Source: Hyperoplus lanceolatus (Eukaryota > Chordata > Actinopteri > Uranoscopiformes > Ammodytidae). From it: 64,000 nucleotides of DNA. Below the pieces are notes generated by a model. That model searched no databases, was not told the origin of the DNA, and was given only the letters and a program-made list of their open reading frames with translations. Within the stretch, counting starts at the first letter, position 1. Every line of letters starts with the position of its first letter. The stretch spans positions 19,557,001 through 19,621,000 of the forward strand of contig CM049416.1 of assembly GCA_026929865.2 (NCBI GenBank). The letters run 5' to 3'. This document shows positions 1 through 64,000 of this stretch, in pieces. Made by a program: the position numbers and the translations under genes.

Positions 1-152
1 TCCCTCCATGTATTCCCTCCCACAATGTGCTATATGTGTAAAAATATATACAGTGTATGTTATAAAAAATAATGTTTGTAAGTGTGTGGGACTGGGAGTG
101 GTTCTAAACAGAGAAGAGAGGTGAAGCTTAAGCTTGCTTTCAAATTGTTGGG

Positions 153-154
<2 letters not shown>

Positions 155-205
<51 letters not shown>

Positions 206-246
206 CTGAAAATATGTTGCGTGTGTGTGTGTGTGTGTGTGTGTGT
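155..246. repeat. Two (GT)n microsatellites
   Basis: Pure GT dinucleotides run from 155 to 198 (22 units) and again from 221 to 246 (13 units), separated by a short unique spacer. Confidence 0.95.
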
Positions 247-1754
247 AAACAATCTCTGTTGAGAGTCCAGGCGAGTCAATACTCATCAGTCCACCTCCAA
301 ACAACACACACAAATTAAGTGATGAGGAAGGAACGAGGGGAATGGCTGTGATGAAGTATTCAGGGTTAGAGAAACGTCAATAGTCGGGGTGAAAATGTTG
401 GTACTTTCACACTGAGTGCACTGCACATTATCCACATTGCAACACAGCAAACACTATCGATCACAAGACGGAAGCTAGGTTTGACTTTTGTCTTTCCTAT
501 TTTATCTTTGTCTTGGTTGACCGATTTAGTGCTACAAGCTCGGCCATGATTATCTGCTAATGTTCGTAATTAAAAACAATTTGTTTTGCGCAAAGCCGCT
601 TAATACGACTATGAGTTAGATAGGGATGTTTCAAGGAATTTTAAATATAAACACCAACCCATCCAAGAAACTTAAATGGATATTTTTACGGAGAAAACAC
701 TTCATGGAGTCTTTACTTGTTGCCCGTCAACTGCTCCAAGACATTAAATAGTCCGGCATCGAACGCCCGTAAAACATGAATTATCATCTTAACACTTCTG
801 TTGTGGTACAGAAAAAAAAGTATAACATGTTCATTGGTGAGCTTTAGAGAATGCTTGTTTTTCAAAATGTGTAACCTTTAGACAAAGCCAGGCTAGTTGT
901 TTCACCCCGCTTACGTCTTTGTTTGTGCTAAGCTTGGCCAACCAGCTGCTGCTTCCAGAGACATACAGATGGAACAAATGAGAGAATGGTCAGTCTGCCT
1001 GCTAAACTATTGGCAACCATTTAGAAAAGGCGTATTTCAATGGCAAATGATTGGCAAATTTAATTACATTTTTTACTTCTTTTACATTTTCTGTACAATT
1101 CAACCTCTAATATTATGGTACACACATTGTTTTAAGATTTTTGTACATGGACAAGAATGCGGTATGTTATTTAGATTTTTTTTAGATTGAGAAAAGTAAT
1201 ATTGGAAGTATCACAAATTGCAAATTGTTGTTTAAATTCCCAAAAATGCTAAAACTTAAACGCTACAACTGCCTAAGAGACATTTGACTAGACTAAACTG
1301 GACTCCTAACGATTGACTCTTTTGCCCAGAAACAGAGATATTTAGTACCGATCAGATTTAAGCCATTAAGATCTCATAACCGCAGTGTCCTCAATGATTG
1401 TAGGCACACCCCCCCCCCCCCACACACCGTACTCAAACTCTAAAATATCACTGAACCAGCCTTGTGGGGCTATTCGCTGATCAATATAACCATTCTATTG
1501 GCCTGTGATGGATATTGACCTGGGCAATTTAAGTAACCTGACTCCCAGTGATTTTTGGATTCTTGGGAGAGCAGAAATCGATTGCAGGATTGTTCCTCCA
1601 AAACGCTCCATTATCAGACGCCGCCTGAGGGGCTTCGGTGGTCTGCTGGTACCACAGAGGTCATGACCTTTAGAGTTGACTCAAGGAGAGGTGATCGCTC
1701 ATATAAGAGTGAGCCTGGAGACATGTTTTGTGTTTAAAGGAAAGACAGGGCAAG

Positions 1755-1862
1755 TGGGCAAGTTTATTTGTATAGCACAATTCAGACACAATTCAGGCCA
1801 CTCAAAGTGCTTCACAGGGTCACGAAGTGCATCAAGATTAAAATACATCAAACATAGAACAC
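1755..1862 (+). mobile_element. Dispersed LINE-tail-like fragment, copy 1
   Basis: The stretch beginning 'gcaagtttatttgtatagca' and continuing through 'caaagtgcttcacag' recurs near 28805 and 39441 in this window. This sequence type is a very common fish retroposon tail. The three copies share the order of motifs and end in 'acatcaagattag'. The family name is from general knowledge of fish repeats and was not verified. Confidence 0.6.
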
Positions 1863-2741
1863 ACATTAGATTAAAAAAAATAATAATATAAAAAAAAAAC
1901 ATTAAAGTTAAGCTATAGTGCGTAACTTCTGTCTTAGGCTACTTCATCTTTAGAAATGCAGTTTCACCAATTCATCCACACAAGGTATTTTGTTGAGGCA
2001 GTCATATGAACTGTTTAATGTAGTCTTGAAAGGAAGACTTTTTTTTTCTCAATATTGAATTTTCGTCTTTATTCTCAAAATTTCGACTTTATTCTCGAAA
2101 TGCATAATGAATATGAAAAAAAATCCCTGTCTTTTTGGCCCTAATACCCTTCCGTATATAAATGAGAGCCAGTGATGAGAGGTAATGTGAGGTCTAGGGG
2201 ATTCACAATATGGTTACTGGTCGGCCCCCTCTTTTTCTCTCTAGGCCATCATACCACCCCTGACTTGTCCTCTGTCATTAAAACTACGTGCTGCTAGCTT
2301 GAGCACAGACAGTAGCCCGACTGTTTGGTTCTCTCACCGGGGGTTTGACGCTACAGTGAGCAGAAAAGCATCCCGACCTCCCCTGAAGTAGGAAAAGCTC
2401 TTTGTGTGTCCTGTGTCCTCAATGAAGAGAGGCTGTTGTTAATGTCTGTCCCCCCAATCACTGACACCGTGTACACTTAACGCCCACTGCTTTCTTTGCA
2501 AAGAAATATGTCACTTCATCGCAGCCGTCATCCTATTATTCTATGTTCGCTCTTGTGTTTAATGAGGTCATTGTGTCGTCCTAGGGATCTTTTTTAAGGA
2601 CCAATTTTTTTTTTTTTTCTTGGACAGACTTCAGCCGAGTGAGATCATCTCTATTCCACTGGGAGACGTTATTCTTTCGCTTGTGTGTTTTATGTCTATG
2701 ACTCATTGCTGAATTGAATAACATTAAGATGTGACATTTGA

Positions 2742-2974
2742 CTTGCATACTCCGAGGAACTTTCAGTTTGTGTTAATTCTTGCTCCAAGTGTTTTTACTA
2801 TGCAAGCTGTTGTTCCTAGCTGAGCGTACTCATGACAAAGGCATTGAGAAAAACTATAAAAGAATAGCATTCTTTGCACTGAAGGTCTCTTTTGCTGTTA
2901 CATGTCATTTATGAACATCAGAGGTAGAAGGAGACTGCTTTAGAAATATTTTAAAAGTGCCTCGTAGCACCTTT
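2742..2974 (+). mobile_element. MITE family A, copy 1
   Basis: About 230 bp bounded by 'tccgaggaactttcag' on the left and 'gtgcctcgtagcacctttt' on the right, which are imperfect inverted repeats of each other. The internal motifs 'gacaaaggcatt', 'tagcattctttgcact' and 'tgctgttacatgtcattta' are shared with at least nine other copies in the window. It encodes no protein. The left tip is degraded. Confidence 0.75.
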
Positions 2975-3160
2975 TAAATGGCAAAGAGGAATCCTATTAT
3001 CTGTTTCATCACTGAGACACCAGCAGGCCAGAGAGTAGAGGAGATGTGTGCAGCTGTGAGAAAAGCTTCGTAAGCCGTTTGTGTGGCGGCGGCTAATCCG
3101 TTAATCAAGCCTGTTCAATATGGGCTAACGGGACAGTTAGCAAGATTAGTGCATTGATCG

Positions 3161-3161
<1 letters not shown>

Positions 3162-3251
<90 letters not shown>
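3162..3251. repeat. (CA)45 microsatellite
   Basis: Uninterrupted 90-bp CA dinucleotide run. Confidence 0.97.
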
Positions 3252-3255
<4 letters not shown>

Positions 3256-3680
3256 ATAGCAGTCCTGGCCAGATAACTGGAAGCAAAAACAGCACCCCAC
3301 ATCACTTTATGCCGTGGTAATGAAATCAAGACCAGGGGGCTATGGAACCCTTGTTTGGACGCTCCACCCACACAGTGAAAGCAGCACTGTTACACTGACA
3401 GAGACAGGAGCAAAGGATGAGATCATCTCAACTCAATAAAGAGCTTTCTGAGATGCTTTGAATAGGGTTAAGCTTAAGTGAATGTGTGGTTGGTTAGTGC
3501 GATTGGCAATGGATGGAAAGAGATGAGAAGAGGGGTGCTGCAGAGGGGTGTATGCTGTGGTATAAGAGCCACACTTCTCCTGTCTGTATATACAGCCGCT
3601 ATGAATATCATTTAAATGCAAATGGGGCAATACTGCAGTCAAGATTCACAAAGAGAGAGAGAGAGAGAGAGAGTGTAAAA

Positions 3681-4073
3681 CTGCGTTTCAAATCGCATAC
3701 TCTTTTTTTTCGATTCTACATACTACAGCTGATCAAACAAATAATCTAGTTAGCATGCAGTAGGCATACAATTCGGAAGTACATTTACTAATTTATTTCA
3801 TAATAGCATTGCGCCTTGACGTTGCCTCTTGCTTATATATCCGTCGCATATCCGGTTGTTTTCATACGAAGTCTCCATCGATGTGGCCCCACTTCCGGTG
3901 CACACTGGATTGCGGGGGGTCAGAATCGCCCAAATAGCACGCTGATTTTAACACTTAAAATATCGGCCGGTTGTAGTATATTTTTGAGCATACTAAATCT
4001 TTTCCACATTGGGACATCCTAAATCTTTTGACTACCATACTAAATAACAGAAAGTATGGGGATTGGAACGCAG
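3681..4073 (+). mobile_element. Inverted-repeat MITE family E, copy 1
   Basis: The element opens with 'ctgcgtttcaaatcgcatac' and closes with 'attggaacgcag', an inverted repeat of its start. A second nearly complete copy lies at 47145-47549, and partial copies at 6876-6943 and 22250-22338. Shared internal motifs include 'tagttagcatg', 'attgcgccttgac' and 'acatcctaaatctttt'. It is non-coding and probably a non-autonomous DNA transposon; the superfamily is not determined. Confidence 0.7.
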
Positions 4074-4484
4074 CCTAGGTCTGTGTGTTAAATCAAAATG
4101 GTATAGGGATAACAATATAACCCTCTTCCTCCGAGTCTCCACTGAAACACACTGTTTGACACATCCACGTGTATGTGGACTTTTATTCATATCATTTTAT
4201 TTTTCCGGTGTGTGTGGGTGACTGCTGCTGCTGCGGCTCTGTGTTGCCATGGCGACAGGTGAACTTGTAGCTGAGGTTGAGCGTTCTACAGTAAAGAAGT
4301 AGATGATGTTGCGTAAGGCAGAACTGTAACACAGGGACACGTGTGTATGTGATGAAACAGCAGGAACGGTGTGAGACAGAAAGCATGCTGGACTCAGACT
4401 CATGACAATGACTATTTGATAACCTTTATATAAGGCACAACAAAACTGCCCAGGTCATTTTGCTTACTTTATAGTTTTGTTGGT

Positions 4485-4690
4485 TAGGTGCAACGAGGAA
4501 TTTTTAAATATTTCAGAAACAGTGTTATTTTTACTCTGATGATCATCATCAATTTATATGGTTTTTCTTTAAGCGTTTGCCATGGGTACGCTCACCCAGG
4601 AACAACAACTGGCGTAGTAAAAACACTACCGCTTTTGTCCAAAGGGGGTGCAAGAATGAACACAAACTGAAAGTTCTTCGGAGCGCCTTC
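4485..4690 (-). mobile_element. MITE family A, copy 2 (reverse)
   Basis: Reverse-orientation copy of the 'ccgaggaac' family. It carries 'catgggtacgctcacccagg', 'actaccgcttttgtccaaag' and ends 'aaagttcttcggagcgcctt'. Both inverted ends are recognisable though mutated. Confidence 0.75.
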
Positions 4691-5227
4691 TAAGCAAGGT
4701 AAAAACTTTTCTTATCCAAATCTAGTTTTGAGTATTTTAAGGATATCAGATCTAAGTATATTTTTCATTAGTAGAGGACGAGCGCCATATTTTCATTTGG
4801 TCTGTGACATACTTTCGTTCCGGATTTATCGGAAAATCAGTTTCTCAGTGAATCCATCAATCATTGGGTTTATGAAATGTCACAACATATTAAATTTGCC
4901 CGTCACATCTTCCGTGAGCCCAGTATGATGTGATCAAATGTTAAAAAACTAAATATATATTCAGTTTACAAGGACAAATGATTGAAAAAATGCAGTGAGT
5001 CGTCATAACTGAGAAGCTATCACTAACTCCTTCTATCTTTTACTAGTGGAGCGGTACAACATATTCTCATGGCATCAAATTGACACTTGTTTCTAATCAC
5101 ATCATTTTAATGCGGCAAAATTCAAGGAGCCAAAGTCATCTTCAGTACAAATAGAAAGATAGAGATAGAGGGAGGCAGAGATGGTGTAGTATGGTTGACA
5201 TTGTATGTCCATAAAGGAAGGTGTTTA

Positions 5228-5262
<35 letters not shown>

Positions 5263-5786
5263 AGATTAAGAAAAGGAGGGATGAGTGAGTAAAAATTGGT
5301 GTAGGGAGCGCGGGGAAGCCATAATACGGCAATTAGTTCCACTACCCGCTAGTCCAAGCTCTGCTCTCTGTATCCCTTTGATCCGTCTAATTTTAACAAT
5401 TAAAATACATTGTCTCCACCCAGAGAACAAGAGCGTAGGATGCAGTATAACCAGCTGGTATAGCGGCTGTTTTTTTTTGTTAACATCCCACTATTCACAC
5501 TCTTATTTACTGTATTACATAAATTGAAATTCATGAAACCAAAGAAAAACCACAAGGGGTAATGTGTATAGCATCTTTGGGCTTACATGGGCTTATACAT
5601 CAGTTGTTTAAATGCATTTGCATATATACAATATTCATTATGGTTGGGATTAGTTTATTTATGTTCTGTGTGTGTGTTTTGGCCAATGCACCAAAGTGTG
5701 CACATCCTACACCACTGTTCTCATTGTTAGTTTGTATTTGTCTGTTTCTCTAGCAGATGTACCAGTAATTGGTGCAGGAAATGATT

Positions 5787-5788
<2 letters not shown>

Positions 5789-5839
<51 letters not shown>

Positions 5840-6007
5840 TGACTCAACCCAAGACTGTTGGGAGAATCATTAGACTCACAGCAAGGCCTCGCATTGGGGC
5901 TAATTACCACCTTTTGCCCTGAAGACACACAGACACACGCACACGCACACACACGCACGCACACACACGCACGCACACGCACACACACGCACACGCACAC
6001 ACACACG

Positions 6008-6038
<31 letters not shown>

Positions 6039-6044
6039 ACACAC
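5789..6044. repeat. GT tract followed by CA/CG compound microsatellite
   Basis: (GT)21 lies at 5789-5830, and a mixed CA/CG repeat at 5924-6044. The two have opposite strand sense with about 90 bp of unique DNA between them, so single strands could pair. Confidence 0.9.
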
Positions 6045-6875
6045 TATCTCACACAAACCGTTATTGGAAGCCCTCCAGAGGCCGCCCCATAGGAAGAGGC
6101 TGTAGTTTGTTCAGAAGTATGGGTGCCAGAAGGGGCCAAACAGTGTAAACAACCTCCCTGCAGAAGGCTGCCATGTTTAAACTCGTCTCTTTAGAAAAGC
6201 CAGTAACTGGCACAGTGAGTGGACGCCTGGTGACAGAAAGAATGAATGCTTTTCATTGGAGGCCAAGTGTGTGTATGTTCCTGTGTAATGAGCACCAGAG
6301 AGGGGTAGTTAGACCAATACCAATTTGCCACAATGTGAAATTGTTGAATTTACTTTTCCTACTGCAAACACTCTCAGCAATCAGTAACAATCTTTCATCA
6401 AAGAATGCATTTAATTTAAGTTAAGTTATCTTTATTGGTCTATTTACACAAGGCACATTTAAATTTGTCTTTTTTCAAATCCCCTCTCAAGTTACCACAC
6501 TTCTCGCTGAATTCTGATCATTAAAATGACGGCATTTTCTTTCTGAACTTGCTAACTGAGTCCAAAGTCCCTTCGAACTTTTGGCCTCACAATAAAAAAC
6601 TTAAACTTATCCAATTTTGACCTGGTGAAATCCCGGAACATTAATAAATGACTAAGACGGAGCCAGCAAGTCTGACTCGAGGTTCAAGCCTACATCTCTA
6701 ATTAATCCCGATAGCTGCTTTGCTGCTTCGGGGGATATAGATTTCTTATTCATTTAAACTGAAAGTAAAGGACAGAGTGGTTAGTTGTAATAGGAGCCCC
6801 AATTAATTGAATCAGTCTTTCCATGTCCGCCTGTTCGTCTCTGTGTGACACTATTTTTAAGCATTCGACCACAAC

Positions 6876-6943
6876 AATTGGGACATCCTAAATCTTTTTT
6901 CTACCATACTAAATAGCAGAAAGGATGGTTATTGGAACACAGC
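6876..6943 (+). mobile_element. MITE family E, 3' fragment
   Basis: Only the right end is present: 'gggacatcctaaatcttttt', 'ctaccatactaaatagcag' and the terminal 'attggaacacagcc'. It matches the last ~70 bp of the copy ending at 4073. Confidence 0.65.
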
Positions 6944-7708
6944 CCAAGTCTTTCATATAGGAAGCTTCTTACTCGTTGGTATTTGCATTTGAAGTTGAAG
7001 CCATACGCTCTGAAACCGTCTAAACGAACAGCTTGAACACAGCCGTCCGAGTCATGTCGGTTACGTAATAATAATAATAACATGATGCACCGGGGGCCAT
7101 TTTGTGTCATTATGCACTCATTAGCGCTTCCCTGAGTGCCACACAGTGCGCTCTGGTGTGTTTCTCTCTGTGAAGATCGTAGCTGGATAGTATTCTTAAT
7201 TGGCAAAGCCTGTGAACTTTTACTCTCCATAAAAGCTGTTTCAAATTGTGCAAATGAGGCATCAGAGTCAGCATCTTTAAGCTAGTGCAGTGGCTTTTTG
7301 ACCCAGCATTTTAGCATGAGCAGAGAACACAAAAACCCTCCTTCTTAACTCATGATGTGCCTCTGTGTAGATCTGCAACTACATTTTTTATGAAGATTTA
7401 ATTCTTAATATTTATCGGTTGATTATTTCGACAAATCGAATAAACCACATTATTTTTTTCAGGTTTAAAGTAAGAAATGTCCACCAAAACCCCAACATAC
7501 AAACAGTAGCAAATCCTTGTGTTTCAGAAGCTGGAACAAGTAAATGTTTTGGCATTTTAACTTTTTAAATGACTTTAACGATTCATCATCTTTGGATGGA
7601 TTCATCATTTCAGGGGCTACATTAATGAAAGATTTTATGTGCACGAAACCAACAAACTACCCTGCATTTTATTCAACGTTAATGTGTGATATCTGTGTGC
7701 TTCTCCAG

Positions 7709-7816
7709 GTATTGAAGATCAGCCTTATCGGACACAGAAAACGGATCTTGGCCTCATTGGGAGACCGGCTACACGAAGAAACCCCGCAAAAACCTCCACG
7801 GGCCATCTCCTTAAGG
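7709..7816 (+). CDS. anks1b: anks1b exon (end of second SAM domain)
   Basis: This 108-bp exon encodes 36 residues, [20 protein letters not shown] through RAISLR, with no partial codon at either edge. The acceptor is 'gtgcttctccag' and the donor 'agg|gtgagtg'. [17 protein letters not shown] is the final helix of the second SAM domain of ANKS1B (AIDA-1/EB-1), and [18 protein letters not shown] is the start of the linker to the PTB domain. SAM domains mediate head-to-tail protein assembly; in AIDA-1 the tandem SAM unit is also linked to nuclear shuttling (family knowledge). Earlier SAM exons are not in the window. A partial local repeat lies just downstream (7881 and 8081). Assignment to ANKS1B rather than ANKS1A rests on the later exons and on the neighbouring apaf1 gene. 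Confidence 0.93.
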
Positions 7817-8138
7817 GTGAGTGTGGGTTTTGGTTCAATAAGATGGTACGATGTCTGTGAATTATATTAAAAAAAAGAAAATGGGCTATTTACATTGACC
7901 TCCATTAATTTCCTGAAGGGGTAGGGTAGGGTTGCCATGTCCCACTAGGAAAGTCTTACATCAATGAAACTTACCTCAACTATTAGCATCAGCCCCACGA
8001 CTCTACCAAAGTATTAGATGTTTGGATGAAGAGAAATAGATTTTGACGGGGGGTGCTTTTCACATCTAGCCAGTCCATTTTTGGGCTATTTATATTGACC
8101 TCAATTCATTTCCTGAAGGGCTAGGTTTAGGCATAGTG

Positions 8139-8755
8139 CACCTTCAAAACATTTTTGGGGTACTTAAAACACTATAGTATAGAAGATTTTCAGACGAAAG
8201 AACGGGTGAAAATATTGTTCATCTTCTGGAGCTAACCGTAGATTTGGTCGATGCCTGACACTAAACACTTATCCCCGGGCTGTTAATTCAACATCTTGGC
8301 ATCCAATTGTCTCAAAGATCCCACCTCCACAGTGCCTCAACAACTTTATCTGATAGGGATTAGTACACACAAGCAGCCAGATTTAGTTACTGTGGACACA
8401 TAAACAAAACAGTCTTTGGCATACAATGTGTGCATTCCTCCTCACGCTAGAAAATCATCTGGTTTTAATTTACCAAAGAATGAAAGACCATAAAATAAGC
8501 TACATTTAAGAAATGTAGCTTATTTTCTTTACCTCAATCAGAGATAAGATTGAGGTATTTCCTCCATTTAAAAAGGGTGAAAGCTCAGGAGGCGCTTGTG
8601 GTGTAGTGGTTAGAGCTTCCCCCCCATAGAGGCTCAGTCCTCAGAAGCAACAGTCTCAAATCCGGCCTGTGGTCGCTCTCTGCATGTCATTCCTGTCTCT
8701 GACCCATTGCATCTTTGTCTCTCCAACCTGTCTAATAAAGTCATAAAAAATCTCC
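8139..8755 (+). repeat. Duplicated intronic block, copy 1 (with SINE)
   Basis: The sequence from 'agtgcaccttcaaaacattt' through 'tagatttgg', 'cctcaacaactttatctgat', 'gaaaatcatctggttttaat' and the SINE at 8590-8755 is repeated at 15036-15600 in the same order and orientation. The copies differ by scattered substitutions and by a hairpin-rich stretch at 8492-8557 present only here. Other SINE copies in the window (60370, 63120) lack this upstream part, so the unit is larger than the SINE. Confidence 0.8.
8590..8755 (+). mobile_element. tRNA-derived SINE, copy 1
   Basis: The head 'ggcgcttgtggtgtagtggt' followed by 'tagagctt' resembles a tRNA A-box region, and 'cagtctcaaatccggcc' sits where the B box would be. 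The body 'tgcatgtcattcctgtctct' and the 'gtctaataaagtcataaaa' tail match three other copies in the window. The B box is damaged compared with the copy at 15423. Confidence 0.8.
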
Positions 8756-9770
8756 AGAAAAATTATCTGGGTGTGGCTCAGAAGCCGACGCATGACATAC
8801 ATCACGACGGGAGATCCACAGTGGCACTGGGCAGATCCAATAGTTTTAAACTTCAACAGACACCCTCCTTCAATTGAGTTAATGTTTGTCAAATAAGCGA
8901 TTCCAGACCTTGTGCACAAATTAAATTAAGTATGATGGTCTGGTAGGGCCAGGCTACTCCAAAATGGCCGACCCACTGCAGTTTCCTCCCTGCCGGCTTG
9001 TCCTGGATACTAATCAAGAGAAACTGGCTTAGCCCTTCCCCATCGGGGCTACACTTTAATGTCCTTAGACAGCACTGCTTGTGTCGGTAAAGTCCATTCT
9101 GCCTATTTCTGCACGGCCTAAACTGTCCACCCCGCTCTGTTACAATTGGGGAAAAAACAAGATTAATATATATACACTACTGGGGGAAATGTTGGTTTAT
9201 GCTGCATTTAGGGGCACTTTACACTGTGAAAACGTGACAGTTTTCCAGTTTTTGGTTTAAAAAAAAAACCCCGTTCAGACACAATTTATCTGACATCTTC
9301 ACTCGTACACATGTTTTCAGAGGAAACGGGCCGAAATCGCTGTAGTAGCAGTGTAGCAGCCATGCCAAGCCAATAGTCAGCGGTGACACAGCCTAGTAGA
9401 TAGCTCTTCCGGTACAATTTGATGCATAAAACCTTACTGTAACCGAAAATTAATGCCACTAACGTTCATAAAGCGGTTGGTGTAAGCTTGGGGTTACAAG
9501 TATTGTAAATGACAAGCTTTCTGTCCTCTTATTTCACCGCATTGAACTCGTAAAAACAGAAGACTTGCTGATAGTGAAGGGACTTCGTGAGCGGATACCT
9601 TCCTGTTAGTCGTACTTCAAAATAAAAGTCAACTCACGTGTGTCCAGTGAAATGCTATTAATGTTTAGCCAGTGAAATGCTTTTACTGTGAAGCCGTAGC
9701 CTTAATGCTCCTTTTGTTGAACAGTAACTCAACCGCTGCGCGCTGAACTATAGTGTTTTTTAATGTAGAG

Positions 9771-10836
9771 CAGTGCTTCTCAATTATTTTCTGTCATGCC
9801 CCCCCTAGGAGACTGAAATTTTTTCGCGACCCCCCTAAATTGAAATACTATTGAGAACCTGCTAATATTTATTTATTTATCTGTATAAGAGTTATATATG
9901 AGTTTGAGTTGCTAGCACCAGCATTCTGCATACAATCACCTTATTATTAAAATAGATTAATACAATTTGCTGACATCTGCAACATCTTAAAACAATTTCC
10001 AAGTTTATTAACTCAATTTGTAACATTTAAACAAGACCGTTCAGTCTGCATGAATCTCAAAACACAGAAACAAGAGCAAATGTTTCACTGGGGTTTTCAT
10101 TTAATTAATAACATTTTTAAACAGTAAACATTGGTCACTTGTCAGTCAGCTTCATCAGCTTATTCCCTTTCAAAAATATATATGACTTAAAAATAAACAT
10201 TACTCTTTGTGTGCAACATTTGCAACAATATTTAATGTACAATTTGCATACTTTCCCTGAACATAACACAAGACATTAAAAAATCCTTGAACCCTGAACT
10301 ATTTGAAACTGGCAGCTACATCAGTTTGAGCTTTTTTAATATAACTAAATTCACCTTCACAATTATTTTGAACTTATTTCCCTATTTGTCTGTTTTATAT
10401 GAACACATTCTGCTTATAATACACAAAAATACAATTTGCTCTGTATTCTAGTGGCTGCAGTGAGCCCTCTTTGCAGTGCACATCATTCCAAATCTGGGCT
10501 TCAAACTTGATACTGCTACTCTTAACTCTTGCTCAATGTTAAGCTGGGACCTGTACTTTGTCTTGAGTGCAGCAACAGTGGAAAAGCCCATCTCACACAG
10601 ATAGGATGTGGCAAAGGGTAGTAAGATGTTGACAGCCTTCTGTCCAATGAGTGGATACTCCCTTTCTTTGTAAGATCTAAATTCTGTTACACTTCTGACC
10701 CTTGGTATAATGTTTATTTAAGAAAAAAAAAATATATATATATATAAAAAAAAAAAAAAAAAAACACTAAGTCCCCCCTGCCGCTCGCGCCCCCCCTGAG
10801 ACCCCACCGCGACCCCCCAGGGTTTGAGAAGCACTG
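9771..10836 (-). mobile_element. hAT element with perfect 8-bp target duplication
   Basis: The terminal repeats are 'cagtgcttctcaa' at 9771 and 'ttgagaagcactg' ending at 10836. The 8-bp ATGTAGAG is present on both sides (9763-9770 and 10837-10844), diagnostic of a hAT insertion. The subterminal regions are rich in 'cgaccccc' motifs. The element carries the last ~85 codons of a hAT transposase on the minus strand, so it is an internally deleted derivative rather than a pure MITE. Confidence 0.9.
10448..10707 (-). pseudogene. hAT transposase C-terminal remnant
   Basis: The minus strand from about 10707 down to a TAG at 10448 reads without interruption as a hAT C-terminal dimerisation region. 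It includes EYPLIGQKAVNILLPFATSY, then LCEMGFSTVAALKTKYRSQL and LRVAVSSLKPRF. The order 'LPFATxYLCExGFSxxxxxKTKYRxxLxxExxLRxAVSSxxPR' is the classic tail of ZBED-like/Charlie-type hAT transposases. The N-terminal BED finger and catalytic core are missing and I find no start codon for it. It is too short to be functional; its intact frame suggests the element is not very old. Confidence 0.85.
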
Positions 10837-11765
10837 ATGTAGAGAGAGCCGTGTCCCTGCCCTGGCATAGAAGCTACACATGTTTATTTGGCTAGAAAAA
10901 CCGGCAGAGCACAAATCTTTCCCCAGACAAAGTGGCCGGTGGTCTCAATAACTTACTAATCGCTTAGACTAAATTGGCCAGTGTTAGGCTATATTTTAGC
11001 CCTGCACGTCACTCTCCGCTGATCACAGTGATGGTGCCGTGGAGACACCGTTCATGTTGTCTTTTAACTTTATAACTCGCTTGGGTTGTGGGTATTTTGA
11101 CAGCAAATGTTATAGACTACGCATGTGTGAGGGTGGAGCCGTGACGTCAGCGTTATCAGGGGAAATGGTTTCGGTGTTTACAGGAAACCAAAACCGTTAA
11201 GTTTTCCAAAAAATCCTCCGTGGGAGGTGATCTCAAAAACCTGCGGTTTCATGCCTGCGTTTGCTGTTTTCCTGTAAATGATTTAGTGCAACCACGGGAA
11301 TATTTCCGCGTTTGCACCGTTTCGTGTTGTCGTGTAAAGTGCCCCTTAGTGTAAACAGAGTTGTGTCTACAAGTGCTAATGAAGTGCAAACAGCGACTTC
11401 AAACAGTGGAGTACCAAACGTCAACTTCCAAATCCTCTTCCATAGAGACTCTGCTCAAATGTAATCCGTTATAAGTGAATAACCTCTCAGGAGAAACGGC
11501 TGACCTTGCAATGTGTAAGACCATTAAAAAATAATGAAGTTGGGACTTTAAGTCTCCGCTCAGCTTTGAAAAAACTTTCCACTTACGGCACCAGCCAAAG
11601 CTTTCATTAAAAGTGATTCTGAAAAGTCCATAGTTTGCCGCCAGACATCCGTTTATTATTTGTTTCCTTGTGTCTCTTGAATAATCTGCGTGGTAGCTCG
11701 AGTCGAGAGGCTGATTTGTAGAGTGATGATGAGCTGTGGAAAAAATCTCAGTTTAGTGTAAAATT

Positions 11766-11994
11766 GAAGGGATATTTAGGTTTTGTTGTTAGCATTTATA
11801 TATGTGGAGAAAATACCATGATTCATCCAACCCTCTCTGCAACCGCACAAGGCTGACTTCTGCAAAAAAGGCAAATTCTCCCCCAAACTTCTTATAGTGA
11901 CTGTGCTGACTGCCATCTCCATAATGTAACATATTAACTATACCTAAGTACCTCAAACAACTGCACCTCATAAATACTGAACTATCCCTTTAAG
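11766..11994 (+). mobile_element. MITE family H, copy 1
   Basis: Starts 'ttgaagggatatttaggttt' and ends 'tgaactatccctttaagg', which are imperfect inverted repeats. The internal motif 'caaggctgacttctgc' is shared with the copy at 42989-43405. The 'aaagggatagttc' end is a very common fish MITE signature. Confidence 0.65.
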
Positions 11995-12242
11995 GACACT
12001 CCAATAGATCTGCTCCAGCCTCCTAAAAAATAGGACAGCGTCATTGTGCTGGATTTTTTAAAACCCCTCTCTACATATACTTTGCAGTATGGCAACACTG
12101 TCTAGCTGGAAAAAATACAACGCGACCTTGCACAGTAAATGCAATTGCCCTGCTTATTGTATTTGCAGCCAGCTACACAGCACATTATGAAATGATTAAA
12201 TAAAGCCATCTTTCCTCCCTTTGCTTCTCCCTCTTGTGGCAG

Positions 12243-12449
12243 GAGCCCGGCGGGACCCACACCCCTCCCCAGCAGCTGAGCCCCTCGGTGGGGCAGGTCG
12301 GGTACACGGCGGGGGTCCCGGGTGGATCTCTGGACGTGCAGCACCTCATCATGCAGGCCGACGCGCGGCGCAGGCAGCGCAGCAACGACAACTACTTCGA
12401 GGACGTGCCGCGGTCCAAGCTGGAGCGACAGATGGCCCAAGTCAGCATG
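12243..12449 (+). CDS. anks1b: anks1b exon (linker before PTB domain)
   Basis: This 207-bp phase-0 exon encodes 69 residues from EPGGTHTPPQQLSPSVGQVG to SKLERQMAQVSM. The acceptor is 'ctcttgtggcag' and the donor 'atg|gtgaggag'. The ARRRQRSNDNYFEDVPRSKL segment matches the ANKS1B linker (mammals have ARRRRRSNDNYFDDIPRSKL), while the proline-rich front is less conserved. The linker joins the tandem SAM domains to the PTB domain and contains a strongly basic cluster (ARRRQR). The exon is GC-rich compared with flanking introns, as usual for constrained coding DNA in fish. If the donor is missed, translation would run 19 more codons to a stop at 12507-12509. Confidence 0.93.
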
Positions 12450-12548
12450 GTGAGGAGATGGAGGGATGAATGGAAGAAAGCAGGGATGGACTACAGGAGT
12501 GTATTATGAATGGTGGTAGTCAGGGAGACAGTTGACTGGGTGAATGCT

Positions 12549-12766
12549 TAAAGGTGCAGTGTGTAGTTTTATAAGAGAGGGATTTGTTTACATTCACAGA
12601 ACCTGCTGTTAGACTAACTAGTTGACAACACATTGAGTTCGATGTAATTATTAGTGTTGAGTGATTCTGTCATCATAAATCAAACAACATTATTTTGAGA
12701 AACCTGGAACCAAACGTAAGACTAGAATATGTTTGTAAAAGAAATTGCGGGCCCTGCTCCTTTAAA
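12549..12766 (+). mobile_element. MITE family B', copy 1
   Basis: Starts 'taaaggtgcagtgtgtag', contains 'gatttgtttacattcacag' and 'gaacctggaaccaaacgtaa', and ends near 'ctgctcctttaa'. It shares long stretches with 14693-15044 in the same orientation, about 100 bp from the preceding exon. Confidence 0.7.
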
Positions 12767-13116
12767 CAACTACACCCTCCTGTCCGGCAATGGGGATTGA
12801 ACCAGCTACCTCCTGGTTACTGGTCGGCCCCTCCTCCTCTAGGCCAATAATTTATTTGAGCTCATTTACATTTTACAAACGAGAAAGGGGGAAAGTTATG
12901 CCAGAAACTTTGACCAAATATGCATTCGCCAATCAGGCATAAACCATTGCTTTACGCTATAAATGTTTATCTACAGTCTGCCACTGACATCCAAAGATAT
13001 GCAATAGTTCGGCATAAACAAGGCATACTTTATAGAACAAATGGGTGAACTTTCTAGTTAATTGCAATCTCATCCAAATGCATAATTAGAACTTTATGAT
13101 TTCCAATCCGCACAAT

Positions 13117-13118
<2 letters not shown>

Positions 13119-13157
<39 letters not shown>
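13119..13157. repeat. (CA)n microsatellite
   Basis: 39-bp uninterrupted CA run. Confidence 0.95.
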
Positions 13158-13159
<2 letters not shown>

Positions 13160-13281
13160 AGACGGGTGCACACAACTGAGGCAGCAGCTGTGTTTTGATT
13201 GAATATGATTAGGGTCTGTTTGTGTCTGCGTCTGAATCACAGAGCTTATCAGTGCAGCTTACCACACAAAACACACACTTA

Positions 13282-14058
13282 GGGCCCGTGTCCACCTAGC
13301 GCCTTTTTCCCACCGCAAGCGCCTTTTTTCAATTGATTCCCAATGAGAAGTGGCCGCCTCGGCAAAAGGCGGCCGCTCTGAGAAAAGGCGCAGCGTTTTT
13401 TGTCTTTTTGTGCGGCCGCCTCGAGATTTGCAAGTTGAAAAAAGTTCAACTTTTCAGAAAGGCGGTGGGACGTCACCGCCGCTTTTTTTCAAAGGGCCAA
13501 TCAGATAGTAGATCGTCGGGACTTGTCGCCTTGGCAACAAAGAAGACGGAAGAGAAACTGCTTTTTCCGTCTCTGTTTACCCGAAACTGTACGAAAATAG
13601 TGACTTAAAATGACCAGAACAGAGGGAGGAGAGCCCGTTTGTGGGAGCAGATTAGGCGAACACTTGATTTGCTGTATTTTTATCTCCTACGGATCGTTTC
13701 ATGCGCACACGTCAGCCTACAACTTGCTCCGTGTGTGTTTGCAGGAGCCGCGATAACTCCTCATCCAAACAGAGGATGGTGGAAAGTATTCTCTCTTTCA
13801 TAAGACTACTCAAATTAAAATGTAACGATTTAATAGAAAACAGCAAACCTAAAGAGTTAAACCAGTGTTGATAGGTCTGACTGACAGGTGACGATCAGCA
13901 TTTTCTCTCCCCCGATCACAGCACTCTCTCTCCCAGCTCATAAAACGCTTGAAAAAAGCGGTCGAAAAAAGCGGTCGAAAAAAACGCTCAGTAGACACAC
14001 TCCCGAGCGCACAGCCAGCGTTTAACGCTGGGAAAAGGCGCTAGGTGGGCACGGGCCC
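13282..14058. mobile_element. PIF/Harbinger-like MITE with TTA duplication
   Basis: The ends are 'gggcccgtgtccacctagcg' and the inverted 'aggtgggcacgggccc'; the flanks are TTA on both sides (13279-13281, 14059-14061). Subterminal sequence is full of 'gcgctttttt'-like motifs in both orientations, giving extended self-complementarity. Length 777 bp, with no recognisable transposase. The ends and TSD match the PIF/Harbinger pattern. Confidence 0.85.
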
Positions 14059-14079
14059 TTATGGTTACCCTCTGAATCT

Positions 14080-14411
14080 CTTAAAGGCCTACTTCACCGG
14101 TTGGAATATGAAGGTGTATTGAACTCGGAGATCCTATGTAGTATAAATGTGCAAAAAAAAGTTGAAATCGGATCATCTTAGCCTGAGAAAAAGCAGAAAG
14201 AGTGTTTTATGGTCACGCTGTCTAACCCTACAGTTTCCTTCATGTGACATCACAGTAAGGGTCAGGATTAACAGGACAGCTGGGCCAAGGGAAGACTAAG
14301 GAAAGACTGAGGGATTATATATCATTATATATTATCATATTCATTATATTATAATGGTTATTTTATAATGATAGAACACTGGTTCCGTATGGTTGAAGTA
14401 TTCCTTTAAGT
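14080..14411. mobile_element. Short inverted-repeat element (family I)
   Basis: 'cttaaaggcctacttcaccg' at the left and 'ggttgaagtattcctttaag' at the right are imperfect inverted repeats. The 'aaaggNNtacttcacc' ends are typical of fish MITEs. No coding content. Confidence 0.6.
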
Positions 14412-14692
14412 GTGTGTGAGTCCACAGTGTGTTTCCCCCTCTTTAGAAACAACAAGGCGACATGGAAGAGCCAGCTTTGCCAGAATGAAAAGTTATCTGT
14501 TTTAGAAAAGAGGAAATATCTTTATCCTCACTTACATAAACCACATTTTTTTTCAATTGTCGCAACATTTCCATGATTGGTGGTTAGCTCACAAATGCTT
14601 CTCCTTCTTGCGCTTGACTCATCTTCTGTTTTCTCTTTTATAGAATAGAATCAAAATACAATAAAAAGGGTTCAGCAGCTGACTTTGCACAT

Positions 14693-15044
14693 TAAAGGTG
14701 CACTATGCAGTTTCAGATGAGGTGAATTTGTTTACATTTACAGATCCTGCAGTTAGTTTACAAAACATATTTTCTCTACATGTAATTTGTAGTATAGAAT
14801 GTGATTCTATCATCATAAAGCAAAACTAAATTATTTTGAGGAACCTGGAACCAAACGTAAGACTAGAATATGTTTGTAAACCAAACTGTTGGCCCTGCTG
14901 CAACAGTGAAACAGTAACTTTTCAGGATGCAGTGTTCCAGGGATCACATTTTCCTGTGAGGAAAGTTTTTTTTTCAGTTATGAGAATATACCTTAGAAAA
15001 TGTTCACTTCTCTGACACACCCAAAGTTACATTGTGCACCTTTA
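14693..15044 (+). mobile_element. MITE family B', copy 2
   Basis: Begins 'taaaggtgcactatgcag' and closes 'acattgtgcaccttta', with inverted ends. Internally it shares 'gaacctggaaccaaacgtaa' and 'gactagaatatgtttgtaaa' with 12549-12766. Its right end joins directly onto the duplicated block that follows. Confidence 0.75.
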
Positions 15045-15600
15045 TAAAAACATTTGGGCACTTGTATGGAAGATGAAATACTGTGGTGGAGTTAACCGTA
15101 GATTTGGCCAATGTCTGTTACGAAAGACTTATCCTCTTGGCATCCAATGTAAGAGCTCACCTCCACAGTGCCTCAACAACTTTATCTGATAGAGATTAGT
15201 ACACACAAGCAGTCAGGTTTAGTTACAGCGGACACATAAACAAAACCGTTGTTGGCATTCGATGTGTGCATTCCTCCTAAAGCTAGAAAATCATCTGGTT
15301 TTAATTTACCAAAGAATGAAAGACCATAAAACTTAGCTTAATTGTTATCCGCAGACATTTGAGAAATATGCAGCAATAATATTTGAGGTATTTCCTCCAT
15401 TTAAAAGGGTGAAAGCTTGGGAGGCGCTCGTCGTGTAGTAGTTAGAGCGCCCCCCCCCCATAGAGGCTCAGTCCTCAGAATCAGCAGACCATGGGTTCGA
15501 ATCTGGCCCGTGGTCGTTCTCTGCATGCCATTCCCCTCTCTGCCCCATTTCATCTATGTCTCTCCACAACTGTCTAAGAAAGTATAAAAATGTCCCAAAA
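15036..15600 (+). repeat. Duplicated intronic block, copy 2 (with SINE)
   Basis: Same order of segments as 8139-8755: 'ttaaccgtagatttgg', 'ccacagtgcctcaacaactt', 'tagtacacacaagcag', 'gaaagaccataaaa', 'ggtatttcctccattt', then the SINE at 15423. It lacks the perfect hairpins seen in copy 1. The left edge overlaps the MITE end at 15044. Confidence 0.8.
15423..15600 (+). mobile_element. tRNA-derived SINE, copy 2
   Basis: The head 'ggcgctcgtcgtgtagtagt' has a degenerate A box, and 'gggttcgaatctggccc' is an excellent polymerase III B box (GGTTCGAATC). The body matches the copies at 8590, 60370 and 63120. It is not a tRNA gene: it lacks a cloverleaf and carries a SINE tail. Confidence 0.85.
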
Positions 15601-15901
15601 ATAATCTTAAAACAAAAACAAAAAAAGGAAAGAATCTGAAACTGAGCCAAAGAATTGGAACATTTTTGTGAGCCAAGCATAATTCATCCAAGTTTAATTT
15701 CCTCTTTGGATGTTCCATGAAGCATGTCCCCTTTACAAGTCATGTTCAAAAGCTGCTACATTATGTACGTTACACACAAAATCACTGTCAGGTCAGCGAC
15801 TTATGTCAACGTGGGATTCACTCGTCTCCATCTTGTAATCTTGTGCGACCCCATTTTTTTGTTGTTGTCCTGATGTGTTTTCTGATTGGTTGTATTTCCA
15901 G

Positions 15902-16027
15902 GCAGGCGAGTGGTGTGAGCCAATCACGTTGCGCCCGCCCAACGAGGCTACTTCGTCCACTCCGGTGCAGTACTGGCAGCATCACCCGGAGAAGCTCATC
16001 TTTCAGTCCTGTGACTACGAAGCCTAT
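15902..16027 (+). CDS. anks1b: anks1b exon (start of PTB domain)
   Basis: This 126-bp exon encodes 42 residues, [20 protein letters not shown] then [20 protein letters not shown] and AY. The acceptor is 'ttgtatttccag'; a second AG four bases later (15904-15905) would shift the frame, so the first AG is chosen. The donor is 'tat|gtgagtcc'. The sequence matches ANKS1B '[41 protein letters not shown]'-type residues immediately before and into the PTB fold. The PTB domain of AIDA-1 binds the APP intracellular domain and other NPxY-type peptides (family knowledge). A 102-bp TG repeat begins only 40 bp past the donor. Confidence 0.94.
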
Positions 16028-16060
16028 GTGAGTCCAAAACCCCCTTTCACTTAAGTATTT

Positions 16061-16169
<109 letters not shown>

Positions 16170-17217
16170 TATAAAATATGAAAGAATCAAATCAAAGTCG
16201 ATGTTTTGGATTAATTATCCACATTTGAGAAGGACGAACCAGTGAATTCTTATTAATAATATAAGTGACCCTTTAACTTCACCTCTCAGTCAATACTGCA
16301 CTCACACAGTTGTTCTCAGCATTATGGTAAATTTAGACCCGTTGCCAGTTACATAAAGGATGTTATATATCCACGTTACCACGGATACACCTTTGAATGT
16401 CTGACGTACAAACAGACATTCAAGATGGCATTAGTTCTCAGAAGCAACGAGGTGTTGTGTAATGGATGGAAAACTGAGACTGTTTCAGGAATATTAAAAA
16501 GATCCTCGCAGCACCTTTTTAAAATAAGAAATGTTGAACTTTTAGAGATGAGAGATCGGAAATTCCAGTTGAAATCAAATATGAATGAATACAAGGAAAA
16601 GATGAGGGTAGCGTGGTAGTGAATAAGAGTTATCCCAAGAGTCTGTCTTCCCTCAGTCAAAAATCCCCCCTCTTTTTTTCGGGTTTTCACCCCGGATGAC
16701 TGATAGTAAACAGGCCGGACCATTAGGCTTGTGACAGATGTAGAACTACACAGGCAATGTGTTTTTGGGCAGATGATGGGGCGCCGTATAATATATAAAG
16801 GTGCTTTCATGGGGCCATTAATGACACCATATCTAATGTTTGCTGTCCCAGGACAACGGGCTACAGCTAAAAAGCTTCAGAAAGTGAGATAAATGACCGG
16901 GAGCCACACCAGAGAGGGAGGAAGCAGAGCGCTCATATGTGAATATTGGCGAGCTGGGAGGGAGATAAATGGGATGGATAGTGATAGGACAGTGATGAGA
17001 GGAAAGAGAGGCGTGTGCTCTGTTTGTGGTAATAGAGAAAAGGAAAATGGTAGGAAGCCAAAAGAGACGAATAAATAAAGCATCAGCACTGTTCTACTTT
17101 TCATCCCCAGTTCCAAATAAACCATAACCCCTCTCCTTCACTTTCAGCGCCACCTCTCCATTAACAACATAACTTTATTATGTCAGCGTTATAGCTTCAA
17201 AAATAGCATCTACAAAT

Positions 17218-17455
17218 AAAAGGTGTTCCGAGGGACTTTCAGTTTGTGTAAGTACTTGCACCCCCTTTGGACAAAAGCGGTAGTGTTTTTACTACGCCAG
17301 CTGTTGTTCCTGGGTGACAAAGGCATAAAGATAAACTATATAAAAATAGCATTCCTTGCACTGATGGTCTCGTTTGTTGTTACTTGTGATTTATGATCAT
17401 CAGATAAAAAATTTGACTGTTTCAGAAATATTTATAATTTCTTCTTGGGACCTTT
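17218..17455 (+). mobile_element. MITE family A, copy 3
   Basis: Forward copy: 'aaaaggtgttccgagggact', 'ttgcaccccctttggacaaa', 'agcggtagtgtttttactac', 'tgatggtctcgtttg', ending 'ttcttcttgggacctt'. Its right end is more diverged than its left. Confidence 0.75.
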
Positions 17456-18176
17456 GAATGAAACAGGTATTTTTGGTTGAAATTTCCCAACAAATATTGG
17501 AAGGACTGTCATGGAATTTTGTACAGACATATTATGTCCCCCTTTTAAAATGCATTGCATTGTTACAACTTTGGTGATTTTTTATGTAAATTTGAATATG
17601 TCAAACAGAGGGATTCATGACTAAACGTGCAAAACAAAATAGCTTTGCCATAAGTCTTGGTTTTACAAATGCATACTAGCTAGCACACTAAACTACGATG
17701 TGGAAAATGCTAAGATATAATACATGTTAAGCATCAGTGTGTTAGCATTGTCATTCATCTTAAAGCAGCGCTGCAGACCTTGGAGTCTTGCTACGTTATC
17801 GACGTCTTTGAATTGAATTTGGAACTCATAAAAGCCTTGGCGGACTAGACAGCAGCTGCTCTTGTTTGCAAATGCAATACAATTTCTAGGCTAACTGCCA
17901 GCAGCCCTGCTATACCAGCTATAACAGCGGTTTAGGATTTTTAGATTGAAGTATTAACATGCCCAGATGAGCTTCTTCTGATCAGCCAAGGTCCTGACTT
18001 TCCCCAAGTGAACATATGACAAGTCTGCCTTACATCAAAAGTAACATCCCACAAAGCGCCAGCAGCTTGTTTTGCCTCCATCATCTAATATGAGATAAAT
18101 CCTGTGCTGTTTGTGATTGATTCGAGGAGTCATTTACTGTCGTTGAGTCAAATGGATGAGACAAAAATAAAAAGCT

Positions 18177-18446
18177 GTAAATGGACACTTATATAAAGCG
18201 CTTTTCCCTGGTTTTTCACAGAACCAAAGCGCTTTACATTGTTTTGTACACATTCACCCAATCACACAAGCATTCATACACCGATAGCAGCAGCTACCAC
18301 GCAGGGTGCAGGCTAACTTTATGGAGCAATTTAGGGGTCAGTGTCTTGCCCAGGGACACTGTAACATGTGCCAGGGAGAAAGGGATCGAACCACCGACCC
18401 TGCAACACAGTGGACGACCGCACTACCCCCTTTGCCACAGCTGCGC
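18177..18446 (+). mobile_element. SINE-like dispersed repeat G, copy 1
   Basis: Contains 'agcgcttttccctggttttt', 'ccaaagcgctttacat', 'cagtgtcttgcccagggaca' and 'gggatcgaaccaccgaccct', ending at 'gccacagctgcg'. This sequence type is highly repeated in teleosts. Copies here are at 18991-19189 and 58595-58856. It lies 306 bp before the next anks1b exon. Confidence 0.75.
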
Positions 18447-18751
18447 CTTCTAATCCACTAAAAGCTTTGTTTAGGGTCACCGTTAAGGCCTTTGCCATTT
18501 AAGCGGGAACAGGACAGCTGAGGTGGTGAATGTTGCACCCATTATTGTGTGTGTGTATGTGCGTGCGTGTGCGTCTATGTTGTCTACACATGTGCAATTC
18601 ATGAAACTCCATAATAGTACAACTCAATGTTGCATTTATTGGATACAAATGCCAAGCTTGGGATGTCCATATGTTTTATTAACAGACCAATTCTTGTTAA
18701 ATTCCCCCATGTGTATTAACTAAGCATGTGTCTGTCTGTGTCTCTCCACAG

Positions 18752-18823
18752 TACCTGGGCTCCATGCTGGTGAAGGAGCTGAGAGGAACAGAGTCCACAC
18801 AAGATGCTTGTGCCAAAATGAGG
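18752..18823 (+). CDS. anks1b: anks1b exon (PTB, first core strand/helix)
   Basis: A 72-bp phase-0 exon encoding the 24 residues [20 protein letters not shown] and AKMR. The acceptor is 'gtgtctctccacag' and the donor 'agg|gtaaag'. [24 protein letters not shown] is the beta1-alpha region of the ANKS1 PTB domain and is nearly invariant in the family. In mammals a 12-nt microexon can be inserted at the 3' junction; none was recognised here. The exon is flanked on both sides by copies of the same dispersed repeat (18177 and 18991) in direct orientation. Confidence 0.96.
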
Positions 18824-18990
18824 GTAAAGCCACTTCTAACACATTTTTTACTTATCATATTAACTAAACATTATTAACATATTTTGCTGAGATCTTGGAA
18901 CACGGCTGCATCGCTAAAACACCTAAAGGTAGCAACGAAATGAGGTGTTGATACATTGAAAATAAATGCAGAGAATAGGATTTTTTATAT

Positions 18991-19189
18991 GGTAAAAAGG
19001 ACTCCACTTAAGCACTTTTCACAGGTTTTTCACAGAGCCGAAGCGCTTAACATTGCTTTGTACATGTTGACCCATTCACACACACACACACATACACTGA
19101 TAGCAGGGTGCAAGCTTACTATCGGGAGCAATTGGGGTTCAGTGTCTTGCCCAGTGGACGACCTGCCTACCCACTACACCTGAGCCGGC
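18991..19189 (+). mobile_element. SINE-like dispersed repeat G, copy 2
   Basis: Shorter copy with 'agcacttttcacaggttttt', 'cagtgtcttgcccagtggac' and 'gcctacccactacacctgag'. Same orientation as copy 1 and only 167 bp downstream of the exon between them. Confidence 0.7.
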
Positions 19190-19760
19190 CTATATACTGT
19201 AGATTTTTTTCTCTATAAAACCTTAGTGGACCTTTTAAATCTGGGCCACGGTCTCATATGCCCAGTGCACTCACACTGGAACTTTAATAATAAACTTAAC
19301 ATATCATGACAGTGGATTAAGTGTATTGTAGGGATTTATTTCTCATATTATTCGGCTGGGTGGCTCAATAGCCCTTTAAAAAAAAAAATGGGCTTCAAAT
19401 CACCATATCTTCGTTTTTGCTACCGACTCCCTTTTTTCTTCCTCTCCTCTTTTTCTCACTGTTGTTATCCGTCTCCTGCTATTATGTCTTTTCTTTCTGC
19501 TCCTTCTCTCTCTCTCCCTCTCTCTCTATTTTGCAGTAACACTCTCCCTCTCTCCTCTAGCGCTCTCTTCATATCTCTCACTCTCGCACTGAGCTGCTGC
19601 AGTGTGAAAAGTTTTAATATTCATGAGCAAAGCTGTCTGTTCCTTCCCCTCCTCCCCTCCCTCTCTCTATATTTATTTTACCACATCAGAGAGCATCTCT
19701 ATCTCTTCTCTTTCTCTCCTTCCCCAATTTTCACACATCTTTGTTGCTCACCTTTCGATG

Positions 19761-20865
19761 TTAAAGGTGATTCTGGAGAATATTTGTTGTCAAAATCGCT
19801 TTTTGTCAAAATCAGTGAATATCTCCTCAGGATCTGCAGCTACCTGTCCATGCTGAGTGTGCCGATAAAAATAAATCCTGTAAATGGGCATGTTGCTAGC
19901 TACGGTATGGACCCCTATGTTTACACTTACCTTTGTTGGTCTATGCCCTCGCCGGGGAGTGATTGCTCGCGTATGTGCACATTTTTATTAATATCTCCGT
20001 GAAGATATGGCTGAAGAATGACATGAAAACATTATCTCAAACTACAGGTTCTTCTGTTTCCGGGGTATGTTCTTGCGATACTGTCCGTCCCTTACAGACT
20101 TAGAAATCACAGCGAGAAGCAAGCCCCAGAAGCTCCCCAGCTACCACTTAGCTTTTAAATAGTGCATATAATATGTACATAGTGTGCAAGTAGTTTGTTA
20201 TTATTGTTTTTATAATTACTAAATGGTTTGTTTGAAAAATGTTTTGTGATGCTTCCTCTTTTATTAGTGTACATCCCATGAATCATTATATGTGGTTCAA
20301 AGTCTTCATTCAGTCTAATTTCCTTCTGTTTTTTGAATGTTGAGAAAACATTTCTACCAAAAATCGTCTGGACCAAATTTCATATTAGTCATGTTTTGTG
20401 AACTTCCCTACTGTGTTTTGGAAAATTTCCACTGCATTTTTGAATCTAAGGCTTAGGAGAAGCAATTTCAAGAGCCACAACAATTCAACAGGATGACTAA
20501 AGGTGCTTCTTCCACATACATTTCCAGGTTTTTCAACCTGGAAATTTTTAACCTCATTATGTATACACATAATGGTTTAGGACATAAGTAGACCTCAGAA
20601 AACAAAGGCCTAATGTGTTCTGAACATTTCCATATAAAACACTTGAGTATAATTGATCTTCTTGCACATTTAAAATAGGTATTAATAGTAGTATGTAAAA
20701 TTTGAGAAAATACCTCTAGACCTCAATACCTGTTTACAGAGCATTGGCTGTGTATTAACACTGGATTTTTTTTATCAGTGCACAAACAGTAGGTAGCGGA
20801 TTGTGAGGAGATATTCACTGATTTTGACAACAAGACTTCTCCAGAATCGCTGACTCCCCCTTTAA
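19761..20865. mobile_element. MITE family D element, arms far apart
   Basis: The left arm (19761-19890) has 'ttaaaggtgattctggagaa' and 'gtcaaaatcagtgaatatct'; the right arm (20731-20865) ends 'ccagaatcgctgactccccc' then 'tttaa'. In other family members the arms are about 250-300 bp apart; here about 840 bp lies between them, so a secondary insertion is likely. That inner DNA is not identified. Confidence 0.55.
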
Positions 20866-21552
20866 GTGCAATGAGATACACGTCTTATCATTCTGGCTTT
20901 TTTTGACATGTTTTTCATCCAGCCAGCGTCCCTCCTTTCATCTCTCCCTCCATTCCTTCACTGTGGAGGCACATATAAGAAGGAATAAATCCCCCAACTT
21001 CACAAGCCCCGTGCTGGGTAGCTGCGCTGCCTTTGTCAGCTTTTCAGCATATGCCTGATCTTGAGGCAAAAAAAACAGCAGCCACAACATGCTGCCAGCA
21101 AGAGGAAAAAAAACAGATATGAACAAGGATAGCAGAAGCAAGTGCATTCTACAAAGGGGAAGGATAGAATGATATAAATATGGAATACATATTAATACAG
21201 ATACATTAAATAATCTGGCAGGTAGAACGACACCTCTGGAGTGTGACGCAGACATGGCTGTTAAATCACAGCAGTCTCACAAAGCCCCGCTCTGCATAAT
21301 GACTTTATATATATATATAGGTGATTGAGACAGGTGACAAAGTGCCAATATGTAATTCAAATGAAGGATACGGTATAGCAGGAGCCCTGTGTGGTTAGCT
21401 GATTAACTTATTGAATTTTCAGCGCCGCTATTGATGGGTTAATGGGTCAAATTTGAATGCTTTTAAATGGCTTGGACTTTGAAGGTGATTTGAATAGATT
21501 TTTGTAATCAAGGAGGAAGCTGTCAAAAGACTGCTCGATCTCTGAAGTGGAT

Positions 21553-21661
21553 TTAAAGGTGCAGTCGCCGAAATTTTCGAAAGTGCATAACAAATAAAAA
21601 ATATACTCCTTCTTTATTTTCGTTCTTTCCTGTGGCCCTTATACTCTTCCTTAATACTGTA
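21553..21661 (+). mobile_element. MITE family D fragment next to an exon
   Basis: Begins 'taaaggtgcagtcgccgaaa' and runs to 'tactcttccttaatactgta', matching in reverse the 'agtactacggaagagtatta' part of the element at 24440. It ends 96 bp before the exon starting at 21758. Confidence 0.55.
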
Positions 21662-21757
21662 GCTGATTGCATTTCCGTTATGTCCTGCCTCAAAAGTAAT
21701 TGCTGCCGCTTTCTCTCTCCCTCTCTCTGTCTCTCTGTTTTATTTGTGCGCTCTAAG

Positions 21758-21844
21758 AAGTCAACAGAACAGATGAAGAAAGTGCCGACCATCGTGCTCT
21801 CCGTGTCCTACAAGGGAGTCAAGTTCATTGACGCAACGAATAAG
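21758..21844 (+). CDS. anks1b: anks1b exon (PTB core)
   Basis: An 87-bp phase-0 exon encoding 29 residues, [20 protein letters not shown] then VKFIDATNK. The acceptor 'gtgcgctctaag' has A at -3, slightly weaker than the usual CAG, preceded by a long CT tract; the donor is 'aag|gtaaca'. [29 protein letters not shown] is the ANKS1B form of the PTB domain; it covers the strands that precede the peptide-binding groove. Confidence 0.96.
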
Positions 21845-22249
21845 GTAACACACACACACACAGCTCACTGCCCGCTGTAAATAACATGTGAAAGGTCAGG
21901 CTTTTCAACACGGACAAGAGTGCGTGTGTGTGGCGCATCAGCACTAGTGTCTTGCTGCTTCTGCTGCAGCCTGACAGACTGACTGACTGAAAACCATATG
22001 GTGTTAAAATCAATAAGTGTGTAAAAGAGGACAAAACACACACACAGGCAAGAATCAGTGTGGAAGAGATTAAGGGAAGAATCAATAATAACCTCCTACT
22101 CAGTTCATTAAGCCCTTAATGGAATGTTTTAGAAGCTCATATGAGACTCATTACTTGAGGTATGTCTCTGCATACCTGTGAAAGACAATAGGAACTAAAC
22201 CGCCTTGGGTGGGTAAAAAAAGCCATCACATTTAAGAATCACTTTTACC

Positions 22250-22338
22250 CTGCGTTCCAAATCGCATACTTTTTCTTTTTTCTATTCCACTGGATTGTGG
22301 GTCAGAATCGCCCAAATAGCATGCTGATTTAAACAGGC
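22250..22338 (+). mobile_element. MITE family E, internally deleted copy
   Basis: 'ctgcgttccaaatcgcatac' joined directly to 'ccactggattgtgggtcag' and 'cgcccaaatagcatgctgat', so roughly the middle part of the full-length element is lost, as is the right end. Confidence 0.6.
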
Positions 22339-23040
22339 ATTATATGCTGCTTGATGAAAAAAATTAACTACATTTTTTTTGAAGCCTCTGTTATGCATCT
22401 CAAGAACACATACACATCAGAAGAGGAGCATCATTTTCAGATAGAACACTTTGAGGGGGAGCGTACACTACTGTATTTTCCCTCGTTCAATATTCAACAT
22501 AGTTTTTTGTTGTTTTTTTTATTTCTCTCAATTTACTGAAACTACACATATACTGATATCTATTTTACAGAATGAAAGAGAGAGATTACAAAAACAAAAT
22601 AAAAAATTCTTGATGTAAGGCCCTCATTAAAACTTTCTGAGCAAACTGCAAGCTGTTGGAGCCTTGACGTGGTTCTATTATTCACAGCACTGGGACGTGC
22701 TTTAATTAACACACCACCAAGCCGCAGTGTGTTCTCCAGTGACAAACTCAAACTCAGCGACTCCAGAAAACTCACCACAGTGTTAATGGTTTGAAATGAG
22801 ATGAATAATAAATTCAATTTGTTTTTCCATTGAAGCAGATCACTGGAGAGATAATTTAACAATCTGTTCAGTTATTAATATTATTTTACTTCATTTCTTC
22901 CCCAACACACCTCATAGACTCAAGTTGTTTCCAGTACTTACATTGTGTATTGTAGAATAATGTTCTTACCTACCTAGTTATTTATTTTTAATCTTTATAT
23001 TATTACATTGATAACTGTTATAGTTGGCTATACCTTGTGG

Positions 23041-23957
23041 CCTTAAAGCAGCAACGAGTAACATTTAAATATCTTTTAAACAGCCTCATGTTTCCTCTCA
23101 TAATCATAAATTACCTTTAACAGCAAACGAGACCATCTGTGCAAAGAAAGACTTTTTTATATAGTTTTTATTACTGCATTTGATCTGGTCGTACACCCAG
23201 TCCGATTTTCGGTTCACGCGTGCATGCTCTATGGTCACATATCCGTATTGGTCGCAGATTTCAGGGCGGCGCAGGAACGCGATTTGAGAAGCCTATGGCT
23301 CCTGGTGAGGGAAGGGGAGCGGGAGCCTTGTTTGAGACAGTTGTTTGTTCATAATGACTGATAACGGGGCTGAACCATCAAAGAAAAAAAAGAAAATGCA
23401 ATGAAGAAAAGCTAAAAGGGAGAGTGATAGGCGGGCGGGAGGGCGTTGCCAAGCAACGTATACACAATTTCACGCAGCGAACCTAGACTGCAGTGTTTAC
23501 TCCTAAATGAATGAGCGGTAGCCTACTAAAACAAAGTTTACTTTGCCTCACCAGCATCATCAGATGACCATTATTCATCTGAAATAGTCATTATTTACAA
23601 CATAAACACATTACTTCATCGTGATCCATACTAACTAACTGCCATCTCTTGTTCATTCGCTTGGTGTGAGGACACGGACTCGTTCAGCTCCGTGAGAGGT
23701 GACAATGCATCAACTCATTGCAATCAGGTGTGTTTAGCACTTACTGCCATTAGTTGATGCTGTGTCACCCATAGACTCACAGAGCCGAAAAGAGTCCGGT
23801 GCCCTCCACACTTTCAACACACGGACACGCACCATATTGCTTCCTGATTATTTGAATCTTGCACTCCCTGCACGAGCTTGAAAACAGCTTCACGACAGCT
23901 GGCGTCGTTAAAATACTACCGCTTTTGTTCAAAGGTGTCGCCAACGTGCCGACTAAC
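23041..23957 (-). mobile_element. Long relative of MITE family A
   Basis: The left end 'cttaaagcagcaacgagtaa' and the right end 'ctaactcgtagtggctttaa' are inverted repeats matching MITE A tips. 'acagcaaacgagaccatctg' and 'aatactaccgcttttgttca' are MITE A internal motifs near the two ends. Between them are about 700 bp absent from the short copies, including CpG-containing sequence. It may represent the longer ancestor from which the short MITE arose, or a MITE with a later insertion; I see no transposase frame in it. Confidence 0.6.
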
Positions 23958-23997
23958 TCGTAGTGGCTTTAAGCACATATTTTTTTTACACTTGTTT

Positions 23998-24095
23998 CTC
24001 TCAACGTGTTTTTCTATACTGAATTGGAGCAACTATAACGAAACGAATTTCCCCTCTGGGATCAATAGAGTATTTTTTGATTCTGATTCTGAATT
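23998..24095 (+). mobile_element. Truncated LINE 3' tail
   Basis: 'gaatttcccctctgggatca' and 'atagagtattttttgattctgattctga' fit the widespread fish LINE 3' end that closes in short tandem TTCTGA units. The 5' boundary is unclear. Only the end of the element is present. Confidence 0.55.
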
Positions 24096-24108
24096 TCTCT
24101 TTCTGTAT

Positions 24109-24147
24109 CCGTAGAACATCATAGCTGAACATGAGATCCGTAACATC
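24109..24147 (+). pseudogene. Duplicated head of anks1b PTB exon
   Basis: 39 bp identical to 24257-24295: the last bases of the intron with the acceptor 'ccgtag', then 33 bp encoding [11 protein letters not shown]. The upstream pyrimidine tract also resembles that of the true exon. Reading continues in frame into MITE sequence to a TAA at 24205-24207, with an overlapping AATAAA at 24203-24208. It could act as a decoy acceptor or truncated terminal exon; no evidence of use is available from sequence alone. Confidence 0.85.
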
Positions 24148-24229
24148 AACACACTTATGAATATTATATTCCATTTCTACCAAGTCTGTTCCGAAAAACA
24201 CCAATAAATTCTACACACTGCACCTTTAA
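24148..24229 (-). mobile_element. MITE family B end
   Basis: Reverse complement of the left end of the element at 45594: 'cacttatgaatattatattc', 'tttctaccaagtctgttccg' and the terminal 'ctacacactgcacctttaa'. Only one end is present. It separates the duplicated exon head from the true exon. Confidence 0.75.
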
Positions 24230-24262
24230 TAATTTTCTTTCTTTCTCTTTCTCTTTCCGTAG

Positions 24263-24400
24263 AACATCATAGCTGAACATGAGATCCGTAACATCTCGTG
24301 TGCGGCTCAGGATCCAGAGGACCTGTCTACATTTGCCTACATCACCAAAGACCTCAAGTCAAGTCACCACTACTGCCATGTCTTCACTGCTTTTGATGTG
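24263..24400 (+). CDS. anks1b: anks1b exon (PTB, peptide groove)
   Basis: A 138-bp phase-0 exon encoding 46 residues, [40 protein letters not shown] and FTAFDV. The acceptor is 'tctttccgtag' and the donor 'gtg|gtcagt', a weaker donor (C at +3). The [34 protein letters not shown] block is the strand that lines the PTB ligand groove and is nearly identical to mammalian ANKS1B. A 39-bp duplicate of its start lies 148 bp upstream, and a family D MITE begins 40 bp after the donor. Confidence 0.96.
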
Positions 24401-24835
24401 GTCAGTCCATCAAGACACTGTCTGTCTGTTTGTGCAGGTTTTAAAGGTGGAGTCAGCGATTTTTTTTGCCCCCCAGCGCACACACAGTACTACGGAAGAG
24501 TATTAGGGCCACAGGGGAGAAAAGAAATTTTTTTTTTGTTTTTGTTTTTTAATAATGTTTTATTATGCATTTCTATGCTCTATTCGACATTTTGAGAATA
24601 AAGACGAAATACAACATTGAGAAGGAGGGAAAAAAGTATACTCATACTCTTCAATACAGCACTGACAGGTATTGGATCATGAGGATACATTCACTGACTT
24701 CGACCTAAAAGTAATTTGGACAACAAGCCTTCTCCAGTATCACTCACTCCGACTGTAATTGAGCTAAAGATCATATTATCCTATAGTATCAAACTGCCTT
24801 CTCACGCCTGTCTTCCCCCCATCCCCTGTTATCAG
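24401..24835. other. Short anks1b intron filled by a MITE
   Basis: This 435-bp intron is mostly a family D MITE at 24440-24760, leaving 39 bp after the donor and 75 bp before the next exon. Confidence 0.7.
24440..24760 (+). mobile_element. MITE family D, intron-filling copy
   Basis: Left 'ttaaaggtggagtcagcgat' and right 'tctccagtatcactcactcc' are imperfect inverted repeats of each other, as in the copies at 29953 and 20731. The middle includes a T-rich run and the 'acaagccttctccag' motif. Confidence 0.65.
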
Positions 24836-25003
24836 AACCTGGCGTATGAGATCATCCTGACGCTGGGCCAGGCCTTCGAGGTGGCCTACCAGCTGGCCCT
24901 GCAGGCGCGCAAGAGCGGCCATGGCTCCTCCACGCTGCCCGAGAGCTTCGACAGCAAGCCCAGCAAACCTGTCCCCAAACCCCGCATCAACATCCGCAAA
25001 TCT
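24836..25003 (+). CDS. anks1b: anks1b exon (PTB C-terminal helix and tail)
   Basis: A 168-bp phase-0 exon encoding 56 residues, starting [20 protein letters not shown] and ending [16 protein letters not shown]. The acceptor is 'cccctgttatcag' and the donor 'tct|gtaagc'. [24 protein letters not shown] is the long C-terminal helix that closes the PTB groove. The following [20 protein letters not shown] segment matches the ANKS1B tail (STLPESFENKPSKPIPKP in mammals) and not ANKS1A, which is the main paralogue evidence. KPVPKPR is proline-rich and basic, a possible SH3-type ligand. The exon is conspicuously GC-rich. Confidence 0.96.
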
Positions 25004-25090
25004 GTAAGCATCGCTACTACTACTGCTACTGTTTGAAGGGAAACAGCCATCCTACACTGACATTCACATCATATGTTATGTTACTTTGCA

Positions 25091-25311
25091 TGTGTGTGTG
25101 TGTGTGTGTGTGTGTGTCTTTCTCTGTGTGTTGGCAACAGGGTCTACAGGGATATTCGATCTTTTAAGTATCCATTGGGTGTTGTTGTCCCTGCAGTCTC
25201 TTACACACTGACTGGGCTGATTGATGAGGCTGGTTTGCATAGGGCTCCAGGAAGGCTTGGCTTGGCTCTCCCGTCACTCTCTGTCTCTGTGTGTGTATGT
25301 GTGTGTGTGTT

Positions 25312-25343
<32 letters not shown>

Positions 25344-25351
25344 GTGTGTGT
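25091..25351 (+). repeat. TG microsatellites downstream of a donor
   Basis: TG runs at 25091-25117 and an interrupted one at 25288-25351, both on the sense strand and within 350 bp of the donor at 25004. Confidence 0.9.
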
Positions 25352-26207
25352 ACACGGAATCCCTTTTAGTCTGTACCAATAAACTATTGCTCTTTGATAC
25401 CACGCCCTCCCTATGTGATAAGAGATACTTCTGCCTCTTACATTACATCATGAGCGTGCGTGTGTGTGTATATATGTGTGTGTGTGTGTCAAACGTGCTA
25501 GGCCTTTCGTCATGCGTCCTCCAACCGCAGCGTCACAAAGTCTGTAAACCTGTCAACCTCACATTAACCCCCAACTGAGCTTTAAAATAGTCACGCCAGC
25601 CCACACCCCACTTTCCCTGCTCCGCCGCTGACACCAATCGGCTGGCACAGCAGCAAATGTTTGTGTCTAAAAGGGCCCGGGCTATAGAGTTACGGCAGGC
25701 TGCTAAATCTAGTGTAGCATAGACCAAGTTTAAGGCCATTTACATACTGTGAGTCATGGAAGAAAGAGATGGTGATGCTCTCACTTTCTAAAGTTAGAGC
25801 GAGAGATGTGAGACGGTGAGGAAAGACAGTGAGAGAAAAGATAGAATAAGAGCACATGCCGTGTGTGTGTGTGTGTTTTGTTTGCAAAAGCCTGCGTGTG
25901 TGGTCCAGTGCCTACAGTGTTGATGGATGATGGCATGTGTACACACAATCTGCCGACTGCGACTGACTGTTACATTAACCATTAATTGCAATTTTCCTCT
26001 GTCTGTGCGTGTGTGTGTGTAGTTAATGTCTTATGGTGTGCAGCAGGGGCAAAGCTACTGCAGTATTCACTTAATATTCCTGCCACCTGCTGCCAGCCAT
26101 AATCTCCATCCTGCAGCACCTCTGTGCTGTTGCTTTGTTTCTCCCTCTTTCATTCTTATGTTGAGTATGTGTTCTTCGAGGACAATCTCCCCTTGACGTC
26201 CACTTTA

Positions 26208-26421
26208 AAAAGGTGCTACGAGGAACCTTTAAATTTTTCTTAAACTAATTTTTCCTCTGGTGATCATAAACTACATGTAACAGCAAATGAGAACATCAGT
26301 GCAAAGAATTTGTTTGTCATGGGTAGGCTCACCCAGGATCAACAACTGCCGTAGTAAAAACTCTTTTGTCCAAAGGGGGTGAAAGAATTAACACAAACTG
26401 AAAATTCCTCGGAGCACCTTT
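26208..26421 (-). mobile_element. MITE family A, copy 4 (reverse)
   Basis: 'aaaaggtgctacgaggaacc' at the left and 'cctcggagcaccttt' at the right, with 'catgggtaggctcacccagg' and 'cttttgtccaaagggggtga' inside. Both inverted ends are well preserved. Confidence 0.8.
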
Positions 26422-27184
26422 ACCCTGCCCTTATGAGTGTCTCATGACATGTCCTTGAATAGTCTTGGCATGTTGGAAATTTAGCTAACCTAATGTTTCT
26501 TGAAAGTGAAATGAAAAAGCCTCCCAGTGAAGTAAAAAATATCTTGTTTCCAAGCAGCCGGTTCATTTTCTTGGTGGTCGAGGAGCTTTGAATTTACATT
26601 TTGTTTAAGACTGAAATATAATTGAATTTTTCATGAAAAAAACTAATTGAATGCAAGAGTTTCTTCATACGGTGGCCTATTCTTGCTTCAGTTTTGTGTT
26701 ATTGCAGTGATGCTGATGCTGCATGTGCCGTCCCACGCTGTTGCCAGGGTGATGATGACTCTGCTGCCATGTTTTTAAGTTGCCATGGTTTAATGCTTTG
26801 GTTTTTCGAGTGCTGTTGCCTTAACCCCATTGCCATGCAGCTGGTCTGTCATCGTTGTGTTTTTTTCACTTTGCTGCTGTTTTTCTAAATTTTATTTTTA
26901 ATTATTTTTTCGGTGTTGCTGTTGCTGAGCATGATTATTTTTATAATTGTTTTACTTTATCGTAGGGGCAAAAATTCATTGTTCATTCATTGACTGTTAT
27001 TGTTCACATTTAAAGCATCCTACAATTTCTTTCCCCTTTTTTTGTGTGCAAACAATTAAAGAAAATAGAGAAATAAAAAAGAATAATTAAAAAAGATAAA
27101 TCAAAACAAAGGAGAAGAAAAAGCTATACACATACATACTGTATATATATATAAAAATTTAAAATAAATATTATTATAATAACA

Positions 27185-27216
<32 letters not shown>

Positions 27217-27432
27217 AAGCCAGCCACATTGACCCGTATGCGACCTCTGCCCTCCCTTAGGTGCTCATGTCCCCATCCAGCCGCTGGTCACTGGGACACA
27301 CATATACCCCCCACCGGCCTCCTCTCCACCCTCCTCTTCCTCCCTCTAGACTCTTCCATCTCCCTCCTTCCACCTACACTGCTCACTCACAGGTCCTCCG
27401 CCATTTTCCTTTTCATGATCCTTTATTTCCTT

Positions 27433-27682
27433 AAAGGTGCTCCGAGAAAATTTCACTTTGTGTTAATTCTTGCACCCCCTTTGGACAAAAGCGGTAGTGT
27501 TTTTACTACACCTGCTGTAGTCCCTGGGTGATCGTCCCCATTACAAACACATTAAGAAAAACAATATAAAAGAGGCAATCTTTGCATTGATGGTCTCGTT
27601 TGCTGTCACATGTAATTCCTGATCATCAGAGGAAAAATGAGACTGTTTCAGAAGAAAGTTCAAAGTTCCTCGTAGCACCTTT
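27433..27682 (+). mobile_element. MITE family A, copy 5
   Basis: 'aaaggtgctccgagaaaat', 'ttgcaccccctttggacaaa', 'gcggtagtgtttttactaca', 'tgatggtctcgtttgctgtc', ending 'ttcctcgtagcaccttt'. About 250 bp, one of the most complete copies. Confidence 0.8.
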
Positions 27683-27782
27683 AATATTTTTAATTTTAGT
27701 CGAGGAGAAATCACCATCTGTAAGTGCTTCCGTTTTTATTCCGCTCGCTTTTAATTCAACTAACCCTGCATCCTTGGGTTTT

Positions 27783-27786
<4 letters not shown>

Positions 27787-27859
<73 letters not shown>

Positions 27860-27872
27860 TGTGTGTGTGTGT
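27787..27872 (+). repeat. (GT)n microsatellite
   Basis: 86-bp GT tract with one TCTG interruption near 27858, on the sense strand of anks1b. Confidence 0.95.
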
Positions 27873-28804
27873 CTAATTTTTTCAGCAGTCGCTTATCACC
27901 ATATCGACAGTAAAAAAAAAAACAGATGCTAGACTACACTACAGCCGTTGTTGCAAAAGCCAAACCCCATTTCAGTTGTTTACGGCTAATATTGGCCCAA
28001 TGCAGAAGTTGACTTTAGTGCCTCAGTCGGGTTTTTTTTATGTGCCCCACTTCACCGATTCAACCCCCTAGATTAGGGAGACACTGCCTCCTTTAAAGAT
28101 GCACCTCGGAGATGGTAAACGTTTAAATAAAAAAGGTATTTAAAGCAATATCCAACGCTTTATAATTAGCTAAATGTTTATTAAAACATTTAAGTAACCA
28201 CATGGAGTCTATTAAAGTTCCCAATTCATTGGCTTTTCACCCTCTTAAGTGTTTTTGCCATTCATCCCAACCTCCGTCTTGCAGTTGAATTTTTTTTTAT
28301 TTAAAGAGTGCCAAGGTAATGATTCAAAGTGCAATAGACTCCCATTGCTCCAACCTACGCTCGGTTAAATTAGTTCTCCTTGTCTTTTTAAAAGTTTTTT
28401 TTCAGCCAAATCGCACACTGACGAATGTCCCCGCAGTATTTATCACTCTGTGTTCTTTCATTCCGACCTTTCTGAAGCAAAAACAAATTAGCATTGACGT
28501 GAAACTTGAGTTTTGAAGGCTGGCATTGTTCATTCAAGTGGTTTCATATGTGGCTTGTACGAGACCCATCCGGGCGATGTTTCAAATGGGTTTTTTTAAT
28601 CACTAAGCGCTCTGGTGTTGTGTTGCTGTGAGACCATAACTGTGTTTGTCCTTAATCCTGTAACCCCCCCCCCAGTAACAAGATTATAAGGTCTTTGCTG
28701 TGGGTTTGTAAGAGTGAGAGAAGAGATACATAAATGGATTTTGGTATTAGAGTTGTTTTTTTACTGTATTTCTGCTGTAGCAATATGTGAGAGAACATAA
28801 GGCA

Positions 28805-28905
28805 CGGAAAGGCAAGTTTATTTATAAAGAATTCAGACAAGGCCATTCAAAGTGATTTACAGGGGCATACAAATACATCAAGATTAGACATTAGAAATTG
28901 CATTC
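28805..28905 (+). mobile_element. Dispersed LINE-tail-like fragment, copy 2
   Basis: 'gcaagtttatttataaagaa', 'ttcagacaaggccattcaaa' and 'acatcaagattagacattag' match the copies at 1755 and 39441. Confidence 0.6.
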
Positions 28906-28987
28906 AAGTGATATAAGATAAACATGTCTCTTGTTAGTCTACTGTGGAATTCTGAAATGAATATGCGTGAACAAGATATTAACACAC

Positions 28988-28993
<6 letters not shown>

Positions 28994-29026
<33 letters not shown>
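28994..29026. repeat. (TA)n microsatellite
   Basis: Uninterrupted 33-bp TA tract. Confidence 0.9.
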
Positions 29027-29030
<4 letters not shown>

Positions 29031-29340
29031 CATCAGAAAAGAGAGTGCAAGGACACATTTAGTCTTCTGCTGTGCTCTCACACAACTGCAGCGCTCGCAG
29101 TCAAGTCTCCCCTCCCCCAAATCATCTGAAAATAAACCAAGATTGGAAGAAAAAACACCCTCGGCAACAGAACCCGGTCGTCTGATTGGTTGCCGACGGG
29201 TTATTTTTGAAAGCAATGTAGATTGTTTGGTTTGTTTTCAGCTTTGAAGCCACAAAAAAGCTGCTTCACACACACAGTGGCAACAGCAGCAAATAATGAA
29301 CACCACTCATTATGAGACAGGACCAGCCCAATTCTGGCAT

Positions 29341-29667
29341 TAAAGGTGCAGTGTGTAATATTTGAATATTTAGTTTAGTTTAACCCCCCCTTTTTTTTTT
29401 TTTCCCAAAACACCAACCCCCCCTTTGGAGAAAGAAAAGGAGCCACGGGGGGGGCATGTGGCACGCCGGCTAAGGGGTTAAAAATGCATATGGCCATTCA
29501 TATTGTCCATTTTGTGCTATTGTAGAATCATGGCAGTGCAAAATGGCTCTTATGTAGATATAAAAGGCTCATTCTAAGGAAAGAAAAAAGAAAAAACAAC
29601 TTTTATTTTCATATTGCATTTCTACCAAGTCTGAAATATCAGTACATTCTACACATTGCACCTTTAA
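29341..29667 (+). mobile_element. MITE family B, near-complete copy
   Basis: Starts 'taaaggtgcagtgtgtaat' and ends 'cattctacacattgcacctt' then 'taa', inverted repeats of each other. The right portion 'tttctaccaagtctgaaat' matches the fragments at 24148 and 45594. The middle has runs of C and G. Confidence 0.7.
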
Positions 29668-29952
29668 GGAGTTTTGTAGCAATGTATTTTTAAATGTCAG
29701 ACTGTGACCTTCTCTCCAAGATCTCCATTCTATAATCTGTAATATCTCCCTCTCACATGAAGAGTTATTATTTTTTCCATGTCAGTTCTTTGGAAGCAGC
29801 ACACCCTCCATCTTTTTCATTCTACAGTCTCACACTTTATTAGCATTTATCTGTATCAAGTATAATCGCCCCCTGCCTGCAGTGTGCAAAATGTAGATTT
29901 TCAACAGAAAGAGTCATTGTGTGTCACTTTGTTTGTGAATGTGCATCCTTAA

Positions 29953-30259
29953 TAAAGGGGGAATCAGCGATTCTGGAGTGTGCTTATTGAGAAAAAAAAT
30001 GTTGTTGTCAAAATCAGTTAATATCTCCTCACGATCCGCTACCTGTTCGTACTGTGTTTCCGCTGGAAAAAATCTGGTGTGTGTGTAAACAAAGGGGGCT
30101 CACAACAACATGCCAGTTTACAGATCCTAGGCTGTGTATTGACACAGGATTATTTTTCCAATGCACACACAGTACAGATATCAGATAATTTGAAGATATT
30201 CCCTGATTTTGACATACAAGTGATTTTTACAACAACCAGAATCACTGACTCCGACTTTC
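29953..30259 (+). mobile_element. MITE family D, near-complete copy
   Basis: 'taaagggggaatcagcgatt' at the left and 'agaatcactgactccgactt' at the right. Inside are paired motifs 'atatctcctcacgatccgct' and 'agataatttgaagatattcc', and 'ggctgtgtattgacacagga'. It ends about 200 bp before the terminal coding exon. Confidence 0.7.
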
Positions 30260-30326
30260 AGGTACTAAATCAATCCAATGATATTTGGTGTTCTCAAAAT
30301 GGAGAATATGCAAGTCATATAAACTA

Positions 30327-30463
30327 ATCACTCTCTCTCTCCTTCTGTCTCTCGCTCTCTCTCTTTCCTTCCATCTCTCTCTCTCTCTCTCTGTCTCTCT
30401 CTCCTTCCGTCTCTGTCTCTCCTGTCGTCTCTCTCTCTCCTTCCGTCTCTGTCTCTCTATCAG
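30327..30463 (+). repeat. CT-rich tract forming the acceptor region
   Basis: About 135 bp of nearly pure pyrimidine, CTCTCT alternating with CCTTCCGTCT units, running directly into the CAG acceptor of the last coding exon. Such homopyrimidine DNA can bind PTBP-type splicing repressors in RNA and can form triplex DNA (general knowledge). Confidence 0.85.
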
Positions 30464-30577
30464 ATGGAGCAGCCGTCCATGGAGCAGAAAGGCCACGCCA
30501 ACGTGCCGTGGATAGTGGAGCCGGGTCAGGAGGCCAAGAGAGGAGTCAACACCAAGTACGAGACCACTATTTTCTAA
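30464..30577 (+). CDS. anks1b: anks1b terminal coding exon
   Basis: The acceptor is 'gtctctctatcag' and the exon starts in phase 0. It encodes 37 residues, MEQPSMEQKGHANVPWIVEP then GQEAKRGVNTKYETTIF, and TAA at 30575-30577. The EQKxxANxPWIVEPGQEAKRGxNTKYETTIF tail is the ANKS1B C-terminus. The final ETTIF has Thr at -2 and Phe at 0, a class I PDZ ligand pattern, consistent with reported association of AIDA-1 with PSD-95 (from memory, unchecked). A possible internal donor GTACGA at 30556 would remove KYETTIF; see the alternative exon at 31835. Confidence 0.95.
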   Translation: MEQPSMEQKGHANVPWIVEPGQEAKRGVNTKYETTIF

Positions 30578-31834
30578 CATACGCCCGCCTTGTCCACTCC
30601 TGTGTGTGTGTGTTTGTGTGTGCCTTTCAGAGGTTTGCCCTTGTACTGGGGGTGCCGCCCCTCCCCCCTCTGTGCCCGGAAGTCTGGGGGGCACGAGCGA
30701 CGCACGTCCGCTCACTACGTCACCTCAACCGGCTGAAAAATACAAAAACTAAAAACCATCCCGCCCTCTCTGCCCTCTTGCCCCCTGTTAGCTGAAAGCC
30801 TGTCCACTGCATGATGGCGTGTGGCAATGCGCTGTCCCCTTTATCTCTTCTATGCTATCTCCTTGTCTTTTCTTCTCTTTCATTTTCTGCTCCCCCTCTC
30901 TTTGGTCTTTGGCACAGGCCCTTGTCCTCCTTTGCCTGCAGGCCTGGCGCATGACTTTTGATCCAACGGGGATGTGTGGTGAACTTCTCTGTCTCCACCT
31001 GTAAATGGGGCCGCTGCTTTCAGTCGTTTTTTTAAAAAAAATCCACTTCCTGTTTGTGGGCCAATCAGCTGCTTTCTTTTTTTCTCTTTCCTGTCGATTG
31101 GGTGCGACCGTTTGGCTTTGTCTCTCTCCTTTATTCCTCCTCTTGACTGCCTCCTTCGTCCCTGGCTTTTCTCTACATTTCAAACCCACCTTTTGTCTAA
31201 CTGCCCCCCTGACAATTTGAATGAGGTTTGTAACCAGAGTACTGCTAATGCTACTAGCGCCATGACAGTGTTTTAGCTGTCTGCTGAGCCAATGACAATG
31301 AGCAGGGGCTGTTGTCCTAAACATGACAACCAGAGGAAACAGTTTAGACTTTCTAGACATTTTTTTAAATCTAAAGAGGAGAGCGGAATTACAGGAGAGA
31401 CAATGTAGCAAAGTTTTAAACTTTGACTCAAACTGGTTCGTCCAGCCAGGCTACTTAAGAATGTATTTCAACTTTTTTGATTCTTTCTATCAGATTTATT
31501 TTTTTGAAAATACTACTAACAAACTTGTGAATTTCTTTGACAAACATCTTTTAAAACTTGACCTGTGACACAGGAAGAAGTAGGTAATTCATTGTTTTGC
31601 TTTTACAGCACGTGTGCGTATACGTTCAGAGTTATTTTAACCAACATGGATTTTTTTCCCAGTCTGTAGACCTTTGTTTAATTTTTTGGGGGAAGAAATC
31701 TTGTATGTAAAGGGGGTTTAGCATGTGGCTTGTGAGACGCATGGTGGCCATTTTGGATTAGCAGAGCAGGGGGGCCGGTGGAGAGGCGGGGGTGTGAGGA
31801 CTCTCTCGATAAGTGATGTCATCTCATTTTGCAG

Positions 31835-31883
31835 GGCAATGCCGGACGCTCATGTCTATTACTGTGGAATGCAAAGAATGTAG
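31835..31883 (+). CDS. anks1b: Candidate alternative C-terminal segment of anks1b
   Basis: If the donor-like GTACGA at 30556 is spliced to the good acceptor 'atctcattttgcag' ending at 31834, the split AA+G codon restores Lys and the frame reads AMPDAHVYYCGMQRM, then TAG at 31881-31883. The protein would then end ...GVNTKAMPDAHVYYCGMQRM instead of ...GVNTKYETTIF. It loses the PDZ-ligand pattern. The peptide is not low-complexity and the acceptor is strong, but the donor is mediocre. I do not have transcript evidence, so this is an inference. Confidence 0.5.
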
Positions 31884-32901
31884 CCAGCCCTAAACACGGA
31901 CCTTGTCACACATACAATGCAAAAACGGACTTCAAAAGGACCCTCTTGCTCACTTTTCAAAGGACTACAAACATGGACGCCACAGGTGTTTAAGGTTGAC
32001 TACAAAACTTTGAACATCCTTCATCCGATGATGCTTGACACAGTAAACATATGGCAAACGGACCCTTTTACACACACTAACAGGACTGCATCTTGACAGA
32101 CAACGGTCTGCTCTGAATGTACACTGATTTGAAAGCAGCCTCAACTTTCTGCAAGCGCAGCAGGATTTGTTTTATGTGGCCAACTGAGAGGCACGACCTG
32201 TGAACCAATGGGGCGGTCACAGGGTCTCCATGGTGACTGTGAGTATGGTAACAGTGGGTAACACACAATGGGCAGCACTGGGTGGGCATGTGTCAGTGTG
32301 GGAATGGGCATGGGGTTTGAGGACGTCTGACTGGCTCTTTTGGTTCTGTTTGTTTTTTTGTTTTTGTTTTTTAAGTGAGAAAATAATAGAGATATATATG
32401 CACAAGCAATGTGTAAATGTGATCGCACTAGCTGCAAAAGATGCAACAGGTGGGTTTCTCCTCATTAACGGAGAGATGAACCTATCTATGTGAACAAAAA
32501 AACGCATCTGGTGTTTAAAAAAAAGTATTCTATTCGTATTGCCCGACATTTTAAATGTTTAATATGAGAGTATTATATTACCTACCATGATGATTATGAT
32601 TATTCTTGTGCAATTCTTGTCTACTGTTGTCTTAATGTTACATTATTTTTCTATTACACGATGAGATGAAAAACCTTTGGGCTTAAGAATGACGGCCATC
32701 CTTTAACAAAAAAAATTACGTAAAAAAAAATTCTGAAACTAGATGATCATCCTTGTTATACAGAGAGTGAATGTTGCAGGTGGCTAGCTAACTTGTCAGG
32801 TCCATCCATTTCTCATGGGGCTCTACACTTATCTAGCAGATGTACTATTTTAAACGCAGTATTACTGTATTATTTGGATGAGACATTATCCAATTATAAA
32901 A

Positions 32902-32909
32902 TGTACATA
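32902..32909 (+). promoter_or_regulatory. Pumilio response element
   Basis: TGTACATA fits the UGUANAUA consensus of Pumilio/FBF proteins, in the distal part of the anks1b 3' UTR. Confidence 0.55.
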
Positions 32910-33111
32910 GATATTTTGCCAACTCATTGTTCATAGCTGTAATGTAAAAGAGTTAAACAAATTAAAGGATTTTGAAGTTCAGGGCACTGGAAACAAGGTA
33001 CCAAAATAAAGGTTGGAAATACATGAATAAAAAAATGGTAGATGGTTAGAGATTGTATTTTAAGTGAAAACTGAAATGGGTTCTTTGGTGACATCACTGC
33101 TGACCAACTTA

Positions 33112-33119
33112 TGTACATA
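33112..33119 (+). promoter_or_regulatory. Pumilio response element
   Basis: A second TGTACATA, 210 bp after the first and 72 bp before the polyadenylation signal. Confidence 0.55.
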
Positions 33120-33190
33120 GGCTTGGGCTTCCAGCACACTGATTTTTGTAATTTTGGCGGCCATTATTTATATCCCTGTAAAGCACATGG

Positions 33191-33196
33191 AATAAA
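33191..33196 (+). terminator. anks1b polyadenylation signal
   Basis: AATAAA inside 'tggaataaaatatgac', followed by 'tgtcattgtgataatgttgt' as a GT-rich downstream element. No earlier AATAAA with such a context was noticed in the UTR. Confidence 0.7.
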
Positions 33197-33215
33197 ATAT
33201 GACTTGTAAAACCAT

Positions 33216-35056
33216 TATTTGTCATTGTGATAATGTTGTCCCCGAGTTATTGTGTGTAAATGTTTGACTTAAAGTTTAAAAGTACAGGTGAAACTCATAG
33301 TATTAGAATATCATGGAAAATGAATTGGAATTAAGGCAATGATTCATGCAAAATGTGCCTAAGCCAAGTACTGAGTACATATGCGTGATTATACTTTATA
33401 GAAGGCCGACATTTCTGTACTTACAATCCCTTTTTTTTATTGATTTCATGATATATTTAAATTTTCTCAAAATTAACAATCCGACAGGTTGTTAACGAGC
33501 AAAACACCTAATTTGGAGCTGAAACTAAAATGTTGGTACCAATACTTTAATGAATACAATAATGGACACACACATACTATTACTGCATGTGCATTAGATC
33601 AAGGTTGGGCCAAGAAGTTTGCCCTGAAACTGATGTTACAACATAATGTTCTGCAGAACTAAACTCATTAAGAATCTCAGATGAATAATTGTTTGCATTC
33701 TATTGGCATTATAATAACATGTATTTTTATATATTGAATAAGAAGGTTTATTGCTGTTGAAATTAGAAACTTATTAAACTCTTATTTAGTCAGTAAGATA
33801 TTGATATCAGCTTCCCCTCTCAATCTCCATTAACTGAAGTAGTTTTAGCCGTGTGGAGAGTTCCCTCACAGTGAACCCGCGTGGGGAATTCACACCTTGA
33901 GGTTGTGAAAGTCATTAGTAACGCATACTCTCAAGTGTAAATTGTTGTGAAGCGATGTGGAGATGGTATCGTAAGAGGCCGTCTTCCACTTCAGCTCTGA
34001 TAGGGAAAGCTGTGAAAGAAGAAACGCTTGTGGCATTACATGGCAGTCAAATAAGCGCTTAAACCAGTGGCTACCATTGGATGTGGCAAATTGGATAGAA
34101 ATAGGAAAGCTTTATTGATGTTGCCTCCAGGTTAGAGAAGGTTTAGATGTGATGGTGAGATATACAGTAGCTACCGGTAATTGCTCTCTGTACCTGTAAA
34201 TCCACTGATTATAGGTACGCTATTAGTTTTTTTTTTTACTGTACAATGCTAGTGTGACCAATTCATAGTGCTTGAAAAATGCATACCTTTTTCTGTTGCT
34301 TAAGCCACAAGTGGAATCGAAATCGACGTTTAGTTTAGCTCTCCCTGTCATCTGGTCTTCAGTTCAGGAGTGACAGAGAGGTCAGCGTTTAACAGACGTC
34401 TCATCAACTCCATCAACCACTTGGCGACCACCAGACAACCTGACTGACAGTGCTGTGCGCGCTCAGATGACAGGAAGAGTTTCCCGAAAATCTACATGGT
34501 TTTTTTGTGGTGTGATTCGTGTCAGGTTGCTCTATCGCAGTTAACAAGAAATTAAGACCAGAAAAATAGTATAATAGGAGATCTTTAAGGTGCATTTTTG
34601 CATACAACATTCTTACCAATACATGATTAGCGTAAATTGTGCCAGTATTTTATGTAGCCCTCTCACTCAATTCTGTTTTGACTAGATTACTTTTATAGAA
34701 TGTCCCTTTAACATAATAAAAGTTACTGCATGGGTTGTGAAATGGTGAGAGCTACGAAATATATTTTCTGGATGGTGTAGGCTACACTAAACACAATTTA
34801 AGGGTGACTCTGGCTAAGATGCCAAGAGGCCTGGTTAGCTTATTAATGTAACTATACTGGTAATGAGCATTCATTTGCAATGCAGTGTATTTCAACTGTA
34901 ACTATAGCCCTTATTCAAGATGAAACAATACAATCAACAAGGGAAAACACATTGGAAAGACAAGAGAGCAATATTAGATGTTTTATTTCTAAACCATGTA
35001 ACTCAGCTCTCTTTTTCCTTTCTTTTAGATTGACTCATGAACACATGAAAACACAA
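33216..35056. other. Intergenic DNA after anks1b
   Basis: No coding region. A fragment beginning 'acaggtgaaactcatagtat' followed by 'tagaatatcatggaaaa' (33286-33330) resembles the end of a common fish Tc1/mariner-like element, but I could not find its other end. The rest is AT-rich and unrecognised. Confidence 0.5.
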
Positions 35057-36444
35057 CTTATAACCAGAGGTGGGCAGAGTAGCCAAAAAATTTACTCAAG
35101 TAAAAGTAAGTTACTTTAAGATTATAATTACTCAAGTAGAAGTAAAAGTACTAAAAATTATTACTCGAGTAAGAGTAAAAAAGTATGCAGTGAAAAGACT
35201 ACTCAAGTACTCAAGAGTACAAGTAGGCCTACTGAATTACTCCGGATTTATTTTTGAAATATACAGAGCAACACAAACAGTACAAAATAGACACGAACAA
35301 AATATAAAACAGCAATGTTCAAATAAAGATATTTTAAATAACATCCTTTAAAATGAAACAATAAATAAGGTTTTTAAAAATAAAATGAATAACCCTTGAA
35401 CAAAAACAAAAATACATTAATTATTTGCCAAATTAAATAGCTTTTTTATTAATTGTCTTCAAATACAATTATAATAAATTAGGTTTATCCAAAATTATAT
35501 TAATTAAAACCAATATACTTATAACATTGTTTTGCACATACACATTTTTAAACTAATTCCTACAATATGTCACAGGCCCTGAGAAAATGATCTAGGTTAT
35601 GTTGTGTCAAAAATATAAAACACACAAAATTAAACTTTGTTACACATCAAAACCTGCTGGCACACTCACTTAACGTATGAAACTACAGAGTGGCTGAACA
35701 AAGAGACCACTCTCAGACTGTCACACAGCCAGACTGGGGGCCAGTGAGTAGGCTACAGGGAGAACAGGACGTGTCAAAGAAGAACAGTGTCTCTGTAGGC
35801 CTAATTGCGAGTGTGTGGGAGTCTGTGTCAATGTGATTGTTATTTTGTGAGTTTGTGTAATTGAGAGCTTGTGAGTTTGTATGTGAGGCCAGGGGTGTGG
35901 CTATTGCTCCTTGGAATCAGCGGTTTCTTCCATTTTCATGCATCTGCATGGAGCCTACATGGCACGGCCACGGACACAACATCTGTGCGGAACCGGTGTG
36001 AGGACCCCGAGCCGATCTGGCAGCCGAGCACATCTGGTACTCACACCGGAGCTGTTAAAAAAGTCCGCGGACATTGTTGAGCCCTATGACAACATGACAA
36101 CATTTGTCATGTGACTCAAGTGGCTGCATTTGATTGGCAAGCTTTTGTAATATGGTATTTATTGGTTAAAATAGTCACGTGATAGAGATGTTGGCTGAAG
36201 ACGTCCCCGGGGAGAGAAATCATGAGAGAAATGGCTCTCGCATGTAATAAAAAAATATATAAAACAATAAAGTAACGACCGTCACGTAGCCAAATGGAAC
36301 GGCGTAAAAGTACCGTTCTTTCTTAAAATATCTACTCAAGTAAGAGTAAAAGTATGTTGCAATGAAACCACTCCTAAAATTACAATTTATTCAAAAAGTT
36401 ACTCAAGTATTTGTAACGGAGTAAATGTAGCGCGTTACTACCCA

Positions 36445-37915
36445 CAGGGCTGTACAGTGTGACAGTTTTGATCGCATTTGCTACTGAAATTGATCACATG
36501 CGATGATGAATACAAGTCCATTCGCACTAGTGCGACAGGCTGCTAATGAGGAGAGGCTGTCTTTGAAACACAGAAGAGCACTGCACAACACTGCTTAGGG
36601 GGCTCTACATTAACACTCTCCAAATGGGGGTAAATGTAGTCTTAGGCAAGTAAGTTATTGAGTCCACCTCCACTTTGGCTGGTGAAAGATATGTGTCCTC
36701 GGGATCTGTACTCGAGCAGCGATTCTAGCGTGTAAAAACTTCACCAAAGGTAATAGCCGGAAGGAGACGGCACATTACCGCAGTTAAGTTAGCGCATGTG
36801 CAAACAGAACATTTCCTGTGCGCCTTCACGTTAAAAGCCTGTTACTAGCCAAACATGAGTTGACTTTTATTTTGAAGCCGGTATGAACAGGAAATTAGCG
36901 CTTCACAGCCCTGCAGTAGCCTGGTGCTACCAGACCATCTTACTTCATTTCATTTGTACAGAGGGTCTGGCAGTGCTGTAATTGGCAAACGTTCACTCAT
37001 GGAGGCGGGTGTCTGCTAAAGTTTAAAACTATTGGATCTGCCCAGTGCCACTCTGGATTAGCCAACCAATCGCATAACGTTTGGTCGTCACGTGTGTCAT
37101 GAGCCGGCTTCTGGCAACTGAAACTGGAGCGTGACTTCGACGTCATCGTTCTCAGCCACTCGCTCTGTTCGCTGATTGGACCGGCTATCGAATCTCCGGC
37201 AAAACTGGGAAATGGGCTGTACACCCAGACTGACTACTGAAGGGAAAATAAAATTTGGCTGGAAGTGGGCGGGCGGGCGGAGCCAGGCTAGCCCTGCAGT
37301 GCTCTAGCTAGAAAAGCAATTCATTCAGCTGCAGAGAAAAGTCAACAGTAGTCTAAAAACAAAGTTTGAAATAAGCCACTGAAGAACAACTCCCAACACA
37401 TTCACAACAACCTATTTAATTTATCCTAAATTGTACCAATATGTATACTTTTTTAGGCTATGTTTAATGTTTTAAAGTTTGGTTTTAATTAACAGAAGGA
37501 CATTTTCAAAAAATATATATTATTATTATTAATATAATAATTATATGTAGGCCTAGATACAAAAAATATATAGATATAGATATTATTTTTATATTTTTAT
37601 GGGGAGAAATAATTCTGAATCAGCAAAAAATTGCAATTGGCAGGTTAGATTATTTTGTCTAAATTGCAATCAGTGCATCCCTATTCATTTTTCTACAATT
37701 ATTACTGCACACACTAGGATATAATATTAATTGAGAATCTCAAATGAGACCAAGATGACAGGCTCAAAGGTAATTACAGTGAAATGCAAGGGTTAGGGTT
37801 ATGCAAGTTTTCGATCATACTTTGTGTGCTACCAAATTAATTTTTGTGCTACTGAATTTTTTTTGCTTGCTAGCACCAGTGTTACCACCTAAAAAAAAAT
37901 AAGCGTACAGCCCTG
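36445..37915. mobile_element. Middle element of the nest
   Basis: 'cagggctgtac' at the left and 'gtacagccctg' at the right are perfect inverted repeats. It sits within the last bases of the outer element. The flanks share ACCCA (5 bp), so the target duplication is ambiguous and the superfamily is undetermined. It is itself interrupted at 36917-37290. Confidence 0.75.
36917..37290. mobile_element. Innermost element of the nest
   Basis: 374 bp, starting 'tagcctggtgctaccaga' and ending 'ggagccaggcta', with the 9-bp GCCCTGCAG on both sides (36908-36916, 37291-37299). The 'agcctggtgctaccaga' end is a frequent fish MITE signature. No coding content. Confidence 0.85.
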
Positions 37916-37934
37916 ACCCACCTCTGCTTATAAC

Positions 37935-40084
37935 CTTAAATGCTAATACCCCGGGTTTTTTGAAAGGTTCAGTTACTGGTACCAGTGTTGGCGCGCTTGT
38001 TGGAGCTCATACAGAAACCCTCTTCAAAAGAACAGTCCATATACTCACACCCAAATCAGAACAAAAAGTTAGGTAAACTCCTTGAAAAACTACCTTTTCC
38101 AAGAGGCAGCAACACGATCAGGAACCCGTCTCGATGCTCCGTCCAACACCGACTCCTCTGCTGCAGCACGTGGCAAAGTCCGTCCTTGTCCTCGCTTCTC
38201 CCGTTGGATATGCTAACCACTAGCAAAACAGTCCCGTCTTGCGTCAGCCTCTTAGCAAAAAGCTGCACTTCTAAAGCACGCTTGTTTACACTTTTAAGAA
38301 AATAAACAAACACTCACGCAAACGGTAAATAGTATAACTGTTCTTCAAGTTTAAGTTTTCTCCGACATAACAGTCTCTTCAGCTTCTTCTCGCAGATTGT
38401 TTTCTCTCATCCCCGGACAATTTGTTATACCACGCCCCTCCAACAATCCGACAGGTTAATCCCCAATGACAGATAAAATGATTGACACCTGCCTAAACAA
38501 ATCCAAACCCATAAAAATAAACTGAGGGGTTCAAGGGCTCTTTAAAACATAGGACGTTTTTATATTTAACACAAACTTACCCAAATTAACCAAATACATG
38601 TCAACAGTAGGCTATCATTACAACTTCAGGCCCACATTAGTGACCATTTAATCAAATTAGAAGGGCGCTACATTTACATTTTGTAAATATATAAAATATA
38701 TTGCACTGCTAAATTATACGGACTTCTCAGCTGTTTAAGCATGTTTCACCTGCATTTTTCTAGATGGATTGGGACCATATGGCAAAGACCCTGGGCAAGA
38801 TTTTAGACATCCTATTCATATTCACCTAAAGAGGACCATATTTTATGTAATCCAACTAAGCTTCCACCCCTTAAAGCACCAGTAAGCAAAATCATTGCAG
38901 ATGCAGCGTCCATTCCTTTCCTCTGAAGGTTAGCAATGAGGGATTTCATTGACAAACAAACATGAAGAAGCTGGCAGGATTTTGAAGCTGGCCCCGGCCA
39001 CTCCGACTGATCACCGACCACATTTCCTCCCAGGATTTGACTGACAGAACTCGCAGCCACGAAATAAAGCGCCAGCACTGTTCACTGTTCTCTTTAAAAG
39101 GCTCTACAGTACAGCAGGAACAAAGGTAAGTGTATCTCAGGTAAAAGGCTGTTTGATTATGATCCAGCTGCTACATGTTTACATGAAAGTGTGTATATTT
39201 ACAATTTGAGTAAAATCAGGTATAGTCAGGTTTCTCTTAAAAAAGTTGGCAAGAAATATATTCCCTGAGTATTTACCAAGCACCAACGATTCATGAATCT
39301 CCTTTTGAAGCAAGTTTAAAATCAATGTGCAAAACATTCAGGTATAGAGAAGTACATGAATCGAGGAAGTAACCTTATTAGATTTTAAAAGGAATGAAAA
39401 TGATAGAATACGTGGATTGAATAGAGTATGTTCCACACATAAGGCAAGGCAAGTTTATTTCTATAGCATAATTCAGACACAAGGCCATTCAAAGTGCTTT
39501 ACAGGGGAATAACATACATCAAGATTAGACATTAGAAATTTGCATTTAAGAGATAGTATAGGCCTATACAAATAAAATACATCAAGATTCAAGATTAGCC
39601 TGCATTAGACATCATGTAGGCCGATCACATCCGTGTCTGTTAGGACTGAAGTCTCTTTCCCCAAATTTGAACACAAGGTTTGGGTTACAAGCTGTAGAAA
39701 GAGTGTGCTCTCCACTATACAGCCTTTGTGTTATTGAAATGTTCACACCACTCGTAGTGCTTTTGCACTTCGCCCCTGTCTTTTAACCAAGCCTTGTAAA
39801 AAAAAATCTCATGTATCTGTGGAGGTAAGGATGAGTGCCTTTGGTTGAGTGTCTATTAAACTACAGTGGACTGACATTTACAGCGAGCCTCGGAGAAGAG
39901 AAAAAAAAGGGCTGAACAAGCATTTGTCATGAGCTATAAAGCACTGAATGAAATGTCTCGCACTCTCTCCTACAGTTACAATATGCAGTCAATGTGGAAG
40001 CAACCACTGGAGCTGGTCTCTGAGGTTTGGAGAATAGAAAAAAGAAAAAAAACGGTGGGGCTGCGGCATATCGGTTGGGCTGAA
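37935..40084. other. Intergenic DNA, partly CpG-containing
   Basis: About 38090-38480 is richer in CG dinucleotides than its surroundings and matches none of the repeats in the window. 39441-39560 is a LINE-tail fragment. I recognise no gene; an untranslated exon or degraded element is possible. Confidence 0.4.
39441..39560 (+). mobile_element. Dispersed LINE-tail-like fragment, copy 3
   Basis: 'aggcaagtttatttctatag', 'aattcagacacaaggccatt', 'caaagtgctttacagggga' and 'acatcaagattagacattag', the best-preserved of the three copies. Confidence 0.65.
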
Positions 40085-40121
40085 GATTAACTGACAATTT
40101 GGACCAAATTGTCAGTTAATC
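40085..40121. repeat. Perfect 37-bp palindrome
   Basis: The arms 'gattaactgacaatttgg' and 'ccaaattgtcagttaatc' are exact reverse complements with a single A between them. Not part of any repeat I recognised. Confidence 0.95.
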
Positions 40122-41370
40122 CAAATTATTTGGTGCATTCTGTTGAGAAATGACAATAACAAATAAATATTTTCTGATTTTGTAAAGAGCATAGTAGACC
40201 ACTGCAGGATGGAATAGAGTGGGAGGTAATTCAAAAAGGCACCATTTATTCTGCTAGATTTTTCTGGTCCGAGTGGTGCAGTGGCAGCCGTTTGTATTTA
40301 GTTTTTTTTTTTTTTTTCAAAGCGCCAACAGCTCAATTTGATTGTTGTGTACTGCTGGCACAGGACTTCATAAACTGGGCACAATGAGGGGAGAATGATT
40401 AAGAAAGACGGGGAACACATGGAGATTGTTTTGCACTATTGGAAAGAAAACGACATCACGCCATAACGACAGCATGGCGGTTGGTTAGCACACACTAATC
40501 ATTTCCTAGATTTTTTTCGAGCCGCTACAGTGAAGTGTAAGACAGGGGAGAGTAGGCTACGCTACATCATGCTTTGTTTCAGCACCGGTGTCAGATGTGG
40601 GAGACGGTCAGAAGTTACAGATGGTGCACACTGCCCCGCGGCTACCGGTTAAATGAGACGACTAGGTGAAAACTGCTCATGTAACAAATCACAATCATAT
40701 CTGGCATTCATTCAATAGAGATGGTTCTCAGATCCACATTTATATATTGCTCTTATACATATGCAAGGATAATGAAGGGAAGGGGGGACTATTTTACATA
40801 AAGACAATTAGATGCCTTTGGTAGATGTGTTGAAACAGCAATAACATTGTCATGATGTAGGGAAATACATGAACATGGAACTGGCTGGCATGCAAATGGG
40901 TAATAGAGGAATAAACCCCCTGTCCAAACGACTTTAACAAAGGGTAAGTAAACACACACACATAAAACACCATGCTGGAATTGGCTCAATATGTGCACCC
41001 TGATAAAGCTGGACACAGTGATGAGAATTGGCTAAACAACCAAAGGTTCTCTCTCTCTCTATCTATCTCTCTCTCGATCTCTCTCTCTCAGAAGCTGGCA
41101 GAGACATTCACAATGGACACTGGCAGACTTCATCAACAACTTGGACAAAGAAATACTGCAAAGTCCCATTAAAAAGAACCTTTCATTCATGCTTTTCCTA
41201 TCAAAAAACTCCACAATCACTATTTGGAATTTCAGAGATCCTGAGATGATGTCTTCAAATTACTTTATATGTATATAATGTACTGTATATATTCTATTCA
41301 TTATTAACCGTAATAGAAGCTCATCTATTTTCTGTTGTTCAACTAATCGATTTGTTGATTCAATGTTTGC

Positions 41371-41453
41371 TGGATGGATGGATGGATGGATGGATGGATG
41401 GATGGATGGATGGATGGATGCATGGATGGATGGATGCATGGATGGATGGATGG
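41371..41453. repeat. (TGGA)n tetranucleotide repeat
   Basis: About 20 units of TGGA with two CATGGA interruptions. The spacing is a plain microsatellite, with no spacers, so it is not a CRISPR-like array. Confidence 0.95.
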
Positions 41454-42029
41454 ACTTTGAAGAGGACCTCAAATGCGCATCATATTTGTATTCACTATAA
41501 TCTGTACGGAAAAGCCAGCATCCAGCAGAATTTAAATCTGTGTGTTGTTAGCTTGGGCTCTGAGCAGACTGGAGTGGCAAATTGGGCAGAGGATAAGCAT
41601 GTAAGTTAAGAGCTACAGCGAAATGAGGTTTGACAGTGCAGCAGAACGGCTCAGAGTAAGTATCTTTACATAATGCCCAATTCGCTCCATTTTGTGCAGC
41701 TAAATGCAGAACGCAATACATTTATTTTCCCATAAGGTGGCTGAGGTGTAGGTGATTCTGAGAGGTTGTGTGTTCAAACACACACCAACCGACTTGAATA
41801 TACAACCTCTGGGTCTGCAGGCCGTCCACTATCAAACTGAGCTAGTGTCCTTCACACTGGAAAACTTTCTCCACGTGATTTTATCTCTTTGCCTCGGGTA
41901 TTTTACTTGAAAATATCAAAAATGCCCAGGTAAGGATTAGAACACACAACCTCTTAGATCAGATAATCATGAGCAGTTGAAAACGGGGTGGGAATGAATA
42001 AGCTTTGGCTTCCTCCTCTCTCCTTCTCG

Positions 42030-42172
42030 GACACAGATGATACATGTGTTTTATAAATATTGTTTATGACAATTTATAATTATTCTTGTTTTGTGTTTTG
42101 ATGTGTCATACTTACTTTTTTGATTTTTTTTAATTCGAAATAAAGCAGAAATGAAATGAAATGAAAAGAGGA
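42030..42172 (+). mobile_element. Truncated LINE 3' tail
   Basis: 'tttttaattcgaaataaagc' followed by 'gaaatgaaatgaaatgaaaa', a typical LINE end with a short tandem-repeat tail. The 5' boundary is arbitrary. Confidence 0.5.
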
Positions 42173-42988
42173 GAGGAGAGCTCTACGTTGATGCAACCCC
42201 ATGTGCAACCCCCACGGGAGAGGGAAAACAGAAACTGCAATTGCCATGACAGGGATATGAGCTGACGGGCTCTGGCTTATATGTGCCTGGTTTGATGCAA
42301 GGGCTCATAGCAACAGCAGTCAAGCAACATGACAGCGGTGAAGACATGCCGTCACTGAAAGCTGCTTATGTCACCTTCTCCAGTATGAATCAAAATAGCA
42401 GAGATCAGACACTAATCTTTTCCGCAATGAAGAATGAATGAATAAATGGGATGAAGTAAGGTGTTCATAGGCCTACCTAAGGAATAAGCTAAGAAAGATA
42501 TTTATATATTTTACCGTTAAAGCTGTCAGCCAACCCGACATGCAGGAGCCCAGAAAAATCCCAAGAAGGGACCATGAAATGTTTCAGTTGTTGATTCTAC
42601 TGCTAAGAAAAAAACCTGGACAGCAGAAGGAATCAAATAAATGTGCAATCATCAAAGGCTTACCTCTTGTAGATGCAGCAACAGTGTTGTTGTAATTACT
42701 CAGAATTCCTCATGGGGACCACAGAAGTTACGCACTATAGCTTTAAGTACGGATTAAACAAAATAATTTCACTCTTTTCAAACTTTTCCTCTTATTTTCA
42801 GCTAAAACCAAATGGAGTGTTTGCGTTAATCACTCACTGATTTGCTTGATTGTGGCTTGAGAAGAGGCAATTAGTCACTGATTACACAGCTAACCACACT
42901 AAGACGCACATCTGTTGTCAACAAAAAAAAATGGTTGAATCACTGACTCCCATCCGCATCCCCAATCCTCCCAAAACAAAACCAGCGT

Positions 42989-43405
42989 TAAAGGGATAGT
43001 TCAATATTTTTGAAGTGGGGTTGAACGCTAAACTGAGATTATTGCCACCATACCGCCGTTTACTTTTTCAAGTAATCCAATCAGCTGTGGATTATTCAAG
43101 AGTCACAAGAAAACAAAAATAAAATAGATGTCTGGCGGAAAACTAAAACAATCTCAGTTGAAGGGGGTTTTAGGTTAGCATTTTTTTCAATTGGTTATTG
43201 AGTGTGTATTTTTTATTTTTATATTGTGATACTGTGATGACTGATGCACGTTTAAGGAGTTGCTCTCTGAATTTCATTGTACCTTGTATAACGACAATTA
43301 AAGCTTTCTATTCTATTTCGATTTCTATATGTTGAGAAAAAAACGTTTTTCTTCTGGCCCCCTATGCAACAGTACAAGGCTGACTTCTGCTACAGCTGCA
43401 TCTCT
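42989..43405 (+). mobile_element. MITE family H copy with LINE-tail insertion
   Basis: Left end 'taaagggatagttcaatat'. 'gaagggggttttaggttagc' and 'tatatgttgagaaaa' then 'gtacaaggctgacttctgct' correspond to the order in the copy at 11766, but are split by about 125 bp (43200-43325) ending 'acgacaattaaagctttcta', which fits a 5'-truncated LINE tail. Confidence 0.55.
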
Positions 43406-43591
43406 CCTTAACTCATTTAATCTCTCTGCCTTGTACATTCAGATAAATAAGTATTTTTAAGCAGGGCCTTAAATGAGTGGATAAATGTTTTCAAAAGAAG
43501 AAGAACACAAAAGATTAGCAGAGTAAAGCTGCACAAACTGAACACAGACACAGAAGCTTTCCCGAGGCCAGACAGACAGACTATATACACT

Positions 43592-43595
<4 letters not shown>

Positions 43596-43686
<91 letters not shown>
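43596..43686. repeat. (CA)45 microsatellite
   Basis: 91-bp CA run. Confidence 0.96.
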
Positions 43687-43689
<3 letters not shown>

Positions 43690-44889
43690 CATCAGCCGGC
43701 CACAGTCACTCTGCTCTAGATCTGTCTGCCTTCATCTGAGCTCCGCAGCAGCAGCACTAATTGTTTGGGACAACTACTGTTTAATGCTAAATGGTGCGAG
43801 AGCCCCGGCACTAGTAAATACGATAAAGGCCTTCCTTACAAAAAGCATGTTAATGAAAGACTTCTTGGGAAAACTGAAAGGCAGCAGAGACAAACTAAAG
43901 GATGAGTCCACTGCTTTAGTGGTGGTGGTTTTATAGTTATGTATTTCAGATTTGTGCACACACACCATTGTGATGTTCTATTCTATGTTAGTTTAATTAT
44001 TTTCTGATTGGGTGAATGTATTTCCGCAAAATTAGGTGTCAAAAAAGTATCAGTAGTGAACAAACTCAAAACTATATCCAGTCTTTTAATGTGACATTTG
44101 ATTCCAGACTCTCACAGACACAAGCTCAAATGTGATGACAACCGAACCTGTAAAAAGATATACTAAATATAGTGTGCCGTGTTGTGGTGCAGAAAAACCA
44201 AAGCCAAAACCATGTGATCAAATTAAAGACTTGTGCCAATCTGCCCGACAACAACACAACCTTGAACAGCACTAGCCCAAAAAGACAACCCAGCCAAGAG
44301 ACGAAACCTGCTCCATTTAAGACATGACCTCATTGTTTCACCTTCAAAGTAAAAGTTTTTAAAAGTTGAGTTGACTGCTGCTGCTGCTGAAGCCAGAATG
44401 TGTTTCTTCATCCACAAAATGAAATCCTAATGAAAGCTGCCAGTGTAGTTGCTCCAATAACAGCCTCTCGTTGCACCATGCGCACCAGCTCGGCTCTATT
44501 GATTTGAGCTTTCTGAATAAGTAGAAGTAAATGTCCCGTGACAATCAGCTCACAATATGAGGGTTTTTATTCCAAAATGAAACATCCATCATCCACTGAA
44601 AGAAAATAATTTTTTAAACTCGGACCATATTATATATCATCTCTGTCAGATTCATACATTTTATTTCATTATTTCCCTCTTTGCATTCCCAAAACTTTTA
44701 GTTTGAAAGGTTTGTTATATGCAGTTAACAGTAATTATGTTTTTGTTTTGGCTTAGTACTGATATACACATAAGAATCAAGAGGTTTGTTCACTTTAGCA
44801 AACTGTCACAGAAACATGGTGGAGCATTGTGGCCAAGATATTTTAGATGTCCCCAAAGGATTTTAAGAAATTGGGTATGGATATCGCTT

Positions 44890-45100
44890 AAAAGGTGCTA
44901 CGAAGAACTTTAAAATATTTCCGAAACAGTCTCAAGACCATCAGTGCAAAAAATGCTATTTTCAATATAGTTTTTCTTAATGCCTTTGTCATGGGTACGC
45001 TCACCCAGGAACTACAGCTGGCGTAGTAAAAACACTACCGCTTTTGTCCAAAGGGGGTTTAAGAATTAACACAAACTGAAAGTTCCTCAGAGCACCTTTT
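44890..45100 (-). mobile_element. MITE family A, copy 6 (reverse)
   Basis: 'aaaaggtgctacgaagaact', 'catgggtacgctcacccagg', 'actaccgcttttgtccaaag', ending 'gttcctcagagcacctttt'. Well preserved. Confidence 0.8.
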
Positions 45101-45593
45101 ATATGTTAATGAGCAAACAATTATCAAAAAAATGATTTGAGAAATAATTCCTTTTGTTTTTTATTCATGATTAACAGTATATGTTGTGTGTTTCAAATGA
45201 GTCCATGTGTCCCATCACTTGCTCATCATATCTGCAGCCGTTAGAGTCTTAAAGATCATCTGCTTTCATCCCCACCCAAAGCTCTTTATGTAACGACTCT
45301 ATGACGAGAGGAGAAGTTAAGGAGCTCAGATTTGGTATTTAGCTTTGAGTTTTGTTCAGCTCTCTCGGATGCTGTGTAAAACAAGTCCTGCATCTTGGGA
45401 CCTTATAATCTGATCAGTGCACATAATGCATATCCCAGCCGCAAGATAAAACTGACTGTCTCTGCACTCACTCAGCCTTAACCCTAGAACACTAATGCTT
45501 AGGAAAATATTTAAAAAGTGCTGCCGAACTTTAGGGGGCTTGCAATTTCCCCTCCGGCTGCAACGGATCTTGTTCATGGGTGCAAAACCAAAT

Positions 45594-45738
45594 TAAAGGT
45601 GCAGTGTGTAGAATGTATTGGCATTTTTCAGAAAAGACTTGGTAGAAAAGGAATATTCTATTCATAAGTATGTTTGAATTAGCATATGATTGCTTGAAAA
45701 TAAATGTTATTCTTTCTTTTATCACCTTTAGAATTATT
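45594..45738 (+). mobile_element. MITE family B, left part
   Basis: 'taaaggtgcagtgtgtagaa' then 'aagacttggtagaaaagga' and 'cataagtatgtttg'. Its first ~80 bp match the reverse complement of 24148-24229. The right end is not resolved. Confidence 0.65.
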
Positions 45739-46244
45739 ATTTTTTTATCTACATAGGAGCGGAAATGAGGAAGGAGAATAAAAATCTCACTGATATTTGG
45801 TACCTCTTTGTTTTTCTGTTTGTTGTTTTCTTTTCTTTTTTTTATCGTTCCAAATAAAGATCTCATCCATTCATTCATCTCTCCCTCCTTGTTCCTGTGT
45901 TTCAGTGCAGGTCCTGGTTGGTTGAGCTATATATGAGTTGAGACAAAGGTGACCACATCAGCTGCCCTTTCTGGGCTCCGTTCCATTTCAGTTTCCCTCT
46001 TCATTTTTCACTTTTCTACGTCCTGCACTGTGTGATGCCCGAAACACACCAAACCATCTGTGCAGGTGGGTGAGGGGAGAAATGGGACGCGGCCCAAATG
46101 TGGAACCAGTTTCTGTCTCTCGGCCGGGTGGTTCCACAAGCCAAAGCAATAAAGGTGGACCGCCGCTGAGCCAACAGCTGACAGGAACAGGAACCAATGT
46201 TTGGCCAAGGTCATACAAAACACGCATGCAAATACACACACACA

Positions 46245-46280
<36 letters not shown>

Positions 46281-47923
46281 TGGGGTGAGGGTGTAAATGC
46301 AAATCAGGGTCAAAAGACACGGGGGAAGCATAATTTGGTGATCCAGTTCACAAAGGGGTGTCATAGATCTAATGGTCAGAGAGCACACGGACTGCACTTA
46401 TCCACATTAGTACGCCTTAAACGTTCATTTAATCGCTACCACGCACTACTCCCCCGAGCACAAACTAAAACTCCAGCCTCTGTGATCAGTTTTTCAAAGT
46501 CTGCACCTGTTTTGGTCAGCTACCCCAAAAATCTGCATGCTGCAATTGCACGCCACATAGCCACGAGCTTGAGAAATAGCAAGCGGTGAAAAATTAATGA
46601 GAGGAAAGAAGGAAGAGAGCAGAGAGAATGAGAACACATTTAAAAAAGTCTTAGACAGCAGACGGAAAGCCGGAGGGGGAATTTGAGTTCCTTTTGAAAA
46701 TTAAAGCTTTTGAGAATCCCCCGGGGGTCCAACGTGTGACTGTCTGCAATAGACCTCTCACTGGGCAACGAGAAGAGGTTTTAATTTCAGCTTCGCATTA
46801 GCTGACCACTCTAAACGGACACCGCTGTTACAATCAGGTTAATCAGGCTCGTATAGGCCTCTGAACTTTATATTTTTAATTGCTTTTTTAAAAAACAGAT
46901 GCTGCTTTACAGGGTGCAATCAGAACATCCAAAACAATATCATGATTTTTATCCTTTATTATCTGTGACTTTGTTTTTCGGCTCTTTTTCATTGAGGCAA
47001 GTTTCACATTATTAAAATCAACAAGGTGTGTCCTTGCGTCATTCGTCTGACTTTTACCCGGGGACAAAAATTCATAAACCCCTAAATCTGAATAATTTAC
47101 GAAACCAGCTCGGTTTTACTCCGGTCATAACACAGATAATTAAGCTGGGTTCCAAATCCCATACTCTTTCTTTTTTCTATTGTACATACTACATCTGACC
47201 ATCAAAATAATCTAGTTAGCATGTAGTAGGCATACAGTTGGGACATTTAGTTATTTATTTCATCATAACATTGCGCCTTGATCTTGCCTCTTGCCTATAC
47301 ATCCATCGCATATTTGGTTGTTTTCACTCGGAGGCTCCGTCGATGTGACGTCACTTCCAGTGTGCACTGGATTATGGGTCGAATTTTCCCACAAAAGCTG
47401 TTGATTTCCACACTAAAAATCCCTTACCAGATCTAATAGGGCATCTGGGTATTTTTAACCATTCTGCATCTGATAGAAGAATTGGGCCATCCTAAATCTT
47501 TTTTCTAGCATACTAAATAGCAGGGCTGTATGGGGTATTGGAACGCAGGGTTAGTGTGTAGTATGACAGACATCAGACACAGAGCTGAGGGAACCCCTGC
47601 TCAGCTGCACTGGAGAGGGGAAGGAGGTGTCAGTGGTGTGTAGACACTCCAACACTCTAGAACGCTGTAATTACTGCCAGCAGCAGACAAAGATTAATTA
47701 AAGGAGGAGAAAGACGAATTAATGAGGTCAGCGCAAACACCTCAAGTAGACTTTAAAAAGTTCACAGCATTCTACACTGTGGAGTGTGTAAATGCATGTG
47801 GGAAGTAACGCACACAAAGGAAGAGGACACCATTCAATATCTGTCCGTTTTTCAGTTCAAAAAGAGCCCCATGAGAGATACTGTTACACAAATAAGCACA
47901 CAGAGGATGATTTTTTATTTGCT
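45739..47923. other. Intergenic DNA
   Basis: A mixed CA/CT microsatellite at 46234-46280 and MITE E at 47145-47549. No coding region recognised. Confidence 0.5.
47145..47549 (+). mobile_element. MITE family E, copy 2 (near complete)
   Basis: 'ctgggttccaaatcccatac' at the left and 'attggaacgcagg' at the right as inverted ends. Internal motifs 'ctagttagcatgtagtaggc' and 'cattgcgccttgat' are shared with 3681-4073. Confidence 0.7.
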
Positions 47924-48138
47924 TCAAGATGCTACGAGGAACTTTTAAATATTTCTGACAATCTAATTTTTCATCTGATGGTCATAAATTACAATTAACA
48001 GCAAACGAGACAATCAGTGGGAGGAATGCTATTTTTAAAATAGTTTTTCTTACAGTAATGACTTTGTTATTGGTACGATCACTCAAGAACTACAGCTGGT
48101 GTGCTTAAAACACTACCGCTTTTGTCCAAAGGGGGTGC
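47924..48138 (-). mobile_element. MITE family A, copy 7 (right end missing)
   Basis: 'gatgctacgaggaactttta' through 'actaccgcttttgtccaaag' and 'ggggtgca', then stops before the terminal inverted repeat. Confidence 0.7.
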
Positions 48139-50324
48139 AATATATATTGTTACTTAACAAATGAAAAAAAAATTAAAAACATAGTAGCTTTTATCATTTT
48201 GTGTGCCTTAATGTCAATTGTTACCTTGTTGATTATCAGGCTAATTGATTTCAGCCCACACTCAGCTATACAAAAGTATCCAGCTCTGAGGACGAGGTGG
48301 TCTCCACACCAACCACAGAATAATACTGCAATTCTCCAACAATTATATGTCATACTGTCTAGTTGTGCAAACAGACATCTGGTAAAATTAGATGGCCACT
48401 GAGTTCTGTTGCTGACCTTTCCTGAAATTCATTAAAAAACACTATTTTTCATCCAAATGTATCAGTGTGCCACATGTATCAAATCAGTATTACTGTTCAG
48501 GCTGGACATCAGTTTTCCTATTAAACAAGCGACAACAAATATCGTGTTCAACTTAAATTCCCAACCAAGTATGTCGTCATTATTTAACTTTTTTTTTTTT
48601 TTTTTTAAAGATTAACGATCTTAAGTTTACATCATTAACTGGTCTGTTAGTTCAGGCAACACTGAGGTCTGTGTCAGCTCTGTTCTAGTTTATAAGGCTT
48701 CAAGTTTAATCATTTCTACCAAAGAAAAAAACTGAAAAAAAAAGTCCATAATAGGCCTCAAGATTCTTCAGTCAATAAAAGGAAGAAAATTTTAAAAAAT
48801 GCATTAAAAGAGACTGTAGAATGAAGAGTTGGCAGGTAAGAAAACCAAGACACACAACATTATCTTAGAGTGTGTAGTTTTTAATCTTTTATAAGTTATG
48901 CTCACATTGCACCACACCATGTTATATAACAGCATCTATACATCCTGAGCAGACATCAATATTTGTACAATTTTGTTAGACAGACAGAGGCAAATCTGTT
49001 GATTGAATTGATGCCATCTTTAAAGCACCAGTTAGGAAGAGCACAACGTGAGAATGGCCAACAGCATTGTTCAGAAAAAGTTCAAATGCATCCTTACATT
49101 TACTCGTTTATTGTCTTCAAAAACATTTCCTATTATAGCATGTGAAGGGAAATGTGCCTCATGGTCACATACTTAAGAATCATTTCTCATCTGTACCGTC
49201 AAATCAAAGTAAGGATCCATTTTGATTTTCCTGCACAAAGCCACGTGAGCGAAAGCTTAGAAGAAGATTGTAACCTCGCCTTCAAAGTGCTCGGAACAGG
49301 AAAAGGCTCAGTAGATAAGACAACGTGCAGATAAAATGTGTGTAAAAAGTGGCATATAGAGTTAAAAACAGTGGTACTACAAAACACAAAATGTAAAGAG
49401 TTAAAAAACATGCCTTTTAACATTAGCATGTGGAAATTTAGATCATAAATAATAAATCACAGACTGCAATTTTTTGGGGGTAAGAAACATTTACCTTTGA
49501 TCTAAGCACAAATAGTTCGGATGTACAAAAAGACCCACAGGCATCAAAAGTTTGGGGATTTTAAAATGCTCAATCATTAAAACTTAAAGGTGCTTTTGGA
49601 CAAAAAGGGCTAGTGTTTCTACTACACCAGCTGTTGTTCCTGGATGCGTACCCATGACAAAGGCATTAAGAAAAACTATATAAAGATAGCATTCTTTGCA
49701 CTCAGGGTCTCGTTTGCTGTTACATGTCATTTATTATCATCAGAGGAAAAACAAGATTGTTTCAGAAATATTTAAAAGTTCCTCGTAGCACCTTTAATTC
49801 TATCCATTTTAATTTAATGTCGACCAAAGTGCACCAGAAGTTCTGTCTATGCTGGTGGATTGGAATTTTTTTTTTAACAAAATAACCCATCATACATAAC
49901 AGTACTCCCATTCAGACTAAGGCTGAAGTGTATAGAAAGGGCTCAGAACTGTTCATAATAGAGCACAGGATTACACCACACGCACAATTATTTACCCTCA
50001 AACACAGACATGAAAAAAATCATAGTTCAAAAACATCACAGCGTTACAAATGCCTCAATCGCACTTCCCCACTTCTAACGGCGCGATAGCTTATGTGGAA
50101 TACATACAGCGGAGTTTGAAAATCTCTCACATCTCATGCAATAACGTCCAGCCCCAATGAAATATGGATTAACATTAATTATTCACATTTAAACGGATGT
50201 AAGGATCACAAAACTTTAACCTGTGGATATTAACCTATATATATATATTAGGTAATAAGGATTCAAAACGAACCACTTAAGAAAGACCTGATCGTCACAA
50301 ACACAGTTTTTTTTAATGCACTTG
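48139..50324. other. Region below apaf1, intergenic or extended 3' UTR
   Basis: MITE A copy at 49586-49795, otherwise AT-rich DNA with no coding exon. Another reverse-strand AATAAA (TTTATT at 49108-49113 on this strand) leaves open a longer apaf1 3' UTR. Confidence 0.45.
49586..49795 (+). mobile_element. MITE family A, copy 8 (internal deletion)
   Basis: 'aaaggtgctt' joins directly to 'ttggacaaaaagggctagtg', lacking the usual ~40 bp after the left tip. The right side is intact through 'ttcctcgtagcaccttt'. Confidence 0.75.
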
Positions 50325-50345
50325 TTTTTGTATAAGATACACGGC

Positions 50346-50351
50346 TTTATT
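50346..50351 (-). terminator. Candidate apaf1 polyadenylation signal
   Basis: TTTATT on this strand is AATAAA for apaf1. A GT-rich stretch on the apaf1 strand (reverse of 'cacaaacaca', 50298-50307) follows at a suitable distance. It would give a 3' UTR of about 600 nt. Confidence 0.5.
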
Positions 50352-50409
50352 CATGGTGCATCTACACTCTCAACAGTTGATCTCCATTTAAAGCTGGTGT
50401 AAACTGGTT

Positions 50410-50645
50410 AAAGGCCCTTGGAGGAACTTTCAGTTTGTGTTCATTCTTGCACCCCCTTTGGACAAAAGCGGCAGTGTTTTAACTACGCCAGCTGTAGTTC
50501 CTGGGTGAGCATACCATGACAAAGGCATTAAGAAAAACTATATAAAAATAGCATTCTTTGCACTGATGGTCTTGACATGTCATTTATGATCAGAGGAAAA
50601 ATTTGACTGTTTCAGAAATATTCAAAAGTTCCTCGTAGCACCTTT
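50410..50645 (+). mobile_element. MITE family A copy in the apaf1 3' UTR region
   Basis: 'aaaggcccttggaggaactt', 'ttgcaccccctttggacaaa', 'gacaaaggcattaagaaaaa', ending 'ttcctcgtagcaccttt'. It lies between the apaf1 stop codon and the candidate polyadenylation signal, so it is probably transcribed in the apaf1 mRNA in reverse orientation. Confidence 0.75.
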
Positions 50646-50942
50646 AAGTCCAAGTTAGCAATGTTTGCATGTGAACCCACAGTACCGAATGTGAGTCTCT
50701 GTAATGATCTATTGCGATGCTGTTTTTCTAGAATCAATCTAATGTAAAAGGCTCTAGAAGTGTGTCGTTGGGCGCTGAGATTTGTGAAGCCCCCTGCAAG
50801 TGTCCCTCAATGCAACAGAACATGTCTACAGAACATGCCTACATCAGTCTGTGAAACTGTAGGGTTTGCAAGAAATATGTAGCGTTTAGGTCAGGTGGTG
50901 GAGTTTGGTTTGGTCTTTCGGAGCAGTTTTTTTTTCTCTCTT

Positions 50943-51089
50943 TCACACAACCCGCTCCAGGATGTAGAGGATTCCGATGTTGTCGACGGTGACGAAGGTG
51001 GAGAAGTCTGAGGAGACGTGGATCCTCTTCAGAGCCGTTCCTTTAGGATGGAAGGTCTGCAGAGCCTCTCCTGTCTCCACATCCCACCA
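50943..51089 (-). CDS. apaf1: apaf1 terminal coding exon
   Basis: On the minus strand, the acceptor 'gtgcgtttctgtag' precedes WWDVETGEALQTFHPKGTAL, KRIHVSSDFSTFVTVDNIGI and LYILERVV, then TGA at 50943-50945. It reads 48 codons in phase 0. WWxVxTGExxQTFxxxGTxLKxIHVSxDFxTxVTVDNxGILYIL is the last WD40 blade of APAF1, the cytosolic sensor that binds cytochrome c and assembles the apoptosome to activate caspase-9. The WD40 region is the cytochrome-c-binding, autoinhibitory part of the protein. The convergent position next to anks1b matches the mammalian arrangement. All other exons lie beyond the window. Confidence 0.95.
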   Translation of the reverse strand, partial: WWDVETGEALQTFHPKGTALKRIHVSSDFSTFVTVDNIGILYILERVV

Positions 51090-52033
51090 CTACAGAAACG
51101 CACACAAGAGGAAAGACAGAGACTGTTTAACATATAGATAATGTGGTAATTAGTTTAGCTTTAGAAGGCGCTGGTTGGTGGATTTTTTGTTGTTAACCCC
51201 CTGTTTCCATTCTATAAATTGTTAATCTTTTCTGACCTATAAATAATCATTGTTATTATGTTTTACATGTTGTTATGTTAAACGATACCAAAGTTTCACA
51301 TAATGACGTACATGCATTTAGATGTATTCCCTTTCGACTGTTGGCTGTTGGCTTTCGACTGCTGGCGGGGTGGCTGTGCACAGTGGTACCTTTAAGATAA
51401 GCCAAACTAAGCTAAACTGCAGCACATTGTCACAATCGGAAAAAAACAGAGATTGTGTTCTTGATTGTTTAATCCTATTGCATGTTTAGTCTCTTCGACT
51501 TTGCCGACATAAGAAATGGTTTCACTTAAAAGTGCGGCTTTAAAAATTCTGCACTCAAACATTTAAAAACTGTGGTAAGCTTTTTACAATAAGGTCACAA
51601 TGGATGATCAGGTTGACCCTCTAGTTTACTGTCACGAGTGTGGGTTTAATGCCAACTGGAGGCAGTTGGTTTAGATGTCAAAGATGTCTTTAGGACGTGT
51701 AAATATGGGCAGAAAAACAGGGTTATCTGCAGAAGGCTTCATCTGTATCAGAACTTGAGATGAAGACATAAAACAGACGGATTGACTGAGAGCTTTATAT
51801 CTGCTGCCAAGAAGACCATAATGAATTTAATAGTTTGATATTACCGGATTTAGCCTCCCTCAGGCGCACACACACACACACACACACACACATGAACGCA
51901 CACATGCACGCACAAACCCCCCGCAAGCTTTACTGAGCGATTCCTTTTAATCTCGATTTAAAGTTGACATTTTTCATTCTAGCTCGCTCTCACTGGGATG
52001 AATCATCAAAGGCGTGTCAAGTCAATCATGTAA

Positions 52034-52126
<93 letters not shown>

Positions 52127-52429
52127 AATAAACTTTGACAGTAATAACTATGATAATTTCACATCAAAACTGTAACCTCTTTCTTGGTTTGTCATCTTTC
52201 CATGGGTCAAATCCAATATAAACTTGAATTGATGTTTAACAAAAGGTGTTGAATAACTGTAGGAGTCAGAGGCTAACCCACTGATATTAATAATTCACTT
52301 TGTAAAGATAAATCATGATCCACTTCCTACTAGTACAGGAGCCCTTCACACATAGTAATACGACAGGAAAATACCAGTATTATAGATCAGTGCAAGCAAA
52401 AAAAAACATTAAATCATTTTCATTTCATT
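51090..52429. other. apaf1 last intron, first part
   Basis: No further exon recognised; in particular no motif for the preceding WD40 blade on the minus strand. CA at 51867-51892 and GT at 52041-52125 are simple repeats. Confidence 0.6.
52041..52125. repeat. (GT)n microsatellite
   Basis: 85-bp GT run. Confidence 0.96.
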
Positions 52430-52661
52430 TTTTCATTTAACTTTTATTTATCCTCGAGAAACCAATTGAGGGGTGACCCTCATTTACAATGATGTCGAGT
52501 AAATAAATTCCAAGGAAAAACAACAATACATACACAATATTCAATGCAAATACATCAAATACACAACAACAGGTGAAGAGAGAAAAAAAACAATTGAAAC
52601 ATTTACATAGTGGTGAAGAGTGGCAGCAATTAAAATGAAATGGGTGAAAGTACAATATAGC

Positions 52662-55621
52662 CTAATTAAAACAGTTACAGGTAGAGTTTGGCAGATTTAA
52701 GATAGTTTGTTTAAATTGATTAAAGGATATGAAGGTATTTAGTTTAATTTGTTGCTGTAAGTTGTTCCAGGAGTCGGGGGCACTGAAGCTAAAAGCTGTC
52801 TTTCCCAGCTCAGACCGGGCTTGTGGGACATAAAGCATGAGCATGTCAGTGGAGCGGGTCTGATAAAGCCCATCTGAAATGTGCAACATTTCTGTTAAAT
52901 AACGAGGAAGCTTCCCGGTCAAGGCTTTGTAAATAAAAATATGCCAATGTGCATCACGTCTCTCTTTAAGGGAGTACCACCCAACCTTTTCATATAAAAG
53001 ACAATGGAATAAGCATCTCCTGTGATGAACCTTAAAGCAGAGTGAAAAACAGAGTCTAGGAGTTTAAGACATGAATGAGATGCATGCCGGTAAACCACAT
53101 CACCGTAATCAAGGACAGACATAAAAACTGCCTCAATAATCCTTTTCCTACTAAATAAAGGGAAGGTGGTTTTGTTCCTATAAAAATAGCCAATTTTTTG
53201 TCGTAGTCGACAAACAAGATTTTTTATATGGAAATTAAAAGTGATTTTATCATCTAACCAGATGCCGAGATATTTGTACTCTGTGACTCTTTCAATTAAA
53301 AATCCATTCTTTGTAAAAATATTAAAATCATTAAAAGTTGTAGTTCTTGCTCTGGAGAAACACATATATTTGGTTTTGTCTGTATTAAGAACAAGCCTGA
53401 GGTCCACTAAACAGTCCTGCAGGGTGTTAAAAGAGCTTTGTAGGTTCTGAATAGATTGGTGCACCGAATCGGAAATGCAATACAGTACTGTGTCGTCAGC
53501 GTATAGATGGGCATGACAGTTTTTTAGCGATGAAACAATGTTATTTATATAAATTGTGAAAAGAACTGGACCTAAAATTGAGCCCTGTGGGACACCATTT
53601 GTAACAGTTAAGAACTCAGATTGGTATCTTCCGAGTTTAACTGACTGCTGTCTATCAGAGAGATAATCCCTAAACCAGCTACATGCAGACTGATCAAAGC
53701 CAATGTCATGCAGCCTCTGTAAAAGCAAATGGTGGTCAACAGTATCAAAGGCCTTTGAAAGATCAATAAAAAGTGCTGCACAGTGCTTTTTCTTGTCTAA
53801 TGCTGTAACAATGTTGTCTACAACCAAAGTCACAGCAGAGACAGTACTGTGGCCTGCCCTAAAGCCAGATTGGAATGGGCTCAAAATGGAAGCACTAGTT
53901 AGAAATGTTTTTAACTGATTATTAATAAGTGATTCTAGAATTTTTGCCAGGCATGGAAGTTTGGAAATTGGCCTGTAGTTATTAAGATTATTTTTGTCAC
54001 CACCTTTATGTAAAGGAATTACATGAGCTATTTTCCAAATTTTAGGAACTATTCCAGAGGAGATGGAAAGATTAAAAATATGGGTAATTTGTTTTGATAT
54101 TATATGTGTCGAAAGCTTGATTGAAAACGGATCCAAGTTGTCCTCTCCCATGTACTTCTTGGGGTTGATGGCGAGGAGCGCATCTACAACAACACTTGTG
54201 GGAAGAAGATCAAGGCTGAAAATAGGAGTTTGAGAGACAGGCAGTACGTTACTACTGGTGGTAGAAGGCGTATATCCTCCATTCTGAAAGAGTTGACCAG
54301 CAGCTACAAAATGTTTATTAAAAGCTAAGCCAATCTCTTTTTGATCATTGAGAGTGTGAGCATTTAATTTGATCTGAGTGGGAATTGTGCTAGAATTGTT
54401 TTTATTATAGTTCACAGCTTTCCAAAATAGTGCAGGGTTAGAGTAGCAGTTTGAGATTAATTCAAGGTAATATTCGGATTTGGCTTTCCTGACCATGGCT
54501 GTGCACTTATTCCTAAATTGTCTAAATATTGTCCAATTGGTATTATCTCCAGAGCGTCTAGCTACAGACCATGCTTTATTTCTTTCGGAAAATAAATCAG
54601 ACAGTTCACTTGTAAACCAGGGGTTTGATCTATTTTTTACTCTATGCTTTTTAAGGGGCGCATGCTTGTTTATAATTGAGGTGAAAGTATTGATGAAATA
54701 GTCTAAGGCTAACTCAACATCCAAAATTTGCGTAGTCAGTTGAATGTCACTATGACGGAGATCACTTAAAAAGGCTTGTTCATTAAAAATTTTAAAATTA
54801 CGTTTAATAATGATTTTAGGTTGAGATCTTTTTAAATGAATACTTCTGATACAGGCCACTGGGCAGTGATCATTAATCCCAAGATCAAAAACACCAGCTG
54901 AGACTATTTTATTTATTTTATTTGATAGGATTAAATCGATTAAAGTTGATTTTGCTGGGTTTTTTAGATTAGGTCTTGTGGGCTCAATTATTAATTGTGT
55001 AAGATTAACGCTGCTACAGATTTCTTTGAAAGGTTCAGAGGCACCAGAAAGCCAGTCAACGTTAAAATCACCCATCACAATTACCTCTCTATTTTCATAG
55101 CTGGAGAGCATATGTGCTAGATCGTTTAAGGAGCTAGTTACAGCTGAAGGGGGCCTATACACACCAATTACAACAAAAGAATCATTTGACGATAAAGATA
55201 ATTCTAGCGCGAGAAATTCAAAGCAATTTTGAACAGAGACAGCATGTAAAAGTGTTACAGAATAACAGGATTTTACATAGACAGCCACTCCCCCACCCCT
55301 AGTGTTTCTGTCTATTCTGAATAAGTTATAATCATTTATTGCCACAATAGAGTAATCTGTACTCTTCTTTAACCAGGATTCAGTCAGAATCAAAACATCT
55401 GGATCTGCCTGGGACACTAAAATCTTTACATGGTCTAATTTATCATGCTGCAATAAACTTCTAATATTTAAATGTAGAAAACCCAAGCCCTTTCTTGATT
55501 TGAGAATTTGTGGGGAATTTAGCTTACAGGTAGGAAGCATGGCTTGTTTTTCAGGGTCATACAATACAGGTTTGTGCCTGTAGAGGGAGCCAGCGTTAGA
55601 AGCAGCAGGTGGATGGGCCAT
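52662..55621 (-). pseudogene. LINE ORF2: endonuclease-reverse transcriptase, frameshifted near its C-terminus
   Basis: 900 codons are open from 55621 to 52919. The apurinic-type endonuclease spans about residues 48-258 (LNIRS, TESWL at 80, YRPPS, GDFNVDW at 184, NDHCPV at 250). The reverse transcriptase spans about 530-780 (YRPISKLPCLAKILE, FIDLSKAFDTVDHH, GVPQGSILGPVLF, YADD at 707-710). All catalytic residues I can check are present. Near 52992-52996 an extra AT dinucleotide shifts the frame: the other frame continues with GWYSLKERRD, HWHIFIYKALTGKLP and a further ~85 residues to a stop at 52662. The domain order fits the L2/CR1 (jockey) group. Confidence 0.93.
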
Positions 55622-55777
55622 TGGAGGTGAGAGAGGGCAGTCAGATGTGATGTCCAGAGCTGGAGGAAGGTTTGCAGCACAGATGGAAGGGGAGTATAAT
55701 TCATGTTGAGCAGGACTCCGGGGGGGATCTTTTTTAATGGAGGTTCTTCTGATGGTGTCATGCTGTGGTGAATATCA
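55622..55777 (-). other. In-frame ORF1-ORF2 junction
   Basis: ORF1 ends with TGA at 55775-55777. The following 51 codons down to the ORF2 Met at 55621 contain no stop and are in the same frame as both ORFs, so only one TGA separates them. ORF2 could be made by stop readthrough, by reinitiation, or the TGA could be a mutation in a once-fused frame. Confidence 0.85.
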
Positions 55778-56722
55778 GTCCAAATTAAATGCAATGTGCT
55801 GGATGAAGGTATTGGTTAGTTCTCTTACACCTTTGGTGTTTGGATGGAGGCCCTCAGATTTAAAGAGCTCGTGTCTGGTCCAAAAAGAGTCAAAGTTGCT
55901 GATGAAGCCCAGCATGTTTGCAGAGCAGAAGGACTTCAGCCAGTCATGAAGACTCAGGAGGCGACTGAAGCGCTCTGGGCTTTTAGACAGAGTGGGGGTG
56001 GGACCGGAGAAAATGCAGGTTTTCCCCAAACTCTGCAGGGTGATGGACAAACTCTCTAATTGGGCATAGAGTTTGCATGATTGTTTGTTCATAACATCAT
56101 TTGTCCCAATGTGAAAGATGACAGTGTGGGCTGTAGGGTGGCGGTCGATGAGGGCAGGTGATAGCTCAATGATGTCACATACCTTTCCTCCAGAAAGGCA
56201 ATAGGTGAAGGCACCAGGGAGGTGAAGATATCTAATAATGGAGTCACCAATGACCAGGATCTCTGGCTCCTCATTCATACAGCTCCCTCTGTAGAGTGAC
56301 AGCTTGGATGTGAGTGACAGCATGGATGTGAGGGGCGGGGCATAGCTGCGAGAGTGAGCCGCACCTGTATAGGATACGACATCGCCAGCTGCAGCGATCT
56401 CGGGGATATCAATTTGTAGAGGCACTGATGGATGAGCAGCACGGGACTCACGTCTGAATGGAGCTGGTGGACGGCGGCGATCCTGGCGTTTACCCTGGGG
56501 AGTGGACTGGGTACTTGAACGCGGACGCCTCTGAGCCAATATGGAGCGGGTTGGGACTGGCGACTCGGAGCGGGAGAAAGCAGCCTCAGCTAGCTCTTCC
56601 AGCAGAGCAAAACGGTTGTGCATCAGCACAGGATCTGGCGAGAGTAGAGGGGGAATTTTTCTGCCCTTCTTCACAACAGCCGACCAAGAAGCGTTGGAAG
56701 GTGGAGTGGAGACCGGAGACAC
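55775..56722 (-). CDS. LINE ORF1: SGNH/GDSL esterase protein
   Basis: 315 codons from a Met at 56722. The first ~100 residues are basic and proline/arginine-rich, probably nucleic-acid binding. An SGNH hydrolase domain follows: GDS at 159-161 (nucleophile Ser), GTND at 206-209, and EGLHPN at 290-295 with the catalytic His; the usual Asp of DxxHP is not in its standard place. Esterase ORF1 proteins are typical of CR1/L2 LINEs. The same frame extends upstream to a Met at 56896 but is cut by TAG at 56831-56833 (codon 22); the upstream part looks helical (LSILKAELVSV, SLIHNVLQRQSSLVSRIAAL). Confidence 0.9.
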   Translation of the reverse strand: MSPVSTPPSNASWSAVVKKGRKIPPLLSPDPVLMHNRFALLEELAEAAFSRSESPVPTRSILAQRRPRSSTQSTPQGKRQDRRRPPAPFRRESRAAHPSVPLQIDIPEIAAAGDVVSYTGAAHSRSYAPPLTSMLSLTSKLSLYRGSCMNEEPEILVIGDSIIRYLHLPGAFTYCLSGGKVCDIIELSPALIDRHPTAHTVIFHIGTNDVMNKQSCKLYAQLESLSITLQSLGKTCIFSGPTPTLSKSPERFSRLLSLHDWLKSFCSANMLGFISNFDSFWTRHELFKSEGLHPNTKGVRELTNTFIQHIAFNLD

Positions 56723-58594
56723 AGAAGCGCCACTAGCCGGCGGCTGAGAGCCTCGGAGCGGAAAATGCTCCAGTGCGGCTATTCGGGAAACCAGAGAGGA
56801 CTGCCGCTGGAGGACATTGTGAATGAGGCTCTAGACAGAAACAAGCTCAGCCTTCAAGATGGAAAGCTCTGGGTCTGCCTGGGTGAGTGGTGACATTTTT
56901 AAAGAAAAGAAAATAACTCTGTTTGGCTAGCGCTACCAGGGTCAGTATTTGCTAGCATGAGTCATCAGCTTTTCACCACTCCGTACCCGAGCGGGATGCA
57001 CTCTGAGGCGGTCACGGAACGCTGGACTCACCTCTGAAAGTTCAACTGCTAAAATTAGCCGCGATAGCTGTCCATTACGACCAGGATTACTTCCAAGTGT
57101 GAATTAAGCATCAGAGTCAAAACAGTCCGGTTAGATTATCTCAAAACGTCGGAAAAAAACAAAAAAAACAACACTTTTTTGTCATTTTATTATAACAAAA
57201 GAAAGACGCGACCGTTACCCGTTACCGTAACCATTATAGCTGATCAAGTGTAATGGCTGATTTACATAATGGCTAATGTATACAGTCCCATGATGCATCT
57301 GTGTTGTGTGAATGTCAGAGCTATGCTACTTCATTTGAACATTACATTTAGCCAAACAAATTAATTTAATGTTTCTACACGGTTTCCGTATACATTAGCA
57401 TAGAGGAGCAGTGAGTCATGTGTGTGATTAATCATTATTTTGTGCAATGTTTAACATAATCCTCGAGAGATTACTGTACTGCATGCATGAGGTTTACTTT
57501 TTACCCATGAAATTGAAAGTGCTTCTACAAATTGGATCCATATGTGATGACTGGGGGGGTTTGGGACACAGGTGCAGACCAAGGGGTGTCTGTAAGTTAT
57601 CCCCGGAGGGATAACCACTAAATCACAAAAGCGACTACAGGGAAGGGGAGAAAACAAAAACGCACAGAGCTGTAAAGGGCCACACAGGCTACCCTTTAAT
57701 ATAACACTCTAAACCACAACAAAACCACCGCTGCCAAGCAGCTGAACACACCCACAAGTAAAACAGTTTCCTTTGCAACACTTAACACAGAGAGCACTCA
57801 GAGACAACCTCTCACTACCTCTGAAGGTGAGACAATGAGCAGCACAGAGCACTGGGGTCTCAGGGCATATATAACTTCCTCACACCTGGGCTCATTCAGC
57901 CAATCAGTGCACACACACACCTGAGTGTAATGAGTGAATCAGTCACCCTTCTCACGGAGGCGAACGAGTCTGTACCCTCACAGGGCTGAAATCTTCCGTG
58001 TCCTCACACCATAGGCATCTCAATTATCAATATGTTGGCACTATTCCTTTACTGTGCGCTTACCAATATAATATGACATCAGATTTGACAGATACAGTCC
58101 TTGCTGACCACTGATTTGAAGTTGCAAAAATCCCCACTGATGTACATGACTTTACTGTGTTTCCCTTTGATATTAAAGTATGTCAGGGACCTATGTTGGC
58201 TGGTTAATGTTGGCTGTAGCGGGTCTGTTTGAGCAGTGTTTATATAAAGAACAATTATTTTTTTGGAAAAAAATGGTTAATAATAATTTTTCAGGCTTCC
58301 ACCACTATAAAAATACTTTAGAAAATATAAGCAATTGCCCAAGAGCGACCGCGTCTAAAATGCTAATGACTCACCCTGCTGTGACCTATGCAGTGTTTTG
58401 CTTGACCACATTTGAAAAGGTCACAAATTAACATTCTGCACTGGTCACAACAGAAATTAATAAAATAAATAATGGGCCTTTTTCTTCATCTTTACGTCTG
58501 AGCAAAATACATTGCAAGGTCACAGAAGGGCACTTGTTGCAACATATTAACCTCTGTTTTGAATTGAAACTATGCATATTACTGTACATCTTAT

Positions 58595-58856
58595 GGTAAA
58601 TGGTCTCCACTTGTATAGCGCTTTTCCCTGGTTTTTCACAGACCCAAAGCGCTTTACGTTGTTTTGTAGACCCAATCACACACACATTCATTCACCGATA
58701 GTAGCACGTACCACGCAGGGTGCAAGCTGACTATCGGGAGACATAGGGTTCAGTGTCTTGCCCAGGGACACTTCGACATGTGGTGGGGAAACGGGGGATC
58801 GAACCACCGACCCTGCAACCCAGTGGACGACCGCCCTACCCGCTTCGCCACAGCCA
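58595..58856 (+). mobile_element. SINE-like dispersed repeat G, copy 3
   Basis: 'ggtaaatggtctccacttgt', 'agcgcttttccctggttttt', 'cagtgtcttgcccagggaca', 'gggatcgaaccaccgaccct' and 'tggacgaccgccctacccgc'. It matches 18177-18446 closely over its whole length. Confidence 0.75.
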
Positions 58857-59876
58857 CTGGTTATGCTTCATTGGCTTTAAAAATATGTCGGTCTGGATGA
58901 GGAAAGGTGAGGTGGAGATGATAAACACGAAGATATAAGGAGAGGAAAGGAGACGCTTGGTTAAAATGTGATTGCATCAGATACAAAAGAAATATGGCGG
59001 CCGGCAGCCAAACACACTCGACAGCTCGAACAAAGAATTAATATACTCAGAAGCCTGCGTAAACACACACACACACTCACTCACTCACACACAAATACAG
59101 AAATAAGCCAGATTGAGATGAAGTAGGAGAGAAAAAGGAAGATTTGGAAAAACAACAACAAGACTGAATCCTATGACAAACAACAGACGCATGACTAACC
59201 CTCATTGACGCCAACACTAAACACATATCTCCAACTGGTTATAAAATAAGGATTAAGCCGAGATATGTGACGCATCTTGGGCAAAAATAAACGTTAAAAT
59301 AAGTCAGTTGGCTCAGCAATGGCGGTGGGGGGTAGGAGGAAGAAGTGTGGAACCAAATGTGTGAAAATTGTGTTCAGAGCATCAGAGTAAGGGGGTGAAA
59401 AATATCAGTATGTTGAATCATTTAAACACCAGCAGACGGTGAGCAGAATGCACTGGATGGAGTGCTGCATACAGTATGTGTAGTTTTGAATGGGAGATGT
59501 CTTTGATTCGAAAAGGCGGTATACAGCCATATATAACATTGCTGTCTAATCTAATTAGCCTTCTTTGTTCCTTTACAAGATACAAGGGCAGACAGACAGA
59601 AGGGTGAAGTAAACAAAGCAACACATTCAGATGAAAGATAATATAAATTAAAATACACAGTGGCCTACACATGGCTGCACACAAGATAAGTCTCCTTCCA
59701 TAAGGGTTTGTTCTTCTGGGAATGAGCAGCTTTGTTGTTTTGTGTGTGTGATACCGACCGAGGGTCCATATCCTGGGAGCAGATGGTTGATGTGCTGATA
59801 TCTACACACCATCACTGTGGGAACACTTGATTTATAGGCGAGCTGGTGATGCGGCTTAGATGCTAAATGACAATAC

Positions 59877-59878
<2 letters not shown>

Positions 59879-59915
<37 letters not shown>
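59879..59915. repeat. (GT)n microsatellite
   Basis: 37-bp GT run. Confidence 0.95.
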
Positions 59916-59918
<3 letters not shown>

Positions 59919-60369
59919 TCTAGGTTGTAGTCGAGAGGTCAATACCCCTGGGCGTGTTTTACAAAGTATACATTTGTGTGGCGGCCTAGGTTTTATTCTT
60001 GAAGGTGGCCGCAAATTCATTTCAAAGCATCCAGCGCAGCATCCATGCTTAAATAAACCGTATGTTTGTCTCTACGTCACACGAATACTAATGTAAGGAA
60101 GAGGAATCCCACCGGTGGGACTAAGTGGAAATATATTGAGAAAGGCACATGAATTGCATTAGCATTAAAATGACACACTCTTAATTTGAGTGTTTGGATC
60201 ATAAATTTAAAAATTCATAATGCTGGGTGTAATTACAATGGAGATTATTCAACATATCTGACAGTATCCCTTATGGACTTAATTTTATTACATTTTAACG
60301 CCCATAACCAGATGAAACATGGCGAGTATAGGGTTGAGAGAGTGTTATAATTTCTCAACATCCAGTGGA

Positions 60370-60545
60370 ATGTGGTGTAGTGGTTAGAGCGCCCCCCCCC
60401 TCGCCCCCATAGAGGCTCAGTCCTCAGAAGCAGCAGACCACGGGTTAGAATCCAGCCCGTGGTCGTTCTCTGCATGTCATTCCCCTCTCTGCCCCTTTTC
60501 ATCTTTGTCTCTCTGCACGGTCTAATAAAGCATAAAAATGTCAAA
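60370..60545 (+). mobile_element. tRNA-derived SINE, copy 3
   Basis: 'gaatgtggtgtagtggttag' as the A-box side, 'cacgggttagaatccagccc' as a slightly damaged B box (A for C in GGTTCGA), the 'tgcatgtcattcccctctct' body, and the 'gtctaataaagcataaaaat' tail. Confidence 0.8.
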
Positions 60546-60697
60546 AATAATCTTTAAAATAATAAAGTTAAAAAAAAAATTAGATCTGGGGAAGCTGCGA
60601 ATGTGAGTAACCCCGATTCTCGTCTTTAGCTAACAGCAGTACAGCACCGAATGTCCCTCTGCGCTTGCTCTCCTCAAACTAAATAGGTCTACTTATC

Positions 60698-60700
<3 letters not shown>

Positions 60701-60790
<90 letters not shown>
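60701..60790. repeat. (TG)45 microsatellite
   Basis: 90-bp TG run. Confidence 0.96.
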
Positions 60791-60794
<4 letters not shown>

Positions 60795-61106
60795 CGTCAG
60801 CCCCGCTTACATAACGGAAATACCTGTGTGTGTGTGTGTTCCTGTGAGGCCTGTATAGCATGTGTGGTAATTCATCTTCCTCTAACGTAAATAGCCCAGG
60901 TAGCTACACTCCATTGGGGATTGGTACGGTTTCTAAACTTTATAAAAAATCATAAAGACTCCACTGAGCAGTGGCAGGTTGCACACAAAGGAAGGAGGCA
61001 GGAAGGGGAGAAGGAGATTAAAGAAAGAGTGGATACCAGCATGGAGAAGATTGAGACGATTTAGTGAGGCCAGCTCGATTTCAGAGAGAAAAAGTGGAAG
61101 GGATTG

Positions 61107-61109
<3 letters not shown>

Positions 61110-61189
<80 letters not shown>
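61110..61189. repeat. (GT)40 microsatellite
   Basis: 80-bp GT run, followed by a shorter impure one to 61219. Confidence 0.95.
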
Positions 61190-61190
<1 letters not shown>

Positions 61191-61912
61191 CGGTGCATGT
61201 GTTTGTGTGTGTGTGTGTGACCAGGCCAAGAGTCTTGCAGAGCGGGGGAAAAACCAGCGTGACACTGAGGTTGAATTATTCATCCAAGGTTCTAGCCACT
61301 GAAATATTGATGCTCAGACAATCCTCTTCTTTCGCACACTTTCTTTTTTTTCTCTCACCGGCTTTTACTTTATTTCCAGCAGTTAAAACTAGAATTTTCC
61401 CCATCCCCCATATGCAAACAAGGAAAGAATCAGGTAAAAATTTAAATGAATATGGATTGTGTAGGGAGCAGACAAACTGGTGAATAAAAAGACACATTAC
61501 ATCATCCGTAGAGAAAAAGGTGTTACTCTACTATCGATCCATTTTCTCTTTCTCTCACAACAAGCCTGTCTTTGATTCGGGTCCTTGCGGCACACGGACA
61601 AACACACACACACACAGATAGAGATAGAGATAGAGAGACAGAAAGAGAACAATAGAGAGAGAGAACATCAAAAGTGAAAGGGATGAGAGAAGTCTGAGCT
61701 GGTGGGGAACATAAGGGGATGGGGAGTAAGAAAAAGGCAGGTACAGAAATAGAATAATAAATGCATGTGAGCAAGCAACAGAGATGGGGAAAGAAACATA
61801 GTACAGACTAGAGTATATGATTTCCTTTAAACTTTTCCCAGAACCTAGAAGATCAAAAGGAGAAGAGCTGCTCTCAGATCCAAAGGTGTAAAGTTGTGTT
61901 TCAACATTAAAA

Positions 61913-62175
61913 GGCAGATTCAACTTTTTTTGAGAGAATACTTGTTGACAAAATCACTTTTAAGTCAAAATCAGTGAATATCTCTGCACGATCACTTGTC
62001 AGTACTGTGTTTGCGCTGAAAAAAACAATAATCCAGTGTTAATACACAGGATAGGCTCTGTAAATGCTAGGTATGTAAACAATGGGTATGTCCACAAAAA
62101 CAGGGGCCAACGCTGCTAACATGCCAGTTTACAGAGCTTAGGCGGTGTATTAACACTGGATTTTTTTCAATTTGG
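61913..62175 (+). mobile_element. MITE family D, partial copy
   Basis: 'gtcaaaatcagtgaatatct', 'gtactgtgtttgcgctgaaa', 'ccagtttacagagcttaggc' and 'gtgtattaacactggatttt'. The two halves are mutually complementary, as in the copy at 29953; the right end is missing. Confidence 0.65.
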
Positions 62176-62657
62176 GAAGTATACTCAAGTTATTATTTTA
62201 AACTTTTTTACCATGAATAGATCGCTTTAGTTGATCTGTACAAAAAAACAATATTACACTAAACCAGTTAATCTCTATACGCTATACGCTTGAAGCCGGG
62301 CCAAACAATGTCAAACTATTTCTTTCAACACAACATTCATTTGTTAATCAGAAGACCGTGCGTGATAGGTCATTCCACAATTTATGCAAATGTATTTTAA
62401 ATTTGCAATGGTTCTTAGTTGTAATTAACTCTAAAGTTGGAAGCACATTTGTACAATGAGGACATTTTAATTGAAGTCAGGTTGTAAAAGATACTTGAGA
62501 ATTATTCAAATTTGGTGTTTCTAGATAGGTAATTAAGAAAATGAGCCTAACGAATGAGAGAACGAAGATGAAGAAAAAGAAGTGAGAAGAAAGGACAGAG
62601 AGTTAATTACGAAGAAGGTGAAAGTAGGAAAGGACAAAGAGAGAGTAAAAGAAAGTC

Positions 62658-62801
<144 letters not shown>

Positions 62802-63119
62802 TACAAAGCACACATATACATCAGCTCCCTCCACTTCATATTCTATCACTGATCTCTGTTTCATTTGGTCTGGGTGAGATACACACACGCGCAGCCAGAG
62901 AGTCAATTAACCCTGGTTCTAATGAGCAACACAGGGGGAGACAACTTCCTCCTAGAGACGGATAAATATTTCACCAGGCTGTGTTCATACCCAGAGCCCT
63001 GACAGCAAAGAAACCAGGCCACGCTCCTTCCAAACTTTACTCTTAAAGTTCTTCTCTTGCTATTTTTTCTCATGCGGAAGTGAACAACTTCATTATTACT
63101 ATTATTGGTGGTGGCCATT

Positions 63120-63293
63120 TTTATGCTTTTATTAAGATAGTTTGGAGAGACAGAGATGAAATAGAGCAGAGAGGGGAATGACATGCAGAGAACGACCACG
63201 GGCTGGCTTCTAACCCGTGGTCTGCTGTGAAGAGGACTGAGCCTCTATGGGGGGGTGCTCTAACCACTTCACCACGAGCGACCCCCTGAAGTG
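63120..63293 (-). mobile_element. tRNA-derived SINE, copy 4 (reverse)
   Basis: Reverse-oriented copy: on this strand 'gaatgacatgcagagaacga', 'ccacgggctggcttctaacc', 'actgagcctctatggggggg' and 'ctctaaccacttcaccacga' are the complements of the body, B-box, C-run and A-box segments of the other copies. Confidence 0.8.
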
Positions 63294-64000
63294 AACGACT
63301 TTTAATGCAAAAGCAGTTACTGTGGATGCATTTTGACCACATTAGGGTGAATTGGGATATTTGGAGACACTGCCATCCTGTTTTTTCCCTAACAGTCTCT
63401 AGAATAGAAAAAGGTAAGAGAAAAAACATCAAATAACGATAACTGCATTTTGGGGAGTTGTTTTGTATTTGATGTGCCGGTGTGTGAAGGTATTTTTAGA
63501 GGCAGGTCTGCAGCACGGCGGGGTGCTCACTTCTGAGAACAGCATGGCGGAAGAAAAAAAAAGCGTAGAATAAAAATCAAAAACTGTGAACGCTGAGTGA
63601 ATCAACACAGTGGCCTCTGTTACACTGGTTCATTTACATGCATGTCCTCATCACAATGTGCTATTTACATCTCTGAGACTATTCTGAAAAGGGTTTGGGT
63701 GCGAAAAAAATCTAAGTAAAAAGTCTAAGGGTGCAACAACAAACACAGCAGCAATAAAGCCTAGGCAGGTGCTGCTGGTTTTAATGATCTTACCACCAAT
63801 GCAGAAATATTCAATGTACATAAAAAGTGTCATTGCATTATGCAAATCATATGTCCAGTAAGTTTTCCTCAGAGCAGTGCTGAGAACAATTAACTCCCTG
63901 GGCAGCAGTATATTAATAGACTAATCAAGAAGAATCCTGTGTTAAGAAAAAACACAGGTCACCCAGACAGGTGTCAAAACTCTCATACAAGCCTGTCCTG

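Follow-up and report, generated by a model that had tools for sequence, protein, structure and literature searches.

In Hyperoplus lanceolatus, the beginning of an exon that encodes part of a PTB domain occurs twice, each time with its own 3' splice site, and the end of a miniature transposable element (MITE) lies between the two copies. Which of them, here called A (upstream) and B (downstream), is the ancestral exon start, how did the other one arise, and which of the two acceptors would be used? The DNA analyzed, referred to here as the window, is a stretch of 64,000 nucleotides on contig 22 of the 807-Mb genome (G000:C22:19557001-19621000).

The duplicated exon head of ANKS1B

By sequence similarity, the affected gene is ANKS1B, a fish brain-scaffold gene whose 3' part lies on the + strand of the window. 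Its exons at 12243-12449, 15902-16027, 18752-18823 and 21758-21844 each have a length that is a multiple of three, and the last of these, with the donor AAG/GTAACA, lies 5' of the intron considered here. The PTB exon, its start taken at the acceptor of copy B, occupies 24263-24400 (46 codons; donor GTG/GTCAGT), and it is followed on the same strand by the next PTB-coding exon (24836 to ~25006, the right limit being approximate) and by a final coding stretch that ends at 30574. Exons 21758-21844 and 24263-24400, both multiples of three, join in frame. In comparison with the solved ANKS1B PTB domain (PDB 2m38, 8ym2), 45 of 45 query residues of the PTB exon were aligned, and the exon corresponds to residues 82-126 of 2m38 (E = 2.9e-26).

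The initial annotation had described an exact 39-bp repeat of this exon head 148 bp upstream; the repeat and its spacing were borne out, while its length was measured as 40 bp (24108-24147 and 24256-24295, 148 bp from start to start). The repeat takes in TCCGTAG, the end of the acceptor, and 33 coding bases (11 codons), so that the duplication spans the 3' splice site, as in intron gain by boundary-crossing duplication. With two mismatches allowed, it grows to 54 bp (24094-24147 and 24242-24295), and both mismatches fall in the polypyrimidine tract, where A has two purines and B has pyrimidines. Copy A, at 24094-24147 on the + strand, thus comprises a polypyrimidine tract, an acceptor (AG at 24113-24114) and 11 codons; copy B, on the same strand at 24230-24295 (66 bp from the MITE end to the end of the repeat), comprises a tract, an acceptor (AG at 24261-24262) and the same 11 codons.

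In a direct-repeat scan from which low-complexity sequence was filtered, the A/B pair was the only exact repeat of at least 40 bp at a spacing of 40-1000 bp in the window. The scan also covered 20 sampled 10-kb stretches, which total 200 kb and include 2,500 N, and found such a repeat in three of them: L040, as a tandem array, L032 and L048. The A/B repeat is not a chance match, but small duplications of nearby sequence are in themselves nothing unusual. The array in L040 (positions 1-2850) is a diverged one, with spacings of 60 bp and longer, and could encode a repetitive protein.

The two copies differ at 0 of 40 positions (2 of 54 over the longer repeat), a result that still allows, at 95%, a divergence of up to 7.2%. 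Homogenization of the copies, which the initial annotation had put forward, is therefore not needed to account for their identity. That the repeat is an artefact of assembly seems extremely unlikely: distinct sequence separates the copies, the window is free of any N, and the whole structure is presumably shorter than a long read.

Mobile elements beside and between the copies

The 82 bp between the copies (24148-24229) form the terminal fragment of a MITE, here MITE-1, on the - strand, with its true terminus at 24229, on the B side, and a truncated end at 24148, on the A side. Its terminal sequence is common to many copies in the genome (40 were scored of 1825 candidates, the window itself included), the best other scored copy being 95% identical over the 82 bp. 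Compared with the majority sequence of 27 further copies (one at 45592 of the window, the others at 26 loci of the genome), the fragment has 3/82 differences. Among the scored copies there was no exact source from which it could have been donated, the nearest differing at 4/82 positions. The opposite MITE end, TTAAAGGTGCAGTGTGTA, was present with at most 2 mismatches in 10 of the 26 other loci, 97-471 bp further on, in a search for which many of these loci held only ~500 bp upstream. For the fragment itself, no opposite terminal inverted repeat was detected within 600 bp upstream, the best match having 8 mismatches of 18. TTAA is present at its remaining end, and the other end is missing. By these features MITE-1 here is a truncated end rather than a whole element.

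Read from copy A, the coding frame runs into the MITE end, where a TAA at 24205-24207 lies within an AATAAA at 24203-24208 on the + strand; here our analysis agrees with the initial annotation in every position. An AATAAA ~20 bp before the MITE terminus is found in the family majority and in 13 of the 27 other copies, a share that is biased upward because these copies were picked by their likeness to the window piece. The signal, judged from these alignments, is a property of the MITE-1 family, and MITE-1 copies that lie in introns in sense orientation may thereby contribute poly(A) signals.

We also considered whether long flanking duplications are a habit of this family, and rejected the idea: an abutting exact repeat of at least 12 bp was found in 0 of the 27 other copies, in a search reaching at most 500 bp upstream and thus short of the left flanks of longer copies. 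L015 and L027 contain repeats that do not abut the MITE. By eye, similarity to the family interior is lost within a few bases of the window's truncation point in L007, L015, L016, L022 and L028, a coincidence that is hard to judge, as the matches were selected by that end.

Upstream of A lies a retroposon-like repeat on the + strand, delimited by BLAST against its relatives in the genome and by alignment. Its 5' piece (22903-23046, the left limit being approximate) is separated from its 3' piece (23973-24093) by a MITE-like element of ~920 bp, MITE-2 (23047-23968, limits set by eye), which is bordered by TTAA at 23043-23046 and 23969-23972. The 3' piece ends in GATTCTGATTCTGA at about 24093, and the tract of copy A starts directly behind it, with nothing in between. 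The 3' piece also supplies a CTGAT that is a branch-point candidate for A.

We read this repeat as a probable retroposon because its 3' end is fixed whereas its 5' end varies. Forty relatives were scored of 133 candidates genome-wide, and the best-scoring of these, the window aside, were 84-85% identical. The tail contains two GATTCTGA-type units in the window, as it does in ~4 of 11 aligned relatives; the remaining aligned relatives mostly have one unit or a changed one. The two pieces together differ from the family majority at 37/246 positions; within the 3' block, the window has 17/115 differences, and the relatives' own range is 9/115 to 18/114. The only candidate for a target duplication, found by eye, is the 6-bp ATTTCT; TTTCTCT (23996-24002) was dropped as a candidate since it falls inside the retroposon. 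MITE-2, taken with its TTAA borders (23043-23972), has ends that form an imperfect inverted repeat (AGC..ACGAGT, read by eye), and a relative with ~86% identity over 331 bp lies in L003. A 44-bp block beginning CTGGCGTAGTAAAAACACTACCGCTTTTGTCC is present at positions 4602, 17264, 23892, 27478, 45011, 48089 and 50455 of the window, on both strands.

Polarity and origin of the duplication

We put at about even odds (a probability of roughly 0.5) the reading in which A is the ancestral start of the PTB exon, 148 bp later entered that exon, and acceptor B rescued the gene. We infer this polarity and mechanism from the observed structure, reading frame, retroposon abutment and divergences. The central argument is that A directly adjoins the 3' end of the element that appears older: the retroposon differs from its family majority at 37/246 positions, compared with 3/82 for MITE-1, while the two exon heads differ from each other at 0/40 positions or, over the longer repeat, 2/54, and A is thus probably the ancestral exon start. 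Distance from a family majority serves here as a rough clock, and is a distance rather than an age. Had A been neutral intronic sequence since before the retroposon landed, ~6 differences would be expected in its 40 bp, and the probability of finding none would be 0.85^40 = 0.0015, which makes such a history very unlikely. Had A instead been copied in recently, its left junction would need to have fallen on the retroposon end by chance; an ancestral A, kept by selection until recently, would avoid both problems. The stronger tract of B, the lack of long abutting repeats in the 27 other MITE-1 copies and the single copy at the paralogous exon also speak for this reading. The initial annotation had taken A for a copy placed in the intron, and the abutment of the retroposon argues for the reverse order, A being the likelier original. 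Against our reading, the polarity depends on one abutment and on distance from a majority that may mix subfamilies; in the 3' block, the window is no further from that majority than some of its relatives are, and the retroposon's target duplication is a 6-bp candidate at most.

The events could have been as follows. The ancestral exon start, A, would have sat just behind the 3' end of the old retroposon when a staggered break, or an aberrant one-ended transposition of the MITE, caused 148 bp to be inserted behind codon 11 of the coding exon. This insert would consist of the 82-bp MITE end and, as a filled-in overhang, a second tract, acceptor and exon head. With acceptor B in place, A, the MITE end and the B tract would all be handled as intron by the spliceosome and the protein would be unchanged; the intron boundary would have shifted 148 bp downstream, leaving A as a weaker decoy acceptor. 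The orientation of the fragment, with its true terminus toward B and its truncated side toward A, looks as if one end had been joined to a filled-in staggered cut, and joining of a MITE end to a cut with filled overhangs would explain why the terminus faces B. Duplications at breaks with overhangs have been described, and those reports likewise explain small local tandem duplications by staggered breaks, though here an inserted MITE fragment lies between the copies (PMC5730883, PMC8355091). From the MITE terminus to the first position that surely belongs to B there are a further 12 bp, which may be target sequence, filler or an expansion of TTTC. These 12 bp count against an ancestral A, as does the fact that MITEs with a TTAA target normally duplicate 4 bp rather than 54-66.

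The opposite order is that B is ancestral, MITE-1 having inserted normally ~33 bp upstream of the exon, and that the MITE later broke and its repair, by a polymerase-theta-type or template-switch process, removed the rest of the element and inserted A, templated by the exon head close by. For an insert of either kind 54 bp is long; the left junction must also fall by chance exactly on the retroposon 3' end, and by eye the exon head and the MITE share no microhomology where A meets the MITE. Yet an intact MITE terminus toward B is what ordinary transposition would leave, and inserts templated from at most 250 bp away from a break are among those described in the cited work (PMC5730883). We regard this order as doubtful, though as the likeliest of the rivals. 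An apparent longer match between B and the site as it presumably was before the retroposon landed was discarded as low-complexity chance (10/14 positions, P = 0.047; 11/32 overall, P = 0.61, by shuffling).

A third scheme, a simple 148-bp tandem duplication of MITE end, acceptor and exon head whose upstream side then eroded, would fit the spacing, which equals the length of the MITE end plus the copy B segment. However, the sequence at 24000-24086 is retroposon and not MITE, there is no MITE-1 match elsewhere in the affected intron, and the retroposon appears older than the MITE. On this relative age we rejected the scheme, which we consider very unlikely.

The nearest known case appears to be the potato RdRp gene, in which a tandem duplication across an intron-exon boundary created a new intron (PMC4974935). 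In that case, too, the duplicated segment includes the 3' splice site and the head of the exon. What becomes intron is exonic sequence of the upstream copy together with intronic sequence of the downstream one, and branch site, tract and acceptor are inherited. In the fish gene, by contrast, a MITE end lies between the copies, the simplest outcome would be an old intron extended rather than a new one, and splicing is predicted from sequence. Intron gains with flanking direct repeats have been ascribed to end joining of uneven breaks, and they share with this locus direct repeats that overlap splice sites around inserted DNA; in that work, repeats of 8 bp or more were counted and no parental origin was found for the inserts, whereas the ANKS1B repeat measures 40-54 bp, its insert can be identified as a MITE end and the host is a vertebrate (PMC2809761). 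Introners, too, are DNA-transposon sequences with a target duplication able to supply a splice site, but those described are multi-copy, with duplications of 3-9 bp in some families (PMC9860276), and the piece found here is truncated and belongs to a family without long flanking duplications. By the tests made, namely the truncated end and the lack of an abutting long flank duplication in the 27 other copies, the fragment does not appear to be an introner. Among the titles and abstract openings covered, there was no precedent for a vertebrate boundary-crossing duplication with mobile-element filler, which does not show that none exists.

A gene is normally broken by an insertion into one of its coding exons. 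Should A be ancestral, the insertion seen here would have brought its own remedy: the duplication made during repair would have extended over the splice site, so that the inserted DNA became intron at once. Intron insertions are described as very rare in vertebrate evolution, with some reported in ray-finned fishes (PMC3151243), and a young fish example with readable splice signals and filler would therefore be useful for testing break-repair models of intron gain and intron sliding.

Predicted use of the two acceptors

Splice signals were judged by simple filters and scoring matrices. Acceptor A, with the CTGAT 29 nt upstream and 14/17 pyrimidines, is by these measures a credible 3' splice site. 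For acceptor B, the tract has 16/17 pyrimidines and an uninterrupted stretch of 26 of them, and a TTAAT at -34 lies at the MITE terminus. Apart from these two, no site in the 2.4-kb intron passes the acceptor filter, which is strict and lets through 2 of 6 recognizable native acceptors. Since the B tract is stronger than the A tract, B should win over A, and normal protein is the predicted result. The decoy acceptor would also offer a natural setting in which to see what weight tract strength and order have in the choice between 3' splice sites that are almost the same and lie at a distance of 148 nt.

If A were spliced and the exon continued to 24400 (donor at 24401), the stop would lie ~195 nt before the junction, and we predict that such a transcript would be subject to nonsense-mediated decay. 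A stop at this distance ahead of a junction makes a standard substrate for that pathway.

A combines an acceptor, an in-frame stop and an AATAAA, the makings of an alternative terminal exon, and the initial annotation had accordingly called it a ready one. A working exon of this kind would involve splicing from 21844 to 24115, cleavage near 24220-24240 and an ANKS1B cut inside its PTB domain. The fit of frame, stop and AATAAA, the credible acceptor and a T-rich stretch after the AATAAA speak for it. Against it, the 3' untranslated region would be only some 15-30 nt, and of the 26 acceptor-like sites counted over both strands of the window, 3 (A included) are followed by a stop with AATAAA, so that the combination behind A appears not clearly beyond chance once an acceptor exists. 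The claim of a ready terminal exon is weakened further by the protein searches. These covered a database that includes fish proteins, in which clusters at 90% identity could hide a truncated form and this species is possibly unrepresented. Words of the MITE-encoded tail occurred in none of the 120 readable of 155 protein matches to the short form, and a search directed at the tail (proteins of 418-1330 residues) gave a single match among 1440 candidates, an ordinary ANKS1B of Sphaeramia.

The predicted product of A and the AATAAA would end after residue 92 of 2m38 plus 19 foreign residues, which upholds the earlier expectation that it would stop inside the PTB domain, and it would be without beta5/beta6, beta7 and alpha2. 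The PTB cleft is described as drawing on beta5/beta6 and alpha2 (PMC3683042), and the absence of these parts also counts against a functional terminal exon. TAF8s, an intronic poly(A) isoform at a transposon edge that was expressed and tested, likewise has its signal at the edge of a mobile element and yields a truncated product (PMC12871804); in ANKS1B, the signal is a candidate read from the sequence. We consider a working terminal exon improbable, and a shortened ANKS1B protein is a possibility only.

A hypothetical 79-bp intron (24184-24262, + strand) would run from a weak donor in the MITE, CAA/GTCTGT, to acceptor B; with A used, it would give the PTB domain an in-frame insert of 23 residues. 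The 69 added nucleotides would keep the frame, acceptor B is strong and has its branch-point candidate at the MITE terminus, and the layout resembles the potato RdRp intron gain (PMC4974935). The donor at 24184, however, scores 2.3, against 5.5-9.0 for the five other ANKS1B donors scored in the window (by a scoring matrix), an insert would disturb a highly conserved domain, and among the protein matches read none had such a form. A gained intron of this sort is highly improbable. We regard as quite improbable, too, the full scenario of a recent vertebrate intron-boundary shift in which the exon was split by an aberrant MITE integration, the duplication made during repair at the same time supplied a replacement 3' splice site, and some of the transcripts lose the 79-bp intron by splicing and gain 23 residues in frame.

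The paralogous exon on contig 10 (L002, 1501-1658), whose translation resembles fish Anks1aa (P0034), has a single acceptor; no duplication was found within its 3.2-kb locus, which contains one copy only. In an ANKS1B-like protein of Cynoglossus (P0080), an additional Q stands just ahead of the PTB exon-start residues, which suggests a tandem (NAGNAG-like) acceptor at the same boundary in another fish.
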